The notes under the pieces are model-generated. The model made no database searches and was not told where the DNA came from. It saw only the letters and a list, made by a program, of their open reading frames with translations. A stretch of DNA of 64,000 nt from Candidatus Parachristensenella avicola (GTDB lineage: Bacteria; Bacillota; Clostridia; Christensenellales; UMGS416): NCBI GenBank assembly GCA_904420205.1, contig CAJFUN010000032.1, forward strand, positions 1 to 64,000. The letters run 5' to 3'. How positions within the stretch are numbered: the first letter of the stretch is position 1; every line of letters starts with the position of its first letter. This document shows, piece by piece, positions 1 to 64,000 of the stretch. The position numbers and the translations under genes were made by a program.

Positions 1-118
1 ATTCCTCAGTATTTTCGGGCGATTTTTTCAAAAAGCCCAGATTTCATGCGGGTTTGCGGGCGTACAAGGCTGACTGAAACTGACAGAAGAAACCATGTAA
101 TTAACAGACGGCGATAAA

Positions 119-175
119 ACTCGAAATGCGGTTGTCCGAAAGGGCACGTGGGTTCGAATCCCACCTTCTCCGCCA
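119..175 (+). other. 3' half of tRNA-Ser(CGA): attachment-site remnant
   Basis: The stretch reads as an anticodon loop CTCGAAA, the 3' anticodon-stem strand TGCGG, a long variable arm with a GAAA loop (class II tRNA), a perfect T arm GTGGG-TTCGAAT-CCCAC, acceptor strand CTTCTCC, discriminator G and encoded CCA. Upstream of 119 nothing pairs: the expected CCGCA anticodon strand, D arm and GGAGAAG acceptor strand are absent. A tRNA cut exactly in the anticodon loop is the usual crossover product of tyrosine-recombinase integration. I infer the displaced 3' half at the outer end of an element whose intact tRNA lies to the left. Confidence 0.75.
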
Positions 176-178
176 AGT

Positions 179-213
179 CGTCGCAAGTTTCGTATCGCTT
201 GCGACGTTTTTTT
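179..213 (+). terminator. Intrinsic terminator of the tRNA remnant
   Basis: Arms CGTCGCAAG (179-187) and CTTGCGACG (198-206) pair perfectly and are followed by seven T residues. It sits 4 nt after the tRNA CCA end, so it is probably the original terminator of the displaced tRNA-Ser gene. Confidence 0.8.
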
Positions 214-500
214 GCTTCGCAAAAACCATCTCACGCTCATTCCGCAGCTCCTCCTTATCCGCAATAAGTCACACGGCATCCGCCTGCTTGCCTGCAAACG
301 CGCTCACGACGTCTCTACGCCGGTATCAACTTTTTGCGGGGATGCGGGGGTAGGCACATCTATTCTGTAGCACCCTTCCCATAGAAGCAAGGAAAAAGCA
401 AACTTTATATTTTGCCTTTTCCTTTTTGCATGATACACTCATGCTAAAATTGGTTTTCAATTCGATAAAAACAGTTCAATCATACGAAAGGCTAATTGGA

Positions 501-1022
501 ATGAAGAATAGTGAAAAAGGAAATGGCGCAATCATACGATGCGAAAGATTTGAGTATCGTATGATTGGAAGATTACGCTTGATCGGTGTAGGCGCCTGGC
601 CCAACGAAGAATGGGATGCACTGTGGGCCCGCAAGGAAGGCTTTATGCCGGCGTTGGATGAATTGATGTCAGATTTTGGATCAGATATATCGTTCGATTG
701 TGCGTTTATGCATCATAATGGGAGGGATGTGGATTCTGAGAATCATTACTTAGCCGGACGTTTTTTCAAGGAAGGAACGCCTGTGCCGGATGGGCTAGAT
801 TATTATGATGTCCCAACCGAACAAGCTGCATACGCAGTCTATCACATAAACAAATTTGACGGGGATATCGGAGCCGCTTACTATTATACACGCGATCAAA
901 TATTAAGCGATGGCATTGGTATTCCGTATCCGCATTCATATTGGCATGCATCGGTTTATCTAGACGGGCGTCCTACCGTGAATGCATGTCGTTTGGGATA
1001 CTTGTTTTCAATAGCAAAATAG
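501..1022 (+). CDS. GyrI-like small-molecule-binding domain protein
   Basis: A 173-residue soluble protein that resembles the GyrI-like effector-binding domain found at the C-terminus of many AraC/MerR regulators, here without a DNA-binding part. Visible marks are the aromatic-rich segment around residues 18-48, the central region ending in LDYYDVP, and the late SYWHASVYLDG strand. I chose ATG 501, preceded by GAAAGG at about 10 nt, over an in-frame ATG at 426 that has no ribosome binding site. The next gene carries the same domain type fused to AraC, so the pair may respond to related ligands. Family assignment is moderate; function is unknown. Confidence 0.6.
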   Translation: MKNSEKGNGAIIRCERFEYRMIGRLRLIGVGAWPNEEWDALWARKEGFMPALDELMSDFGSDISFDCAFMHHNGRDVDSENHYLAGRFFKEGTPVPDGLDYYDVPTEQAAYAVYHINKFDGDIGAAYYYTRDQILSDGIGIPYPHSYWHASVYLDGRPTVNACRLGYLFSIAK

Positions 1023-1118
1023 TTATTCCCACCCAAAGAAAACATACGATACAACCTCATATTATTGATCGCCGTCTCTGCTGGTGCAATCTATGAGAAC
1101 ATCTCTTTCATAAGCCTT

Positions 1119-1158
1119 GGATAAATTGGGACAAAGCACGCTTTGTTCCGATTTATCC
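1119..1158. repeat. Imperfect 40-bp inverted repeat
   Basis: GGATAAAT and ATTTATCC flank a second pair ACAAAG/CTTTGT with a 4-nt centre. No T run follows, so a normal intrinsic terminator is unlikely. It lies between the GyrI-like gene and the araC-type gene. A remnant transposon end or a structured 3' UTR are possible readings. Confidence 0.45.
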
Positions 1159-1290
1159 ATTCAGCCCAGGTGTAATTCCCCGCGTCCTCTCCCTTGGCGC
1201 AGGCGAGTCATGCCTTCATAACTCTATGGAAAATGTCGGACATCTTCATCAAGCGTTTGGTATACTCCAATCGGAAAGGAGGTAGGGACG

Positions 1291-2184
1291 ATGGATCTGC
1301 TTACCCAGCTAAACCAGGCGGTGGAATATATCGAAGCGCATTTGACTGACGGCGTCATGATTACTGACGTCTCAAGTGTCACGTCGTATTCACCCTATCA
1401 TTTCGGGCGGCTATTCTATTACATTACCGACATGCCCTTATCGGAATATATCCGCAAGCGCAAATTATCCCAGGCAACGCTGGAGCTGCAGGGAAGCGAA
1501 GTTAAAGTCCTTGACGTTGCGGTACGTTATGGATACGACAGCGCCGACAGCTTCACCCGGGCATTCGTGCGGCACCACGGCGTCACCCCGTCCGCAGCCC
1601 GTCAGGCCGGAGTAGGCCTGACCCTGTTTCCGCCTCTCACTTTCCAAATTCAAATCAAAGGAGTGCAGGCTATGAACTGGAGGATCGAAGAACGCGAAGC
1701 TTTTGAGGTGTTCGGCATGGAGCGGGTCTTATCCAACCATGGTACAAACCAAGCCCCGGAATTCTGGGCCGAATGTCATCGGAACGGCAGCTATGAAAAG
1801 CTGTTCGATGACGCGGGAGGAAAGCGTTATCCAGACGGCCGCGGATATCCGAGGGAGGACGGAAGCTGCGTGATCAACGCGCTATGCGGCTATGGTACGC
1901 CAGAAGAGGACGGTTTCCCCTATATGCTATTCGCTTTGAAGACGCCCGCGAGCCAAACGGCAGGCTACAAGGTCGTGCGGGTACCGAAGGCGACCTGGGC
2001 GGTATTCAGAAGCGAAAAAGGCGCCGCTGTCGGCCATGCTATACCTGAGTTGTTTGCCCGGGCCTATAGCGAATGGCTGCCCGCCTCCGGCTATGATAAA
2101 GCCGCAGGACCTGATATGGAGATTTATTATACCGATGCTGACGGTAAGCATTTTGAAGAGGTTTGGATTCCCGTAAAAAAATAA
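1291..2184 (+). CDS. AraC-family regulator with C-terminal GyrI-like effector domain
   Basis: A 297-residue cytoplasmic transcription regulator. Residues about 5-105 form the double helix-turn-helix of the AraC family, with the second HTH ending in DSADSFTRAFVRHHGVTPS, close to the family consensus. Residues about 124-295 are a GyrI/SoxS-Rob-type effector domain. The start follows GGAAAGGAGG at good spacing. A TATACT at 1261 could be its -10. Such proteins usually control nearby detoxification or efflux genes; the target here is not evident. A strong terminator follows. Confidence 0.85.
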   Translation: MDLLTQLNQAVEYIEAHLTDGVMITDVSSVTSYSPYHFGRLFYYITDMPLSEYIRKRKLSQATLELQGSEVKVLDVAVRYGYDSADSFTRAFVRHHGVTPSAARQAGVGLTLFPPLTFQIQIKGVQAMNWRIEEREAFEVFGMERVLSNHGTNQAPEFWAECHRNGSYEKLFDDAGGKRYPDGRGYPREDGSCVINALCGYGTPEEDGFPYMLFALKTPASQTAGYKVVRVPKATWAVFRSEKGAAVGHAIPELFARAYSEWLPASGYDKAAGPDMEIYYTDADGKHFEEVWIPVKK

Positions 2185-2240
2185 GGATTTATATGATGCC
2201 CCATCCTGTTTGTTATCCATTCCCATTATCTAAAGGAAAC

Positions 2241-2280
2241 AAGCGGCTTCCGCTCTTGGGCGGAAGCCGCTTGTTTTTTT
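2241..2280. terminator. Intrinsic terminator between convergent genes
   Basis: AAGCGGCTTCCG pairs with CGGAAGCCGCTT around a short loop and is followed by seven T residues on the + strand. It ends the araC-type gene and may also serve the convergent cupin operon. Confidence 0.85.
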
Positions 2281-2295
2281 GCTATCCCATTTTTT

Positions 2296-2646
2296 CTATG
2301 GCGCGGATTTCCCTATCGGAAAAATCACGGTTAGCAGCATTTTGAAGGGTTCTGGCGCTTCAATGCTGTGGGGCTTGCCGGCGGGCATTACCAGGGTTTC
2401 CCCGGCCGAAACGTCATATGGCCGGCCGTTGACCGTCAAAAGGCCGCGGCCCTCCAGCACCGTTACCATAGCATCGCCCGAAGCGCTGTGGGCGCTGATC
2501 TGGCTGCCCGCTGAAAAGGCGAACAAAGTAAGGCCCACCGCTTCGTTCTGCACCAGCGTCTTGCTGACAACCTGCCCCGGCCCGGCGCTGATCTGCTCGG
2601 CCAGCCGAAGGATCTTTTCATGCTCAATATTCTGAAGATAAGCCAT
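2296..2646 (-). CDS. Cupin-domain protein
   Basis: A 116-residue single-domain cupin. The conserved beta-barrel segments run from about residue 35 (AGSQISAHSASGDAM) to 95 (PAGKPHSIEAP). The first motif has a histidine, a later acidic position and the PAGKPH histidine, so a metal could bind. The start at 2646 is set by AAAGGAG 7 nt upstream; a longer frame exists without a better site. It lies 16 nt behind the ferredoxin gene and is probably its second operon member. Substrate is unknown; small cupins next to Crp/Fnr regulators are usually linked to redox or anaerobic stress. Confidence 0.8.
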   Translation of the reverse strand: MAYLQNIEHEKILRLAEQISAGPGQVVSKTLVQNEAVGLTLFAFSAGSQISAHSASGDAMVTVLEGRGLLTVNGRPYDVSAGETLVMPAGKPHSIEAPEPFKMLLTVIFPIGKSAP

Positions 2647-2662
2647 TGGCATTCTCCTTTCT

Positions 2663-3367
2663 CTATTCGTCGATGATACGTCCATCGGTAGACAGCGTAA
2701 CGACCTGCCAGGGAATCCATTTGCCGCTTTGCTGGAGCGCCCGCTTGACTGCCTGCTCCAATCCTCCGCAGCAAGGCACTTCCATACGCACCACAGTTAC
2801 GCTTTGAATCTCGTTATGGCGGATAATTTCCGTCAATTTCTGGGCGTAATCCACGCCGTCCAGCTTGGGACAGCCTACCAGCACAATGCGCCCCTGGATA
2901 AAGCGCTCATGAAAGCCTGCATAGGCGTAAGCCGAGCAATCAGCAGCAATCAATAGCTTAGCCCCATCAAAATACGGGGCATGCACCGGAGCTAACTTAA
3001 TTTGCACCGGCCATTGACGCAGCTGCGAAGGGGCATCGCCCGCGGGCGACACCGCCGACGGCCGCTGCTCGCGCAGGATGGTTCTCGCCTGCGCACCCGG
3101 ACAACCCAGCTGGAGTTTTGCGTCTGCTTTATGTGCTTTCGCAGCCAACACGGCCGCTTCATTATAGGGCGCCGCCTCCCGCTCGGTAAAGCGTATCGCA
3201 CCGGTAGGACAGGCCGGCAAGCAGTCGCCGAGGCCGTCACAATAGTCATCCCGCAGCAGCTTAGCCTTTCCTTCCACCATGCCGATCGCGCCTTCATGGC
3301 ACGCGCTTGCACAGGCGCCGCAACCATTGCACTTTTTTTCATCAATCTCAATGATCTTGCGAATCAT
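2663..3367 (-). CDS. 4Fe-4S dicluster ferredoxin-like protein
   Basis: A 234-residue iron-sulfur protein. An N-terminal cysteine motif C-x2-C-x2-C-x3-C (residues 13-23) is followed by a second set at about 43, 49 and 53 ending in CPTGAI, typical of bacterial ferredoxin domains. The C-terminal half carries further cysteines (GCPKLDG and MEVPCCGG) that resemble a further cofactor or disulfide site. ATG 3367 is favoured over ATG 3373 because GGAAG lies 7 nt away. It is divergent from a Crp/Fnr regulator across a 98-bp region with a perfect palindrome, which suggests control by that regulator. The electron partner is unknown. Confidence 0.8.
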   Translation of the reverse strand: MIRKIIEIDEKKCNGCGACASACHEGAIGMVEGKAKLLRDDYCDGLGDCLPACPTGAIRFTEREAAPYNEAAVLAAKAHKADAKLQLGCPGAQARTILREQRPSAVSPAGDAPSQLRQWPVQIKLAPVHAPYFDGAKLLIAADCSAYAYAGFHERFIQGRIVLVGCPKLDGVDYAQKLTEIIRHNEIQSVTVVRMEVPCCGGLEQAVKRALQQSGKWIPWQVVTLSTDGRIIDE

Positions 3368-3392
3368 CTTCATACTTCCGTGCTTTCTTTCC

Positions 3393-3421
3393 TTGACTTT
3401 TCATCGCCAGTGTACTAGAAT
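3393..3421 (+). promoter_or_regulatory. Sigma-A promoter for the Crp/Fnr regulator
   Basis: TTGACT at 3393-3398 and TAGAAT at 3416-3421 are separated by exactly 17 bp. The ATG of the regulator gene is at 3466. Confidence 0.75.
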
Positions 3422-3436
3422 GGCGGCCATAAATCA

Positions 3437-3450
3437 GTTGTTATAACAAC
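3437..3450. promoter_or_regulatory. Perfect palindrome, candidate Crp/Fnr operator
   Basis: GTTGTTATAACAAC is a perfect 14-bp palindrome with the TTG...CAA outer bases common to FNR-type sites. It lies between the predicted start of transcription and the ribosome binding site of the regulator gene, where binding would repress. This suggests autoregulation and shared control of the divergent ferredoxin-cupin operon. Confidence 0.55.
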
Positions 3451-3465
3451 AAAAATAAGGAAACT

Positions 3466-4125
3466 ATGAATCTAATGAGAATCACGCAAACCCTGCTGTT
3501 CCGCGGCACGACGCCGCAGGAAGCAGATGCCATGCTGAAGTGCCTTGGCGCTTACACCCGCTGCTATGCGAAGGGGGAAATCATTTGCCGTGCCGGCGAG
3601 CCCTTCAACGCCATGGCTATGGTGCTTTCCGGCGGCGTAACCATTGAAAGCGACGATGTTTGGGGAAATAAAAGCATCCTTAGCCATGTCGGAGCCGGCG
3701 AAGTCTTTGCTGAAACCTATGCATGCCTGCCGGGCGAACCGCTTCTCGTCAACGCCGTCGCTTCCGAAAGGTCCGAAATCCTCTTTATGGAAATGGGCAA
3801 GTTGCTGACCCTATGCCCCAGCGGCTGCAGCCACCACAATCGCCTGATTCAGAATTTGCTGGCACTGACTGCTCGGAAAAACCTGACGCTTTCACGGCGT
3901 ATCCTACATACCTCCGCCAAGTCCATCCGCGGGCGGCTTCTATCCTATTTTTCCGAGCAGGCCCTCCTTCAGGGCGGATACCGCTTCTCCATCCCCTTTA
4001 ACCGCCAGCAGCTGGCCGACTATCTGGGCGTCGACCGCAGCGCCTTATCCAACGAGCTCTCTAAGATGAAACGAGACGGCCTGATTGCCTATGAAAAAAA
4101 CACCTTTATCCTAACCCGAGACTAA
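3466..4125 (+). CDS. Crp/Fnr-family transcriptional regulator
   Basis: A 219-residue regulator. Residues about 15-130 form the cyclic-nucleotide-binding-type beta barrel and residues about 160-215 the winged HTH, with QQLADYLGVDRSALSNEL as the helix-turn-helix. No N-terminal four-cysteine FNR cluster is seen, so an oxygen-labile cluster of that type is unlikely. The start follows ATAAGGAAA. Divergence from a ferredoxin-cupin operon is the arrangement seen for clostridial Crp regulators of nitrosative or redox stress (HcpR-like), but the ligand cannot be read from sequence. Confidence 0.85.
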   Translation: MNLMRITQTLLFRGTTPQEADAMLKCLGAYTRCYAKGEIICRAGEPFNAMAMVLSGGVTIESDDVWGNKSILSHVGAGEVFAETYACLPGEPLLVNAVASERSEILFMEMGKLLTLCPSGCSHHNRLIQNLLALTARKNLTLSRRILHTSAKSIRGRLLSYFSEQALLQGGYRFSIPFNRQQLADYLGVDRSALSNELSKMKRDGLIAYEKNTFILTRD

Positions 4126-4137
4126 AACGGCTGCGCA

Positions 4138-4172
4138 TGAAAAAGGAGCCTCTCTATAGGAAGCTCCTCTTA
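4138..4172 (-). terminator. Intrinsic terminator of the CoA-disulfide reductase gene
   Basis: On the minus strand AGGAGC and GCTCCT (complement of 4144-4149 and 4163-4168) form a stem followed by a run of T residues. It lies between the convergent Crp/Fnr gene and the CoA-disulfide reductase gene. Confidence 0.6.
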
Positions 4173-4202
4173 AATCGCCGTGTCAGTACGCCTGATTCCG
4201 CG

Positions 4203-5888
4203 CTATTCATCCCTTGTGTAGCAAGGGAAATCCGTCGCCTTTTTGGCCCGCACCGCGGAGGCATACAGCCGCCAACCGCCGGCCAGGTTATAACAATCGA
4301 ATCCGTTCCCTCTGAGAATGCAGCAGGCGAGATAACTGCGCAGTCCGCTGTGGCAATGAACATAGATAGGCTTATCCTTAGGCAATTCATCCAGCCGTCC
4401 CCGCAGCTCGTCCAGGGGAATAGGCCGAAAGCCTTCAATGTGCCCGGCGGCTACTTCGCCCGGCATCCGCACGTCCAGCAGCGTCACGCTCCCATCCCGG
4501 GGCAAATCGTCCACCTGATCCCAGAAGAACTGCTTAAGCTTACCGGTTACCACGTTTTCGGCTACGTATCCGGCCATATTCACAGGATCTTTGGCCGAAC
4601 CAAAAGGCGGCGCATAGACCAGCTCCAACTCCTTCAGGTCTGTAACCTTCGCGCCTAGGCGGATTGCCGTGGCCAGTACGTCCATACGCTTATCCACGCC
4701 CTCAAAGCCCACAATCTGCGCACCCAGCAGGCGCAAGCTGTCACGCTCCCAGAGGATCTTAATCGACATATTCGTCGCGCCCGGGTAATATCCCGCATGG
4801 GAGGCTGAATACGTATAGGTCTTATCATAGTCGATGCCCTTGGCTTGGGCCGCCCGCTCATTCAGCCCAGTGACAGCGACGGTCATGTCAAACAGCTTCA
4901 CCACTGCGGAACCCTGGGCTCCGGCATATTCACTGGAAATCCCGCAAATGTTATCGGCCGCAATACGCCCCTGTTTGTTCGCCGGACCTGCCAGGGGTAC
5001 ATAGGCGCTGTCGCCGGCGACAAAGTCATGGACCTGCACCGCGTCGCCCACAGCATAGATATCCGGTGCGCTGGTGCGCATATGGCTGTCCGTCACAATC
5101 GCGCCCCGATCCGTCAGCTGAAGCCCGGCGCGCTGAGCCAGATCCGATTCCGGACGCACGCCCACGGAAAGGACCAGCATATCCGTGTCTACCGTTTCCC
5201 TGCCAAGCTTCACGCGTAACGCCTCGCCCTGAGGTTCCACAGCCGTCACCGCGCGCCCCAGCATCAGCCGGATGCCACGGCTCTCCAAATACTGATGGAC
5301 GTCTGCCGCCATCTCAAAATCCAGCGGCGCGATTACATGATCCTGCAGCTCAACCACGGTAACGGCTATACCTGCAGCCGTCAGGTTCTCCGCCATCTCT
5401 GTGCCAATCATGCCGCCGCCAACCACCACCGCCGACCGGGGATGCTGCGCTTCCACATACGCCCGAATTGCCAGCGCGTCCGGAATCGTCCGAAGGGTAA
5501 ATATCCGCTCGCCCTCTACGCCCGGCATCCGTGGTACAATAGGTTCGGCGCCTGGCGAAAGGATCAAGCTGTCATAGCTTTCCTCATATAGGCGCCCGTC
5601 CGTCAGGTTGCGCACCGTCACAATCTTACCGGCTGGATCGATGCCGACGGCTTCATGCCGCACCCGGACGTCCACGTTGAACCGTCTTGTAAAGCTCTCC
5701 GGCGTCTGCAGCGTCAGCGCGCTGCGGTTTTCAATGGTTCCGCCCACATAATAGGGCAGTCCGCAGTTGGCGTAGGAGATAAACGAGCCCCGCTCCAGTA
5801 TGACGATTTCCGCGCGTTCGTCCAGCCGCCTTAACCGCGCGGCAGCGGACGCTCCGCCTGCTACGCCGCCAATAATCACTGTTTTCAT
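4203..5888 (-). CDS. CoA-disulfide reductase fused to a rhodanese domain
   Basis: A 561-residue FAD/NAD(P)H oxidoreductase. The N-terminus has the FAD motif GGVAGGASAAARLRR. The single active-site cysteine lies in SYANCGLPYY near residue 43. A second Rossmann motif VVVGGGMIGTE and the FAD motif YAVGDAVQV follow. Residues about 460-555 form a rhodanese domain with active-site loop CHSGLRS. CoADR-rhodanese fusions act on CoA disulfide, CoA persulfide or polysulfide in sulfur and redox homeostasis. The gene is flanked by two Crp/Fnr genes and faces away from the second across 63 bp. Substrate choice between CoA disulfide and persulfide is inferred. Confidence 0.88.
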   Translation of the reverse strand: MKTVIIGGVAGGASAAARLRRLDERAEIVILERGSFISYANCGLPYYVGGTIENRSALTLQTPESFTRRFNVDVRVRHEAVGIDPAGKIVTVRNLTDGRLYEESYDSLILSPGAEPIVPRMPGVEGERIFTLRTIPDALAIRAYVEAQHPRSAVVVGGGMIGTEMAENLTAAGIAVTVVELQDHVIAPLDFEMAADVHQYLESRGIRLMLGRAVTAVEPQGEALRVKLGRETVDTDMLVLSVGVRPESDLAQRAGLQLTDRGAIVTDSHMRTSAPDIYAVGDAVQVHDFVAGDSAYVPLAGPANKQGRIAADNICGISSEYAGAQGSAVVKLFDMTVAVTGLNERAAQAKGIDYDKTYTYSASHAGYYPGATNMSIKILWERDSLRLLGAQIVGFEGVDKRMDVLATAIRLGAKVTDLKELELVYAPPFGSAKDPVNMAGYVAENVVTGKLKQFFWDQVDDLPRDGSVTLLDVRMPGEVAAGHIEGFRPIPLDELRGRLDELPKDKPIYVHCHSGLRSYLACCILRGNGFDCYNLAGGWRLYASAVRAKKATDFPCYTRDE

Positions 5889-5924
5889 CGTATCATCCTT
5901 TCTGTTTCCCAGTCGAACGGACAG

Positions 5925-5939
5925 GGCCGCTAAGCGGCC
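5925..5939. promoter_or_regulatory. GGCCGC-TAA-GCGGCC inverted repeat
   Basis: A perfect 6-bp inverted repeat with a 3-nt centre in the 63-bp divergent region between the CoA-disulfide reductase and the second Crp/Fnr gene. It abuts the GGGAGG ribosome binding site of the latter. It could be an operator or an RNA hairpin that affects initiation. Confidence 0.4.
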
Positions 5940-5951
5940 GGGAGGTTTTCC

Positions 5952-6629
5952 ATGGATTATCCATCCAATACCGAATCAATCAGTCGCTATTTTCCCTTTT
6001 GGGAGCGCTTGACCGGTCAACAGGTTGAGGCGCTCTGCCGTCATATCGTTCCGGTCCGTTTTGTCCGCGGGCAGAATGTCCACGGCGCCAGCGGTCACTG
6101 TACCGGCGCTATTGTCGTGAAATCAGGGTTGCTCCGCGTGTATATGCTGTCTGAGGCTGGTCGGGAAATTACCCTCTACCGGCTTTACCCCGGCGATATC
6201 TGCATGCTATCGGCGTCCTGCGTGCTCAGCGCCATCACCTTTGATGTGCTGGTAGACGCCGAATCGGACACGGAAGTATACTTAGTCAATCCCGGCTTTT
6301 TTGCCCAGCTATGTCAGGAAAACCTCTATGTGGAAAATTTTGCCCTTCGGATTGCGGCCGAGCGCTTTTCCGACGTTATGTGGGCGATGCAGCAGATCCT
6401 ATTTATGAGCTTTGATAAGCGCCTTGCGCTCTTTCTCTGCGATGAGCTGGCCCGAACCGGCGGCGATACGCTGCACATGACCCAGGAGCAGGTCGCCCGG
6501 TATATGGGCTCTGCCCGTGAGGTCGTCTCGCGGATGCTAAAATACTTCGCCGCAGAGGGATTGGTCGAGGTAGCGCGAGGCGGCATCCGCGTGCTGGATA
6601 AGGAACGCCTGCGGAAGATGGCCTTATAA
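5952..6629 (+). CDS. Crp/Fnr-family transcriptional regulator
   Basis: A 225-residue regulator with an effector domain (about 15-140) and a C-terminal winged HTH whose recognition region GSAREVVSRML is close to the FNR/CRP consensus. The effector domain holds a GDICMLSASC segment, with two cysteines six residues apart; this pair recurs in clostridial Crp regulators and may sense redox state, which is an inference. The start follows GGGAGG. The gene is divergent from the CoADR-rhodanese gene and its stop overlaps the end of the convergent thioredoxin gene by a few bases, so it probably controls this sulfur/thiol cluster. Confidence 0.85.
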   Translation: MDYPSNTESISRYFPFWERLTGQQVEALCRHIVPVRFVRGQNVHGASGHCTGAIVVKSGLLRVYMLSEAGREITLYRLYPGDICMLSASCVLSAITFDVLVDAESDTEVYLVNPGFFAQLCQENLYVENFALRIAAERFSDVMWAMQQILFMSFDKRLALFLCDELARTGGDTLHMTQEQVARYMGSAREVVSRMLKYFAAEGLVEVARGGIRVLDKERLRKMAL

Positions 6630-6941
6630 CCGATCCAGCGCGGCGAGGATTTCGCCCTTGGGGCGTGCGCCTATGATGCGGCTTACCGGCTTTCCCTGCT
6701 TCAAGACCACCAGGGTGGGAATGCTCATCACACCGAAAGCCTGAGCCAGCTCCGGCTGCTCGTCCACGTTCACCTTTCCGACCGCCACGCCGGGCCGTTC
6801 TGCGGCCACTTGATCGACGATCGGGGAAATCATGCGGCAGGGGCCGCACCAGCCTGCCCAGAAATCCAGCAGCACCGGCCGATCGGCCTGCTGCACCTTT
6901 TCTGCAAAGTTCTCGCGGGTAATCGTTTGAATAATCGCCAT
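6624..6941 (-). CDS. trxA: Thioredoxin
   Basis: A 105-residue thioredoxin of canonical length. The active site WCGPC is at residues about 31-35, preceded by the VLLDFWAGW strand, and the cis-proline is in SIPT. It reduces cytoplasmic disulfides with electrons from thioredoxin reductase, which is not in this window. The start follows AAGGAGG. The gene ends tail-to-tail on the second Crp/Fnr regulator and completes a cluster of thiol and sulfur enzymes. Confidence 0.95.
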   Translation of the reverse strand: MAIIQTITRENFAEKVQQADRPVLLDFWAGWCGPCRMISPIVDQVAAERPGVAVGKVNVDEQPELAQAFGVMSIPTLVVLKQGKPVSRIIGARPKGEILAALDRL

Positions 6942-7058
6942 GTTTCTGCCTCCTTATCGGTTTCCCTTGCGGGTATGGCCCTATCATACCGGTTTAGGGA
7001 AGGAAATACCGTGACTAAGTTACATTCCGGCAAAAAGATGCGCCCTGCCGCTCTTTTG

Positions 7059-7087
7059 TTGCTTTTATCCTCCCTTTATGGTATAGT
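7059..7087 (+). promoter_or_regulatory. Sigma-A promoter of the MATE leader
   Basis: TTGCTT at 7059-7064 and TATAGT at 7082-7087 are 17 bp apart. Transcription would start near 7094, about 97 nt before the MATE start codon. Confidence 0.65.
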
Positions 7088-7093
7088 AGCGTC

Positions 7094-7157
7094 ATGAATT
7101 TCATTCATCGGGTGAGCACCTACCGTATGCAAGGCTTTTGCATACGGTATTTTTTCG
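7094..7157 (+). promoter_or_regulatory. Structured leader with terminator; guanidine-IV (mepA motif) riboswitch candidate
   Basis: The leader begins with a hairpin ATGAAT-TTC-ATTCAT (7094-7108). A short GGT-GAGC-ACC element follows. A strong intrinsic terminator has arms ACCGTATGCAA and TTGCATACGGT and then TTTTTT, ending at 7156. A terminator between promoter and ribosome binding site means regulated read-through. Guanidine-IV riboswitches are short, terminator-containing RNAs in front of MATE (mepA) genes in clostridia, and this leader fits in size, place and partner gene. I could not compare it with the covariance model, so the class is a hypothesis; the attenuator itself is clear. Confidence 0.55.
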
Positions 7158-7190
7158 CCCAGACACGTTCAGCCAAAGGAGGCATGCAGG

Positions 7191-8540
7191 ATGCAGCTAC
7201 GCCGTATGACCGATGCGGGCTTTGCCGGCATTGCGCGCTCGCTATTTCAATTCAGCCTTCCGCTCATCTTAAGCGGCGTGCTCCAGCAGCTTTATAGCTG
7301 GGCGGATGCCTTTATCGTAGGCCGTGTGGAAGGCGAGCTGGCGTTGGCCGCCGTCGGCGCCACTGGTACGGTCGTAAATCTGTTTCTCACCATCATCACT
7401 GGCTTTACCCTGGGGCTTTCTATCCTTTGTGCCCAGAAATACGGCAGCGGAGAAAGGTCGGCCATACCGCAGATTCTGGCTACCTTTTCTTTGCTTTTTG
7501 CCGTCCTTTTTCTTTTCTTGGCAGCGGCGGGCGCGCTTTTATCTCCTTGGGCGCTGCGCCTACTCCATACGCCTTCGGATGCGCTGCCTCTGGCAGAGGC
7601 ATACCTGCGAATCGTCTTTGCCGGGATTCCTTTTCTCGCCGTGTACAACGTTTTTTCGGCGGCACTGCGGGGATTGGGCGACAGCCGCACGCCCTTTATA
7701 GCGGTACTGATTTCCTCCCTGGTGAATATAGCGCTGGACGTTGTGCTGGTGGCGTGCCTGCATTGGGGTGTCGGCGGCGCTGCGCTCGCTACGGTGCTCT
7801 CCCAGGCCGCGATGACTTTATTTCTTGTCATTTACAGCCGGCGGAAGCATCCGCTGCTGCGCTTTCATCCCGGCCTCCGTATGCTGAACAGGCGCGCGTT
7901 GTCGCAGGGCCTTCGCATGGGGTTCCCTCCCATGATCCAGTCCAGTGTCAGCGCTTTCGGTGGCCTCATTCTGCAGAACTTCATGAACGGCTTCGGTACC
8001 CAAACGGTAGCGGCGATTACTACGGCTTATCGCGTGGATTCCATCATTCTGCTGCCCATCATCAACCTGGGATCCGGCATCTCCACTTTAGTGGCCCAAA
8101 GCTACGGCGCCAACGACGGGCCCCGAGCCCGTAAAACCTTTATGGTCGGCTTGGCGGCCATGCTGGCGGTATCGCTTTTGCTGACGCTGCTGATCATCCC
8201 CACCGGCGGCACCCTTATCGCCATGTTTGGGGCGGGGCCGGAAGCGATCCGGATCGGGCGGGACTTCTTTCATCGCATTGCAAGCTTTTATGTAGTATTT
8301 GGGCTGGCCACCGCCGCCCGCGGGTTCTTGGAAGGATTGGGCGACGTGGTATTCTCCAGCATTGCCGGCATGGTTTCCCTGTGTGTCCGTATCGCCGCTT
8401 CCTATGCCATGGCCGGCCTGTTCGGCAACATGGTGATCGCCTATGCCGAGGCTTTCTCTTGGATCGTCCTGCTGATTTTATATCTGCTACGGCTGATGTC
8501 ACGCCGCCGGCAAAGGCAGTCCGCAGGGCTGGCAGCGTAA
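7191..8540 (+). CDS. MATE-family efflux transporter
   Basis: A 449-residue integral membrane protein with about twelve hydrophobic segments, in the usual length range for the MATE (NorM/MepA-like) family. The N-terminal PLILSGVLQQLYSWADAFIV segment and the repeated half (PPMIQSSVSAFGG) are typical. It exports cationic small molecules by Na+ or H+ antiport. GGAGG lies 8 nt before ATG 7191. Expression is probably set by the terminator-bearing leader; if that is a guanidine-IV switch, guanidinium would induce it. Confidence 0.9.
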   Translation: MQLRRMTDAGFAGIARSLFQFSLPLILSGVLQQLYSWADAFIVGRVEGELALAAVGATGTVVNLFLTIITGFTLGLSILCAQKYGSGERSAIPQILATFSLLFAVLFLFLAAAGALLSPWALRLLHTPSDALPLAEAYLRIVFAGIPFLAVYNVFSAALRGLGDSRTPFIAVLISSLVNIALDVVLVACLHWGVGGAALATVLSQAAMTLFLVIYSRRKHPLLRFHPGLRMLNRRALSQGLRMGFPPMIQSSVSAFGGLILQNFMNGFGTQTVAAITTAYRVDSIILLPIINLGSGISTLVAQSYGANDGPRARKTFMVGLAAMLAVSLLLTLLIIPTGGTLIAMFGAGPEAIRIGRDFFHRIASFYVVFGLATAARGFLEGLGDVVFSSIAGMVSLCVRIAASYAMAGLFGNMVIAYAEAFSWIVLLILYLLRLMSRRRQRQSAGLAA

Positions 8541-8587
8541 CGCGCCGCGCAGCCCCTGCCCTTAGCCAATCTCATCGCAAAAAACAT

Positions 8588-8612
8588 AAAAGCCGCCTGT
8601 TGGGCGGCTTTT
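8588..8612. terminator. Bidirectional intrinsic terminator
   Basis: AAAAGCCGCC-TGTT-GGGCGGCTTTT; T runs are present on both strands. It separates the convergent MATE and Rrf2 genes. Confidence 0.8.
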
Positions 8613-8668
8613 GTGCTATTGTGTTTCAGATCAAGGCCAAGCGTTTTATCCCCAAAGGCTTGTCGCTT

Positions 8669-9064
8669 TTATTGCAGCAAGCTTTCCAGCGTAATTCCGG
8701 TTAAATAGGCCTCAATGTGTTGCTGAAGCTGCTGGTAGCAGTCCCGCAGAGGGCAAGGGTTCTCCGGACACGCCCGCTCCTGTGTTGATTCTAGGCAGCG
8801 GTTGATCTTCAGGGTGCCTTCCATGCAAATCAGAATATCGAACAGCGTAATTTCGCTGGCCTTTTTCTGCAGGCGATAGCCGCCCCGGTTTCCGCTGGTT
8901 GCCGTAATCAATCCGGCATTACGCATATAGCGGGTAATGGTCACAAGATAGTTCAGCGGGATTTCCGTCTCTTTGGCAATTTCCGCAGCCGCTGTCATCC
9001 GCTGTGTGCGCGCCAGGTATATCATCAAGCGTACCGCATATTCGGTCGTAGTTTTCAGCTGCAT
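8669..9064 (-). CDS. Rrf2-family transcriptional regulator
   Basis: A 131-residue regulator. The N-terminal winged HTH (residues 1-60, TTEYAVRLMIYLA and YLVTITRYMRNAGLI) is typical of Rrf2 proteins such as IscR, NsrR and CymR. Three or more cysteines follow (about residues 91, 100, 104), the spacing region where Rrf2 members ligate an Fe-S cluster, so a cluster is possible. A good promoter lies upstream. It neighbours a SsuABC-like importer, which would fit a CymR-like role in sulfur supply, but this is inference. Confidence 0.85.
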   Translation of the reverse strand: MQLKTTTEYAVRLMIYLARTQRMTAAAEIAKETEIPLNYLVTITRYMRNAGLITATSGNRGGYRLQKKASEITLFDILICMEGTLKINRCLESTQERACPENPCPLRDCYQQLQQHIEAYLTGITLESLLQ

Positions 9065-9209
9065 TTTTCTCCCTCTCCCTGAGAAGCAAAGTCAGCCTCG
9101 ATGATCGCCGTCATACCCACGTATCCGGCCCCATGAAAACGCCTGTATCACAGCCGCACATATTCTTCCTCTGCGTCCTTGTGATCAGCCGCATTTACGT
9201 TATTTCGTT

Positions 9210-9238
9210 ATTATACGCGAAGTTTTTTGTCATTTCAA
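9210..9238 (-). promoter_or_regulatory. Sigma-A promoter for the Rrf2 gene
   Basis: On the minus strand TTGAAA (complement of 9233-9238) and TATAAT (complement of 9210-9215) are 17 bp apart. Two direct copies of ATAACG lie just downstream of the -10, a place where an autoregulator could bind. Confidence 0.7.
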
Positions 9239-9284
9239 GATTTCTCGTAAAAGTTTTAATTTGGTCGACGCCCGTATCACGGCG

Positions 9285-9319
9285 CAAAAATGCGGGCCTA
9301 GCTATCGCTTAGGCCCGCA
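9285..9319 (-). terminator. Intrinsic terminator of the ABC importer operon
   Basis: A 10-bp stem TGCGGGCCTA/TAGGCCCGCA (9291-9300 and 9310-9319), followed on the minus strand by five T residues. Confidence 0.85.
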
Positions 9320-9324
9320 ACGTG

Positions 9325-9918
9325 CTAACCGGCCGGCCTAAGGGGCGGCCCGGTAAATAGGCGGATATCGTCTGTAAGCATAAGGGCGTGTTCGCGCTGA
9401 TGGGTGACCACCAGCGCCAGCCCTTTCTCCGCCTGACGGCGGATACAGGCCGCGGCAGCCGAAGCCGCTTCGTCATCCAAGCCGTTAAAGGGCTCGTCCA
9501 GCAGCATAAGCTCCGGATCGACAGCCAAGGCCCTAGCCAAAGCGGCCCTTCTTCGCATGCCGCCGGAGAGGCTGCCCGGCAGCAGCGCCGCTGCATCGCC
9601 AATCCCCAACTGCTGCAGGGCTAGATGCGCCCGCGCTGATCGGTTCGCGCCCTCCATCACCAGCGTGATATTGTCCAGCACGGTTAGCCAGGGAAGCAGC
9701 CGGTCTTCCTGGAACAACATGGCCCGCCGCATGCGCGTCAGGGGGGCCAATTCGGCTCCCGGCGCGGGCTGGAGCCCGGCCAGCACCCGAAGCAATGTGC
9801 TTTTTCCAGCGCCGGAGGGCGCCATAATGGCCACGATGCCCCGCTGAGGCAGAGCAATCCCAAAGTTTTCTAAAACGACGCGCGCACCAAAGCGCACCGT
9901 TATACCATCCAATTTCAT
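9325..9918 (-). CDS. ABC transporter ATP-binding protein (SsuB/TauB-like)
   Basis: A 197-residue ABC ATPase, short but complete. Walker A is APSGAGKST, the signature is LSGGMRRR, Walker B is LMLLDEP, and the switch histidine lies in VVTHQ. It energises the adjoining permease. The start at 9918 is set by GGGAGG and overlaps the permease stop by 4 nt, showing translational coupling. The family includes the nitrate/sulfonate/taurine/thiamine-precursor importers; substrate not determined. Confidence 0.88.
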   Translation of the reverse strand: MKLDGITVRFGARVVLENFGIALPQRGIVAIMAPSGAGKSTLLRVLAGLQPAPGAELAPLTRMRRAMLFQEDRLLPWLTVLDNITLVMEGANRSARAHLALQQLGIGDAAALLPGSLSGGMRRRAALARALAVDPELMLLDEPFNGLDDEAASAAAACIRRQAEKGLALVVTHQREHALMLTDDIRLFTGPPLRPAG

Positions 9919-10694
9919 GGCCTGCCCTCCCATCCCATTTTCCGGGTCAACGCTGCCATCAGCCGGGTAAAGAGGCGCTCAAAAGCTACCGACAGCAGAA
10001 TTACCACCAACGTCCACGCAAAAAGCTCCGCCGTTTCCAGGTAGATCTTTGCGCTGTACATGGCGCTGCCCATGGCTAGCTTGGGCGTACCCAGCACCTC
10101 GGCCGCAATCACCGCCTTCCATGTCATGCCCAAACTGGTGGTACAGGCCGAGGCAAACGACGGCATGATCTGCGGTAGATATAGATAACGCAACCGCTTC
10201 ATCGGGCTTAAGGCAAATACCCGCCCCATCTCCTCATAGGCAGGATCTAGGCTGCCGATCCCCTGGGATACATTCCCCCACACAATGGGCAACGTCATGA
10301 TCAGTCCGGTAAAAACCGGAACTGCACCCGCACCCATCCACACCAGCGCTAGGATAATAAAACTGGATACCGGCGTGGCCCGCAGGGCGGAAAGCAGCGG
10401 GGCAACAAGGTAGCTGCTCCATGACCAGCGCCGGGTGACCACAGCCAGGGCTACACCCAGCACGACGCCTAAAAGGAAGGCCGCGGCCACCCGCCCCATG
10501 GAAGCCAGCAGCGCCTGCCAGAAGTGCGCTTCGCCCGCCAGCACGAAAAGCCGCTGAAACACTGCGCCCGGTGCGGGAACCAACAGCGGCTGCCCCACAA
10601 GGACGGCCGCCAGCTGCCACAGCGCCAGATAAAAAGCCGCAACCAGCAGGCCCCGCCCGAGCCGGCTTTTAAGGCAGATAGTAGAAGCCGTCAT
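9915..10694 (-). CDS. ABC transporter permease (SsuC/TauC-like)
   Basis: About 259 residues with five to six membrane segments and the BPD-type cytoplasmic loop around EEMGRVFALSPMKRLRYLYLP, which contacts the ATPase. The start at 10694 overlaps the end of the binding-protein gene by 26 nt, as in tightly coupled operons. It works with the ATPase and the lipoprotein next to it. Confidence 0.87.
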   Translation of the reverse strand: MTASTICLKSRLGRGLLVAAFYLALWQLAAVLVGQPLLVPAPGAVFQRLFVLAGEAHFWQALLASMGRVAAAFLLGVVLGVALAVVTRRWSWSSYLVAPLLSALRATPVSSFIILALVWMGAGAVPVFTGLIMTLPIVWGNVSQGIGSLDPAYEEMGRVFALSPMKRLRYLYLPQIMPSFASACTTSLGMTWKAVIAAEVLGTPKLAMGSAMYSAKIYLETAELFAWTLVVILLSVAFERLFTRLMAALTRKMGWEGRP

Positions 10695-11634
10695 CGGGCA
10701 TTGCCCCACCGACCGACTTGGGGTTGGCGTCATAAAGCACCTGCAGGGTGGAGCTGGCCATAGCCTTCATCTCGTCGCCCTGTATGCAGACAATGTTGCA
10801 GTTGGGAATGGCTTTGGTCGCCAGAGCGGCTTGCGGCATAATGCCGGCGGCCACTACCATTTCGCCGGCCGCCGCCGGGTCCCCGTTGACAAAGCTCACC
10901 GAAGCGGCATATTCTTCCAGGAAGGTCTGCATCGCCTGCGGATTCTGCTGCAGAAATTCGTCGCGCGCCACGATGCAGCCCTGCACCAGCGTGCCCAATC
11001 CCAAATTCTCCCACTCCGTGGTCAAATCCAACGCGATGCGCAGATTCTCGTTTTTCGCCATCGCGGCGGTTACATTGGGTTCCGGCAGCATGGCCAGCGC
11101 GACTTCGCCGCTTGCGATCAGCGTGGATAATTCATCGTGCTCCGCCTTGTATTCAATGGTTACGTCCTCGCCGGCCGTAAGGCCGTTTTTCTCCAAAATG
11201 GCGTTAAGCACATATTCCGGCGTCGAACCCTGGCCCGTGGCATAAAGGGTTTTCCCCTTTAGATCCGCTACCGAGTGGATGGTATCGCCCTCTTCCAGAA
11301 TATAAAGCACGCCTAGGGCATTGACCGCCGCCAGCTTGACCTTTCCCTCCGTCTTGGCGTATAGCGAAGCTGCCAAATTAACAGGAACGGCTGCAATATC
11401 CACGCTGCCGGAGGCCAGCGCCGAAACCACTTCGTCGGGCGAAGTCGCCACGGTAAACTCATATTTCCCCTGGGCCTTGTTCTGCGCCGACTGATCCATC
11501 AACTGAGCCATGCCGATACCTGTCGGCCCCTTCAGGGCTGTAACCCGAACCGCCGCCGGCGCCGAAGCGCTGCAGGCGCACATCAGCATCACGGCCGCCA
11601 TTACGACGCCTAAAAGTGGAAGATACTTTTTCAT
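10669..11634 (-). CDS. ABC transporter substrate-binding lipoprotein (NMT1/SsuA-like)
   Basis: A 321-residue lipoprotein; the signal peptide ends in a lipobox MCAC near residue 21. The mature part matches the SsuA/THI5-like periplasmic-binding fold (VADLKGKTLYATGQGSTPEYVLN). These proteins bind sulfonates, nitrate, taurine or thiamine precursors; the ligand cannot be read here. The start follows AAGGAGG at 11634. It is the first gene of a three-gene operon, with an Rrf2 gene beyond its end. Confidence 0.85.
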   Translation of the reverse strand: MKKYLPLLGVVMAAVMLMCACSASAPAAVRVTALKGPTGIGMAQLMDQSAQNKAQGKYEFTVATSPDEVVSALASGSVDIAAVPVNLAASLYAKTEGKVKLAAVNALGVLYILEEGDTIHSVADLKGKTLYATGQGSTPEYVLNAILEKNGLTAGEDVTIEYKAEHDELSTLIASGEVALAMLPEPNVTAAMAKNENLRIALDLTTEWENLGLGTLVQGCIVARDEFLQQNPQAMQTFLEEYAASVSFVNGDPAAAGEMVVAAGIMPQAALATKAIPNCNIVCIQGDEMKAMASSTLQVLYDANPKSVGGAMPDDGFYYLP

Positions 11635-11873
11635 ACTTTCCTCCTTGTCCTTATGGTCACGCTGCCCGCTTATGCGAACGGGCGCTGTCAATCCGTCCTT
11701 AGATTACCCCTTTGTGGGCCGCCTTGCAAGCTGGTCCTTTATCTTTGCCACGAAAATGTCAATTCGCTGCAAAGCTTTCCACGCGCTATAGGCAAATACG
11801 CTAGAAATACAGTAGGATTTTTATTCGCTTTCCGCTGTAAAATCCCGCGAAATCTTCGTCTAACAATTAAAGC
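11635..11873. other. Intergenic region upstream of the ABC operon
   Basis: Minus-strand leader and promoter area. Two TTGACA copies are present (complement of 11757-11762 and 11686-11691) but neither has a convincing -10 at 16-18 bp. GCCCG/CGGGC arms (around 11665-11683) form a hairpin before the ribosome binding site. I see no TPP, SAM, cobalamin or ykkC signature. Confidence 0.4.
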
Positions 11874-11902
11874 TTGCAGGATTCCGCTGCACGCATTAAA
11901 AT
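11874..11902 (+). promoter_or_regulatory. Sigma-A promoter of the zinc-ribbon protein gene
   Basis: TTGCAG at 11874-11879 and TAAAAT at 11897-11902, spacing 17 bp; ATG at 11956 follows a GGGAGG. Confidence 0.65.
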
Positions 11903-11955
11903 ATAGATGGTGTAATATCGATAAAAAGATACCGTACCGTAAGGGAGGAAAATAG

Positions 11956-14049
11956 ATGATTTGTCCCCATTGTCATAACCAAACGCCTGAAGGTGAGACT
12001 TGTGTCCACTGCGGGGCTGCGTTGCACGATGCCGACATAGGCGGGATGGAGACGCAGGATCAGGTCATGGATAACGATTCCCTGCGCTGCCCCTATTGTG
12101 GCGCCGCGCTGTGGGAGGACGCGGCTTTCTGCCCGGTATGCGGCCAGTCGCTTGGCCAGCCGGAAGATGCTGGAGAAACGGAGAACGCCACAGAAACGGA
12201 CGGCCTTGAAGAATCGGAATCCGGCGATCCGCCCGTGGGCTGGCGATGCCCCATCTGCGGCACCATTAACGCTCAGAATACCCGGGTATGCCGCCACTGC
12301 GGTTATGTGCTGGGCGAGGATGACCAGCAGGCCGCCGAGGGAAGCGAAGAATCCTACGGCGATGAAGAGAACTCGCAGGATGACAGCAATCGCTATTACG
12401 GCAACGAGTACAGCGCAGACAGCGCCGGCGACTATGAAGGCGACGAATCGGGGAACGGCGGCGAAGATGGCAGCGTGCGCTGCCCCCGCTGCGGGCGCTT
12501 GAACGATCCCGATGCCGAACGCTGCGGTTATTGCGGCCGCCTGCTGGTGGAGGCCGATGCCCTCCAGGTAGAAGGCCGGCCTGTGGAGGAGGGGCCGGAT
12601 AAGCTGAAGCTTACCCTTCAGATTGTCGCGGCTGTACTTCTGGTGGCGTTGATCGTCATCATGGTGCTGATTATCCGCCGGTGCGCCAACCCTACGGATC
12701 AGGTAATCACTACGCCGACCCAAACCCGTGAAGGCACTACGCTTCTATCCCCCAGCGAAACAACCACTTCGACCACGCCTACGCTGACTTCCACCTTAAC
12801 GGGAAATCCGCTATGGCCCTCCTCCACCGCCTCCGGTCCTGTTGAAACCGCCGATGCTGTGGATACCACGACCACCACCAGGCAAACCACGAGAGCAACG
12901 ACCACCACCACGAGGAAAACCACGACAACCCAACCGACGGTAGCCGTGATCACGCCTGCGCCTACAAGGCCGACCACAACAACCACAACGACTACGACCA
13001 CGACAACTACGACGACGACCACCACGACCACCACGACCACCGCCCCCACGCCGGCTCCTACACCTACACCGGCTTCTACGCCGACGCCGGCACCCACGCC
13101 GACCCCCGATCCTACACCGACACCGACGCCAGCGCCCACGCCCACGCCTGATCCTACGCCCACGCCGGAGGACACGCCCGACCCCAACACCGAGCCTGCT
13201 ACAACACCGAGCAAGGGCGACAGCGAGTGGGAGCAGGAAGTCAAGCCGGATGATAACGGATCCAACGCTGCAAATAACGGCGTCGCCGTCTCCAATGGCG
13301 GCTGGATCTACGCCAACATCAACGGGCAGCTTGTCCTGATGCGTCCGGACGGTACCAGCTCCACCACGATGGCGGAAGATGTTGCCAGCTCCCTCGTTTA
13401 TGCCGACGGCAAGGTATATTATCTCAATGGGGAAGGTCAGCTGACTTCCAATCAGAATGGCGCCAGTCAAGTCATATCCGCCGCACCCAAAGCCAATGCG
13501 CTAGCTGCGATCGGCTCCGACCTCTATCTAGCCTGTGACGATGGCATTTACCGGCTCTCCGGCGATGAGGTCACACAGGTGATTGCCGGGACTTATCGCA
13601 ACCTGGTCGCTTCTTCCGGCACGCTTTATGCGCTGGATACTGCCGCCAATACATTGGTCCGGATCGACGGTACACAGGCTAACGTGTTGACCGCGAATGT
13701 GGCGCGTTTCGCCATGGCTGGCAGCAATCTCGCCGTAGTTACCACCGATAACCGCTTGGTGCTCTGCGACGCCGCCGGCGCCGAGCAATCGCTGATTTTT
13801 GAGGGCGAGGTTCATGAGCTTACCGCCTCCAGCAGCTACATTGTCGCCTCCGTCACCGGAAGCGACGGCAGGCGGATGGTGATGCGCTTCACCCTCTCCG
13901 GCACCGGGTCCGACGGCGGCACGATGCTGGCCGAAGGCAGCTATACCAACCTTTCCCTGCTGGGCGATTGGGTATACTGCTCCTCCGGCGGCAAACTGCA
14001 TCGCCTGGCGCTGTCCGGCGGTGTGGATGAAATCATTGATCCTGCATAA
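11956..14049 (+). CDS. Multi-zinc-ribbon membrane protein with beta-propeller-like outer domain
   Basis: A 697-residue protein. Four CxxC...CxxC zinc ribbons occupy residues about 1-200 (for example CPHC/CVHCG, CPYCG/CPVCG, CPICG/CRHCG, CPRCG/CGYCG), separated by acidic linkers. A single membrane helix lies near 215-240. Next comes a Thr-rich then Pro-Thr-rich stalk (about 255-420), and residues about 435-695 are repeats of the DUF5050-like type (NGGWIYANINGQLVLMRPDG). Topology would put the ribbons in the cytoplasm and the propeller outside. The function of such clostridial proteins is unknown; sensing of the envelope is a guess. Confidence 0.75.
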   Translation: MICPHCHNQTPEGETCVHCGAALHDADIGGMETQDQVMDNDSLRCPYCGAALWEDAAFCPVCGQSLGQPEDAGETENATETDGLEESESGDPPVGWRCPICGTINAQNTRVCRHCGYVLGEDDQQAAEGSEESYGDEENSQDDSNRYYGNEYSADSAGDYEGDESGNGGEDGSVRCPRCGRLNDPDAERCGYCGRLLVEADALQVEGRPVEEGPDKLKLTLQIVAAVLLVALIVIMVLIIRRCANPTDQVITTPTQTREGTTLLSPSETTTSTTPTLTSTLTGNPLWPSSTASGPVETADAVDTTTTTRQTTRATTTTTRKTTTTQPTVAVITPAPTRPTTTTTTTTTTTTTTTTTTTTTTTAPTPAPTPTPASTPTPAPTPTPDPTPTPTPAPTPTPDPTPTPEDTPDPNTEPATTPSKGDSEWEQEVKPDDNGSNAANNGVAVSNGGWIYANINGQLVLMRPDGTSSTTMAEDVASSLVYADGKVYYLNGEGQLTSNQNGASQVISAAPKANALAAIGSDLYLACDDGIYRLSGDEVTQVIAGTYRNLVASSGTLYALDTAANTLVRIDGTQANVLTANVARFAMAGSNLAVVTTDNRLVLCDAAGAEQSLIFEGEVHELTASSSYIVASVTGSDGRRMVMRFTLSGTGSDGGTMLAEGSYTNLSLLGDWVYCSSGGKLHRLALSGGVDEIIDPA
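12972..13180 (+). repeat. Low-complexity Thr and Pro-Thr coding repeat
   Basis: About 24 consecutive threonine codons (all four ACN codons mixed) run into PTPA/PTPD repeats. Mixed codons argue for selection on the protein rather than recent slippage. It forms the extracellular stalk of the zinc-ribbon protein. The antisense frame gives a false poly-Val/Gly reading frame. Confidence 0.85.
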
Positions 14050-14056
14050 ATCCGAC

Positions 14057-14087
14057 AAGGCTCCCCTCGCAGAGGGGAGCCTTTTTG
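14057..14087 (+). terminator. Intrinsic terminator
   Basis: GGCTCCCCTC-GCA-GAGGGGAGCC then five T residues, 8 nt after the zinc-ribbon gene. Confidence 0.9.
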
Positions 14088-14110
14088 CCCTTTAGGTCGG
14101 CTTTTTTCCC

Positions 14111-14140
14111 TTCACGGGTGCTTGCCAGATATGGTATAAT
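14111..14140 (+). promoter_or_regulatory. Promoter of the kinase-binding protein-regulator operon
   Basis: TATAAT at 14135-14140 with a TGG extension; TTCACG at 14111 is a weak -35 at 18 bp. The kinase ATG is at 14194. Confidence 0.6.
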
Positions 14141-14193
14141 GCAAAGGGAAAGCCGCTTTTGCGGCGTTCTGTCTGTGGAAGGGAGCAGCGTTC

Positions 14194-16029
14194 ATGAAAA
14201 CAGGGCACCATCTCCGCTCGCTTTGGCCCCGCACCCTCAGGGCGCAGCTGGGCCTTTTGCTCGTGCTTTTTTGGTTGGTCCCCATCATCGCGCTCAGCGG
14301 CTATACCATCTTGGTATACCGTCAGAACGTAGCTAGCAGCCTGCGCAATACGATGGACAGCCGTTTGTACTACGCCGCTCTTTTGACCAATGAAAAGCTG
14401 TCCGGTGTGCTCAACGCCAGCCGGGAAATCTCTTATGATACCACCCTGGAAACGCTCAATGACGAATACCTGCTGCTGGAACAGACCAAGGCCAATGCGC
14501 CCAACGATACCTCTGACCCTGCCCAGTCCTGGCAACGACGGCTATACGATGCCCAGCAAGAGCTGAAAAGCAGCTGCACCACCTATTTGAACAATCAGTT
14601 CGCATTGAACAGCGACTTTTCTTTGGCGGTGCTCGTGCTGGACGCACAGCCGAACACGCCCTACTATACTGAGCGCGGGCAGGATAACGCCTATAATTAT
14701 TATGCGACTTTTGTGGCCCGTAAAGCGGAACAGATGAGTCAGACGCTGGGGAATCGAGTAGGGTTTATCGTGAACAACGAGCGGCTGTATCTGGTCCGTT
14801 CCCTACGTAGCACCGATAACACGTCCTCCTTTGGCCGCTTGATCTTAGAGCTAAATACGGATTCCGTTTTCAAGTTCCTGTTGGATGCGGCCCAAGAGGA
14901 CACGCCCTTCTACGTGCAGCTCAACGATACGCCGCTGACATTGCGGGCGCCGGAATATGAGCGCATCACGCCCCCTGTGCTGGATCCCGCCGATTCTGGC
15001 GTAGAGGAATCCATGGGGTATGTAACCTTTTCTGGTTGGTTTACCGAGCGGGATTATTCGCTGGGCTACCAGGTGCCCATGTCCAGCGGCTTTCTGTACG
15101 GCTCCTTTAATAGCTATAATCAGGTGCTCTGCGTCATCGCGCTGGTATCGGTCATTTTCTTCTTTACCATCTTCCGCTCCTTCCAAAGCCGTTTTGCCAA
15201 GCCTTTGGAGTCGCTTTCCAGCGCGGCATGGGCTTTAAAGAACGGCGAGCTCGGCGTGCATGCCCAAGCGCCGCGGGATGATGAAATCGGGGATCTTGTC
15301 CAATCCTTTAACGCGATGAGCGATCAGATGCTCAACCTATTTAACCGGGTATATCGTGAGCAGCTTGCCCTGAAGGATGCTCGTATCATTGCGCTGCAAA
15401 GCCAGATTAATCCTCATTTTTTTAACAATACGCTGGAACTTATGAACTGGAAAGCCCGCATGCTGGGCGATGAACAGCTCTCCGACATGATCCAGGCGCT
15501 ATCCACCCTGCTGGACTCAGCTATGGACCGAAGCAATACGCGCTTTGTAACGTTAAAGAACGAGTTGGGCGTAGCCGACGCTTATCTGACCATTATATCC
15601 GCCCGCTTTGGGCGGCGGATGCATATTGAAAAGCGCATTGACGAAAGCCGCCTGGACGCTCCCGTGCCCCGTATGGTGCTCCAGCCCCTGTTAGAAAACG
15701 CGGTGGTCCATGGGCTGGAGCCGGCAGGCGGCGGATGTCTGATCCTAGAGGTCGTAAGTCATGGCGCCAACCTGGACGTATCGGTGATCAACGATGGCAA
15801 GCCGCTGACCGACGAGGATTTTTCCCGAATCGACTCCCTGCTTACCAACCCGGTTGATCCTTCAGACCCACGTAGCCACCATCTAGGTATACGAAATGTC
15901 AACGAGCGGCTCACGCTTATCTATGGCGAACGGTCGGGTTTGCATTTCCGGCTGGATGAACAAGGGCGAACCCATTGCTATTTCCGCATCCCCCCGCCGC
16001 CCGGCAAAGAACAGGAGAATCACGGATGA
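14194..16029 (+). CDS. YesM/LytS-type sensor histidine kinase
   Basis: A 611-residue membrane kinase. A first TM helix lies near residues 15-37. A large extracytoplasmic sensor region (about 40-305) follows. A second TM helix is near 308-330, then HAMP (about 335-390). The His_kinase box SQINPHFFNNTLELMNWKA holds the phospho-histidine, and a HATPase_c domain has the N box LLENAVVHGLEP and a G box near HHLGIRNVNERL. It phosphorylates the AraC-type regulator two genes on. Its stop overlaps the next start (ATGA), so the binding protein is translationally coupled. Confidence 0.9.
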   Translation: MKTGHHLRSLWPRTLRAQLGLLLVLFWLVPIIALSGYTILVYRQNVASSLRNTMDSRLYYAALLTNEKLSGVLNASREISYDTTLETLNDEYLLLEQTKANAPNDTSDPAQSWQRRLYDAQQELKSSCTTYLNNQFALNSDFSLAVLVLDAQPNTPYYTERGQDNAYNYYATFVARKAEQMSQTLGNRVGFIVNNERLYLVRSLRSTDNTSSFGRLILELNTDSVFKFLLDAAQEDTPFYVQLNDTPLTLRAPEYERITPPVLDPADSGVEESMGYVTFSGWFTERDYSLGYQVPMSSGFLYGSFNSYNQVLCVIALVSVIFFFTIFRSFQSRFAKPLESLSSAAWALKNGELGVHAQAPRDDEIGDLVQSFNAMSDQMLNLFNRVYREQLALKDARIIALQSQINPHFFNNTLELMNWKARMLGDEQLSDMIQALSTLLDSAMDRSNTRFVTLKNELGVADAYLTIISARFGRRMHIEKRIDESRLDAPVPRMVLQPLLENAVVHGLEPAGGGCLILEVVSHGANLDVSVINDGKPLTDEDFSRIDSLLTNPVDPSDPRSHHLGIRNVNERLTLIYGERSGLHFRLDEQGRTHCYFRIPPPPGKEQENHG

Positions 16030-17297
16030 AAAAGGTGGTCGCTTTCATGCTTGCCCTCTGTCTGGCCTGTATCGCTTCCGGCTGCGGCCCTGCCGTCACC
16101 CGGTCCCGGGACGAATCGCGCCCCCTTACGCTTAACATCGCTTCGTATTTTTCCGGGGAACATGCCGCCCAGGTCTATCAGGAGCTAAGCAATCAGTTTT
16201 CCGAAGAGCAGGGAATCGATATTGTCGACAGCTCTACGCTGACCGATACCGCTTTCACCCAGCAGATTATCAATGATTTTGCCGCAGGCAACGAGCCGGA
16301 TGTGTTTTACTTCCCTGTGAATGACGCGCAAACTATGATTGATAATAATCAAGTGGTTTCCGTTCAAGAGATCTGCCGGGAATATCCTCAGTATGCGTCC
16401 AACATTCAGTCCAGCATTATGGACCATCTGTCTGACGAGAATGGAAATAACTGGTGCGTGCCCGTGATCGGCCGCTATCAGGCGCTGTATTGCAACGTCA
16501 GCCTCTTTGAGACATATGGCGCACCTCTACCGAACACCTGGGGCGACCTGCAAAAGGCGATTGAGATCTTTCAGCGTAACGACGTGATTCCCATTGCCGC
16601 GGGCTTGAAGGATCAGTCCTCGCTGTGGGTCGACCAGTTGATTCTCTCTTATGGCGTCAATGAGCATGAGGTTTCGCCCATGGATGCCGCCGACGTGCCG
16701 ACCACCTGGAATCAGGCTTTGGCGCAGCTAGTCAATATGGAGGGATCTGGCGCCTTTCCCAACAACGCGCTGACCAGCAACCGTTCTACGGCGCTGACCC
16801 TTTTTAACACGCAGAAGGCTGCGATGTATCTCGATTCCAGCGACAGCGTTTCGTTGATCTCAAATCCCAATGCCGTGGTTGCCTGTGCCTTCCCCTGCCG
16901 CGCACCCAACAGCGGCGAAGACCATCTGATCATCCAGGTGTCTTACGGGTACTATATTTCCAGGAAGACCTGGGAAAATGAGGCGCTCCGTGACGCGGCG
17001 GTAAAATTTGTGATGTATATGTCCTCCAGCGACGCTATTGCCCGCATGAACGAGGATGGCGGCGGGTACCCAACCGTTTTGCTGGAATCCCTTGATCCCA
17101 TATCCGGGCAGGGCACCCTGGCGCAAAGCGCGCTGTCGCTGTGCCGGCGGGCGCAGACCCACTACAGCATCAAGGAGCGTCTCAGCCGCTTGGCCTGGTC
17201 ATCGCTGGTCGCGGCGGTAGACCCGATTATACAAGGCTATGGCAGCATACCGAAAACATTGGATCAGCTTGCGATCAACAACCGAGCCCCCAAATAG
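16026..17297 (+). CDS. Extracellular solute-binding lipoprotein coupled to a two-component system
   Basis: A 423-residue family 1 solute-binding protein. The signal peptide has lipobox SGCG near residue 20, and the mature fold has the sugar-binding signature region (DLQKAIEIFQRNDVIPIAAG). AGGAGA precedes ATG 16026, which overlaps the kinase stop. No permease genes follow. Placed between sensor kinase and regulator, it may deliver a ligand signal to the kinase rather than feed a transporter; that is an inference from context. Confidence 0.85.
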   Translation: MKKVVAFMLALCLACIASGCGPAVTRSRDESRPLTLNIASYFSGEHAAQVYQELSNQFSEEQGIDIVDSSTLTDTAFTQQIINDFAAGNEPDVFYFPVNDAQTMIDNNQVVSVQEICREYPQYASNIQSSIMDHLSDENGNNWCVPVIGRYQALYCNVSLFETYGAPLPNTWGDLQKAIEIFQRNDVIPIAAGLKDQSSLWVDQLILSYGVNEHEVSPMDAADVPTTWNQALAQLVNMEGSGAFPNNALTSNRSTALTLFNTQKAAMYLDSSDSVSLISNPNAVVACAFPCRAPNSGEDHLIIQVSYGYYISRKTWENEALRDAAVKFVMYMSSSDAIARMNEDGGGYPTVLLESLDPISGQGTLAQSALSLCRRAQTHYSIKERLSRLAWSSLVAAVDPIIQGYGSIPKTLDQLAINNRAPK

Positions 17298-17321
17298 CAG
17301 ACAGATGAGGAGGTCATCAGA

Positions 17322-18125
17322 ATGTATAACGTCGTAATCGTAGATGATGAGGAAATCATTGCAAATGGGTTAAAGACGATCCTGCCCTGGGATCAATATA
17401 AGTGCCAGGTCGTCGGTATGGCCTATGACGGGGAAGAGGGCCTTGCCCTCATACGGAAAACCCGTCCGGATATTCTATTCACGGATATCCGGATGCCAGG
17501 CATGGATGGTCTCTCTATGATCGCTGCACTGAAAAGTGAATTCCCCCGCCTGCAAATTACCGTACTCACCGGGTTCCGCGACTTTGAATACGCCCAGACG
17601 GCGATTAAGTTGGGGGTATGCCGTTTTCTGCTGAAACCTTCCAAGATGGACGAACTGCACGAGGCGCTGACCGCCATGACTCAGGCCTTGGCCGCCATGC
17701 CGGCCTCGCCGGAGCCGGAGCCTGCCGACCCAGAGGATGAAGCGGCCGTAGCGGCCGCCGTGGAGGCGGAGCTTCCGGAAACCGAGCAAGAATCGATCAC
17801 CCATTCCTTTGTGGTGAAAAATGCGCTGCGGTATATCGACGAACAATACGCCACCAAGCTCACGCTAGCCGAAGTGGCCGAACACACCTACGTATCCCAA
17901 TGGCATCTGTCGAAGCTGCTTAATCGACATACCAACGCTTCCTTCTACGATCTGCTGAATGGTGCCCGTATCCGCGCCGCTAAAGAGCTGCTAAAAGATC
18001 CGTCGCTGAAAATCCGCGACATCGCTACAAAAGTTGGCTTTTCCGATACCGCTCATTTTGCCAAGATCTTCAAAAAGCTGGAGGGCTGCTCCGCTAACGA
18101 ATACCGTAATTCGCTGCCTGGCTAA
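17322..18125 (+). CDS. YesN-type response regulator with AraC HTH
   Basis: A 267-residue regulator. The receiver domain (1-120) has acidic residues DDEE and the phospho-aspartate in ILFTDIRMPGMDG. A charged linker (about 125-165) follows. Two AraC HTHs (about 168-265) contain DTAHFAKIFKKLEGCSANEYR. AGGAGG lies before the start. It pairs with the kinase two genes upstream. Its stop is 5 nt before the first box of the small-RNA array, so it is also a candidate, though less likely, regulator of that array. Confidence 0.9.
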   Translation: MYNVVIVDDEEIIANGLKTILPWDQYKCQVVGMAYDGEEGLALIRKTRPDILFTDIRMPGMDGLSMIAALKSEFPRLQITVLTGFRDFEYAQTAIKLGVCRFLLKPSKMDELHEALTAMTQALAAMPASPEPEPADPEDEAAVAAAVEAELPETEQESITHSFVVKNALRYIDEQYATKLTLAEVAEHTYVSQWHLSKLLNRHTNASFYDLLNGARIRAAKELLKDPSLKIRDIATKVGFSDTAHFAKIFKKLEGCSANEYRNSLPG

Positions 18126-18129
18126 GATA

Positions 18130-18183
18130 TTCATAAAATGTTCATGGCACGTTATTGTCCTGTTCATAGGCGTTTACTATAAT
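18130..18183 (+). promoter_or_regulatory. Array promoter 1: 11-bp direct-repeat boxes plus -10
   Basis: TTCAT at 18130, TTCAT at 18141, TTATT at 18152 and TTCAT at 18163 are spaced exactly 11 bp. TATAAT begins at 18178, 15 nt after the start of the last box. There is no separate -35; the boxes cover that region, as in PhoB/PhoP-activated promoters. Confidence 0.7.
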
Positions 18184-18189
18184 GACATC

Positions 18190-18335
18190 ATCCAAGGGGG
18201 AACAAACAAAAGCCGATGATCCCCTGTTGGTTTTACGATAGACTTTCTTCTTCTTTCCTCTCCCCTTTTTCTTCACAATGATGGCCCTTTCCCAAGGGCC
18301 AGAAGGGCCGGCAATCGCCGGCCCTTTTCCTTTTT
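18190..18335 (+). ncRNA. Candidate small RNA 1 of a six-member array
   Basis: The predicted transcript runs from about 18190 to the terminator. GGGG (18197-18200) can pair with CCCC (18221-18224). A pyrimidine-only stretch of about 28 nt includes CCTCTCCCC (18257-18265), complementary to a Shine-Dalgarno sequence. A perfect 8-bp hairpin TGGCCCTT-TCCC-AAGGGCCA exposes UCCC in its loop. The terminator GGGCCGGC-AATC-GCCGGCCC with U-rich tail follows. There is no ribosome binding site or plausible open frame. Confidence 0.6.
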
Positions 18336-18428
18336 CTTTGTGCCAGTCAGAAGAAAAGGGCGCCGCATTCGCTCAAAGATGTACCGCATAAAAAGCTGCG
18401 TATAAAACGCGTGAAGCGACCCATACTA

Positions 18429-18471
18429 TTTACATCCCGTTCCCAGCAGGTTCACAACTGGGCGGTATACT
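18429..18471 (+). promoter_or_regulatory. Array promoter 2
   Basis: TTTAC at 18429, TTCCC at 18440 and TTCAC at 18451, each 11 bp apart, then TATACT at 18466, again 15 nt after the last box start. The mix of TTTAC and TTCAC links the array boxes to those in front of pstS. Confidence 0.65.
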
Positions 18472-18477
18472 AACGAT

Positions 18478-18612
18478 CATCGGCGGTGCGCTTCGTGGTG
18501 GTGGCGTCGTCGTTGGATGATAGATCTTCTCTTCTTCCTCTCCATCTGTATCGGGAAGCCTCGTCCCAGGCTTCCCCCAAAAGAGGCCCGGCTGAGAAAC
18601 TGGGCCTCTTTT
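18478..18612 (+). ncRNA. Candidate small RNA 2
   Basis: GT-rich 5' part, then a pyrimidine stretch with CCTCTCC (18537-18543). A 9-bp hairpin GGGAAGCCT-CGTCCC-AGGCTTCCC (18553-18576) has UCCC in the loop. The terminator AGAGGCCC/GGGCCTCT ends in TTTT (to 18612). No coding potential seen. Confidence 0.55.
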
Positions 18613-18625
18613 GCGTTGAAAAATC

Positions 18626-18679
18626 TTTACGCTGCTATGATCATTCGTTCACACATGATTCATGAAGGCGTCATAGGAT
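18626..18679 (+). promoter_or_regulatory. Array promoter 3
   Basis: TTTAC at 18626, TTCAC at 18648 and TTCAT at 18659 lie on the same 11-bp grid (the position at 18637 is degenerate). TAGGAT begins at 18674, 15 nt after the last box start. Confidence 0.6.
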
Positions 18680-18685
18680 AAATGT

Positions 18686-18791
18686 GCGGATGATCATCGC
18701 GCCATGCATATCATCCGGTTGATCCAAACTTCCTTCTTTCCAATTTCCTCTCCCCTTGCCCGGCCGGCTTCCCACGGCCGGGCCTTTTTTT
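18686..18791 (+). ncRNA. Candidate small RNA 3
   Basis: The 5' hairpin has perfect arms CGGATGAT (18687-18694) and ATCATCCG (18710-18717), beginning next to the predicted start. A pyrimidine stretch with CCTCTCCCC (18747-18755) follows. The terminator has 9-bp arms GCCCGGCCG/CGGCCGGGC, loop GCTTCCCA and seven T residues. The pyrimidine block is almost identical to that of RNA 6 and the terminator stem-loop is identical to those of RNAs 4 and 6. Confidence 0.65.
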
Positions 18792-18816
18792 CTTCTTTAA
18801 AGAAACTGTTTCGCCG

Positions 18817-18848
18817 TTCATGTTAGCTTCATCTTACCGGCGTATACT
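18817..18848 (+). promoter_or_regulatory. Array promoter 4
   Basis: TTCAT at 18817 and 18828 (11 bp) and TATACT at 18843, 15 nt after the last box start. The box region is nearly identical to that of promoter 6. Confidence 0.68.
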
Positions 18849-18854
18849 AATTCT

Positions 18855-18959
18855 TGTCAACGGGCGGTGCCATCTAAGTCCCGTTGTGCGAAACGACCTA
18901 TTTCCTTCTTCCCTTCTTCTCCCTCATGCCCGGCCGGCTTCCCACGGCCGGGCCTTTTT
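18855..18959 (+). ncRNA. Candidate small RNA 4
   Basis: 5' hairpin CAACGGG (18858-18864) with CCCGTTG (18880-18886), then a pyrimidine block with TTCTCCC (18917-18923). The terminator has arms GCCCGGCCG/CGGCCGGGC, UCCC in the loop and five T residues (18928-18959). Confidence 0.65.
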
Positions 18960-18972
18960 GTATGCCGCCTTG

Positions 18973-19004
18973 TACACGTTGATTTCATGCTGGCCTTATA
19001 TCGT
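18973..19004 (+). promoter_or_regulatory. Array promoter 5 (weakest)
   Basis: TACAC at 18973 and TTCAT at 18984 are 11 bp apart and TATCGT begins at 18999, 15 nt after the last box start. One box and the -10 are degenerate, so this unit is the least certain. Confidence 0.45.
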
Positions 19005-19010
19005 CATTTT

Positions 19011-19103
19011 GTCCATTGGGAAAAAGAAGGCGCTCGGCCGCCGGACCTATTTCTATTCGATTTCTTCCCCCCAACCTGTCCGCTTTTATGGCCGGATTTT
19101 TTT
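19011..19103 (+). ncRNA. Candidate small RNA 5
   Basis: GTCC (19011-19014) pairs with GGAC (19043-19046) over an inner GGCG/CGCC stem. A pyrimidine stretch with TTCTTCCCCCC (19062-19072) follows. A weak hairpin GTCCG/CGGAT then leads into seven T residues (to 19103). It lacks the conserved terminator of its neighbours. Confidence 0.45.
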
Positions 19104-19121
19104 CTCAAAAAAGTCCTTTTG

Positions 19122-19153
19122 TTCATCTTAGCTTCATCTTGCTTATGTAAGAT
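19122..19153 (+). promoter_or_regulatory. Array promoter 6
   Basis: TTCAT at 19122 and 19133 (11 bp) and TAAGAT at 19148, 15 nt after the last box start. Confidence 0.62.
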
Positions 19154-19159
19154 AAAACC

Positions 19160-19285
19160 AGCCGATGGGGATTATGCAAAACGGATGACGACCGTTCCCC
19201 GTCGTGTTCATAGATCTTCTTCCTTCTTTCCAATTTCTTCTCCCATGGCCCGGCCGGCTTCCCACGGCCGGGCCGCTTCCTTTTT
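19160..19285 (+). ncRNA. Candidate small RNA 6
   Basis: 5' hairpin with GGGG (19167-19170)/CCCC (19197-19200) enclosing AACGG/CCGTT. A pyrimidine block nearly identical to RNA 3 ends in TTCTTCTCCC (19235-19244). The terminator has arms GCCCGGCCG/CGGCCGGGC with the UCCC loop, and the T run starts a few bases after the stem. Confidence 0.62.
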
Positions 19286-19504
19286 GGCGCTAAACGGCGG
19301 CGACGGGAAACACAGCTGCTGTCCAGGCGTCCCGTATGCCCATGCCCCAGCCGCCGCGGCGCTATCCGCCTTTGCCTCGCCGTCGAGGATGCTGGCTTAT
19401 GTTCCGTGTTGGGCGCCGTCCGATCCGATTAATCGGCCTTTGGGCATTCCGTACGCCGATGCCAAAAAAGGCTTCATCGATGCGGCATTTTTCAATAATA
19501 ACCG
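19286..19504. other. Gene-free stretch after the array
   Basis: GC-rich, no ribosome binding site with a supported frame and no further TTyAy boxes in the array geometry. The long + frame that crosses the array here is a by-product of low stop density. Confidence 0.5.
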
Positions 19505-19544
19505 AAAAAGGGTATGCTGTTCATGAACAGCATACCCTTTTTTT
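19505..19544. terminator. Bidirectional intrinsic terminator
   Basis: A long perfect palindrome, AAAAAGGGTATGCTGTTC and its complement, with T runs on both strands. It ends glycogen phosphorylase on the minus strand and insulates the small-RNA array. Confidence 0.9.
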
Positions 19545-19560
19545 GATTCCCAACAATCCG

Positions 19561-22014
19561 CTACTTCGTCTGCTCAAAGCGCAGCTTCGGCAGATGCCAG
19601 ATGGTGTCGTTATACTCTAGGATGGTACGGTCTGAGCTAAAGAAGCCGGATCTGGCCGTATTAACAATCGCCCGTTTCCACCAGTCGCTGGTCTGGGCGT
19701 AAGCCTGCTGCACACGCTGCTGTACGTCCACATAATCCGGCAGGTCCTTTAACACTAGATAGGGATCCGCCATACCGCCGAAGTCTCCATAGATCAGGCC
19801 ATGGTACAGTTCCGGGAAAGTCACGCCCAATGTGCCGTCATTCAGCTGCTCCATGGCTCGCCGGATCTCCGGTTGGCTCTCCAGCACATCATATGCATGA
19901 TAGCTATGGGTATTGTACAGCGCATCTACCTGCGAAGTATTAAGCCCAAAGATGAAAATATTCTCATCGCCCACCAGCTGGCCAATCTCCACATTGGCGC
20001 CGTCCAGGGTGCCGACGGTCAGCGCGCCGTTCATCATGAATTTCATATTGCCGGTGCCGGAGGCCTCCTTACCGGCAGTGGAAAGTTGCTCGCTGATTTC
20101 AGCAGCCGGAATCAGCAGCTCCGCTGCCGATACGCAATAGTTCTCCAAAAAGACGACCTGCATCATTTTGCTGGCCCTGGGATGCTTCGCCACCAGCTGA
20201 CCTACCGCGTTAATGAAATGAATGATCTGCTTGGCCCGCTGGTAGCCCGGCGAAGCCTTAGCGCCGAAGATATAACACCGAGGCGTAATGGTATAGTTGG
20301 GATCATCGGCAATGCGGTTATACTGAATCAGGATATGAAGCGCATTGATCATCTGGCGCTTATATTCATGCAGCCGTTTGGCCTGTACGTCGAAAATAGC
20401 GTCGGTATGCATGACCACCCCCTGGGTGCGCTCCATAAAAGTGGCCAGCCGCAGCTTATTGGCCTGCTTTACCCGGGCGTACTGCTCCAGGAATGCCGCG
20501 TCCTCGCTATAGGGCTCTAGTTCTGAAAGCAGCGCCGCATCCCGCCGCCAGTTCTCGCCGATGGTTTCATCCAAGAGGGCGGACAGCGCGGGATTGGCCT
20601 GCATCAGCCAGCGGCGGTGGGTGATGCCGTTGGTAATGCCGGAGAATTTTTCGGGGCTCACCAGATTAAAATCCTTAAAGGTTGACTTCTTGAGGATCGC
20701 GCCATGCAGCTGGGATACGCCGTTAACGTTATGACTGACCCAAATACACAGGTTCGCCATCTGAACCTGGTTATCCGCGATGATGGCCATCTTGCCGATA
20801 CGGTCCCATTGGCCCGGGAAGCGATCCCAAAGCTGAGCGCACTGGCGGCGATTCATCTCCTCCAGGATCATGTAGATCCGAGGCAATAGCGACTTGACCA
20901 TATCAATCGGCCATTTCTCCAGGGCTTCGGCCAGAATGGTATGGTTGGTATAGGCGAATACCCCCTGGCAGATGCGCTCTGCCCGATCCCAAGCCAAGCC
21001 TTTCTCATCCATCAGGATGCGCATCATCTCCGGAATCGCCAGGCCCGGGTGCGTATCGTTAATATGGATGGCCATCTTTTCCGGAAGCCGGTCCCACCGG
21101 GGCCCATAGGTCTCTTCAAAGTCCTTCAGCGCATACTGCACCGAGGCAGACGCGAAAAAATACTGCTGCTTCAATCGCAGTTCGCGGCCGGCATAATGGT
21201 TGTCTTCCGGATAGAGCACTTTGGAGATCACCTCCGCCAGCTCCTGCTCCTCCATGGCCCGCATGTACTGACCCTGGTTGAAACTTGCCATATCCAGCTG
21301 CTTGGGCGACTGGGCCGACCACATCCGAAGCCGGTCTACATTGACTGTATCATAGCCCACCACAGGCATATCATAGGGCACAGCCAACACCGTCACCGGG
21401 TCATGATGCCGGATCGTAAGCTTGCCCGAGGACCAATCTTCCTCGATCCACCCGTAGAAGTGCACCTGGCAGGTCTGTTCCGGGTAGGCAATCTCCCAAT
21501 CGTTTCCATTCGCCAGCCAGTTGTCCGCCAGCTCTACCTGCTGCCCATCTACCAGCTTCTGGCGGAAAAGCCCGTATTCATAGCGGATCGTGCAGCCCAT
21601 AGCCGGCAGATCCAGCGTAGCCAGCGACTCCAGGAAGCAGGCAGCCAGGCGGCCCAAACCGCCGTTGCCCAAGCCGGGCTCCGGCTCCTGCTCGGCTACC
21701 GCCGTAAGGTCAACGCCCATCTCCTCCAGCGCTTGGCGGTAGGCTTTTGTGCTCATCAGGTTGATGATGTTCTGATAGGTAACCCGTCCGGTTAAAAACT
21801 CAGCCGATAGATAGTACAGCTTTTTTGCGCCCTGGCGCTTGCGCGCGCCGCGAGATACGGCCCGCTGCTCCATCACCTGATCGCGTACAGTCAGCGCCAG
21901 CGCGTGATAAATCTGCTGGGGCGTGGCGTCGGACACCTCGCAGCCATATAGGTGGCGAAGCTTACGCTGGATGCTCTGCTTGATCTCCTCAGGCGTATAG
22001 TGGGATACCTGCAT
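19561..22014 (-). CDS. glgP: Glycogen/starch/alpha-glucan phosphorylase
   Basis: An 817-residue GT35 phosphorylase of full length. It releases glucose-1-phosphate from alpha-1,4-glucans using inorganic phosphate, with pyridoxal phosphate bound to the lysine in GTGNMKFMMNGALTVGT. N-terminal GNGGLGRLAACFLES and AIHINDTHP are family signatures. Start follows AAGGAGGGG. No glgC, glgA or glgB lies nearby. A minus-strand extended -10 (TGATATAGT) lies about 90 nt upstream. The gene converges on the small-RNA array. Confidence 0.96.
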   Translation of the reverse strand: MQVSHYTPEEIKQSIQRKLRHLYGCEVSDATPQQIYHALALTVRDQVMEQRAVSRGARKRQGAKKLYYLSAEFLTGRVTYQNIINLMSTKAYRQALEEMGVDLTAVAEQEPEPGLGNGGLGRLAACFLESLATLDLPAMGCTIRYEYGLFRQKLVDGQQVELADNWLANGNDWEIAYPEQTCQVHFYGWIEEDWSSGKLTIRHHDPVTVLAVPYDMPVVGYDTVNVDRLRMWSAQSPKQLDMASFNQGQYMRAMEEQELAEVISKVLYPEDNHYAGRELRLKQQYFFASASVQYALKDFEETYGPRWDRLPEKMAIHINDTHPGLAIPEMMRILMDEKGLAWDRAERICQGVFAYTNHTILAEALEKWPIDMVKSLLPRIYMILEEMNRRQCAQLWDRFPGQWDRIGKMAIIADNQVQMANLCIWVSHNVNGVSQLHGAILKKSTFKDFNLVSPEKFSGITNGITHRRWLMQANPALSALLDETIGENWRRDAALLSELEPYSEDAAFLEQYARVKQANKLRLATFMERTQGVVMHTDAIFDVQAKRLHEYKRQMINALHILIQYNRIADDPNYTITPRCYIFGAKASPGYQRAKQIIHFINAVGQLVAKHPRASKMMQVVFLENYCVSAAELLIPAAEISEQLSTAGKEASGTGNMKFMMNGALTVGTLDGANVEIGQLVGDENIFIFGLNTSQVDALYNTHSYHAYDVLESQPEIRRAMEQLNDGTLGVTFPELYHGLIYGDFGGMADPYLVLKDLPDYVDVQQRVQQAYAQTSDWWKRAIVNTARSGFFSSDRTILEYNDTIWHLPKLRFEQTK

Positions 22015-22232
22015 AAGAACCCCTCCTTATTTTGAAGTCGGCCCATGGCCGAAAAGTATACAAAGAACAGTGCAGCCCAATATACCATGGCCGCAGTTGG
22101 CTTTTACTATATCACATTTTGACTTAAAGTTCTACTTTTATGCATCATTTTGCTGATTTTCTCTGAAATTCATCCCCCCTTAACGCAGGTGGGGCCTCAG
22201 CTTATCATATGCATGGGGCGGCAAGCATGCAT

Positions 22233-22271
22233 AAAGCGCCCTGCGAGGCCGACGGCCTCGCAGGGCGCTTT
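22233..22271. terminator. Strong 18-bp terminator of the amino-sugar operon
   Basis: AAAGCGCCCTGCGAGGCC and its exact complement with a GAC loop. It follows the last gene of the minus-strand operon; the poly-U tract is short but the stem is very strong. Confidence 0.8.
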
Positions 22272-22291
22272 CCCTGATCCGTAGGGTTTTC

Positions 22292-23176
22292 TTAGTCCTG
22301 GTTGCGCGAAAGCGGCTGTTCCCTTCCCGTGAGGTAGGCCTTCTCCAGCGCATTCATCGCCTTCACCGGCATCAGCAGCTCTTCCATGGGCTGATCGGCC
22401 CGGCCGGTGCGAAGCATCCTGGCAAAATTTGCCGCTTCCAAGCTATAGCAGCTGGAAATATCGATCATGCTCTGCCGGATACCGTCAGTTCCGAAGGCTG
22501 CGGCGGAATATAGCCCTGTCCCTTCCACGAAATGACCGGTTATGTCATAGTCCGGATAGCGGAACACCGCGGTCACCCGCCCCTGGCCCCGCACCGCCGC
22601 TACCGACGTTGGCGCATAGCCAAATAGGGTCATGACAATCTCCACCAGGTGGGAGGCGTAGAAATAGAACCCGCCATAGGGATTATCCAGATTCACCGGC
22701 GCAGATACCGCGCCTGAACGCAGCACGCCCAGCGCTCCAGAGGCTACAGCGGCTTTCATATTTAGCACGTCTTCCACATATTTGGTGGAAGAGCCGCCCA
22801 CCACCGGAACGCCATAGCGCGCGGCCAGCTCCAGCAGTGTCTGCGCTTCCGCCGCGTCGTTGGCGATAGGCTTATCGATAAACGCGGGAAGGCCCGCTTC
22901 GATAAAGGGGCGGGCATAGGGCAGGTGGAAAGCCCCGTTGCGGGCCGTCACCATCACTGCATCCACCCGCCCCAACATATCCTCGGGCTTTTCGGCAATA
23001 AATCCAATCCCGCAGGCTTCGGCTACCTTTCGGCTTTCCTCCCGGTCGGCGCCGCCGATGGCGACGACCTCAAGATCCGGATATAACTTGGCCGATTCGG
23101 GCTCCATCCCGTTAAAAATCCGTGAAAAGGCCATGGCATGGGAATTTTCCGAACCGATGATACCAATTCTATACAT
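22292..23176 (-). CDS. Gfo/Idh/MocA-family oxidoreductase
   Basis: A 294-residue NAD(P)-dependent sugar oxidoreductase-like protein. An N-terminal Rossmann motif (IGIIGSENSHAMAF, somewhat divergent) and the FIDKPIAND lysine-proline motif mark the family. GGGAGG sets the start at 23176, which overlaps the previous gene by 8 nt. It is the last gene of the TetR-nagA-nagB operon, so its substrate is probably a modified sugar; which one is not visible. Confidence 0.85.
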   Translation of the reverse strand: MYRIGIIGSENSHAMAFSRIFNGMEPESAKLYPDLEVVAIGGADREESRKVAEACGIGFIAEKPEDMLGRVDAVMVTARNGAFHLPYARPFIEAGLPAFIDKPIANDAAEAQTLLELAARYGVPVVGGSSTKYVEDVLNMKAAVASGALGVLRSGAVSAPVNLDNPYGGFYFYASHLVEIVMTLFGYAPTSVAAVRGQGRVTAVFRYPDYDITGHFVEGTGLYSAAAFGTDGIRQSMIDISSCYSLEAANFARMLRTGRADQPMEELLMPVKAMNALEKAYLTGREQPLSRNQD

Positions 23177-24254
23177 GGCGGCAATCCTCCCTCTCAGGCA
23201 TGGGGTTCTGCCGGTGGCACTCCTGGGCCACGGCAATCTGCAGGCGCACCTGCTGCGGCGTCACCACCAGCGGCTTGCCTTGGGTCAGGTGTTCATACAC
23301 CGTCGTATAGTAGCGGTAAACCGCCGTGGTGAAGGGCGTATCATCCTCGCCCGCCTTCCAGCTGTCCTCATGCCAGGGCAACGTTTCCGAGCAATAGGCC
23401 GGCGAACCGTCTGCATGGGCCAAAGGCGTTTTTATCAGCCGCTGTGAAGGCGCTTCCTTTTCGTCAAACCACCGCCATGCAAGCTCCGTCAGCGAGCCCT
23501 GCAGCCCGCCCCGCGTACCTTGGATGTTATAGGTGAAGTTGGGATAGGCCTGGCAAGAGCTGATCTCCAAATCCACCAAGGGCTTTCCCGGCGCGGTCAG
23601 GATCAGCTTGACGTAATCTTCGGCGTCGCCAAACACATTGGCGCGATCCATACGGCATAACACGCCGGGCATATGATCCCAATCGTCCAGAAGATCCAGC
23701 GCCTGATCCAGTGGATGAGGGCCTGTATTATATAGATTCCCACCCTTAAAATCCTGGCAGGTCTGCCAGTCCCATCGGCGTGCAAAGCTGGAAAAAGCAA
23801 TGGAAATCTGCACGATACGCCCCAGCTTGCCGGAGGCAATCACCTCCTTGACCTTCTGATAATAGCTGGCAAAACGGGACTGCTGGAAAACGGCCAGCAT
23901 TTTTCCGCTGCGCCTTGACGCGTCGATCATCGCATCCACTTCACGAACCGTGGCCGCCATGGGCTTTTCCGTCAGCACGTTGAAGCCATGCTCCAAAAGG
24001 TCAATGGTCACCGGAGGATGCAGATAGCTGGGTAGCGAATTGACGACAAGATCAATGTCATCACGCCCGAAAAGCGCCCGGTAATCGTCGTATACCGCGC
24101 AGCCAAAGAGCGACTGCGCTTTTGCCCGGCGGTCCTCCAAACGATCCACCACCGCCGTTACCCGGAAACGTTCCTTATCGGTCAGGAAATACTTCCCGTG
24201 GATATCAAGCCCGCTGCGTCCCTGCCCCAGGATTGCAACATTGATGGGCTTCAT
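23169..24254 (-). CDS. Gfo/Idh/MocA-family oxidoreductase
   Basis: A 361-residue paralogue of the next gene. The dinucleotide-binding start is INVAILGQGRSGLDIHG and the catalytic-type motif is TEKPMAATV, with a C-terminal alpha/beta domain. GGAGGG lies 7 nt before ATG 24254, better than an upstream in-frame ATG at 24275. Operon position suggests oxidation or epimerisation of an amino sugar or a sugar derived from the TIM-barrel isomerase product. Confidence 0.87.
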   Translation of the reverse strand: MKPINVAILGQGRSGLDIHGKYFLTDKERFRVTAVVDRLEDRRAKAQSLFGCAVYDDYRALFGRDDIDLVVNSLPSYLHPPVTIDLLEHGFNVLTEKPMAATVREVDAMIDASRRSGKMLAVFQQSRFASYYQKVKEVIASGKLGRIVQISIAFSSFARRWDWQTCQDFKGGNLYNTGPHPLDQALDLLDDWDHMPGVLCRMDRANVFGDAEDYVKLILTAPGKPLVDLEISSCQAYPNFTYNIQGTRGGLQGSLTELAWRWFDEKEAPSQRLIKTPLAHADGSPAYCSETLPWHEDSWKAGEDDTPFTTAVYRYYTTVYEHLTQGKPLVVTPQQVRLQIAVAQECHRQNPMPEREDCRHV

Positions 24255-24290
24255 CACGATCCCTCCTTTTTTCATTCGGGCCTTCGCCCG

Positions 24291-25139
24291 CTATAGCCAC
24301 TTTTTCAGCGCGTCCATGCATTCCTGGCTGGCCGCACGGCCGCCCTTGGAAAACTGGTAGCCGCCCGGCAGGCGCATCTCTTCCTCCGTCAGCGCCTCTC
24401 CCCGGCGGTAATGGGTCTCCAGCGACAGATACCCTCGATAGCCATCCTTCTGCAATGCCGCCAGCTGCCCGGGGAAATCCACCACGCCTGTGCCCAGGCA
24501 TACAGCCCTGGCATCCGCGCCCTGTCCAATGGCATCCTTAAGGTGCACATGGGCAACGCGCCCCTTTAGCCGTTCATATCCCTCCGGATAGGGGCGCTCC
24601 CCCTCAGGATCGAAGGGTAGATTGCCCGGATCCCAAAGGGCCATGACCTCCGGTACGTTGAGCTCCTCCAGGAACCGGCCTAAAAGGCCTGCGTTGGTCG
24701 TCATCACCGCCGGCTCCGTCTCCAGCGCCAGTGTGATGCCGGCATCCTGCAGCAGCGGTACAACCGCAGCATACCGTTCCAGGGCCTGATCCCAGCTGCC
24801 TGAACCCTTCCAGAAAGCGAACCCCCTAACCACCGGCGTTCGCCAGCGTTTGGCCAGCTCCAAGGCCCGCTTCAGCCCCCGCCTGTGGCTTTGCACCGCA
24901 TCTTCATCGGCTACGCCGCACTTATAGAAGGGCAGCGCCAAGCAGCAGATTTCCAAACCATAAGCCTTTTGCACCGCGTCCACGGCATTGATCTCGGCCT
25001 GAGTCCACTCAAATGGCCCCCGGCCGTTGATGGATCGAAGCTCCAGGCCCGTCATCCCATTCTCCCGGGCGAAATCTGCCGCTTCCCACAAGCTCTGGGA
25101 TACCTCGTCGGTGATCACCGCAAGACGTGGGCTATCCAT
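24291..25139 (-). CDS. Sugar phosphate isomerase/epimerase (xylose isomerase-like TIM barrel)
   Basis: A 282-residue AP endonuclease family 2 TIM barrel as in IolE, IolI and UlaE. Metal-ligand motifs are visible: LALETEP (Glu), LWDPGN (Asp), VAHVHLKD (His, Asp) and YLSLETHY (Glu). The start overlaps the nagB stop by 8 nt. It probably isomerises a sugar handled by the flanking oxidoreductases; the exact reaction is unknown. Confidence 0.86.
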   Translation of the reverse strand: MDSPRLAVITDEVSQSLWEAADFARENGMTGLELRSINGRGPFEWTQAEINAVDAVQKAYGLEICCLALPFYKCGVADEDAVQSHRRGLKRALELAKRWRTPVVRGFAFWKGSGSWDQALERYAAVVPLLQDAGITLALETEPAVMTTNAGLLGRFLEELNVPEVMALWDPGNLPFDPEGERPYPEGYERLKGRVAHVHLKDAIGQGADARAVCLGTGVVDFPGQLAALQKDGYRGYLSLETHYRRGEALTEEEMRLPGGYQFSKGGRAASQECMDALKKWL

Positions 25140-25902
25140 TTTCCCGCTCCCACATCGCCGCGCTGTCCGGATCCAGATAAAGCCGGGCGCCTGGGCACCG
25201 GCGCAGGATCGAGGCCGGGCAGGCCTCGGTCACCGGGCCCAGCAACGCATCGCGCACGGCCTGCGCCTTCGTAGCCGCAGGCACCACGCAAAAGATTCGG
25301 GCGCGCTCCGTCAAGGCCGGGATTGTCAGCGTCAGCGCCTGCTGGGGCACCGCCTCCAGGCAGTCAAAACAGCCATCGTGCACCTGCTGCATTCTGCAGC
25401 GCTCATCCAGCGTCACAACTTTAACGCGGGCGGCGTCATGGAAATCCGCCTCCTCCGGATCGTTAAAGGCGATATGGCCATTCTCCCCAATGCCCATGCA
25501 TACCACGTCCGGCGGATCCGACGCCAGAAGATCCGCATACCGCCGGCACTCCGCCTCCGGATCCTCCGCCTGGCCGTTCAGATAATCCACTGCCCCAAAG
25601 GCCACCCGGCCAAAGATCGCCCTCCGCAGGAAATTTCCAAATCCCTGCGGCGCATCGGGCGCCAAGCCCAGGTATTCGTCCATATGATAGGCATGGATAC
25701 GGCTAAAATCCAGCCCTGACCCTGCCAACGCCGCCAAAAACTCGTTCTGGGAGGGCGCGGCGGCAAACACCACGGAAATATAGGCCTTGCGCGCCATCAA
25801 CTGCCGGATATACGCCGCAGCGTCATCCGCCGCCGCTTGGCCCATGGCCTGCCGGCTCTGCGCCGTGCATACGGTCAGCTGATCCACCTGTAAAGTTCTC
25901 AT
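25132..25902 (-). CDS. nagB: Glucosamine-6-phosphate deaminase
   Basis: A 256-residue enzyme converting glucosamine-6-phosphate to fructose-6-phosphate and ammonia. The catalytic Asp region HAYHMDEYLGL and the loop MGIGENGHIAFNDP are canonical. Length and motifs match bacterial NagB. It overlaps nagA by 4 nt and completes GlcNAc catabolism with it. Confidence 0.95.
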   Translation of the reverse strand: MRTLQVDQLTVCTAQSRQAMGQAAADDAAAYIRQLMARKAYISVVFAAAPSQNEFLAALAGSGLDFSRIHAYHMDEYLGLAPDAPQGFGNFLRRAIFGRVAFGAVDYLNGQAEDPEAECRRYADLLASDPPDVVCMGIGENGHIAFNDPEEADFHDAARVKVVTLDERCRMQQVHDGCFDCLEAVPQQALTLTIPALTERARIFCVVPAATKAQAVRDALLGPVTEACPASILRRCPGARLYLDPDSAAMWERENG

Positions 25903-27095
25903 GGCTTCTCCTCCTGTCTGTCATAAACGCATTGTCCACCCACAAGGGTCTTATCCACCCGGATCGCTTCATCAAAAATAACGATGTCTCCATCATATCC
26001 TGCTGAAAGAAGCCCCTTATGTGGAATCCCCGCAATGCGCGCCGGCGTCAGCGTCATCATGCGCACGGCGTCGCATAGCGGTACGCCCGCCTGCTGTACC
26101 ATGGTGCGCACCAGCCGGTCGGCTGTAGCGACGCTCCCGGCAAAGGCCGACCGATCCGGCAGCTTGGCAACCCCATCCTCCACCAGGCACGCTTGGCCGT
26201 TGCTCCGGCTGCCTAGAAGGCTGGGCCCATCGCCCTGTCCAGCCGCCCGCATGGAATCCGTGACCAGGCACAACCGCTCAGGCCCCAGCGCCAAGTATGC
26301 CTGCCGCAGCAGCCGGGGCGGCACATGGCATCCGTCGGCAATGATCTCCGCCGTCAGCCCGGGAAAAAGATAGGCGCTCTCCAAAAGGCCCGGATAACGG
26401 TACCCATCCCGCCGGGTGATGGTGCTCATGGTGCTGTAAAGATGGGTGATGTGGGTAAAGCCGTTCTCCATGGCCGCCAGCACCTCCTCGTCGGTGGCAT
26501 CGCTGTGGCCCATAGATGCAAGGATACCCGCCTCCCGAAGGGTGCGGCCAAAAGCCAGGGCGCCGGGCAGCTCTGGCGCGGCGCTCCACCGGGCGATCAT
26601 CCCCTGCCCCCTGCGCAGCATCGTTCCATAGTGCTCCGGATCCGGGCAGCGCAGATACCTAGGATCCTGCGCCCCCCTCTGGTTCCAGGCGAAATAGGGC
26701 CCCTCCAAGTGCAGGCCCAGTAGGTTCGCCCCGCCGGTGCCTTCCGTCTTTACCCGCGCATAGCAGGTGAAGAGCTTCTCCATCTCCTCGTCGCTGGCGG
26801 CCAGGCTGGTGGGCATCAACGAGGTTGTCCCATGGCAGGCATGGGCCTGCGCCGCGCCGCGGAAGGCCTCCACCGTACCGTCCATAAAGTCATAGCCGCC
26901 CCCGCCATGGGTGTGCAGATCGATAAAGCCTGGCGCCACATACCGGCCCTTTGCATCCAATAGCCGGCAATGCCCATCACGCTGCCCCTCCCTGGGCCCG
27001 ACCAACGCAATGACGCCGCCTTCGAGCGTCAGCTCCCATCCTTCCAAGATTCGGTAAGGTGTGATCAGCCGCCCGTTTATAATCTTTGTTCTCAT
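25899..27095 (-). CDS. nagA: N-acetylglucosamine-6-phosphate deacetylase
   Basis: A 398-residue amidohydrolase that removes acetate from GlcNAc-6-phosphate. Metal and catalytic motifs are seen: HTHGGGGYDFMDG, HLEGPY, GHSDA, THLYSTM and the catalytic Asp in LVTDSMRAAG. The start overlaps the tetR stop by 4 nt. No GlcNAc PTS or kinase gene lies in the window, so uptake must be elsewhere. Confidence 0.95.
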   Translation of the reverse strand: MRTKIINGRLITPYRILEGWELTLEGGVIALVGPREGQRDGHCRLLDAKGRYVAPGFIDLHTHGGGGYDFMDGTVEAFRGAAQAHACHGTTSLMPTSLAASDEEMEKLFTCYARVKTEGTGGANLLGLHLEGPYFAWNQRGAQDPRYLRCPDPEHYGTMLRRGQGMIARWSAAPELPGALAFGRTLREAGILASMGHSDATDEEVLAAMENGFTHITHLYSTMSTITRRDGYRYPGLLESAYLFPGLTAEIIADGCHVPPRLLRQAYLALGPERLCLVTDSMRAAGQGDGPSLLGSRSNGQACLVEDGVAKLPDRSAFAGSVATADRLVRTMVQQAGVPLCDAVRMMTLTPARIAGIPHKGLLSAGYDGDIVIFDEAIRVDKTLVGGQCVYDRQEEKP

Positions 27096-27727
27096 CCGGC
27101 ATCCTCCTTCAGGTCCGCCAGGATCATTGCGGTAATGGCGGCGATCCGTCTGCGCTTTTCCCCTTCGTCCATCAGGTCTTTATGCATGACCCGGCTTAAC
27201 GTATGCCGGTTAGAAAAATAGTTAAAGGTCAAGGCGAACAGCGATAAAAGCGCCTGCTCCTCGTCTGCATCGGCGCGGAATCGTCCAGATGCCTTGCCCC
27301 GGGCGATAAGCTGTCCCATGGCCCGGCGCATAGGGTCTCTCACCTGATGCAGGTTCTTCGCATCCATAAACCGGCCCCGGTGCAGGTTCTCCCACATCAC
27401 CATCCGCACATAGCTGTCGTTTTCAGACAGGAAGCGGAAGTACGCTTCTACCAGAGCGGCAATGGCCGCTTCCTCCTCCAGCGCTTCCAATCCTGAAGCC
27501 GCCTCACACTGGCTCAACCGGGCATAGACAGCCTCCAGCACCGCCATGTAGAGCCCTTCCTTGCTGCCAAAATAGGCATAAATCATCCGCTTATTCACGC
27601 CGGAAGCGGCTGCGATCTCGTCCACCCGGGCGCCTGATAGGCCCTTTTCGGCGAACGCAGCTTCCGCCGCCTCCATAAGCCGCCTGCGCGTAGTCTCCGA
27701 GCGTCCTTCTTCTTTTCCCCGATCCAT
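27092..27727 (-). CDS. TetR/AcrR-family regulator of the amino-sugar operon
   Basis: A 211-residue repressor-type protein. N-terminal HTH residues about 10-57 (RLMEAAEAAFAEKGLSGARV and VNKRMIYAYFGSKEGLY) and a helical C-terminal ligand domain of the YcdC-like type. It is the first gene of the operon. A 7-bp inverted repeat sits right after its -10, so it probably represses itself, nagA/nagB and perhaps the divergent oxidoreductase. Confidence 0.88.
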   Translation of the reverse strand: MDRGKEEGRSETTRRRLMEAAEAAFAEKGLSGARVDEIAAASGVNKRMIYAYFGSKEGLYMAVLEAVYARLSQCEAASGLEALEEEAAIAALVEAYFRFLSENDSYVRMVMWENLHRGRFMDAKNLHQVRDPMRRAMGQLIARGKASGRFRADADEEQALLSLFALTFNYFSNRHTLSRVMHKDLMDEGEKRRRIAAITAMILADLKEDAG

Positions 27728-27742
27728 TGGCCCTCCAAGTAA

Positions 27743-27758
27743 GTAACTATTTAGTTAC
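27743..27758. promoter_or_regulatory. Candidate TetR operator
   Basis: GTAACTA-TT-TAGTTAC, 7-bp arms with a 2-bp centre, lies directly downstream of the -10 of the tetR promoter and upstream of its start codon. Size and place fit a TetR-family operator. Confidence 0.65.
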
Positions 27759-27788
27759 ATTGTAAATCTCCCCTTATTCCGCTGTCAA
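27759..27788 (-). promoter_or_regulatory. Sigma-A promoter of the tetR-nagAB operon
   Basis: On the minus strand TTGACA (complement of 27783-27788) and TACAAT (complement of 27759-27764) are 18 bp apart. Confidence 0.75.
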
Positions 27789-27817
27789 GCTTTCTTTTTG
27801 GAATTCATAACGAGCCC

Positions 27818-27846
27818 TTGCGCGCCTCTGCTGGGGGAGGTACAAT
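27818..27846 (+). promoter_or_regulatory. Promoter of the GH109-like oxidoreductase gene
   Basis: TTGCGC at 27818-27823 and TACAAT at 27841-27846, spacing 17 bp; the start codon is at 27891 after AAGGAGGA. Confidence 0.5.
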
Positions 27847-27890
27847 GGAAAAAGAACCAATGCCCGAAGGGCAAATAAGGAGGACGCAAA

Positions 27891-29150
27891 ATGATCTTTC
27901 AACAGGGGCGCAAACTGCGCATGGGCGTCGTGGGGCTCGGCGGCCGGGGCCGCGGGCAAATGGGCGTACTGCTGGATATGGACGATGTGGATATCGTAGC
28001 GGTATGCGACCTGTACGCCGACCGGGTGGCGGCCGGCCAAAAGGATGTATATGACAAACGGGGGATAACGCCTTTTGGCACTCAGGATTATCGGGAACTG
28101 GTGGCACGGGATGATTTGGAAGCCGTCATGGTCACCACCTCCTGGACCACCCATGCCCTGGTCGCCGTGGCGGCTATGGAAGCCGGCAAGCACGTTGCCA
28201 TGGAGGTGGGCGGCGCCAGCTCGCTGAATGAGTGCTGGGCCCTGGTACGGACCAGCCAGGCCACGGGCAAAAGCTGCATGATGCTGGAAAACTGCTGCTA
28301 TGGCAAGGTGGAGATGCAGGTGCTCAACATGGTCAAGAAGGGGCTCTTCGGCGAACTGGTTCACTGCCAGGGCGGTTATGAGCACGACTTGCGCGAGGAA
28401 ATCGGCATGGGTGATATTAACCGCCATTACCGCCAGGAAAACTTTGCCCATCGCAACGGCGAGCTATACCCCACCCATGAACTCGGCCCCATCGCCAAAC
28501 TGCTGGAGCTCAACCGCGGCAACCGTATGACTCACCTGACTTCCATGGCCAGCAAGGCCCGCGGCATGAAGGAATGGACAGCCAAACACCGCCCGGACGA
28601 TCCGGTCAGCCGGATTGAATTCCACGAGGGCGATATCGTGACCACCATGATCCAGTGCGCTAACGGGGAAACCATCCTGCTGACCCACGACTGCACCCTC
28701 CCCCGCCCCTATTCCCGCGGCGGCCGGGTGCAGGGCACCCGTGGCCTGTGGATGGAGGATAACGCCTCCGTCTTCATCGAAGGGTTGTCGCCGGAGGATA
28801 AGAACAGCTGGACCCACGGGATCTGGGAGCCGCTGGCCAATTATTACGAAGCCTATGGTCATCCGCTGTGGAAAGCCTATGAGGATTTCGGCCTGCGGGG
28901 CGGCCACGACGGCATGGATTACCTGGTGCTGCGCGCCTTCGTGGAAAGCGTGCAGAAGGGGCAGGAGACGCCCATCGACGTCTATGATACCGCCTCATGG
29001 ATGGCGATTACCTGTCTGAGCGAGCAGTCCATTGCCATGGGCAGCGCGCCGGTGGCGATTCCCGATTTCACCGACGGGCGTTGGATCGGGCGCACGCCCG
29101 CGCCCAAGAGCGTATACAGCCTGGACGCAGTATACGATGAACTCTTCTAA
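27891..29150 (+). CDS. Gfo/Idh/MocA-family protein, GH109-like
   Basis: A 419-residue NAD-binding protein with N-terminal motif MGVVGLGGRGRGQM and an AMEVGGASS segment where other members have EKP. Length and the long C-terminal part (HLTSMASKARG, LTHDCTLPRP) resemble glycoside hydrolase family 109 (NAD-dependent alpha-N-acetylgalactosaminidase) more than simple dehydrogenases. Divergence from a TetR-nagA-nagB operon supports an amino-sugar substrate. Assignment to GH109 is tentative. Confidence 0.75.
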   Translation: MIFQQGRKLRMGVVGLGGRGRGQMGVLLDMDDVDIVAVCDLYADRVAAGQKDVYDKRGITPFGTQDYRELVARDDLEAVMVTTSWTTHALVAVAAMEAGKHVAMEVGGASSLNECWALVRTSQATGKSCMMLENCCYGKVEMQVLNMVKKGLFGELVHCQGGYEHDLREEIGMGDINRHYRQENFAHRNGELYPTHELGPIAKLLELNRGNRMTHLTSMASKARGMKEWTAKHRPDDPVSRIEFHEGDIVTTMIQCANGETILLTHDCTLPRPYSRGGRVQGTRGLWMEDNASVFIEGLSPEDKNSWTHGIWEPLANYYEAYGHPLWKAYEDFGLRGGHDGMDYLVLRAFVESVQKGQETPIDVYDTASWMAITCLSEQSIAMGSAPVAIPDFTDGRWIGRTPAPKSVYSLDAVYDELF

Positions 29151-29453
29151 ACGCGTCCGGATTAACCCATCAGGCTTAGATGCGAAAAAACAGCTATAAG
29201 CCGCTGCCCATAAAATCATTATCCTCCGTATGGCTAAGAACATGCGGAGGATTTGTTTATATCCGGTAAGTTATCCGGGCGTAGCCGCTTGGGATGCTCC
29301 CCGCCTGCCGGGCCGTTCGTGACGCAACATCTTCAATGATAAAGTTTTTCTGCCAACAAAGATTGGAACAACGCTGGACGCATCTTATCCCCAACAAAAA
29401 ATAAGGAAGCGCATACTAAGGGCAATGAAAAACCTCCGGCCAAAGGCAAGAAA
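29151..29453. other. Gene-free region with one terminator
   Basis: Apart from the terminator at 29221-29252, I see no supported gene, RNA or repeat. It separates the + oxidoreductase from the minus-strand M24 pseudogene. Confidence 0.5.
29221..29259 (+). terminator. Intrinsic terminator
   Basis: ATCCTCCG (29221-29228) pairs with CGGAGGAT (29245-29252), followed by a T-rich tail. Confidence 0.7.
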
Positions 29454-30139
29454 CTACAGTTCTTGCAAATTTCCATTTTCAAAGTAATAGATATTCTCCT
29501 TCTTATATCCATACTTAGAACCATGGTGGCCGATATGCGGCTCAAATGTAAAAAGCGCTACGTCGCCCAGGCGGATCCGGTTGCCTCTCTCGATGTACAC
29601 CCTGTCATCTCGGCGCCTCGCAATGGAGTGGCCAAGATTACCGGAAAAATCAAGATTCATGAAGCCTTTAGCTTTTATCAAGTTGTTCATATGGTAGTAC
29701 AGCGCTTCAAAGGTCGTCTCCGGCCGTGCAAATAAGGTCAACTCATGATGTAAGAAGTCCTCCATGAGTAGTCCTTGTTTCCATTCCTTATTCTCGATTC
29801 CATCAAGATCAACTACAGCGCCGTTCTGCAATATAACCGTTCGTGCATAGTCGCCCCAAGTATCCCCGTTCTGGGGGCTTAGGTCGATTGTAATGAGATC
29901 ATTTGGAGCAATCATTCGGTCACTTGTCGTATATTGCCTGCCCGAAATGGATACCGCAGTTTCATCTCCTGCAAACACAAATGCGCCCACATCCCAGTAC
30001 CAGAAAGAGTCGGCGCCCAATTCAAGCATTTTTCCTCGCAAAGCCGGCGAATCTCACGCAGATTCATGCCGGGCTTAATCCTATGTATGGCATAGGCAAG
30101 GGTATCCTTTGCGATTTTTTGCACTTGTCTATATTCCAT
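29454..30139 (-). pseudogene. M24-family metallopeptidase (Xaa-Pro/Met aminopeptidase-like), frameshifted
   Basis: Two overlapping frames together form one M24 peptidase of about 228 residues. The N-terminal part begins at 30139 (after GGGAGGG) and reads to LREIRRLCEEK. The next frame continues at MLELGADSFWYWDVGAF. Adding one A to the AAAAA run at about 30029-30033 restores the frame. All five metal-ligand positions are present: Asp in ITIDLS, Asp in GDYAR, His in LGHSIA, Glu in FTFEPH and Glu in KKENIYYFE. So the gene is intact but for one base: a recent loss or a homopolymer sequencing error. Confidence 0.8.
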
Positions 30140-30237
30140 ATCTTTCCCTCCCCAAAGCAGCGTCCAATACACTTTGATGCTTCTCTGCATTGAAACCGGG
30201 CTTGGTCGCTTAAGTAGGGATATTGGGGCATCCCGCT

Positions 30238-30939
30238 CTATGCCCTGCGCTGGCGCAGGGCTTTCAGCATCAGCCGGACAAAGTCCGCCGATTGCGCCGC
30301 CGCTTTGCGGCAGTTCTGCTCAAAAAGCGCTTGCGCTCCGCCCTCTGCGAGATCCGTCATCGTCCTTACGGCGAGAAAGGGGATCCGGTTTACATAGCAT
30401 ACATGGGCGACGCTGGCGCTCTCCATATCCACGCTCATCGGATGAAAGGCGTCGGCAATGCGCCGTTTCTCCTCGTCGTCAATAAAGCGCTCCCCCGTCA
30501 CCATTTTCCCAAAAACTACCGGATACGGCGGATTATATTGGCAGATCGCCTGCTTCGCCAGCTCGAGCAGGCCTTTATCCGCCTGAAAAAACGCGTCCGG
30601 AAGCCATGGATGAAAATCCGTTAGGATCTCTGCCTCCACATCGTGATAGGCCGCGGCGGTCGCAACCACTGTATCGAATATTTTCCGTTCCTTTGCCACT
30701 GCGCCGGCAGTACCCGCATTGATTACCGCGCCGCACCCATAGGTATCGATTAAAAGCTGCGCGGCAACGGCCGCATTCACCTTGCAGACCCCGGAATACA
30801 GCGCAACTGCCGGCACCCCTTCGATGCTTCCCTGATAAAAGGTAAGCATCGCCTTTTCCGATAGCTGCGCGTCCTGCAAAAGGGGGATAAAGGGGGCTAG
30901 TTCGTCGTCCCCCGCGCAAAGGATACCGATCTTATCCAT
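30238..30939 (-). CDS. mtnN: 5'-methylthioadenosine/S-adenosylhomocysteine nucleosidase
   Basis: A 233-residue nucleosidase that cleaves adenine from MTA and SAH in the methionine/AI-2 pathway. Family motifs are present: GILCAGDDELAPF (start), INAGTAGAV, and the late VDMESASVAHVCY segment with the ligand-binding ME and a following LAVRTMTD Asp. AAAGGAG lies 7 nt before ATG 30939; the longer frame to 30987 lacks a site. It stands alone on the minus strand. Confidence 0.92.
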   Translation of the reverse strand: MDKIGILCAGDDELAPFIPLLQDAQLSEKAMLTFYQGSIEGVPAVALYSGVCKVNAAVAAQLLIDTYGCGAVINAGTAGAVAKERKIFDTVVATAAAYHDVEAEILTDFHPWLPDAFFQADKGLLELAKQAICQYNPPYPVVFGKMVTGERFIDDEEKRRIADAFHPMSVDMESASVAHVCYVNRIPFLAVRTMTDLAEGGAQALFEQNCRKAAAQSADFVRLMLKALRQRRA

Positions 30940-31135
30940 CTTACCGCTCCTTTGTCTTCCCATTCCATAAGCCGCCCCAGATTGCATATCTGCGGCGGCT
31001 AGATTCGTAGCTTACGTTTTATTATATCGTGATTGAACGCTCCATACAACGCCCCGCTGCGAGCCGGCTGCATCCTGTCACCTTGCGGACGCATGGATGG
31101 GGGAATAGAAACTTCGCTTCTGTCTGGTCGTTTTT

Positions 31136-32986
31136 TTATGGATCCATCCCATCTTCTTCCGGTTGTCCAAGCGTATAGCCGGCCTCTGTATAGCGTTGGG
31201 CCGCCGTACTGTAGCGCTGCGTCAGCATGTCCTCCAGCTCGCTTACGCCCTGCTGGCTCATCCAGTCCATAAGCTGCGCCCAGCCGTCTCGTACTGCCTG
31301 CTCCGATCCGGCGGTAATCAGCCGTGCGGCCTGGGTATGCCAAGCAAGCCCCAGCCGGATATACTGGTTATACTCGGGCTCCTGCTCGGTAAAAAGGGCT
31401 TCGCCCATGGCCGGATTGCGATCGAACCGCACCGCCTCTGTATAAGCCCTGTATCCGTCGAAATAACGCTGCTGATCCTGGCGGAGATCCCCATCGCCCG
31501 TTTCCAGGATCTCGCAGGGCCATAGCATATCCGCCCGCCAGGCAGAGCCCAGAAAATCCCACCGGCCTGCGCCCATCTTCATCATCCGGTAGGCGGCGTC
31601 GTCATAGGGCGCTTGGTACCGCGGGATCCCCTCCTCATTCAGGACGTAATGCTCGCCCTCCACGCCCCACTGGGTCAGCGTAGCGCCCTTGGGGCTGCGC
31701 AAAAACTCCATCAACCGGATGGCCCGCTCGGGCTTGCCGCACGCCTTGGTAATGTATAGTTCAAACTCCGGTAATCCATAGTCAGCGGCCACGTTAAGCT
31801 GGTTTCCCTGGTAAGTGAGCGCCGCCGGCAGAGGCTGGTATAGGGGCTGCCCTGGCTGACCCTGGCGGCCGCCTAACCCGGCTTCCCGCAGCAGGGCGTT
31901 TAGCCCGGCGGCATCCTGGTCCCAACCGGCATAGACCAGCGCATCGGTCACCGGTTCCCAAGTTGCTTCGCCGTAAACCGTGTTCTCCAGAAGATCCACC
32001 GCTGCATACCGAAGCAGTCCTTCCCGGTACCAGCGATTGAGCATCAGAAAATAGTCCAGCCAGCTTTCATCCCGCCAGGGCGTGCGCACCCGCTGGCTGT
32101 TTTCATCCCAATAGGGCTCCTGCCGCAGGCCCAAGCATCCCGCCAACGGGAAGCGTGGATAGGCCTCATCCATAAAATCCAAATAGCAGACATCCCATTC
32201 CTCCGCCGTCATGATGCCGTCGGCGTAGATACCGTCGATGTGCAGAGGCGTTTCGATGCCCAGCTCTCCTTTGCGGCGGGCCGCCTCCCGCAGCATCTGC
32301 TCCAGTTCCTCCAGGGACGACGGTTCCTGAGCCGAAAGCTGTTCCATAAGATCCGTGCGGACCGCCAGCGGGTCAAAGGCCCGGTCGCGATGGATGGGGT
32401 TTTCAAACCGGTAGGCCGCAGGGCTGCCGGCATAGGCCGTTAGGCCCGGGCGGCTTTGCCCTAAGGCGTAAACATGCCCGTCGGCCTGCTGGCGGGCCAG
32501 CTTCTCCATGGGATCGAGATTCTCCCAGAATCCCGGGCATTCTGCCTGGCTCAACGTGTCCAGGGCATAACAGCGCTCCTCCCGTGCCAGCAGCTCGTCA
32601 TAGCCGCAGGCCAGCACCAGGTCGCCCAGCGCCCCGGCAGCCAGCTGCGCATCCAGCGTATCTACGGTTTCTGCCCGGATGGTAACACCCGTGAGCGCCG
32701 CGAGGGCCTGTGATATGTCGTCGCCGCCTTCCGCCGAAGGATAACTCACCATCCAGCGGTTCCGGGCGGTGGGCTTATCTTCCAAGCTGAAAACCGGCGC
32801 GTTACGCACCACCGTCATGGTCAGCGTAACCGGCGAGGTGTCCCTTTCGTAGGAGTTGGCGGTCCAATGGCCCTGCATATCTGTCTCTATCGCATTATCA
32901 ATTGGCATATTAACTTTTTGCTTACATCCACAAACTAATAATAAAACCAATCCAATTACTGTGAGCATGCGAATAAACGACCTCAT
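31136..32986 (-). CDS. Large extracellular solute-binding lipoprotein (LplA/YtcQ-like)
   Basis: A 616-residue lipoprotein; the signal peptide ends in CGC near residue 20. The mature protein resembles the large family 1 binding proteins used for oligosaccharides. It shares with the protein at 55908 the RDTSPVTLT-type start and an FLRSPKGATLTQWGVEGEHY-like segment, so the two are paralogues. No permease genes adjoin it. It is preceded on the same strand by a small secreted protein gene and a 29-nt perfect hairpin. Ligand unknown. Confidence 0.85.
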   Translation of the reverse strand: MRSFIRMLTVIGLVLLLVCGCKQKVNMPIDNAIETDMQGHWTANSYERDTSPVTLTMTVVRNAPVFSLEDKPTARNRWMVSYPSAEGGDDISQALAALTGVTIRAETVDTLDAQLAAGALGDLVLACGYDELLAREERCYALDTLSQAECPGFWENLDPMEKLARQQADGHVYALGQSRPGLTAYAGSPAAYRFENPIHRDRAFDPLAVRTDLMEQLSAQEPSSLEELEQMLREAARRKGELGIETPLHIDGIYADGIMTAEEWDVCYLDFMDEAYPRFPLAGCLGLRQEPYWDENSQRVRTPWRDESWLDYFLMLNRWYREGLLRYAAVDLLENTVYGEATWEPVTDALVYAGWDQDAAGLNALLREAGLGGRQGQPGQPLYQPLPAALTYQGNQLNVAADYGLPEFELYITKACGKPERAIRLMEFLRSPKGATLTQWGVEGEHYVLNEEGIPRYQAPYDDAAYRMMKMGAGRWDFLGSAWRADMLWPCEILETGDGDLRQDQQRYFDGYRAYTEAVRFDRNPAMGEALFTEQEPEYNQYIRLGLAWHTQAARLITAGSEQAVRDGWAQLMDWMSQQGVSELEDMLTQRYSTAAQRYTEAGYTLGQPEEDGMDP

Positions 32987-33011
32987 ATCATCCTCCTGTT
33001 GCTATAATAAT

Positions 33012-33040
33012 TACTCTGCCCCTTCTATAGGGGCAGAGTA
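33012..33040 (-). terminator. Perfect hairpin between small-protein gene and binding-protein gene
   Basis: TACTCTGCCCC and GGGGCAGAGTA with a 7-nt loop. On the minus strand it is followed by an AT-rich tail rather than pure T. It could be a partial terminator or RNA-stability element between the two genes. Confidence 0.5.
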
Positions 33041-33053
33041 CTAATAATATTAA

Positions 33054-33365
33054 CTAGGGACGATAGCCGCAACGACTACACAGTGTCATATCTAAAACCC
33101 AAACATGTGCTTCTTTGGGCAACCCATCTCCACAACGTCCACATATACGGCTATGGTGAGTTGAACTATACTGAACGTAGTTTATGCTTGCTGCCGGGTG
33201 CCAGCAACCAGCCATAATAGTAGCGTTGGTCTCATCATCGGCTGTGGTTGTATCCTCATATATTGTAGGAACAACTTCTTTATCGTCAAGTGCTAATGCA
33301 TTAAACGGCATAATTACAGAAATCATCATTGCTACTAATAAAATTATATATTTTTTCCGTTTCAC
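33054..33365 (-). CDS. Small secreted protein with C-terminal cysteine pairs
   Basis: A 103-residue protein. The basic start and hydrophobic segment end in ALALD near residue 27, a signal-peptide site. The C-terminal part has ICGRCGDG and LCSRCGY, two CxxC pairs that could bind zinc, plus His residues between. The start is GTG at 33365 with GGGGG upstream. Base composition is AT-richer than the neighbours, a possible sign of transfer. I do not recognise the family. Confidence 0.6.
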   Translation of the reverse strand: MKRKKYIILLVAMMISVIMPFNALALDDKEVVPTIYEDTTTADDETNATIMAGCWHPAASINYVQYSSTHHSRICGRCGDGLPKEAHVWVLDMTLCSRCGYRP

Positions 33366-33548
33366 GTCTTCAATCCCCCTTCTGTTTTTATGTCGGATTT
33401 TCGAGATTTTTAGCTAATTTTAACTATAAGCCCATCGGAATCACCCCATTTCAAATCTAATATATATTATAATTTTCAATTTCATATTATATCTCATTAT
33501 CTCTATTGAATATAGCTCTTTTTTACATTTTATATTCACCAGAATTAC
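33366..33548. other. AT-rich upstream region of pstS
   Basis: Markedly AT-rich compared with the surrounding genes. It contains more TTTAC and TTCAC words but not in phase with the box array at 33549-33597. Confidence 0.5.
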
Positions 33549-33613
33549 TTCAATTATGTTTTACCCATATTTTACGTAAGTAAGAAGCGTATTTTACAAT
33601 TAAGCGATATGCT
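33549..33613 (+). promoter_or_regulatory. Candidate PHO boxes and -10 of the pst operon
   Basis: TTCAA at 33549, TTTAC at 33560, TTTAC at 33571 and TTTAC at 33593 lie on one 11-bp grid (33582 is degenerate). TATGCT begins at 33608, 15 nt after the last box start, the same offset as in all six array promoters at 18.1-19.2 kb. Direct repeats with 11-bp period in place of a -35 are the hallmark of PhoB/PhoP boxes, and phoPR is in this operon. Confidence 0.72.
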
Positions 33614-33645
33614 AGGGCCGTAATCGAAGAAAGGTGGAATGATTC

Positions 33646-34611
33646 ATGAAAAAGCTTACCGGAATGCTTCTGGCATGCACCATGCTGGTGGGCCTGATGG
33701 CGGGCTGCTCGACCACGCCGACGGCCACCACGACGACGACCACGACCGCCGCCAACGACACCACTGCGGCCGATGCCACGACCACGGCTGCCGCTGACGA
33801 AACCACCGCCGCCGCAGCGCAGGGTCTGACCGACGATATCGTCGTCATCTCCCGTGAAGACGGCTCCGGCACCCGCGGCGCTTTCATTGAGCTGATGGGC
33901 GTGCAGGTAGAGGACGAAGCCGGCAACAAATCCGATATGACCACGCCCGGCGCGGTCATCGCCAACAAGACCGACGTCATGCTGACCCAGGTGTCCGGCA
34001 ACAAGGCCGCCATCGGCTATGTATCCCTGGGCTCGCTCAACGATACCGTCAAAGCCCTGTCCATTGACGGCGTAGAGGCCACCAATGAGAATGTTAAGAA
34101 CGGCTCCTATGCTGTGGCCCGTCCTTTCAACATCGCGACCAAAGGCACGCCGGAAGAGGGCAGCCTGACCGCTGATTTCATCTCCTTTATCCTCAGCAAG
34201 GAAGGCCAGGAGGTCATCTCCGACGGCTACATTCCCGTAGACGATGCGGCGCCTGCCTATGCCGGCACCAAGCCCTCCGGTAAGATCACGGTGGGCGGCT
34301 CTTCCTCCGTCACGCCCATCATGGAAAAGCTGAAGGAGGCCTATGTGGCCCTGAACCCCAACGCCACCATTGAACTGCAGCAGAGCGACTCCACCGCGGG
34401 AATGACTTCCACCATCGATGGCACCTATGACATCGGCATGGCTTCCCGCGAGCTGAAGGATTCCGAAAAGGCTGAACTGACCGGCACGCAGATCGCCATC
34501 GACGGTATCGCCGTCATCGTGAACCCCGAAAATCCCGTCAACGACCTGAGCCAGGACGCTGTGCGCGCCATCTTCACCGGCGAGACGACCAACTGGGCGA
34601 ACGTTGAGTAA
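33646..34611 (+). CDS. pstS: Phosphate-binding lipoprotein PstS, circularly permuted order
   Basis: A 321-residue lipoprotein with lipobox AGCS near residue 20 and a Thr/Ala-rich linker (25-60). The half that is normally second in PstS (VISREDGSGTRGAF, AIGYVSLGSL, FILSKEGQEV) comes first. The half that is normally first (GSSSVTPIMEKLKEAY, IGMASRELKD, RAIFTGETTNW) comes last. Phosphate-binding Ser/Thr/Arg/Asp motifs are all present. I believe some other clostridial PstS share this order. It feeds PstCAB. Confidence 0.92.
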   Translation: MKKLTGMLLACTMLVGLMAGCSTTPTATTTTTTTAANDTTAADATTTAAADETTAAAAQGLTDDIVVISREDGSGTRGAFIELMGVQVEDEAGNKSDMTTPGAVIANKTDVMLTQVSGNKAAIGYVSLGSLNDTVKALSIDGVEATNENVKNGSYAVARPFNIATKGTPEEGSLTADFISFILSKEGQEVISDGYIPVDDAAPAYAGTKPSGKITVGGSSSVTPIMEKLKEAYVALNPNATIELQQSDSTAGMTSTIDGTYDIGMASRELKDSEKAELTGTQIAIDGIAVIVNPENPVNDLSQDAVRAIFTGETTNWANVE

Positions 34612-34624
34612 TTGCCTCCTCTTG

Positions 34625-34659
34625 TGGCCGTAGCTCCCCATTGGGCTGCGGCCATTTTT
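34625..34659 (+). terminator. Terminator between pstS and pstC
   Basis: TGGCCGTAGC and GCTGCGGCCA pair and are followed by TTTTT. An internal terminator here would let pstS be made in excess over the membrane components, common in binding-protein operons. Confidence 0.75.
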
Positions 34660-34731
34660 ATAGAAACCGCAATGTAAAATCCTCGAAGGAAAAGCCCCGA
34701 AGCGGCCGCGCCGCCGGGTTAGGAGCCATCT

Positions 34732-35592
34732 ATGAAGAATAAAATCCTGGAACTATCCATGCGGATCCTCTTTTTCATCACGGCCTGCGCTTCCGTGGCC
34801 GCCGTCATCTTGATCTGCGTCTTCCTTTTCTCAAGCAGCATACCCGCCATCTCCGAGGTGGGATTGGGCAATTTCCTGGGCGGCATGAAATGGGCCCCCA
34901 ACAACCAACCGGCCCAGTTCGGCATCTTTCCCATGATTATCGGCAGCATTTACGTCACCGTGGGGGCCATCATTGTCGGCGTGCCCATCGGATTGCTGAC
35001 CGCCCTGTTCATGGCCCGCTTTTGCCCACCCAAGGCTTATCGTGTGCTTAAGCCTCTGGTAGAGCTGCTGGCCGGCATTCCCTCCATCGTCTATGGCTTT
35101 TTCGGCATGATGGTGCTGGTGCCCTTTGTGCGCGACGTATTCGGCGGCAACGGTAACAGCGTGCTGACCGCCGCGCTCTTGCTGGGCATTATGATCCTGC
35201 CTACCATTATCGGCGTGTCGGAGGCGGCGCTTCGGGCCGTACCGGAATCCTACTATGAAGGCGCGCTGGCCCTTGGCGCTTCCCACGAGCGCAGCGTCTT
35301 TTTCACCGTATTCCCCGCCGCCAAGAGCGGCGTGCTCTCGGCCATCGTGCTGGGGGTAGGCCGCGCCTTGGGCGAAACTATGGCGGTCATCATGGTGGCC
35401 GGTAACCAGCCTTGGATTCCTTCCTCCATCTTGCAGGGCGTGCGGACGTTGACGGCCAATATCGTCATTGAAATGAGCTATGCCGCTGATTTACACCGGG
35501 AAATGCTGATCGCTACCGGCGTGGTGCTCTTTACGCTGGTCCTTCTGCTCAACCTGTGCTTTTCGGCGCTGAACCGGAGAAAGGAGGGCTAA
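34732..35592 (+). CDS. pstC: Phosphate ABC transporter permease PstC
   Basis: A 286-residue permease with six hydrophobic segments. The cytoplasmic coupling loop LGASHERSVFFTVFPAAKSG is typical, as is [14 protein letters not shown], shared with PstA. Forms the channel with PstA. The stop is one base before the pstA start codon, which shows close coupling. Confidence 0.95.
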   Translation: MKNKILELSMRILFFITACASVAAVILICVFLFSSSIPAISEVGLGNFLGGMKWAPNNQPAQFGIFPMIIGSIYVTVGAIIVGVPIGLLTALFMARFCPPKAYRVLKPLVELLAGIPSIVYGFFGMMVLVPFVRDVFGGNGNSVLTAALLLGIMILPTIIGVSEAALRAVPESYYEGALALGASHERSVFFTVFPAAKSGVLSAIVLGVGRALGETMAVIMVAGNQPWIPSSILQGVRTLTANIVIEMSYAADLHREMLIATGVVLFTLVLLLNLCFSALNRRKEG

Positions 35593-35593
35593 T

Positions 35594-36445
35594 ATGGAAA
35601 AGAAAAAGCACCGCAGGGATTGGCTTTCCCCCATCCTCCGGGTGGGCGTATGGACCGCCATGGTTTTGACCGTCGCGACCTTGGTGCTCATCATTGCCTA
35701 CATCTTGATTATGGGCGTACCGCACCTGAAGCTGTCGCTTTTCTCACCTACCTACACCAGCGATAACGCCTCCATGCTGCCCAGCATTTTGAATACCCTA
35801 TGGGTGATCCTGGTATCGCTGGGCATCTCGGTGCCGCTGGGTATCGGCTGCGCCATTTACCTGGCCGAATACACTAAGCGCGATTCCATCGTCGTACGGA
35901 TTATCCGCATGGCGGCAGAGACGCTCTCCGGTATTCCCTCCATTGTCTATGGTCTCTTTGGCTATCTGTTCTTCGTAGCCCAACTCAAGTGGGGCTATTC
36001 GCTGCTAGCCGGCTCCTGCACGCTGTCGCTGATGATTCTGCCGCTTATCATGCGCACCACGGAAGAAGCGCTGCTTTCTGTGCCGGATACCTTCCGGGAG
36101 GCCAGCTTCGGCCTGGGTGCGGGGCGGCTGCGTACCATTCTGCGGGTGGTGCTGCCTTCGGCCGTGCCCGGCATCCTAGCCGGTGTGATCCTGGGGATCG
36201 GCCGTATCGTCGGTGAAACCGCCGCGCTCATCTACACGGCCGGCACCTCCACCGATACGCCGCACAGCCTGATGGACTCCGGCCGCACCCTCTCCATCCA
36301 TATGTACGTGCTCTCCGGCGAAGGTTTCCACACCAATGAAGCCTTTGCCACGGCCGTTGTACTGCTCATCACCGTGCTGGGGATCAACACGCTAGCCAGC
36401 GTCATCGCCAAAGCCCTTATGAAAACGACGGGAGAAAAGTCATGA
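35594..36445 (+). CDS. pstA: Phosphate ABC transporter permease PstA
   Basis: A 283-residue permease with six membrane segments; motifs [17 protein letters not shown] and [15 protein letters not shown]. Ribosome binding site AAGGAGG is inside the end of pstC. The end overlaps pstB by 4 nt. Confidence 0.95.
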
Positions 36446-37194
36446 CAAAATTTGATATTACCCATATGGATTTGCATTACGGCAGCTTCCATGCGCTTAA
36501 AGACGTTAACCTTTCCATCGATGAAAAATGCATTACCGCCTTCATCGGGCCTTCCGGTTGCGGCAAGTCCACGCTGCTGAAATCCCTGAACCGCATGAAT
36601 GACCTGATTCCCACCTGCCGGATTACCGGCAGCATCCTGCTGGACGGCATGGACATCTATGCGCGGGAGTGCGACGTGAACCAGCTGCGCAAGCGGGTGG
36701 GAATGGTTTTCCAAAAGCCCAACCCCTTTCCCATGAGCATCTACGACAATATCGCCTACGGCCCCCGCACCCACGGCATCCGCAGCCGGGCACGGCTGGA
36801 TGAAATCGTAGAGCGGAGCCTGACCCAAGCCGCCTTATGGGACGAGGTTAAGGACCGGCTGAAAAAAAGCGCCTTGGGCCTCTCCGGCGGCCAGCAGCAG
36901 CGGCTGTGCATCGCCCGTGCCCTGGCGGTAGAGCCTGAAGTACTGCTGATGGACGAGCCGACCAGCGCCCTGGATCCCATCTCGACCTCCAAAATCGAAG
37001 ACTTGGCGCAGGAGCTGAAAAAGGATTATACTATTATCATGGTCACCCACAATATGCAGCAGGCAACACGCATCTCCGACAAGACCGCTTTTTTCCTGCT
37101 GGGCGAGGTTGTTGAATACGATGAAACGGAGAACCTCTTCTCTATGCCCCACGACAAACGCACAGAAGACTACATTACCGGCCGTTTCGGATAA
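36442..37194 (+). CDS. pstB: Phosphate ABC transporter ATP-binding protein PstB
   Basis: A 250-residue ABC ATPase of canonical size: Walker [10 protein letters not shown], the LNRMNDLIP segment specific to PstB, signature LSGGQQQR, Walker [14 protein letters not shown] and switch MVTHN. Couples ATP hydrolysis to phosphate import; also part of the PhoR signalling complex with PhoU. Confidence 0.97.
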
Positions 37195-37211
37195 GGCGAA
37201 AGGAGCATATC

Positions 37212-37868
37212 ATGAGAAACCGTTTTGACCGCGAGCTCGATCTGCTGCACCAGGAGCTGATCGAGATGGGCGCGATGATTGAATCCAACATTGCCGCCGC
37301 TATCGACGCCCTGATGAAGAAGGATGCCCGCAAGGCCCAGGCTGCCATCGACGCCGATCCGGAGGTTGACGAAAAAGAGCGCACCATCGAGCGGCATTGC
37401 CTGCGCCTTTTGCTGCAGCAGCAGCCGGTGGCCAGCGACCTGCGCCGCATCTCAACCGCGCTGAAGATGATCACCGATATGGAGCGTATTGGCGACCATG
37501 CCGCTGATATATCCGAAATCACCCTGCGGCTGTGCCAGCAGCAGGAATCCGTGGATCTGAAGCTGCTCCCAGAGATGGCGGGTGCAGCCAGCGACATGCT
37601 GCGCCGGGCTATCGACGCCTTCGTGCGCCAGGATCTTGCCTTAGCCCGCAAGGTCATCGCTGACGACGACGTGGTGGATGATCTCTTTAATCAGGTGAAA
37701 AATGAACTGATCGTCCGCATCCACGCCAACGTGGAAAGCGGTGAGCTGGCCGTGGATCTTCTGATGGTCGCCAAATATCTGGAGCGCATCGGCGACCATG
37801 CCGTCAACCTTTCCGAGTGGGTGATCTTCTCCCTAACGGGGCAGCATAAAAACGAAAGAATTCTGTAG
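37212..37868 (+). CDS. phoU: Phosphate signalling protein PhoU
   Basis: A 218-residue all-helical protein with two PhoU repeats, each ending in ERIGDHAADI or ERIGDHAVNL, the metal-binding signature. PhoU damps PhoR when phosphate is plentiful and tunes PstSCAB. It lies between the transporter and phoPR in the same operon. Confidence 0.96.
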   Translation: MRNRFDRELDLLHQELIEMGAMIESNIAAAIDALMKKDARKAQAAIDADPEVDEKERTIERHCLRLLLQQQPVASDLRRISTALKMITDMERIGDHAADISEITLRLCQQQESVDLKLLPEMAGAASDMLRRAIDAFVRQDLALARKVIADDDVVDDLFNQVKNELIVRIHANVESGELAVDLLMVAKYLERIGDHAVNLSEWVIFSLTGQHKNERIL

Positions 37869-37876
37869 GTGGCAAG

Positions 37877-38563
37877 ATGACGAAAATATACTGTGTCGAG
37901 GACGACGAAAGCATCCGGGAGCTCATCAGCTACGCCATGAAGAGCGCAGGCTTCTTATGCCAGGGTTTTGAGTCCGGTGCGCCCTTTAAAGAAGCGCTGG
38001 CCCACGAGGCGCCGCCGGATCTTGTGCTGCTGGATATCATGCTGCCGGGCGAAGACGGGCTGAAGCTACTGGACGATATGCGCGCCGACAGCGCCACCCG
38101 CAATACGCCGGTCATCATGCTGACGGCAAAAACCAGCGAGGTTGACCGGGTTCGGGGTCTAGACCGGGGCGCTGACGACTACATTTGCAAACCCTTCGGC
38201 GTGATGGAGCTGATCTCCCGGGTCAAGGCTGTGCTGCGCCGCTGCGCGGGGCCGGTGGCCGATATCATCCGCTACCGCAACCTGACTTTAAGCTACGATC
38301 AGCGCACCGTGGAGGTGGATGGGCGAAACGTCAAGCTTACCTATAAAGAATTTGAGCTATTATACTTCCTTTTATCCAACCAGGGCATGGTGCTCTCCCG
38401 CGACCGCATGCTGCAGACCATCTGGGGTTATGAATATGAAGGTGAAACGCGCACCGTGGATATGCACATCAAAACCCTCCGCCAGAAGCTGGAGGCCCAA
38501 GGCTGCACCGACCTTATCGTAACGGTCCGGGGGATTGGATATAAGGTGGAGAGAGACCGATGA
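37877..38563 (+). CDS. phoP: OmpR-family response regulator PhoP/PhoB
   Basis: A 228-residue regulator. The receiver has acidic EDDE and the phospho-Asp in VLLDIMLPGEDG. The C-terminal winged helix (about 130-226) includes VKLTYKEFELLYFL and GYEYEGETRTVDMHIKTLRQKL. Such proteins bind 11-bp direct repeats; the repeats before pstS and before the six array RNAs fit this. Overlaps phoR by 4 nt. Named by context in the pst operon. Confidence 0.93.
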   Translation: MTKIYCVEDDESIRELISYAMKSAGFLCQGFESGAPFKEALAHEAPPDLVLLDIMLPGEDGLKLLDDMRADSATRNTPVIMLTAKTSEVDRVRGLDRGADDYICKPFGVMELISRVKAVLRRCAGPVADIIRYRNLTLSYDQRTVEVDGRNVKLTYKEFELLYFLLSNQGMVLSRDRMLQTIWGYEYEGETRTVDMHIKTLRQKLEAQGCTDLIVTVRGIGYKVERDR

Positions 38564-40275
38564 AAAAGAAAATTTTCCTTTGCCTAGCCGCGTTTTCCCT
38601 GATGCTTATGATCTTTACATCCCTGGCGATGGGCGGAATCTACTACCGATTCTATCAAAACGCGGTAGAATCAGCGCTGCAGGGGGATGCCGCTTTGATG
38701 GCGCAGCAGCTGGAAGAGGGCGGCGATCCGTTGGCCGTCTTAACCAGCCAGCAGAAAGCCCTGGATCCGGGCCTGCGCATCAGCTACATACGCGCTGACG
38801 GTACGGTACTTTTTGATACCGATGCGCAAGCGGAGAGCCTGGAAAACCATGCCGACCGCCAGGAGATCCTCCTGGCTCGGGAGCAGGGCCAGGGCGAGGC
38901 CATACGCCATTCCGACTCATTGGGCGTGGATACCTACTATTATGCCGTCGCCCTCTCCAACGGGGACGTGCTGCGGGTCAGCCAGCCGCTCAGCCGTATG
39001 AGTTCGCTTTTCTCGCAGACCCTGCCCATCCTGGCGCTTGTATTGGCTGCCATCTTGGTGCTGGCGGTGCTCATCGCCCGCTGGCTGACCGACAGCCTGA
39101 TGTCCCCAATCCTGCAGGCCTCGGCCCATCTGGATACGGCCCTTCAGGGGCATGGGCAATCGCTGGCCGATATGGATACCTATGAGGAGTTGGCGCCTTT
39201 TCTTCGCAAAATCGATCACCTTAATCTGGCAATGCAGCAAAAGATCCGGGAAATTCAGGATCAGCGCGACACACTTAACACGCTGGTGGACAATATGGAC
39301 GAAGGCTTTGTGCTGCTAAGCCCGACCTATGAGCTGCTTATCATTAACCCCAGCGCCCGCCGCCTGCTGAAGGTGCCTGAGGGCGTCTCCGCCGTGGGGG
39401 AAAGCTTCCTTCACATCAATCGGGATATTCGCCTGCAAACGGCAATCCGTCAGGCAATGAACGAGCCGGATGGTTCCCGTAGCGTCATGCTGGAGCATAA
39501 CCAGTATTATTTAAACCCTGTGCGCAATGATGACGGTCAGCTACAGGGCGTGGTGATGCTGGTGCTGGATATGGGACCGGCCATGCGGGCTGAAGAGAGC
39601 CGCCGCGATTTTGCCGCCAACGTATCCCACGAGCTGAAAACGCCGCTAACCAGCATCCATGGCTTCGCCGAGATGATGGCCAACCATATGGTGCCTGAAA
39701 AGGACGCCGACCAGATTGCCCAGCGCATTTTGAAGGAATCCGGCCGCTTGATCCGCCTCATCGAGGATATCATCCGCCTCTCTCAAATCGAAAGCCAAGG
39801 AACGGCCGACACGCAGGAACTGGTGGCGTTGGACCAGATTGCCCGCGAAACCTGCGCACGGCTGGAGCCGGTGGCTCAGGAAAAGCAGGTGCTGCTGGAA
39901 ACGCGGCTGGAGCCAGTCATGCTGCCCACCGGCGCCGCCTATATAGAGGAACTCTTTTATAATCTCATAGACAACGCCATTAAATACAACAAGACCGGCG
40001 GCAAGGTCACTGTGACGCTGGAAAAGCTGCCGCAAAAGGCCCGCATCAAAGTATCCGATACCGGCATCGGCATCGAATCCACGCATTTGGACCGGATCTT
40101 TGAGCGCTTTTACCGAGTGGATAAGTCCCGCTCCAAGCAAACCGGCGGCACCGGTTTGGGGCTCTCCATCGTCAAGCACATCGTGGAAAACCTAGGCGGC
40201 TCCATCGGCGTGGAATCCACGCCCGGCACAGGCACGACCTTCACCCTGGAGCTTCCGCTGGAGCGCTCCGCATGA
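38560..40275 (+). CDS. phoR: Phosphate-sensing histidine kinase PhoR
   Basis: A 571-residue membrane kinase. TM1 is near 5-27 and an extracytoplasmic region follows (about 30-145). TM2 is near 150-172. HAMP and a PAS-like region (about 230-335) come next. The HisKA box is VSHELKTPLTSIHGFAEMM, the N box is FYNLIDNAIKYNKTGG, and the G boxes are DTGIGIE and GGTGLGLSIVKHI. It phosphorylates PhoP on phosphate limitation. Terminator follows at 40287. Confidence 0.94.
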   Translation: MKKKIFLCLAAFSLMLMIFTSLAMGGIYYRFYQNAVESALQGDAALMAQQLEEGGDPLAVLTSQQKALDPGLRISYIRADGTVLFDTDAQAESLENHADRQEILLAREQGQGEAIRHSDSLGVDTYYYAVALSNGDVLRVSQPLSRMSSLFSQTLPILALVLAAILVLAVLIARWLTDSLMSPILQASAHLDTALQGHGQSLADMDTYEELAPFLRKIDHLNLAMQQKIREIQDQRDTLNTLVDNMDEGFVLLSPTYELLIINPSARRLLKVPEGVSAVGESFLHINRDIRLQTAIRQAMNEPDGSRSVMLEHNQYYLNPVRNDDGQLQGVVMLVLDMGPAMRAEESRRDFAANVSHELKTPLTSIHGFAEMMANHMVPEKDADQIAQRILKESGRLIRLIEDIIRLSQIESQGTADTQELVALDQIARETCARLEPVAQEKQVLLETRLEPVMLPTGAAYIEELFYNLIDNAIKYNKTGGKVTVTLEKLPQKARIKVSDTGIGIESTHLDRIFERFYRVDKSRSKQTGGTGLGLSIVKHIVENLGGSIGVESTPGTGTTFTLELPLERSA

Positions 40276-40286
40276 TGGCGCTTTCC

Positions 40287-40316
40287 ATCCCCCTGCGTAA
40301 GCGGGGGGATATTTTT
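40287..40316 (+). terminator. Terminator of the pst-pho operon
   Basis: ATCCCCC (40287-40293) and GGGGGAT (40304-40310) followed by TTTTT. Confidence 0.8.
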
Positions 40317-40391
40317 CTGCTTTCAGACGCCGCATGGCCCGCCTTTGCGCGCAATAGAATAATACTAAAACGCAAGGGGAGGCATGAGAAT

Positions 40392-40832
40392 ATGAAACAG
40401 CTTCTTTCGCCCCAGCCGCAAATGATTCTTTCCCGTATGATACCCGGCCCATGGCCCGACCGCCCCGCTCAGATTCTGGAGCAAAGCGCGCGGCTTTCCG
40501 GTTGGGCGATCCGCCCAGAAAGCCCTGCGGCGCTGCGGATGTTGGAAGCCTTTGAGCAGCGCCTGGCCCGTATGGGCGGCGGCGTAGGATTATTGGGCTG
40601 CACTGGCGGGCCCATGGGCGCCTTTTGCCTGCGCCACGGCTATCGTCTAGCCCATCGGGTGGCGGAGGTGCAGGCTGGAGAACCGCTCAATCCCGGTTGG
40701 CCGGTGGTCGCGCTGCGCCATCAGGGCGACCGGTGGCTTCTACTTTTAGTGGCAGGGTCTGATCCGCTGCCCGAGCCCGAGCGGATCCTTCGGTGCTGCG
40801 ACCTGTATGAGAAGCGGATCGCCGCTAAATAA
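40392..40832 (+). CDS. Hypothetical protein, 146 residues
   Basis: A soluble protein with no recognised domain. It has a Gly-rich middle (MGGGVGLLGCTGGPMG) and a CC pair near the end. GGGGAGG precedes ATG 40392 by 9 nt, so it is probably translated. It follows phoR after a terminator and overlaps the convergent DUF421 gene by 8 nt. Confidence 0.6.
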   Translation: MKQLLSPQPQMILSRMIPGPWPDRPAQILEQSARLSGWAIRPESPAALRMLEAFEQRLARMGGGVGLLGCTGGPMGAFCLRHGYRLAHRVAEVQAGEPLNPGWPVVALRHQGDRWLLLLVAGSDPLPEPERILRCCDLYEKRIAAK

Positions 40833-41556
40833 AGGGCGTATGGGTCGGCATGGCTTCCCCTTTCGTATAGATTCGGAGCGTGCCGCCCCGGTCGCAGCTG
40901 GCCAGCAGCACCCGCTCAGGGCTTTCAAAACCCTGAGCCGCCAGCTGCCTGCGAAGCCAGGTTTCGTCAAAGCCCTGGGCTACCAGGTTTTCATGCATCA
41001 CCCGCCCATCCAATATAACGTTGGCCGTCATGGTCTGCTCCGGCGGCGTAAGGCCCAGATCCTCGCAGGTAGCCGGCCGCTTGCCTGGCGCCGGCATAAA
41101 AGCAATCTGGCCTGTCGTCTCCAGCACCGCATATTCGATATCCGACAAGTTAAAATACCCCTGTACCCGGGCCTGGCTGATGATATCGTTTACATCCATA
41201 TGGGCCTTGGCCAAATGCGCTTCGATTAGTTTGCCCTGATAGATCATAATAAGCGGCGTGCCGGTCAACAGCCGGCGCGCTTTGATGCTTTTGGTTGAGG
41301 CGATGGCGCTCATCACCGTAAAAGCTGCATAGATCAGCATGGCCAGGGTAGGCTGATAAAAGGGGATTTCATTATCCAGGGCCATGGTGGCGGCAATGGA
41401 GCCAATGGAGATACCCGCGATATAGTCGGCAAAGGTCATCTGGGCGATCTGGCGCGCGCCCACCATTTTGCTTAAAAGGAACAGCACAATGAGCGAGGAC
41501 ACGGAGCGGATGATGGTCTCGCCGATGCTCATGGCGAAATCGGGCATTTCAGGCAT
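40825..41556 (-). CDS. DUF421/YetF-family membrane protein
   Basis: A 243-residue protein with three N-terminal membrane segments (about 10-100) and a cytoplasmic DUF421 domain containing GTPLIMIYQGKL and DINDI-type helix (VNDIISQARVQGYFNLSDIEYAVLE region). Related to Bacillus YetF, YdfR and YrbG, some of which are placed in germinant or envelope functions. AAGGAGG sets the start at 41556. Specific role unknown. Confidence 0.85.
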   Translation of the reverse strand: MPEMPDFAMSIGETIIRSVSSLIVLFLLSKMVGARQIAQMTFADYIAGISIGSIAATMALDNEIPFYQPTLAMLIYAAFTVMSAIASTKSIKARRLLTGTPLIMIYQGKLIEAHLAKAHMDVNDIISQARVQGYFNLSDIEYAVLETTGQIAFMPAPGKRPATCEDLGLTPPEQTMTANVILDGRVMHENLVAQGFDETWLRRQLAAQGFESPERVLLASCDRGGTLRIYTKGEAMPTHTPFI

Positions 41557-41640
41557 GGATTCTCCTCCTTTTCGGTCTGGGGTTAGCATACCCGGCTCCT
41601 TAACCAGCATACCCTTAATGTGGAGAAGGAGGGCTTTGCG

Positions 41641-42510
41641 ATGAGAAAAAAATGGCGCCCGCTGGGGATGCTCCTGCTTTTTTGCGGTGTGCTGCTGGTA
41701 GGCCTGTCCTTGTCAGAGCCCGCCCAGCCGGCTTCCACCACAGCCGATCCCGGCGTCAGCTTGCCCATCATTATGTACCATCACGTTTTAAAAGATCCGT
41801 CCCGCCAAGGGGAATATGTCGTTTCCCCTCAGATGCTGGAGGAGGACTTTGCCTATCTGAAAGAGCTGGGCTATGAAAGCGTCGTGGTGCAGGATCTCAT
41901 CGCTTACGTACAAGACGGGGCGCCGCTGCCGGAGAAGCCTATCATGATTACCTTTGATGATGGATACCTCTCCAATCTCGTGTATGCCTATCCGCTGCTG
42001 GAGAAGTATGACCTAAAGGCAGTTATCTCAGTGGTCGGAACCTTCTGCCAGCGATATACCGACGAGCCCGACAATAATCCGGCCTATGCTCAGCTTTCTT
42101 GGGATCAAGTAGGGCAGCTATCCGCCACCGGGCGAGTGGAGATTCAGAACCATTCCTATAACCTCCACCAAAGCCAGCAAGGCGCAAGTCTACAGGAAGC
42201 AGCGGGAGAGAGCCTTGACCAATATCGCAGCCGCCTGCAACAGGACCTTTCCCTCAACCAGCGGCTTATCGAGCAGGCTACGGGGAAACGGCCCACCTGC
42301 ATGACCTACCCCTTCGGCCGAACTACCGACGCTGCCCGCCAGCTGGTGCAGGAAATGGGATTCTCTGCCAGCCTGAGCTGCTATGAACGGGTCAACCGCA
42401 TTACCCGCGACCCAGCATGCCTTTTTGACCTTGGCCGCTTTAACCGGGCAGCGGGTCTGAACCGTGCCGCCTTCTTTGAACTTTTAGCCGCGCCGCCCAA
42501 GGAGCCCTGA
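41641..42510 (+). CDS. Polysaccharide deacetylase (NodB domain), secreted/membrane-anchored
   Basis: A 289-residue protein. An N-terminal hydrophobic segment (about 7-25) serves as signal or anchor. The NodB homology region starts with PIIMYHHVL, with the catalytic Asp-Asp in ITFDDGYLSN and the later QNHSYNLH His motif. CE4 enzymes deacetylate peptidoglycan or other GlcNAc polymers outside the cell. GGAGG lies before ATG 41641. Confidence 0.9.
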   Translation: MRKKWRPLGMLLLFCGVLLVGLSLSEPAQPASTTADPGVSLPIIMYHHVLKDPSRQGEYVVSPQMLEEDFAYLKELGYESVVVQDLIAYVQDGAPLPEKPIMITFDDGYLSNLVYAYPLLEKYDLKAVISVVGTFCQRYTDEPDNNPAYAQLSWDQVGQLSATGRVEIQNHSYNLHQSQQGASLQEAAGESLDQYRSRLQQDLSLNQRLIEQATGKRPTCMTYPFGRTTDAARQLVQEMGFSASLSCYERVNRITRDPACLFDLGRFNRAAGLNRAAFFELLAAPPKEP

Positions 42511-42598
42511 CTGGGAGCAGCCATCTTGTTATGGCTTTAGAAGGGAATGCCGTCAACGTTTCAAAACCATCCCATGCATCCGCTTGGCGGCCGTCATG

Positions 42599-42626
42599 AA
42601 AAAAGGGGGCGTTTGAACGCCCCCTT
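42599..42626 (-). terminator. Terminator of the zinc-ribbon/ECF operon
   Basis: AAGGGGGCGTT and AACGCCCCCTT with a TG loop; on the minus strand followed by a run of T residues. Confidence 0.8.
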
Positions 42627-42665
42627 AGCCGCTGCAGGATATGCTTTCGCCCATTCAAATAGGCA

Positions 42666-43439
42666 TTAGCTCTTTGCTTCCCACGGAAGTCCAAAATTAT
42701 CGCCGCTAAAATCGGCGTGCACATACCAGGAATTGCCAATCTTAATTAAATACATCGTTCGCTCGATTTCATGTTCATTCCCTTTTTTGCTAAGGATGAT
42801 CTTAAATGTAACCTTTTTCCCCTCTGAAATATTTAGTCCTATCTCCTTATAGGCTTCCTTGGCCTCTTCAAACTCTCTCCATTCTGTCTCGTAAATTCCA
42901 AGAATATCGTAGAAAAACGTCCAATTCTCTCCAAAGTTTTCATCGATGCTCTCTACTGCACGCTCTAGGATATCCTGACCGTCTTCAAGGAACGCATCGC
43001 GCTCGTCGCTGCGATAATTGTACTGTTCCATAATGATATCCACGACTTGACTGGGCAGCGTGTCAACATACGCCTTTATATCAGCCTTATAGATTGAATT
43101 GATGTATTGATCGATCGTTTTTTCGTAGCTTCTGCCTCCAAGCAGCACGAAAGCGGCAACCGCAGCTGCGGCAACCACGACTGCGATGACCGCAATAGCG
43201 CCGATTTTCCTATACTTCTTTTTTTGAGCCGCAGCGGCGCTGCCTGCATCAGCCGCCCCTAGCTGTTGCAACGGCTGATGCGAAGGTTGGCTTGCGTAAT
43301 CCGGGCTTTCATCCGGGCGCGCCTGCTCCATGGCCGGCTCATTTGACGCCGGTTCTCCTTGCGCTCGCAGCGGCGAGCCGCATTTTGCGCAGAACAGCGC
43401 ATCTTCCTCCATTTTGGCTCCACATTTTGTGCAATACAT
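42666..43439 (-). CDS. Zinc-ribbon single-pass membrane protein
   Basis: A 257-residue protein. An N-terminal zinc ribbon CTKCG...CAKCG (residues 3-21), a low-complexity linker, one membrane helix near 80-100, and an extracytoplasmic domain with a helical part (about 105-200) and a beta-rich end (VTFKIILSKKGNEHEIERTM). The outer part recalls DUF4878/LumP-like lipocalin-fold domains. It lies 79 nt behind the membrane-linked ECF sigma gene on the same strand and may be its partner. Function unknown. Confidence 0.75.
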   Translation of the reverse strand: MYCTKCGAKMEEDALFCAKCGSPLRAQGEPASNEPAMEQARPDESPDYASQPSHQPLQQLGAADAGSAAAAQKKKYRKIGAIAVIAVVVAAAAVAAFVLLGGRSYEKTIDQYINSIYKADIKAYVDTLPSQVVDIIMEQYNYRSDERDAFLEDGQDILERAVESIDENFGENWTFFYDILGIYETEWREFEEAKEAYKEIGLNISEGKKVTFKIILSKKGNEHEIERTMYLIKIGNSWYVHADFSGDNFGLPWEAKS

Positions 43440-43518
43440 TTGGTTACCTCCTAATGTTTCAATTCTATATGCTTACAAAAGGTTCTTGTGCCCAAGCAAT
43501 GTTTTACGCGTTCCCTAT

Positions 43519-45588
43519 CTATCCGGCTGGGGCTATGGCTGACCGGTCTGAAATATCGATCCACTCGACTGTGGGATTCGCTGCGTCAAAGGTTTTGTAC
43601 TCCGACGAACCCAACGTCATTTCCTGTTCTACGCTTCCGCTTACAAGTTTATCTCCCTGTATGGTAATGCGCAAGACCTCAACCGTTCCTGTGCCGCGGG
43701 AAATTTGCTGAGAATACAGCCCGTTTCCATCCGCTGCAATGCGAGGGCCCATTGCTGTGGCGCTCCCATTTATCGGCTTGAGCGCATAGGCATCGCCCTG
43801 TTTCTCGCAGCTATACACGTGAAAATCATAATAGATAAACGGGCCGTCCGCGTTTTCTGTACCTATCAGCAACTCCTGTATCCCATCGCCATCCATATCC
43901 TGCAAACAATACCGGGCGGTCTCATCGCTCACATCATCCAGCACGCCTGCATACAGCTTCTTGATGCCCGCATCTTCGTTTACGCGGTTCGCCCCGCCAG
44001 TTTCCGATTCCGGATCTCCGGAAGCAGCCTCTGTTGAAGGCGTTGCTTCCGTCCCCTCCGGTTGCGTCTCGACCGCTTCAATCCGTACAATCCGGTACGG
44101 CCCATCTGCGGTCGGTTCAAGTACCGCCCTTTTTGAGGCCGTATAGGACGGCTTTTCATATCCTGTATACTGATAGGTGTAATAGATGTTTATTTCACCT
44201 TCTGTATATTCTGTCGCTACAATATCTGCTGTCACAGCATAGTTTAGGGTAGCGGGCGCATAGACGAGCACACCATCTTTGATACGGATAAACTCGCTGT
44301 CCCAATCGCTTTCCTCAAAGCGGTAATCGGTAAACGAAGCAAAGAGGCGGTTAATGTCCTCGACAGCATACTGCGCCTTCCATTCTTCGTTAACCCCATA
44401 GTTTTTAATGATTCCATTGGACTTGGACCCCATACAGAGCGAGTTAAGCAGGTTTGTATAATCGGAAAGCGAAAAGCCTTGCTCCGGAATTTCATCCGGC
44501 CCATAGGCTAGGACGAATTCCACTTCTTCCTTGGTAAGCCCACCTGCAATCAGCGCCGGGTAATCAGCCTCTGCCAGCGCTTTAGGCTCCGGGGCCGTCG
44601 TACTCACTGGCGTGGTTGCAGCTTCGGCCGTGGTCGCAGTCGCTTGGATGGTGGGCTGCGCGGCGGGTGGAGTTGTTTCGTTTCTGTTTTCAGCTAGGCT
44701 TGGGATCAAGCGAGCCGCGCCATAAATCGTGCCGCCTGCAACGCATACGCCAAGGAAAATCGCCGTTGCTTTTCCTGCCGCTGTGTGCAAGAATCCGCTT
44801 TTTGCCGCCGATTTTGCCGCGGCATTTACGCCGGTTTTCACCGCATATCGCGTTTCCGATACGCCGTCGATGATATGGCGTATCTGCGGATCTCCGAATA
44901 CTTTGTCCGCTATTGCCTGTCCCACCTGAGCATATGCGCTGCTTCCAAACAGCTCGGACGCTTGCGCGCGAAGCAAATAAATCAGCAGCGGAAGCGGAGC
45001 GATGCCATACAGGCAATAGCCCTTTTTCTGGAGCTGTTCCGATTTGATTTTTAAATTTTTTCTGCCATAGTTCAACCTGGACTTTACGGTGTTTTCCGAG
45101 CAACCTAGGGCCGATGCGATCTGCCGAATCGAATCGCCTTCCATATAGAACATCAAGATGCACATCCGCTGTTCCGTTGAAAGGCTATCGATCAGTTCAT
45201 GCACAAGCGCGTTCCGCTCCTGCTGCATATAGGCCAATTCCGGCTGAATGCTGATATTTTCATCTTCGATGGAACGCTCGAATTCTTCGGCATCCTCGTT
45301 TTGGTTCATCTCTGTAAATAACATAGGCTTATTCTTTACCAATCTATTCTTAGCTGTATTCGCAACAATTCTACCGAACCATCCTGGAAACGCATCAGGC
45401 TGCTGCAACGAATCCAATCGGGAAAAGGCCCGGATATATGCGTCTTGCAGCACATCCTTTGCCTCTTCCTCATTTTTCATATACTGCACCGCTAAATAGT
45501 ACTTGCTCTGATGCGTCGCCTCGTATAGGAAGCGGAACCCTTCCTCTTTGCCTGATTTTGCAAGTGCAATCGCCTCTTGATAATCCAT
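43519..45588 (-). CDS. ECF sigma factor fused to a membrane segment and extracytoplasmic domain
   Basis: A 689-residue protein. Sigma region 2 covers about 8-75 (NEEEAKDVLQDAYIRAF) and sigma region 4 about 135-185 (IRQIASALGCSENTVKSRLN). A cytoplasmic linker leads to a membrane helix near 270-292 (AIFLGVCVAGGTIYGAARLI) and a Pro/Thr-rich stalk (about 300-335). The large outer part (about 340-689) has a stretch with an FG-GAP-like DMDGDGIQELLIG. A sigma factor tied to the membrane could sense outside signals without a separate anti-sigma factor. Start at 45588 has only a weak AGAAGAG site. Confidence 0.82.
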   Translation of the reverse strand: MDYQEAIALAKSGKEEGFRFLYEATHQSKYYLAVQYMKNEEEAKDVLQDAYIRAFSRLDSLQQPDAFPGWFGRIVANTAKNRLVKNKPMLFTEMNQNEDAEEFERSIEDENISIQPELAYMQQERNALVHELIDSLSTEQRMCILMFYMEGDSIRQIASALGCSENTVKSRLNYGRKNLKIKSEQLQKKGYCLYGIAPLPLLIYLLRAQASELFGSSAYAQVGQAIADKVFGDPQIRHIIDGVSETRYAVKTGVNAAAKSAAKSGFLHTAAGKATAIFLGVCVAGGTIYGAARLIPSLAENRNETTPPAAQPTIQATATTAEAATTPVSTTAPEPKALAEADYPALIAGGLTKEEVEFVLAYGPDEIPEQGFSLSDYTNLLNSLCMGSKSNGIIKNYGVNEEWKAQYAVEDINRLFASFTDYRFEESDWDSEFIRIKDGVLVYAPATLNYAVTADIVATEYTEGEINIYYTYQYTGYEKPSYTASKRAVLEPTADGPYRIVRIEAVETQPEGTEATPSTEAASGDPESETGGANRVNEDAGIKKLYAGVLDDVSDETARYCLQDMDGDGIQELLIGTENADGPFIYYDFHVYSCEKQGDAYALKPINGSATAMGPRIAADGNGLYSQQISRGTGTVEVLRITIQGDKLVSGSVEQEMTLGSSEYKTFDAANPTVEWIDISDRSAIAPAG

Positions 45589-46404
45589 ACTCTTCTATCT
45601 CTTTCCTTTCCAAACATTGATTTTATCGCTTCTACCGCATAACCTTGCCGCGTATGTTCTCTAGCCTTCACCTCCAGGAGCCATCCGCCGAGCTATATCC
45701 AGGCTTGCGCCTCCCAGGGATTGATTATCCAACCGCTTCAACGGCTTCATGCCCTGTCCTCCGTCATCGCTTACTGGCTCATTTCATTTGCTTGTTTTCC
45801 GTTTTCTACTGCTAGGACAAGCGTGAAGGTGAAAAAGTTTTATGGAACAGAAAATTTTTTAAAATCAGCAGTGTATGCCATTGGATGCCGTTGGGCGACG
45901 GAGGCTTTCCGCGAGCTTGAAATTCGCCTGATTTCTTGCCTATATTAGGGATTTTGAAAGAATAAAGCCGCGCATATTATCCTGAAAAAGCGAGAGAGCC
46001 TGCATTCAAAATTTTACAACCAAGCGCTGAATGAATCAATACTCCATCATAGGCAGCGTCACGCCCTACATGCGCCGGCACAAAACGCAGCGCAATTAGC
46101 CCCTTCTTTTGAATATAAAAAGCGGCTACATGATGCAGAAAGCCCTGCGCTTAATCCGTCTCTTTCCCAAGGCACAAGCTCCTCCCCACGTCAAAATCCG
46201 ATCGGCACGTCCACCTCCGCAACCACCATTTTGTTGCTCAATAAAGGTGCCAACCCCGTCCGCATCATGTATATCGCCGTTTTCTGTCCCCTATTCTGAA
46301 AAAGGCAAACGCACCTGGGAGGGCTTCTGAAAACCTTGGTCCTTCCATCAGCAGCAGGAATATCGCGCTGCGGCGGCGAATGAGTATTTTAGAAAGGAGC
46401 CGCC
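45589..46404. other. 816-bp region without a supported gene
   Basis: Short frames exist on both strands but none has a ribosome binding site with a recognisable product. The minus strand near 46190-46290 contains a protein-like fragment broken by stops, possibly a decayed gene. The ribosome binding site of the next gene (AAAGGAG) lies at its end. Confidence 0.45.
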
Positions 46405-47193
46405 ATGAAAAAGAATCTACGCCGCTGGGTATTGCCGGCCGCCGGCGCACTGCTGCTGGCAGCGGTAGCCTTGTGCGTATATTATTTTGCGCCCGGCCCT
46501 GCGCCGGCCGCGCAAGCGTTGAGCCAGCAGCTCGTCGCGCTGACCCCTCAGTCATCGCCGCCCACCGGCCAGGGCGCCCCCCTTGTGCTCATTAACCGGG
46601 AGCATCCTTGCCCCTCCATAGCGCCGGATACGCTCGTCAACCTGTATGCGCAAAAGGATCGGGGCTTTTCCTTAGCCTCCAGTGAGATTGCGTTGACCAA
46701 CGAAACCTTCCAAGCGGCAAAGCGCATGTTCACCGCCGCAGCCCATGACGGGGTAGAGGGTTTTATTATCTCCAGCGGTTATCGCAACCGCCAGGCTCAG
46801 CAAGCCGAATACGAAGCCCAACCCACATTGGCCGCGCTCCCTGGAGCCAGCGAGCATGAAAGCGGCCTGGCCTTCGACGTAACTGCCTATGGCCACAGGG
46901 ACTTTACCCGTACGCCGCAGTATGCTTGGCTTTATGCCAACTGCTGGGACTATGGGTTTATCCTACGCTATCCTTCAGACAAAACCCAAACGACCGGTAC
47001 GCCCGCCGAGAGCTGGCATTACCGGTATGTCGGGCTGCCTCATTCCCGCATTATGGGCGAGCGAGGGCTTTGCCTGGAGGAATACCTTGACTACATACGC
47101 ACTGCGGGCGTAATCCGCGCCGAATATCAGGGGCAGGCCTGGCTAATCGAAGCCGACAGCCAAGGCGTGGTGCGTGCCTATCCCGCCCCATAA
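46405..47193 (+). CDS. D-alanyl-D-alanine carboxypeptidase, VanY family
   Basis: A 262-residue M15B peptidase with an N-terminal membrane anchor (about 8-30). Zn ligands are visible as SEHESGLAFD (His, Asp) and ESWHYRYV (catalytic Glu, His). It trims peptidoglycan stem peptides. AAAGGAG precedes the start. Confidence 0.92.
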   Translation: MKKNLRRWVLPAAGALLLAAVALCVYYFAPGPAPAAQALSQQLVALTPQSSPPTGQGAPLVLINREHPCPSIAPDTLVNLYAQKDRGFSLASSEIALTNETFQAAKRMFTAAAHDGVEGFIISSGYRNRQAQQAEYEAQPTLAALPGASEHESGLAFDVTAYGHRDFTRTPQYAWLYANCWDYGFILRYPSDKTQTTGTPAESWHYRYVGLPHSRIMGERGLCLEEYLDYIRTAGVIRAEYQGQAWLIEADSQGVVRAYPAP

Positions 47194-47233
47194 AAAATGG
47201 TTTCGCCCGCAAGGCAGACAGGAGGACAAGCTT

Positions 47234-48235
47234 ATGACAAATCAGGAACGCTTTACCCGCGCGCTGCGGGGCTTAGGCGGTCTGGATCGGCTGCCCATGG
47301 TGGAGTGGGCGCCCTACTGGGATCAATTAACCTGCCAGTGGGAGCAGCAGGGATTTCCCAAGGGGCTGGCCAACCACGAGATTGAAGCGTATTTCGGCCT
47401 GGATTCCCTTCGCCAAATCTGGATCCGACCGCGGGCGGGCTCCTGCCCCGCACCCGCCAGCCACGGCGCTGCGCTCATGGAGGATGCATCCGGCTATGAA
47501 TCGCTGCTGCCCCATCTCTATCCCCAGCAGAACATTGAGGACGCCCGACGGCAGGCGTTGGCTTTAAAACCCCTGCACGAGGCCGGAGAAATCACCTTTT
47601 GGCTGACGCTGGAGGGATTCTTCTGGTATCCCCGTACGCTTTTTGGCATTGAGGGGCATCTCTATGCCTTTTATGACGAGCCCGAGCTCATGCATCGGAT
47701 GAATGAATCACTGGTCCAATATCATCTTGCCTGCATTGAGGCCGTCTGCGACGTGATAAAGCCCGACTTTATGACTTTTGCGGAGGACATGTCCTATAAC
47801 AACGGCCCGATGCTCTCCAAGCAGCACTTTGAAACCTTCTTAGCCCCCTATTACCGCCGGGTCGTGCCTGAGCTCCAGCGCCGCGATATTCCCGTATTGG
47901 TCGACACGGACGGGGATGTAACCCAAATGATTCCCTGGTTGAAAAGCGTCGGCGTTCAAGGCATTCTTCCTTTAGAGCGTCAGGCCGGCGTGGATGTGAA
48001 TGCGATCCGCCGGCAGTATCCTGATTTCATGATGATCGGCGGCTATGATAAAACCATCATGCACCTGGGCGAGGAAGCGATGCGCGCTGAATTTGACCGG
48101 CTTCTACCCGCCATGCGCGCCGGCCGGTATATCCCATCGGTTGACCATCAGACCCCGCCAGGCGTTACCCTGGAGCAGTATCGGTGCTATGTTCGCCTGT
48201 TGGAGGAATATGCCGTCCGGGCGGTGCAGCCATAG
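47234..48235 (+). CDS. Uroporphyrinogen decarboxylase-family protein
   Basis: A 333-residue TIM-barrel protein of the URO-D/MtaA/CmuA superfamily. The AEDMSYNNGPMLSKQHFETF segment is typical of the corrinoid methyltransferase-like branch found in clostridia, not of haem-synthesis HemE. GGAGG lies 8 nt before ATG 47234. No corrinoid protein gene adjoins, so the methyl donor is unknown. Terminator follows. Confidence 0.82.
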   Translation: MTNQERFTRALRGLGGLDRLPMVEWAPYWDQLTCQWEQQGFPKGLANHEIEAYFGLDSLRQIWIRPRAGSCPAPASHGAALMEDASGYESLLPHLYPQQNIEDARRQALALKPLHEAGEITFWLTLEGFFWYPRTLFGIEGHLYAFYDEPELMHRMNESLVQYHLACIEAVCDVIKPDFMTFAEDMSYNNGPMLSKQHFETFLAPYYRRVVPELQRRDIPVLVDTDGDVTQMIPWLKSVGVQGILPLERQAGVDVNAIRRQYPDFMMIGGYDKTIMHLGEEAMRAEFDRLLPAMRAGRYIPSVDHQTPPGVTLEQYRCYVRLLEEYAVRAVQP

Positions 48236-48245
48236 CCCTATAACC

Positions 48246-48275
48246 ATGCGCCCCGCGTGGCGGGGCGCATTTTGT
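48246..48275 (+). terminator. Intrinsic terminator
   Basis: TGCGCCCCGC and GCGGGGCGCA around a 3-nt loop, then TTTT. Confidence 0.8.
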
Positions 48276-48277
48276 GC

Positions 48278-48306
48278 TTGACTTTGAAACACATGTATCA
48301 TATAAT
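48278..48306 (+). promoter_or_regulatory. Sigma-A promoter of the tetR-GH3 region
   Basis: TTGACT at 48278-48283 and perfect TATAAT at 48301-48306, spacing 17 bp. Confidence 0.85.
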
Positions 48307-48326
48307 GCATGCAAAGAGACACGTGT
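48289..48326. promoter_or_regulatory. Two ACACRTGT sites, candidate TetR operators
   Basis: ACACATGT at 48289-48296 lies in the promoter spacer and ACACGTGT (a perfect palindrome) at 48319-48326 lies just after the expected start of transcription. Their 30-bp offset and position fit autorepression by the TetR protein encoded next. Confidence 0.5.
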
Positions 48327-48348
48327 GTCGCGCAAAGGAGAAATTGTC

Positions 48349-48981
48349 ATGGCCTATCAGACCATTGAGGTTCTTATGGAAAATCCCACCACCCGTAAGG
48401 TGCTGGACATGGCGCAGGAGATGTTTCTTACCTTGGGCTATGGACAAGTGGAAATGAAGGATGTCGCCGCCCGCAGCGGCATATCCCGCAGCACCCTTTA
48501 CCGTCATTTTCCTTCCAAAGAGGCGTTAGCCTTCTATATCAGCATGTACATTTTTCAGGGCCAGCCATTATATTATACCGGCCCGCTGCCGGAAGGCAGC
48601 GGGCTGGACCGGCTGGCCTTTGCTGTGCGCCGATCCGCGCAGCTGCTTTCCCTGCGGCGCGCGCAGGTCGCTTATCTGACGCAGTTTGACATTGTCTTTT
48701 CCGGCAGTTATCCCGATATGGAGATATCCGGATACTATGAAGCCTATGTGCGATCCATGGGGCGTCCCTTCCTTCAACCGATCTTGGATGGGATTGCGGA
48801 CGGCAGTATCCGTCCGATGAAGGATCCACACCTGGCCGCTGTCACCCTGAGCAACGCGCTTTTAGCCATGGCTCAACGGGTTCTGCCTCGGGAGGAGCAT
48901 TTCCGGCGAGAGCAGGGCTATGGCGGAGAAATGCTGACCGAGCTGGCGGATACGCTGATTGACGCATACGCCAACCGATAA
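48349..48981 (+). CDS. TetR/AcrR-family regulator
   Basis: A 210-residue regulator: N-terminal HTH (about 15-62, [23 protein letters not shown]) and a helical ligand domain. AAAGGAG precedes ATG 48349. It lies 26 nt before a GH3 beta-glucosidase gene and probably controls it together with itself. Confidence 0.87.
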
Positions 48982-49007
48982 CCTACGCATCAGAAAGGAG
49001 AGTTTCC

Positions 49008-51389
49008 ATGGACAAGGAGAAATTACTGGCTCAAATGACCCTGGAGGAAAAGGCCTCTTTGTGCTCGGGCGCCGATTTCTGGCATCTCAAGGGGATCGAG
49101 CGTCTGGGCATCCCCTCCATTATGGTAACCGACGGCCCCCATGGCCTGCGCAAGCAGGAAGGGAAGAGCGACCATGTCGGCCTTAATGATTCCGTACCGG
49201 CTACCTGCTTTCCCACCGCTTCCTGCACGGCATCCAGCTGGGACCGGGCGCTGATGGAAAAAATCGGCGCAGCCTTAGGTGAAGAATGCCAGGCTGCCGG
49301 CGTAGCGGTGCTGCTGGGGCCGGCCATCAACATCAAACGTTCCCCGCTTTGTGGCCGTAACTTTGAATACGTCTCCGAAGATCCCTACCTTTCCGGTGAG
49401 CTGGCCGCGTCCCTCATCAGCGGGATCCAATCGCAGGGGGTCGGCACCAGCCTGAAGCACTTTGCTGCAAATAACCAGGAAACCAGCCGGATGACCAACG
49501 ATTCCGTGGTGGATGAACGCGCTCTGCAGGAAATCTATCTTTCCGGTTTTGAAACCGCAGTAAAAAAAGCGCAGCCTTGGACGGTGATGTGCGCCTATAA
49601 CAAGCTAAACGGTACCTTTGCGGCAGAAAATCCCTGGCTGCTGACAGAGGTGCTCAAAGAGCAATGGGGCCATAAAGGCATTGTCGTGACAGACTGGGGC
49701 GCCAACAATGACCGAGTAGCCGGCCTAAAGGCCGGGCAGGAGCTGGAAATGCCCGCCTCCGGCGGATATACCGACCAGCAGATTGTAGAGGCCATTGCCG
49801 AGGGACGGCTGGACGAAGCCGTGTTGGACCGGGCGGTACTCCGGATTCTTGATCTAATCGATAAAGCGGTTTCCCACAAAAAAGTTGGCGCGCATTTTGA
49901 CGCAGACGCTCATCACGCCCTGGCTCGGCGGGCGGCGGGAGAAAGTGCGGTGTTGCTGAAAAACGAGGGCGGCCTGCTGCCGCTGGAGCCCGGCATGCCC
50001 ATAGCCTTGATCGGCGGATTTGCCAAGGCACCGCGCTACCAAGGCGCCGGTAGCTCGCTGATCCATCCGCTTAAGCTGGATTCGGCCTATGACGAGATGC
50101 GCGCCCGGGGCCTGCCGGTAACCTATGCCCAGGGTTATCCGATGGATTCCGACCAGCCCGACGAAACCCTGATTGCGGAAGCCTGCCAAGCCGCTGCCTC
50201 CGCTCAGGTTGCCGTTATCTTTGCTGGCCTACCCGCCAGCTACGAGTCTGAAGGCTTTGACCGCAAGCATATGGACATGCCCCAGGCGCACAACGAGCTG
50301 ATCCGCCGGGTATGCCGGGCTCAACCCAACACAGTAGTGGTGCTCTCCGGCGGCGCGCCGGTAACCATGCCCTGGCTGGATCAGACGCGCGCGCTTCTCA
50401 ACCTATACCTGGGTGGCGAGGCAGGCGGAAGCGCTGCGGTCGATTTGCTCTATGGGGATGTAAACCCTTCCGGCAAGCTGGCCGAAACCTATCCCATCGC
50501 GCTGGAAGATACGCCCTGCTATGGCAATTTTGCCGTCCATAGCCTAACCACCGAATATCGTGAGAGCCTGTATGTGGGATACCGCTATTATGATTCGGCT
50601 CGGAACCCTGTACGCTTCCCCTTTGGCTTTGGCCTGAGCTATACGAGCTTTGCCTATTCTGACCTGCGTCTGGATCATAGCTCGCTGCGCGAAGGCGAAG
50701 GGCTCTCCCTGCAAGTCACCGTGACCAACACGGGCAGCCGCGCTGGCGCGGAATCCTTCCAAGTCTATGTCCGCGCACCCCAGGGGCCGGCCTACCGGCC
50801 CGAAAAGGAGCTGAAGGGCTTCGCTAAAGTTTTTCTGGAGCCCGGTCAGGCCCAAACCATCACGATCCAGCTTGATTCCCGCGCTTTCGCCTATTATAAT
50901 CCGCTGATTCATGATTGGTATGTCCCTTCCGGAACCTATCATGTATTGGTTGGGGCCTCCAGCCGCGACATCCGTCTGGAGGCTCCGGTAGAAGTTATTT
51001 CCCTTCGGCCCGACGCGCCGCAGCCTGACTTACGCCAGCAAGCGCCGGCTTATTATCACCCGGAGCAGGGCTTCCATACCCTATCCGACGGTGAATTTGA
51101 AGCAGTACTGGGCCGTCCCCTGCCTCAGGCCGACCGCCGGCCCGGCGACCGTTTTGACCGCAATTCCACCGTCAGCGACATGCGCACCACGCCGGCCGGG
51201 CGCGCCATTTTCGAGCAGATGATGGCCGCTACTTCCAGCCAGATGGGTGCCTCCTCCGATCCCAACGACCCCAACTATCTGATGGCCGAGCATATGATGC
51301 AGGAGATGCCCCTGCGGAACCTGGGTATGTTCGGCGGTATGGATCCGGCCCAGGTCGACGCGATCATCGACCAGCTGAATCAAGAGTAA
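49008..51389 (+). CDS. Glycoside hydrolase family 3 beta-glucosidase
   Basis: A 793-residue cytoplasmic enzyme (no signal peptide). The N-terminal GH3 barrel has [11 protein letters not shown] and the catalytic nucleophile Asp in [13 protein letters not shown]. The C-terminal domain has [18 protein letters not shown] and [10 protein letters not shown], followed by a fibronectin-III-like domain (about 565-670). The last 100 residues are a Met-rich tail seen in some clostridial members. It hydrolyses beta-glucosides, probably imported oligosaccharides. AAAGGAG precedes the start. Confidence 0.93.
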
Positions 51390-51404
51390 TCGCTTTTGTC
51401 CGTC

Positions 51405-51447
51405 AAGGGGCTTTTGCATCCGCGCTAGGCTGCAAAAGCCCTTTTTT
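51405..51447 (+). terminator. Intrinsic terminator of the GH3 gene
   Basis: GGGCTTTTGCA and TGCAAAAGCCC with TTTTTT after. Confidence 0.88.
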
Positions 51448-51495
51448 CGATGCATCTCGTTGGCCTTTCACTTACCAAGGCCCTTCCTGATATGC

Positions 51496-51534
51496 TATAC
51501 TATAGGCGCCGACCGAACATCCTAGAGCGGTCGG
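51496..51534 (+). promoter_or_regulatory. -10 and inverted repeat before the GH31 gene
   Basis: TATACT at 51496-51501 is followed by CCGACCG (51509-51515) and CGGTCGG (51528-51534), a 7-bp inverted repeat at the expected transcript start. It could be an operator for one of the local regulators or a 5' hairpin. Confidence 0.5.
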
Positions 51535-51554
51535 TCAAACAAGGAGGATTTGGG

Positions 51555-53087
51555 ATGGATCAGAAAACCATTGTTATGCTACCCGGTGAGGCCTGGTATG
51601 GTCTTTGCGTCTGGGACGGCTGCCAGATGCCCATCACCCGGGAAAGTGTCTATTCCCGCAGTCTGGAACCCAACCCCACCGCCAACCAGAGCGCGCCGCT
51701 TTTTGTCTCCAGCCGCGGGCGCTACCTATGGTGCGACACGGGTTTTACCGTGGAGGTGCGGGACGGCGTTATCACAGCTTCGTCTCAGCAAGGCCCCATT
51801 GACTTTGAGGAAGGATTCAGCACCCTGCGGGGCGCGTATTTGGCGGCTGCGGCATCCCACTTCCCCCCTCAGGGCAAGCTGCCGCCCGAAGGATTTTTTG
51901 CCAAGCCTCAGTACAATACCTGGATCGAGCTGGCCTACGACCAAACGCAGGAAAATGTGCTGACCTATGCCCGCCGCATCCTAGCTGAAGGGTATCCGGC
52001 AGGTATCATCATGATTGACGACGGTTGGAACGAAGCTTACGGTACATGGGAATTTTCAGTAGGCGCCTTTCCTGACCCCAAGGCCATGGTGGATGAGCTG
52101 CATCGGATGGGATTTGAGGTCATGCTGTGGATCTGCCCCTTTATCTCCCCGGATACGCGCGTCAGCCGGGAGCTGGCCGACAAGGGACTACTGATCCGGG
52201 ACCGTTCGGGGGAAGTCGCCATCAAAAAATGGTGGAACGGCTATTCCGCCGTATTGGATCTATCCCATCCGCAGGCTATCGCCTGGATGCGTGCCCAGCT
52301 GGACAGCCTAATGGCCCGCTATGGCGTAGACGGCTTTAAATTCGACGCCGGCGATCCTTACTTCTATAACGCAGCCCACGATATCACCTACGCGCCTATC
52401 ACGGAAAACGGCCAGGCCGCTGCCTGGGCCAAGCTGGGCGCTGAATACGCCTATAATGAATTCCGGGCTTGCTTTGCTTCGGCCAACCTGCCCTTGGTAC
52501 AGCGCCTACACGATAAATGCCACGAGTGGGGAGAAGCGGGCATGGCGTCGCTGATTCCCAACCAGCTCTGCCAAGGCATCCAAGGCTATGCCTTTACCTG
52601 TCCGGATATGGTGGGCGGCGGCATGCTGGGTAGCTTTCATGGCGAAGGATTTCAGCTGGATGAAGAGCTCTTTGTCCGCTATGCCCAGTGCGCCGCGCTG
52701 TCGCCCATGATCCAGTTCTCCGCTGCCCCCTGGCGCCTGCTCTCTCCGGAAGGAAACCGCCGCTGCCTTGAGGCGGCCCGCCTGCATACCCAGTGGGCTG
52801 GAACCATCATCGAATTGGCACGGCACGCCGCTCAAACCGGCGAACCTATCTATCGCTATATGGCCTATGTTTTCCCTGACCAGGGGCTGGAGCAAGTGAT
52901 CGATCAGTTCATGCTGGGCGACCGATTGCTGGTGGCCCCCGTGCTGGAAAAAGGCGCCGCTTCCCGTTCCGTCCGGTTGCCTGCCGGGCGCTGGCGCTAT
53001 GTGGACGGCACCCTTTACGAGGGCGGCGATGCCGTCACTGTCCCCGCCGGATTGGATACCCTGCCCTATTTTATCCTGGAGGCATAA
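51555..53087 (+). CDS. Glycoside hydrolase family 31 alpha-glycosidase
   Basis: A 510-residue GH31 enzyme, shorter than classical alpha-glucosidases since the N-terminal beta domain is compact. Barrel motifs are GIIMIDDGWNEAYGTWEF, MLWICPFISPDT and the nucleophile Asp in DGFKFDAGD, with a likely acid/base Asp near QRLHDKCHEWGE. RLLVAPVLEKGA marks the end of the barrel. AAGGAGG precedes ATG 51555. Substrate (alpha-glucoside, xyloside or galactoside) is not clear. Confidence 0.88.
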   Translation: MDQKTIVMLPGEAWYGLCVWDGCQMPITRESVYSRSLEPNPTANQSAPLFVSSRGRYLWCDTGFTVEVRDGVITASSQQGPIDFEEGFSTLRGAYLAAAASHFPPQGKLPPEGFFAKPQYNTWIELAYDQTQENVLTYARRILAEGYPAGIIMIDDGWNEAYGTWEFSVGAFPDPKAMVDELHRMGFEVMLWICPFISPDTRVSRELADKGLLIRDRSGEVAIKKWWNGYSAVLDLSHPQAIAWMRAQLDSLMARYGVDGFKFDAGDPYFYNAAHDITYAPITENGQAAAWAKLGAEYAYNEFRACFASANLPLVQRLHDKCHEWGEAGMASLIPNQLCQGIQGYAFTCPDMVGGGMLGSFHGEGFQLDEELFVRYAQCAALSPMIQFSAAPWRLLSPEGNRRCLEAARLHTQWAGTIIELARHAAQTGEPIYRYMAYVFPDQGLEQVIDQFMLGDRLLVAPVLEKGAASRSVRLPAGRWRYVDGTLYEGGDAVTVPAGLDTLPYFILEA

Positions 53088-53251
53088 AGCATAATTTGCC
53101 CATCCCAAGGCCCCGGTTAGCTGGTTTTCAGCCGCTGTACCGGGGCCTTGGCCTATCTTGGGCGACAGTTTGAGCGCCATTTGTTGATGGCTAATATTTC
53201 TATATCATAAAATGTATAAAACATAAAAATTCTCTTAAAGGAGGTGCAGCG

Positions 53252-53716
53252 TTGATCCATACGGAATTCAAGTCCCTCCTCTTTGGTCCACTGCGGGCAA
53301 TGGGCGAGCAGCTTGACGGACTGCTGGCGCCGGTGCGGATCCGGCACGGGCTCACTCCCGGTCAGCTGCGGATGCTGATGCTGATCAATGTGCCCAGCGG
53401 CATGACCGTGGGGCAGCATATGTTCATGGCGCCAGGCAATACCTCCAACCTTTGCAAGCGCCTGGAGTCCCTCGGCCTGCTGGCGCGGCATCGAGATCAA
53501 AAGGACGAGCGGGTTGTCCACGTCACGCTGACGGCAGCCGGCCAGGCGGTATTGGCCGAGGCTGATCAGACCATTGCCACCTATTACGAACAGGCACTGT
53601 CCGCGGTGAGTCAGGCGGATATCGAATGCATCCAAGCGGGCTTTGACCGCCTCAGCCAGGTGCTTCACATTTTGCAGGAGGCGCAAAGCCTTCAGGAAGG
53701 AAATAGCCATGAATGA
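53252..53716 (+). CDS. MarR-family regulator
   Basis: A 154-residue winged-HTH protein (wing and recognition region APGNTSNLCKRLESLGLLARHRDQKDERVVHVTLT in parts about 60-100). The start is TTG at 53252 with AAAGGAGG at 7 nt. The end overlaps the ftsH-like gene by 8 nt, so both are co-translated; control of that protease by MarR is likely. Confidence 0.87.
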   Translation: MIHTEFKSLLFGPLRAMGEQLDGLLAPVRIRHGLTPGQLRMLMLINVPSGMTVGQHMFMAPGNTSNLCKRLESLGLLARHRDQKDERVVHVTLTAAGQAVLAEADQTIATYYEQALSAVSQADIECIQAGFDRLSQVLHILQEAQSLQEGNSHE

Positions 53717-55535
53717 CGCAAACGACAGGAAATCCCCGAAAAAACCACTGCTATATTATTATGGTGTCGCACTGCTCATTATTATTCTGCTTAACGCGCT
53801 AATCATGCCCGCCCTCCAGAATATGAGCATTGTGGAGGTTTCCTATAACACCTTTATTGCGGATCTGAATGCGGGCAAAATAAAAGAGATCCAGGTGGAG
53901 GACGAGCAGATCGCCTACCTTGCCCCCAACGACAAAGGGCGTGATACGGTCTACGTGACCGGCAACATGAACGATCCAAACCTGACCAGCCAGCTATTGG
54001 AGGCGGATGTCAGCTTCGACAAGGTCATTCCCAACGAGGGATCCCCCATCCTGAACTTCCTATTGGGCTGGATTCTTCCCATCGTGTTCTTTGTGGTCAT
54101 CGGCCAGCTGCTAAGCCGCTTTATGATGAATCGAATGGGCGGAAACGCCATGACCTTCGGCAAGAGCAATGCCAAGGTCTATGTGGAGGCCTAAACCGGC
54201 AAAAGCTTTGCCGACGTAGCCGGCGAGGACGAGGCCAAAGAGGCGCTGACCGAAATCGTAGATTTCCTGCACGAGCCGCAGAAATATAAAGAAATCGGTG
54301 CACGTCTTCCCAAAGGCGCGCTGCTGGTCGGCCCTCCCGGAACCGGTAAAACCCTACTGGCTAAGGCGGTGGCCGGCGAGGCCAAAGTGCCCTTCTTCTC
54401 CATCTCCGGCTCCGAATTTGTCGAAATGTTCGTAGGCATGGGCGCGGCACGGGTAAGGGACCTCTTCAAGCAGGCGCAGGAAAAAGCCCCCTGCATCGTA
54501 TTCATCGATGAGATCGACGCCATCGGAAAAAAGCGGGATAATTCTGGCGTTGGCGGCAACGATGAGCGGGAGCAAACGCTCAACCAGCTGCTAACGGAAA
54601 TGGACGGCTTCGACAGCAGCAAAGGCGTAGTGATCCTGGCGGCTACGAACAGGCCCGAAACCCTGGATAAGGCGCTGCTGCGTCCCGGCCGATTCGACCG
54701 CCGCATTCCGGTGGAATTGCCCGACCTCAAGGGGCGCGAAGCGATCCTCCGGGTCCACGCGGCGCAAATAAAGCTGGGTGCGCAAATCGACTTTAACGCA
54801 ATCGCCCGGGCCACGTCCGGCGCTTCCGGTGCAGAACTAGCCAATATTGTCAACGAAGCCGCTCTGCTGGCCGTACGGAACTACCGTTCCGCCGTGATCC
54901 AATCCGATCTGGAAGAAGCCGTAGAAACGGTCATTGCCGGCTACCAGCGCAAGGGCGCGGTGATTTCCGACCAGGAGAAGCGCATTGTCGCTTACCATGA
55001 GATCGGCCATGCGCTGGTGGCTGCCCGCCAGCAGCATTCCGCACCGGTGCATAAGATTACCATTATCCCCCGCACCTCCGGCGCGCTGGGATATACCATG
55101 CAGGTAGACGAGGATGAACGGGTGCTGATGAGCCGCGAAGAAGCCTTTAACAAGATCGCCACGCTGACAGGCGGCCGCGCCGCCGAAGAGCTGATCTTTA
55201 GCTCCATTACCACCGGCGCTTCCAACGATATCGAGCAGGCCACCCGCATTGCTAGAGCTATGGTAACCCGCTATGGCATGAGCGAAAATTTTGACATGAT
55301 GGCGCTGGAAACCGTATCCAATCCTTACCTCGGCGGAGACACCGCCCTTGCCTGCTCGTCGGAAACGGCTTCGCGGGTGGATGCCGAGGTACTCGCCACC
55401 ATCCGGCGCGCCCATGAAAAGGCCAGCAGCATCCTTAAGGATAACGAGGCAAAGCTGCATGAGCTGGCCGCATATCTGCTGGAGAAAGAAACAATTACCG
55501 GCGAAGAATTCATGGAAATTCTAGACCGCGAATAA
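53709..55535 (+). pseudogene. ftsH: FtsH-type AAA+ metalloprotease interrupted by one in-frame TAA
   Basis: Read through 54192-54194 (TAA), the 609-codon frame is a complete FtsH. It has TM1 and the periplasmic domain (about 15-110), TM2 (about 115-135), Walker A GPPGTGKT, Walker [13 protein letters not shown], the arginine-finger region RPGRFDRRI and zinc motif HEIGH. Homologues have Gln after VEA, so CAA to TAA is the simplest change. No ATG, GTG or TTG start follows the stop before Walker A. Every other motif is intact, so this is a recent nonsense mutation, a sequence error, or a case of read-through. Confidence 0.85.
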
Positions 55536-55557
55536 TCCTCCCCATCCCATGCACACC

Positions 55558-55604
55558 AAAAAAGCCGGGTAGTAGGCTGATTTGCCGACTGCCCGGCTTT
55601 TTTG
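55558..55604. terminator. Intrinsic terminator
   Basis: AAAAAAGCCGGG and CCCGGCTTTTTT with an internal loop; T runs on both strands. Confidence 0.88.
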
Positions 55605-55907
55605 TGCGGCCCACTACAAAATCAGATGGAATAGGTTAGTATTGTCATTTCTTTTCTTTTTTTGCCCATTTGAAAAATATTGATTTATAATATTTACTTT
55701 TTTGCGCATTCAGTATAGTATACATTTGTATATGTAAACATATTGTTTACATGCGAAATCCGCTGATTTTTCGCAGCGCTTGTGCTGGACGCGAAGGTAG
55801 AATAACAATCCATCGCCCATGATTAAGCGGCTCGGTAATCGCTTATGGTTTGAGGGGACGCTCGAACCATAGGATTAGGTAGCAAACCCAAAAAGAGGAG
55901 GAACACG
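55605..55907. other. AT-rich promoter region of the large solute-binding protein
   Basis: Much richer in A/T than the flanks. TTTACT (55693-55698) and TAGTAT (55716-55721) are a weak promoter pair at 17 bp; TATAGT overlaps. An operator-like palindrome lies downstream. The leader to the start codon is about 170 nt long and contains GGTTTGAGGGGACG... and its partial complement around the AGCGTCC/CGAACC words, which may fold. Confidence 0.45.
55733..55751. promoter_or_regulatory. LacI-type operator candidate
   Basis: TGTAAACATATTGTTTACA has 7-bp inverted arms around a 5-bp centre, resembling LacI/GalR-family operators. It lies just after the predicted -10 of the solute-binding protein gene. No LacI gene is in the window. 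Confidence 0.5.
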
Positions 55908-57698
55908 ATGAAGAAGAGACTGCTTGCCAGCCTGCTAGTGCTGTGCATGGTGCTGGCGCTGGGCCTGACGGCTTGCAGCGGCGACACCAACGCCACCACG
56001 ACGACCACAGCCGCAGCGGAAGAGGGCGACACAACGACCACAGCCGCCGAAGGCGACGGCGAAGCCACCACGGCCGCTGAGGGCGACGGGGAAACCACCG
56101 CTGCAGAAGCTGCGGCTCCCGCCACCTGGGAAAACCTCTCCTGGGAAAAGGATACCTCTCCGGTAACCTTCTCCTGCTACATCGACTATGACTGGTGGGG
56201 CTCTGATACCTTTGGCGAGGACGCTACCTCCAAGAAGATCACGGAGCTGACCGGCGTAAGCCTGCAAATCACCAAGGGTTCTGACCTTCAGATCTTAAGC
56301 GTACAGCTGGCTGCGCAGGAGCTAAACGATCTCGTGTTCACCTCGAACCTGACCCAACGCTTCCAGGATCCCGACGTATGCTACCGCTGGGATGAGCTGG
56401 CCGCGGAGCACTGCCCGGAATTCATGGATTTGGTAGACCCGCTGGAAAAGGTGAACAATCAGGCTGCTGACGGCCACATCTATACCTTCATCACCCACTA
56501 TAATGATGAACGCGCCTATACGGATGAGAACAGCATCGGGAACTTTGGCAACTATACCCTGGCTTACCGGGCTGACATCATGGAAAAGCTGAATCTGCCC
56601 ATGTTTACCTCCGTCGAAGAGCTGGAGGAGACCTTCTATACCGTAAAGGATAAGGCCTCTGATGTGGGCATTACCATGGTGTACAACATGCATCCCTCCT
56701 GGCCTTACTGCATTTCGTATTGGATGGGTTGCATCGACGGCAACCGTTGGGATCCCGAGACCAAGTCCATCAAGATGATGTACAATGACGAAACTTGGCT
56801 GGAATACTACAAGCTGATGAACAAATGGTACCGCGACGGTATCCTGGTGAAGGATTACCTGGGCGTACGTCCTGAGGACTTCTTCTCCCGTAACGAGTCC
56901 GGCCAGGTGTTCGCTGCCGCTTACAATGCGCAGTACGCCTACGAAGTCGACCGTGTATGGCGCGAAGAACTGGGCACCGGCGGAAAGCACGACGACCTGA
57001 GCCAGCCTTTCTTTGAGCAGGTGATGGAGCCCCTGACCTATAAGGGCGAAAACCTCTATTACCAGAACGACTATAGTCTTGGGTTTGCCAGCTGCTTCAT
57101 CTCCACCAACTGTGAAGAACCCGGACGCGCCATCTGCTTCATGGAGTTCATGAAGAGCCCCGAAGGCGACAAGCTGTCCCAGCTGGGTATTGAAGGCTAC
57201 ACCTATGAAATGGTCGACGGCGTGCCGAAGCAGACGGATGAATACATCAACGCTTCTGCCGATGAAAAGAAGCTGATGCATCAGACCATTTACCTGCAGG
57301 GCTCCGGCTGGTGCGAGGGCCTGTCTTGGGCTGCCGGCGCCGTAAACGCCAAGGATGAGTGGACGAAATACGGTGCAGAGCGCGGAAATCAGTACCGCCT
57401 GATGAACAAAAACCTTGCCCATGAGAACAAGAACCCGGCCATGAGCTTCGCCCGCGTAGAGAGTGAAGACGACGAAATGGCCATGTACACCAAGATCAGC
57501 GACCAGTGGAATAAGTCCACTGCCGCAATGGTCACCGCCGACTCCGAGGCAGCGGTCGAGCAGGTCTGGAACGACTTCCAGGAATACGCCAAAGCCAACG
57601 GCCTGGAGGCTGTCGAGGCGAAGATGACCTCCCGGTATGTGGAGAATCTGAAGCGCTACCAGGAGGCTGGTTACTTCACCGATATCGTAACCGAGTAA
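55908..57698 (+). CDS. Large extracellular solute-binding lipoprotein
   Basis: A 596-residue lipoprotein. The signal peptide ends in TACS near residue 22. A Thr/Ala/Glu/Gly-rich linker of repeated EGDG units (about 25-72) follows, and then the family 1 binding fold. EKDTSPVTF and FMEFMKSPEGDKLSQLGIEG match segments of the paralogue at 31136-32986. AGAGGAGG precedes the start. No permease genes are next to it. The ligand is probably an oligosaccharide. Confidence 0.88.
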   Translation: MKKRLLASLLVLCMVLALGLTACSGDTNATTTTTAAAEEGDTTTTAAEGDGEATTAAEGDGETTAAEAAAPATWENLSWEKDTSPVTFSCYIDYDWWGSDTFGEDATSKKITELTGVSLQITKGSDLQILSVQLAAQELNDLVFTSNLTQRFQDPDVCYRWDELAAEHCPEFMDLVDPLEKVNNQAADGHIYTFITHYNDERAYTDENSIGNFGNYTLAYRADIMEKLNLPMFTSVEELEETFYTVKDKASDVGITMVYNMHPSWPYCISYWMGCIDGNRWDPETKSIKMMYNDETWLEYYKLMNKWYRDGILVKDYLGVRPEDFFSRNESGQVFAAAYNAQYAYEVDRVWREELGTGGKHDDLSQPFFEQVMEPLTYKGENLYYQNDYSLGFASCFISTNCEEPGRAICFMEFMKSPEGDKLSQLGIEGYTYEMVDGVPKQTDEYINASADEKKLMHQTIYLQGSGWCEGLSWAAGAVNAKDEWTKYGAERGNQYRLMNKNLAHENKNPAMSFARVESEDDEMAMYTKISDQWNKSTAAMVTADSEAAVEQVWNDFQEYAKANGLEAVEAKMTSRYVENLKRYQEAGYFTDIVTE

Positions 57699-57753
57699 AA
57701 TCGATTTCTGGGGCCGTCCCCCGCTACGTCCCGGCGGGTTTATCGGCCAAACG

Positions 57754-57788
57754 AAAGCCGGAGCATCTGCTCCGGCTTTTCTTTTTTC
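57754..57788 (+). terminator. Intrinsic terminator
   Basis: AAGCCGGAGC-ATCT-GCTCCGGCTT followed by T-rich tail. Confidence 0.9.
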
Positions 57789-57876
57789 CCATTAAGGTAT
57801 GCCTCAACGGATTTGTACGATTTTCTTGTAAGGAAACGCTTACTCCCGCGTCATATAAGTAAGGAGGTGAAGGGCG

Positions 57877-58356
57877 ACGGAATTTGAAGCGATCTATGAA
57901 ACCTATTTCCATGACGTATACCGGTATGCTATCGCTCTATGCGGCAGCCGGGAGCTAGCCGAGGATATCACCAGCGAGACCTTCCTGCGTTCCATGGAGG
58001 CGCTTGACCGCTTCCGCGGCGCGTGCGACATCCGCGTATGGCTTTGCCAGATTGCCAAGCACTGCTATTACTCCCGCATGCGCAAGGATCGGCGCCTGGC
58101 CTTTACCGGCGAACCCCTCCCCCAGCAGGCGCCGCATGATCCCGAAGAAGGGATCTACATCCGCGAAACCTCTCGCCAGGTCCGTGCAATTCTCCAACAG
58201 CTGGCCGAGCCCTATCGAGGGGTTTTCACCCTACGAGTGTTGGGCCGCCTAAGCTTCCGCCAGATTGGCGAGGCATATGGGAAGACGCCGAACTGGGCTT
58301 GCGTGACTTATCACCGTGCCCGCAAGAAAATCCAAGACAAAATGGAGGAAGCATGA
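57877..58356 (+). CDS. ECF sigma factor with ACG in place of the start codon
   Basis: A 159-residue ECF sigma factor. Region 2 is encoded from 57877 (EFEAIYETYF, ELAEDITSETF) and region 4 near the end (FRQIGEAYGKTPNWACVTYHRARKK). A perfect AAGGAGG (57861-57867) lies 9 nt before ACG 57877. An in-frame TGA at 57868 excludes an upstream start, and the first in-frame ATG (57994) would remove most of region 2. So translation begins at ACG or another rare codon, or the start codon is mutated. The anti-sigma gene follows with a 1-nt overlap. Confidence 0.78.
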   Translation, partial: TEFEAIYETYFHDVYRYAIALCGSRELAEDITSETFLRSMEALDRFRGACDIRVWLCQIAKHCYYSRMRKDRRLAFTGEPLPQQAPHDPEEGIYIRETSRQVRAILQQLAEPYRGVFTLRVLGRLSFRQIGEAYGKTPNWACVTYHRARKKIQDKMEEA

Positions 58357-59258
58357 TGAACGAACAATGTCCGCTTATTCGAGATTTGCTGGCTTTGTAC
58401 GCCGAGGATATGACCAGCCCGGAAACCAACCAGTTTATCGAAGCGCATCTGGCGGGCTGCGAAGCTTGCCAGCAGGCCCTGGCCGCCCTCCGGGCTCCAC
58501 AGCCGCTGCCCGAACCGATGGATGCTGCGCCACTAAAAAAGCTGCGCGGCCGCCTGACGCGCTATCGCAATCAGGTTATCGCCGTTACAGCGCTGATTGT
58601 GGCCGTGGTCTTTATTCTGGTTGGCGCCGTTCTCACCACGCCGGAATACTTGCCTGCCGAAGAAGCCGTGATCTCCTGCGTTTCCACGGAATCCGAAATG
58701 AAGATTATATTCTCCGATAAGGTTGCCGGATACCAACTGGACGGCCCCTACGAGCAGGACGAAGGCGTCGAATACCACCTCTCAGCCTGGACGACGCTTT
58801 GGTCGCAGCTTATGCAGACCGCCGTCCGCAATCCCAGGATTTCCATTCCCCGCGGGGAGAACGACTCCTATCCAACCGTCTATTACAGCGCCAACGATGG
58901 CAGCGAAATGTCGCTGCTCACCGGCCTGGATCTGCATCCCTACATGCATGGCATTGTACTGCCCCGTCTGGTGCTCAATTATTATGCTCTGATCGTCCTC
59001 TTTTTGCTTCTTGTAATCGCCGCACTATACGTTCCCCTACGCAGGCATCATCGCAAATTGTGGGAAAGGCTGCTGCTTGCCCCGGTCAGTTACCTCATCG
59101 CCCATGTGGTGATCCGCAGCCTTTCCCCTGAAACCTACGCTGCGGCCCGGGACTTCTGCCTCATCTTGCTGCTGGCCATGGCGCTATATGGCGCCCTCAT
59201 CCTGGGTCTTGGCTTGATCCGCCGCCGAAAAGCGAATTTCTCGGAGCTGGAGGAATAG
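58356..59258 (+). CDS. Zinc-finger anti-sigma factor, membrane protein
   Basis: A 300-residue protein. The N-terminal anti-sigma zinc finger has CPLIRDLLALYAED and HLAGCEACQ (about 5-45). One membrane helix is near 70-95, followed by an outer domain, and a further two or three membrane segments lie near 205-295. Start 58356 is preferred (GGAGG at 7 nt) over ATG 58353. It should hold the ECF sigma factor encoded just before. Its last 75 bases overlap the convergent MATE gene. Confidence 0.85.
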   Translation: MNEQCPLIRDLLALYAEDMTSPETNQFIEAHLAGCEACQQALAALRAPQPLPEPMDAAPLKKLRGRLTRYRNQVIAVTALIVAVVFILVGAVLTTPEYLPAEEAVISCVSTESEMKIIFSDKVAGYQLDGPYEQDEGVEYHLSAWTTLWSQLMQTAVRNPRISIPRGENDSYPTVYYSANDGSEMSLLTGLDLHPYMHGIVLPRLVLNYYALIVLFLLLVIAALYVPLRRHHRKLWERLLLAPVSYLIAHVVIRSLSPETYAAARDFCLILLLAMALYGALILGLGLIRRRKANFSELEE

Positions 59259-60596
59259 CAGCACCGCGGTTACCGCAAAAGCTAGGATATCTGCGATTGG
59301 CGCAGCCCAAAGCATGCCCGTCACGCCGCCCGCGGCCCCTAAAATCATTAGGCCCGGCACAAAAAACACCACGTCCCTCGATAAAGAGAGCAAGGTAGAA
59401 CTGACCGGCTTACCCAGCGACTGCAAAAAGATGCTGCCGGCTTTCTGAATGCAGCACAGGCAGATACCGCTGAGAAAGACGCGGAAGCAGCGGACGGCAT
59501 ATTCATTATATAGCGCGTTTTCATGGCCAAACAGGTTGACAACCGCTTGGGGGCACAGCTCGAAAATGAATGTGGCCGCCAGGCCTACCGCGAGGTTCGC
59601 CGCCATAATCAGCTTACAAGTGCGCATAACCCGGTCATACCGGCGCGCCCCATAATTATAACCCACGATCGGCTGCCCGCCCACGGCGATCCCTACGGCG
59701 AAAGCAATGACAATCGCGAAGACCTTCATTACAATTCCTACCGCTGACAACGGAATATCCGCGCCATAGACCGACTGCGGCCCGTATCGCCCAATGACAT
59801 GATTGGCTATGCTGGTCACAATAACGATGGCAATTTGGATGATAAAGCTGGAAATGCCCACCTGCCCAATGCGTTTAACGATGGCGCCGTCAAGCCGGAA
59901 ATCGGCCCGCGCCAGGCGGAAGGATTTGGGGCGGCGGAAATAGCAGGCCGATAGGATGGCCGTGGCAACCTGGCCGATTACGGTAGCGGCGGCCGCGCCT
60001 GTCACGCCCATATCCAGCGCGAAGATCGCGATGGGATCCAGAATCAGGTTAATCACCGCGCCCAGCACGGCAGCGACCATGGCATATCCCGGAGAGCCGT
60101 CGGCCCTGATCATACCGTTGGCCGATGAAGTAAAGACATAAAACGGGATTCCGATTAAAATCACCGTCATATACTCCTTGGCATAGTCATAGCAAGCATC
60201 CGTAACGCCAAAAAGCTGCAATAAGCCGTCTTCAAAGACGAATCCGGCCGCGGTCAGCAGGCATGCGGCCAGCAGGGTTAGCGTCAGGCCATTCGCCACG
60301 CTGCGGCTGGCTTTATCCCGCTCACCCCTCCCCATGCAGAGGCTGAAAAGCGCCGCGCTGCCATCGCCAATCAATAGCGCCACGGCTAGAGCGGCCACGG
60401 TATAGGGGAATACGACGTTTGTGGCCGCGTTGCCCAGGTAGCCTACGCCCTGGCCGATAAAAATCTGATCCACAATGTTATACAGCGCGCTAACCAGCAT
60501 GGAAAGCACGCAAGGTATGGAGAATGTGACCAGCAGCCTGCCTACCGGCGCGGTGGCCAGCCGGTTTTCCGTTGGGATTTGAGTTTTCTCTTGCAT
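59184..60596 (-). CDS. MATE-family efflux transporter
   Basis: A 470-residue exporter with about twelve membrane segments. Motifs PVGRLLVTFSIPCVLSML and the second repeat near IGQVGISSFIIQIAI are typical of the MepA-like branch. AGGAGG precedes the start. The leader holds a hairpin followed by T residues just before the ribosome binding site, so expression may be attenuated. The gene tail overlaps the anti-sigma gene on the opposite strand. Confidence 0.9.
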   Translation of the reverse strand: MQEKTQIPTENRLATAPVGRLLVTFSIPCVLSMLVSALYNIVDQIFIGQGVGYLGNAATNVVFPYTVAALAVALLIGDGSAALFSLCMGRGERDKASRSVANGLTLTLLAACLLTAAGFVFEDGLLQLFGVTDACYDYAKEYMTVILIGIPFYVFTSSANGMIRADGSPGYAMVAAVLGAVINLILDPIAIFALDMGVTGAAAATVIGQVATAILSACYFRRPKSFRLARADFRLDGAIVKRIGQVGISSFIIQIAIVIVTSIANHVIGRYGPQSVYGADIPLSAVGIVMKVFAIVIAFAVGIAVGGQPIVGYNYGARRYDRVMRTCKLIMAANLAVGLAATFIFELCPQAVVNLFGHENALYNEYAVRCFRVFLSGICLCCIQKAGSIFLQSLGKPVSSTLLSLSRDVVFFVPGLMILGAAGGVTGMLWAAPIADILAFAVTAVLLFLQLREIRFSAADQAKTQDEGAI

Positions 60597-60605
60597 ACGT
60601 CCTCC

Positions 60606-60658
60606 TAAAAAATAAGCGTGCCGCCCAGAGCTGGATTTACGCCCAAGGCTACACGCTT
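60606..60658 (-). promoter_or_regulatory. Attenuator-like hairpin in the MATE leader
   Basis: On the minus strand AAGCGTG...CACGCTT (complement of 60652-60658 and 60614-60620) is followed by ATTTTTT and at once by AGGAGG. Its loop contains GCGTAAATCCAG, which differs by one base from an arm of the upstream terminator (60702-60730). The two could form alternative pairings. Confidence 0.45.
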
Positions 60659-60694
60659 CAATGCCTTATTTTGTGCCCCAACGTCCCGCGCCGC

Positions 60695-60730
60695 AAAAAA
60701 AGCGTAAGTCCAGACAACCTGGACTTACGC
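60695..60730 (-). terminator. Intrinsic terminator after the 79-residue protein gene
   Basis: Arms GCGTAAGTCCAG and CTGGACTTACGC (60702-60730), followed on the minus strand by seven T residues. Confidence 0.88.
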
Positions 60731-60786
60731 TTTCATGCTGCTCGGCTTACGAAGGGGAGATTTTCTCCCGTTTTTCCTATGGGGCG

Positions 60787-61026
60787 CTAGTTTAAATAGT
60801 CGCCGCAGGGGATATTGTTATACTGCATTTTGATCTTTATGATGACCGAACCGTCTGGCTCTACAGTCTCCTCCTCTATGCGGTACTGGGTGCGGCTGCG
60901 CTCCAGCGTATCCTTATAGTGGGCAACTTCGCCGCGCACAGCGGCTACCGCCGCCTCATGGGGCAGATCCTCTTTTAGGAGAAAATGCATCGTCTTCTCG
61001 ATGCAGGCAAATTTGATCCGCTTCAT
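60787..61026 (-). CDS. Conserved-looking small protein, 79 residues
   Basis: A charged soluble protein (MKRIKFACIEKTMHF start). AAGGAGG lies before ATG 61026; the upstream extension to 61125 has no site. No domain recognised. A predicted helical middle (HEAAVAAVRGEVAHYKDTL) is followed by beta strands. It lies between an epimerase and a MATE gene on the same strand. Confidence 0.65.
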   Translation of the reverse strand: MKRIKFACIEKTMHFLLKEDLPHEAAVAAVRGEVAHYKDTLERSRTQYRIEEETVEPDGSVIIKIKMQYNNIPCGDYLN

Positions 61027-61160
61027 GGGTTGACCTCCTTTTCCATAAAGCGATCTTACCATTTCTTGCGCCCGCTTCGCAAAGCAAACTTTTGCCGTCC
61101 GCCGAATTTCATCATTTCGGCGCACAGCGCTCAGGGCATTTTGACCATATGCCGGCGCAT

Positions 61161-62360
61161 CTACGCCTTCAGCAGCTTATCCATTTCATCCAAGCACACC
61201 GTAAGCATACGGAACAGATGGAAGGGGCCTTTAAAGGTGGAGCCTTTGAGCGTATGGCTCACCGAACCGTCCCGATGCAAGTAGCCGTACCATTCGCCGT
61301 GTTCAGGGTCGGGGAAATGGCTGAACGCGTAATCGGTAATGCGCTCAAACCACTGGGCAAAGCGTTCCTCGCCCGTCAGGCGGTAAGCCATCAGCGCGGC
61401 GATAATCGCCTCATTATGAGGCCACCACAGCTTCATATCCCATTCCAGCGGCACAACCGGCTTGCCCAGCGCATCGGCATAGTATACAATACCTCCGCCC
61501 TGCTGCTCATCCCAGCCCAGCGCAATGGACCAATCGAAAATGTTCAGCGCCTTTTGCAACATCTCCTGGTCGCCCATGCGCTCCGCTTCGGCCATAATGA
61601 ACCAGGAGGCCTCCAGGCTATGGCCGGGATCTACCAGGCGCCCTTCGGAGATGTCTCCCAAGAATTCGCCCTGCAGGCCCACGCTCTCCAGCACGCAGCG
61701 CAGATCAGGCTTATAGAAGTCTCGCAGGATATCGCCGATAAGCCGGCGGGTAATGGGGTCATAGTCGGTTTCCGGGTCGGCCTTGCGCAGCACCGCCGTC
61801 ACGTTGGTTAAAATCATCGAATTGGCCAGCGCCTTCATCTGGCGGGTTTTCGGATCCGATTTGGGCGTAATCTTATAGGGATCGCAATCCGGATCATCAT
61901 AGATCTTTAGCACACGGTCAAAGACTGTCTTGGCCTTCTCCAGCGCCTGGCGGTCTCCGGTTACCCGCGCATATTCCGCCATGCCCACAATATAGAAAGT
62001 TTCGCTGAAAAAATAGCGGCGCTTACGCAGCGGCTGGCCCTCGCGGGTGACAGTAAAGTACATCCGCCCGTCCGCATCAAAGCAGTGCTCATCCAAAAAT
62101 TGCATACAGCTTTGGCAAATTTCCATCCACTGGGGCCGCTGGCCGAAATGGGCCATCAGATCGGCATAGGCCCATAGGCAGCGTCCCTGGAACCAAACCG
62201 ATTTGTCGGTATGGTACACTTTGCCCTCTCGATCCAACGATGAAAATATGCCGCCGTATTCCCGGTCCAGCATCTCGCCTTGGGTCCAAAATGGTTCCAC
62301 CGAATCCAGCAGTTCCCGTTCAAACAGGTCGCGGTACTTCTTCCATTTTGTCGTATCCAT
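61161..62360 (-). CDS. N-acylglucosamine 2-epimerase family protein
   Basis: A 399-residue (alpha/alpha)6-barrel sugar epimerase/isomerase. Motifs WFQGRCLWAYADL, PGHSLEASWF and WPHNEAI carry the catalytic histidines typical of the AGE/cellobiose 2-epimerase family. It would interconvert GlcNAc and ManNAc or epimerise a disaccharide. Start at 62360 follows AAAGGGATGG. It lies 23 nt behind a MATE gene and may be co-transcribed. Confidence 0.88.
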   Translation of the reverse strand: MDTTKWKKYRDLFERELLDSVEPFWTQGEMLDREYGGIFSSLDREGKVYHTDKSVWFQGRCLWAYADLMAHFGQRPQWMEICQSCMQFLDEHCFDADGRMYFTVTREGQPLRKRRYFFSETFYIVGMAEYARVTGDRQALEKAKTVFDRVLKIYDDPDCDPYKITPKSDPKTRQMKALANSMILTNVTAVLRKADPETDYDPITRRLIGDILRDFYKPDLRCVLESVGLQGEFLGDISEGRLVDPGHSLEASWFIMAEAERMGDQEMLQKALNIFDWSIALGWDEQQGGGIVYYADALGKPVVPLEWDMKLWWPHNEAIIAALMAYRLTGEERFAQWFERITDYAFSHFPDPEHGEWYGYLHRDGSVSHTLKGSTFKGPFHLFRMLTVCLDEMDKLLKA

Positions 62361-62383
62361 CGTCCATCCCTTTCTGGCCGCGA

Positions 62384-63811
62384 TTACGCCGCGCGGCCCC
62401 GGCGTCGTTTTCTTTGGTCGCGGAATGCCGCCAAGGCTGCTTGCCCCTGGGGCGTGACCGGGCGAATCCACCGGCCGCTCGCCAGATAAAACGGCTCAAT
62501 GAAGCATTTGATCGCATCTTCAACGTAGAACATGGAAAAGATCACAAGGAAAGGCAGATGCCACACCATGCCCGTCAGGTAAACGAGAGGCACGCCTACC
62601 AGCCAAATGCCGCCCACTTCTAAAAACATACCCATGCGCGTTTCCCCGCCGGAGCGGAAAATATTGACCTGAATATAGTTGCTGGTACGCATAGGCGCGG
62701 TAACGGTATAAATCATAAGCATGCTCACGACCGTGGCCGCTACACTATCGCTCACGCCAAAAAGGCCCACGATCGGTTGGCGCAGTACCAGTACCACAAG
62801 GCACACCATAAAACTTAGGGCCGGGCACAGCAGCGTAAATCGCTTAGCGTCCCGCAGTCCCTTATCCAGTTCTCCGGCGCCGATGGATTTTCCTACCATC
62901 ACCGAGGAGGCATTGGACAAGCCGCCGAAGAAAGCGAAGATCAGGCCCTCCAGCGTGCGGAATACCGTAAGCGCGGAGAGGTTGGCCGCGCCCTGCCGAC
63001 CCATGACCATATTGATCGCCATAACGGCGAAGCCATAAAAAAGCTCGTTGGCAATAATCGGCGCAGACTTACGGAAATACTCCCCGATAAAGCTCCATTC
63101 GATATGCAGTACGCGGCGAAGCGCGCCCATCAGCACATTGCCCTGGGCGGCGGAAACGCCCAGGATGATGAATAGATTTACAAAGGCCGCCAGCACCGAG
63201 GCAATCGCGGCGCCCCGCACCCCCAGGGCAGGCATGCCCCAGTTACCATAGATCAATAGCCAGTTCACAAAAGTATTCGTGGCGATCGAGGCCAGCGAAG
63301 CAAACAGCGGCAGCTTGACATTTTCTGTGGAGCGCAGCAGGCCGCTCATAGCCATACTGGCTACTTGAGCCAGGTACCCTACCGACATGATCTGCAGATA
63401 CTGAGCGCCTTGGCGCTGTACGTCCACATCGTTGGTATAAATGGTCAAAACCCAGGTAGGCGCCAGCAGGGCCAATAGGCAAAAGATCAGCCCCACCGCC
63501 ATCATGCTCATGAGCGTAACGGAAAAGGCCCGCCGGATGCCCTTTATATCCCCCGCTCCCCAATACTGGGAGAAGAACATTGTTCCGCCGCAGCACAGCC
63601 CCCAATAGGCCGAGAAGAGCAACGAACCCCACTGGCCCGCCATTCCTACCGCAGCCAGAGAGGTTTCCCCTACAGAACCGATCATCATCGAGTCAATCAT
63701 CGACAGGGTAGACGTCATCAGGTTCTGCAGCGCCACGGGCATACCGATGCGCATAACGCCTTCAAAAAATTCTTTATCCCTGTACCAGGGTGCACTTCTG
63801 GTCTCGCTCAT
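62384..63811 (-). CDS. MATE-family efflux transporter
   Basis: A 475-residue exporter with about twelve membrane segments; MPVALQNLMTSTLSMIDSMM is a NorM/DinF-like first segment. TAGGAG lies 5 nt before ATG 63811. An extended -10 TGATATAAT and a terminator-like hairpin lie upstream. Third MATE gene of the window. Confidence 0.9.
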   Translation of the reverse strand: MSETRSAPWYRDKEFFEGVMRIGMPVALQNLMTSTLSMIDSMMIGSVGETSLAAVGMAGQWGSLLFSAYWGLCCGGTMFFSQYWGAGDIKGIRRAFSVTLMSMMAVGLIFCLLALLAPTWVLTIYTNDVDVQRQGAQYLQIMSVGYLAQVASMAMSGLLRSTENVKLPLFASLASIATNTFVNWLLIYGNWGMPALGVRGAAIASVLAAFVNLFIILGVSAAQGNVLMGALRRVLHIEWSFIGEYFRKSAPIIANELFYGFAVMAINMVMGRQGAANLSALTVFRTLEGLIFAFFGGLSNASSVMVGKSIGAGELDKGLRDAKRFTLLCPALSFMVCLVVLVLRQPIVGLFGVSDSVAATVVSMLMIYTVTAPMRTSNYIQVNIFRSGGETRMGMFLEVGGIWLVGVPLVYLTGMVWHLPFLVIFSMFYVEDAIKCFIEPFYLASGRWIRPVTPQGQAALAAFRDQRKRRRGRAA

Positions 63812-63869
63812 TTTTACTCCTAACCTTTTTTCCCCGGGCACAGGGCCGGCATGCTGCGCCATGCATAGC

Positions 63870-63896
63870 AAAATCGGCCTTTTAAAAGCCGATTTT
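63870..63896 (-). promoter_or_regulatory. Hairpin in the third MATE leader
   Basis: AAAATCGGC and GCCGATTTT form a perfect 9-bp stem in the 5' leader of the MATE gene, about 60 nt before its start codon. The minus-strand 3' arm ends in TTTT. It may be an attenuator. Confidence 0.4.
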
Positions 63897-63922
63897 ACGC
63901 TGGCAACCTGTTATCCGTTATC

Positions 63923-63931
63923 ATTATATCA
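63923..63931 (-). promoter_or_regulatory. Extended -10 of the third MATE gene
   Basis: On the minus strand TGATATAAT, a TGn-extended -10; the -35 region is weak. The window ends 69 bases further on without another supported gene. Confidence 0.6.
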
Positions 63932-64000
63932 GCTTCTTCTGGGGTGACATATGGAGAATTTTGCTCAGGCCTGCCCCTCGCCTAGGCGAAGCAGCAGGCT

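Follow-up and report, generated by a model that had tools for sequence, protein, structure and literature searches.

The window, which is the whole 64,000-nucleotide stretch of DNA analysed, carries at positions 18130-19285 six tandem units that are probably six small RNA (sRNA) genes with individual promoters and terminators, activated by a WalR/YycF-like response regulator (RR) and acting as translation blockers by masking Shine-Dalgarno (SD) sequences. The promoter array, the anatomy of the RNAs and the repeated occurrence of the promoter element in the order, ahead of walR, htrA and anti-translation-start RNAs, were computed from the DNA, and from them we infer that the units are transcribed, together with their regulator, signal and targets.

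Results

Six tandem promoters with one geometry

To the left of the array, an operon of a sensor kinase, a solute-binding protein and an AraC-type response regulator ends at 18125; to the right, a glycogen phosphorylase gene (19561-22014, minus strand) runs towards it. All six promoters, one per unit, face right within 1.18 kb, and their half-sites are of the TTCAY type (boxes TTCAY/TTTAC) on an 11-nt grid. An earlier note on this DNA had placed six units here with a start-to-start distance of 15 nt from the last box to the -10 hexamer, and both the positions and the spacing were confirmed in 6/6 units (Table 1). The pattern TTCAY-N10-TAnnnT occurred six times on the plus strand of the array and never on its minus strand, against 0.049 expected for this stretch (mean of 2000 dinucleotide shuffles), and three times in the remaining window with both strands counted. 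A scan of every window position with a degenerate grid model (TTYAY), composed after the units and the pstS promoter were already in view, placed the six units at ranks 1, 2 and 4-7 and the pstS promoter at rank 3. A position weight matrix (PWM) made from the six array promoters alone recovered its own training sites and is too small for classifying others.

The same note had called the stretch gene-free, which was borne out. Mechanical open reading frames (ORFs) of 219 and 103 aa run across the terminators, and nothing in the array reached the Pfam cut-off (no match for the 219-aa ORF, chance-level matches only for the 103-aa ORF). The Rfam search that it had suggested (Rfam 15) gave no family at gathering score, either for the array or for six loci carrying related RNAs, and LhrC was absent among the weak matches. 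SraC, mmgR and other Rfam matches at E 0.03-1 lay below gathering and were rejected. A tRNA search of the window found none. Elsewhere in the window, 11956-14049 encodes a zinc-ribbon membrane protein whose very long linker is made of poly-threonine and PTP/TPA repeats.

Table 1 Promoters and predicted RNAs of the array, with the pstS promoter for comparison
Feature	Position	Strand	Fold z	Details
Unit 1 promoter	18130-18183	+		TTCAT 18130, 18141, 18163; weak TTATT 18152; -10 TATAAT 18178-18183
Unit 1 sRNA (predicted)	18190-18340	+	-4.6	C/U tract 18243-18275; UCCC-loop hairpin 18282-18301 (UCCC at 18290 unpaired); terminator 18301-18328 + T tract
Unit 2 promoter	18429-18471	+		TTTAC 18429, TTCCC 18440, TTCAC 18451; -10 TATACT 18466-18471
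Unit 2 sRNA (predicted)	18478-18615	+	-3.7	5' stem; C/U tract 18526-18547; UCCC-loop hairpin ~18553-18577; terminator ~18578-18613
Unit 3 promoter	18626-18679	+		TTTAC 18626, TTCAC 18648, TTCAT 18659; -10 TAGGAT 18674-18679
Unit 3 sRNA (predicted)	18686-18792	+	-4.1	5' hairpin 18687-18717; C/U tract 18729-18757; terminator 18758-18783, loop GCUUCCCA, + T tract
Unit 4 promoter	18817-18848	+		TTCAT 18817, 18828; -10 TATACT 18843-18848
Unit 4 sRNA (predicted)	18855-18960	+	-3.0	5' hairpin; C/U tract 18899-18926; terminator 18928-18953 + T tract
Unit 5 promoter	18973-19004	+		TACAC 18973, TTCAT 18984; -10 at 18999
Unit 5, degenerate copy	19011-19108	+	+0.5	C/U tract ~19049-19074; weak terminator; GACCTATTTC common to units 4 and 5
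Unit 6 promoter	19122-19153	+		TTCAT 19122, 19133; -10 TAAGAT 19148-19153
Unit 6 sRNA (predicted)	19160-19286	+	-3.9	5' hairpin 19161-19207; candidate anti-AUG/anti-SD UUCAUAGAUCUUCUUCC at 19207-19223; C/U tract to 19244; terminator 19246-19275
pstS promoter, outside array	33549-33613	+		PhoB-type TTTAC boxes

Anatomy of the predicted RNAs

Compared with shuffles, five of the six downstream RNAs folded better (z between -3.0 and -4.6), the exception being unit 5. In 5/6 units the RNA began with a 5' stem or hairpin, continued with a C/U-rich tract and ended in one or two GC-rich hairpins with a terminator and T tract; the 5' stem or hairpin, present in most units, is a feature absent from the earlier note. 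The C/U tract was clearly unpaired between two stem-loops in units 3, 4 and 6, partly paired in the MFE fold of units 1 and 2, and not so placed in unit 5. A UCCC was exposed in a hairpin loop of units 1, 2, 3, 4 and 6. An anti-start-codon CAU beside an anti-SD sequence has a candidate in unit 6 and no clear one in units 1-5.

The terminator hairpin claimed for every unit was found as a strong GC hairpin with T tract in units 1-4 and 6, and is weak in unit 5. Because its fold is no better than shuffles and its terminator is weak, unit 5 may be a decayed copy. The terminator stem-loops of units 3, 4 and 6 are identical, as had been noticed, and therefore show no covariation, and the near-identical pyrimidine block of units 3 and 6 proved to be a 56-nt block, terminator included, with 95% identity. 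Promoter and tract columns were invariant in the alignment of the units. This invariance, the 56-nt blocks and the terminator common to units 3, 4 and 6 indicate that the units are related by duplication.

The promoter element across the order

In its strict form, TTCAY-N6-TTCAY-N10-TAWRMT, the element gave about 40 matches in 22 of the 121 genomes of the order, and the reversed control gave 0. Matches stood upstream of a walR ortholog (L235 in G032), before the htrA immediately 3' of walRK in two genomes (L225 in G037, L226 in G097), before another htrA (L234 in G067), before two other RR-HK operons (L026, L028) and some unrelated genes, and before orphan short RNA genes with terminators in three families. 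Judged by these sequences, the TTCAY promoter element is real beyond the source genome.

Two further sets of loci were observed beside these. At the loci L030, L045, L046 and L047 of genus g37, TTCAT-N6-TTCAC-N10-TATACT is followed by a strong SD and a tiny ORF starting ATGCTTGCA; this element is conserved, has no obvious gene downstream and could be a leader peptide or a regulatory RNA. At the loci L033, L034, L049, L231 and L233 of genus g20, genes for NAD-epimerase and FAD enzymes follow promoters of the form TTCATAAA...TTCACA...GTGTCATATAAT, and GACACA...TGTGTC lies close to some of them; these promoters probably belong to a different regulator, with the half-site shared by chance.

A WalR-like regulator fits the array best

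The earlier note named no regulator, and we propose a WalR-like one here. The source genome encodes a WalR-like RR (C24:110637-111338) in a walR-walK-htrA (RR-HK-HtrA) operon outside the array; among curated families, the RR matches YycF best and the HK WalK, in neither case reaching the NCBIfam cut-off. Its orthologs in the family are mostly 68-75% identical. Its own promoter carries TTTAC-N6-TTCAC one helical turn further upstream than the array boxes, and in several of the family orthologs the promoter has TTCAT-N6-TTCAT, likewise displaced upstream by about one helical turn. Among 30 upstream regions of walR-like genes in all, TTYAY-N6-TTCAY was present in 4 (0.01 expected) and the TTWAC pair in 0. 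A PWM from walR/htrA promoters of other genomes, whose training set was found in part by the TTCAY pattern and includes two RRs that are not walR orthologs, scored the own walR promoter 17.8, unit 4 15.1, unit 6 14.3, unit 3 10.9, the distal pair of unit 1 9.0 and unit 5 5.2, and the proximal pairs of units 2 and 1 -1.9 and -5.9. Units 3-6 and the distal unit 1 pair thus match the walR/htrA promoters of the lineage. The weak match of both proximal pairs, in units 1 and 2, counts against WalR control, as does the more distant position of the boxes in the own walR promoter. On this promoter evidence, the WalR/YycF-like RR of the walR-walK-htrA operon is the regulator that fits the array best.

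The source genome has eleven OmpR-family regulators, and one of the ten besides the WalR-like RR could instead drive the same sRNA array, which we consider unlikely. TTCAY pairs before the L026 and L028 RR operons and before unrelated genes would agree with such control, as would the partial match upstream of L057 (C7:22132). However, on inspection the clearest TTYAY-N6-TTCAY pair near a start among the eleven belongs to the walR-like gene, and this pair is common to walR orthologs and htrA genes.

PhoB was suspected at first, because the pstSCAB-phoUBR operon, phoB (37877-38563) included, lies in the window 14 kb from the array, which would then be a phosphate-starvation sRNA regulon. Both promoter types have 11-nt direct repeats with a similar distance to the -10, and the pstS promoter ranks among the six units under the grid model. 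That model was designed with array and pstS both known, and independent PWM tests were therefore made. A PhoB-type PWM from other genomes' pst promoters scored the own pstS promoter +16.9 and the array sites between -6.6 and -16.2. TTWAC-N6-TTWAC was present in 22 of the 32 regions surveyed upstream of pst in the order (0.1 expected), and TTCAY pairs in 0. Control by PhoB was rejected on this survey and on the PhoB and walR/htrA PWMs, and we regard it as very unlikely.

The order-wide pst promoters (L098-L127) were also informative in their own right: their PhoB boxes have the form TTTTACA, repeated at 11 nt and in many cases joined by a third copy ~23 nt further on, a pattern usable in searches for Pho regulons. 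The PstS protein (window 33646-34611; L020:4343-5419) looks circularly permuted, with the VISREDGSGTRGAF half, normally C-terminal, before the KITVGGSSSVTPIMEKLKEAY half; the same permuted order was seen in G001, and the best stretch against TIGR02136 aligned protein 199-320 with profile 26-155.

Orphan RNAs in relatives carry anti-translation-start cores

In other genera of the same family, one unit each was found in G002 (L043) and G007 (L044), both with two boxes, a -10, a core and then a hairpin with T tract; their anti-translation-start sequences are CAUCGGUCCUCCUUACCUCCUU and CAUUGACUCCUCC, respectively. Those of the RNAs in genera g37 and g20, which belong to two further families, are UUUUCAUAAAUCUUCUUUCUC and UUUUCAUAAAUUCUCCUAC. 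The g37 RNA, in four genomes, has four TTCAT boxes on an 11-nt grid, a -10, an invariant ACUUUUCAUAAAUCUUCUUUCUC and a terminator. In g20, where the canonical box was checked in part of the members, UUUUCAUAAAUUCUCCUACAC is common to four genomes and the 15-bp terminator stem pairs in 4/4, with two-sided (compensatory) changes at 6/15 pairs when the rows, two of them adjusted by one position by eye, are read in register; the core is invariant. Orphan RNAs under the element carry an anti-SD, several with an anti-AUG too. Because the cores are complements of SD-spacer-AUG-AAA, and an orphan-RNA 19-mer found elsewhere (e.g. L247) is the antisense strand of genuine gene starts, the conserved feature is complementarity to the translation start.

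The earlier note had looked to related genomes for conservation. This held for boxes, -10, anti-translation-start core and terminator in g37 and for the core in g20; it did not hold for the array itself, for which DNA similarity revealed no homolog in the seven further family genomes searched (the source genome being the only one of its genus in the set), at the neighbouring RR gene in named genomes, or in phages. Its reading of the units as a regulated sRNA family like csRNAs and LhrC, still a prediction, is supported by this comparative evidence from the order.

The array RNAs might interact with an RNA-binding protein as its sponges or ligands, or be mRNAs of short peptides, rather than base-pairing repressors. 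Their many-copy, low-complexity C/U tracts resemble multicopy decoys, and a 21-codon ORF is readable by eye in unit 1, whereas no ORF common to the units was seen by eye and the relatives' RNAs combine anti-SD with anti-AUG in a core that stays invariant while stems vary, which makes such roles improbable. That the array consists of chance or degenerate repeats and is untranscribed is scarcely credible, since the decayed look of unit 5 and the confinement of an array at this site to one genome are set against six correctly spaced promoters where 0.05 are expected, their terminators, and an element that recurs in the order with zero reversed-control matches.

Proposed mechanism and targets

In the preferred reading, a WalR-controlled set of SD-masking sRNAs, envelope stress would lead to phosphorylation of the WalR-like RR. 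As the geometry suggests, the phosphorylated RR would bind the NTTCAY-N5-NTTCAY direct repeats, which lie immediately before the -10, and recruit polymerase at the six promoters, activating the units together. Each predicted RNA of ~100-150 nt would expose an unpaired C/U tract between its 5' stem or hairpin and its terminator, as well as a UCCC loop. Tracts and loops would pair with the SD of target mRNAs and block initiation, and unit 6 might perhaps pair with the start codon in addition. In pairing calculations with genes of the window, the C/U tracts favoured gene starts over coding segments as pairing partners (p 1e-3 to 1e-5). Shuffled tracts paired with gene starts about equally well, so the pairing is an effect of composition more than of exact sequence. 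A genome search with the unit-6 complement at ≤2 mismatches found one other site, which opens no real ORF, and no strong single target for unit 6 emerged from genome search and inspection.

Discussion

A broader reading, on which we are evenly divided, would be that throughout the order a WalR-like envelope regulator also acts post-transcriptionally, through lineage-specific, fast-evolving sRNAs in which only the complement of the translation start (SD-spacer-AUG) is conserved and which reach six tandem copies here, a csRNA-like regulon with an origin independent of CiaR. If true, the strategy of csRNAs and LhrC (an envelope two-component system, multicopy anti-SD RNAs, a fixed promoter geometry) recurs beyond Bacilli, where the regulator is a relative of WalRK, which is usually essential. 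The combination of NTTCAY-N5-NTTCAY-N10-TAnnnT, an anti-translation-start core and a terminator also offers a search signature for sRNAs in poorly studied Clostridia. In the open-access literature we found no such array in these bacteria and no described sRNA of this kind in poorly studied Clostridia, nor did we find a WalR-driven sRNA family in the literature; in a review of Staphylococcus aureus sRNAs, the part consulted mentions WalR as the target of an sRNA and not as the activator of one (PMC9266662).

The proposed regulon resembles the WalR/YycF regulon of Bacillota in its best-matching families (YycF and WalK), in the HtrA gene downstream and in its 11-nt direct repeats. The search for WalR sites in Clostridioides difficile used TGTWAH-N5-TGTWAH, and the wal operon was reported not to be autoregulated (PMC9210968). 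By reading, the NTTCAY half-sites of the array differ from this consensus, whereas the period is alike. Both the different box and the lack of autoregulation in the wal operons studied in other bacteria count against WalR control of the array.

Streptococcal csRNAs, which are under the two-component system CiaRH (PMC3091779, PMC8186281), were predicted by TTTAAG-N5-TTTAAG-N10-TATAAT plus a terminator, and keep their anti-SD/anti-AUG region unpaired, with a stem-loop on either side (PMC3091779). The array is likewise multicopy and, as proposed, under a two-component regulator, with a direct-repeat period of 11 nt, exactly 10 nt from repeat to -10, a terminator within 250 nt and, clearly in units 3, 4 and 6, an unpaired anti-SD between two stem-loops; HtrA belongs to the CiaRH regulon and to the one proposed here. 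Unlike the csRNAs, the array has the box TTCAY/TTTAC instead of TTTAAG (the CiaR repeat NTTAAG-N5-TTTAAG is absent), a proposed WalR/YycF-like regulator, GC-rich 5' stems and terminators, six units head-to-tail in 1.2 kb, no Rfam match and a candidate anti-AUG only in unit 6.

Listeria LhrC1-5 comprises five copies under LisRK control during cell-envelope stress, with redundant UCCC-bearing C/U motifs (PMC4132741). The array resembles it in being multicopy, in an RNA length close to the ~110 nt of LhrC and in redundant C/U motifs with UCCC in loops and single strands, and the induction of LhrC by envelope stress through a two-component system is what we propose for the array. In contrast, LhrC copies are nearly identical, whereas the array units share only the C/U block and terminator, lack an Rfam match and have a different regulator, as proposed, and a different box. 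As far as its sequence tells, the array would work like csRNAs and LhrC, yet it is assigned to neither family, because its box and its RNA sequence differ from theirs.
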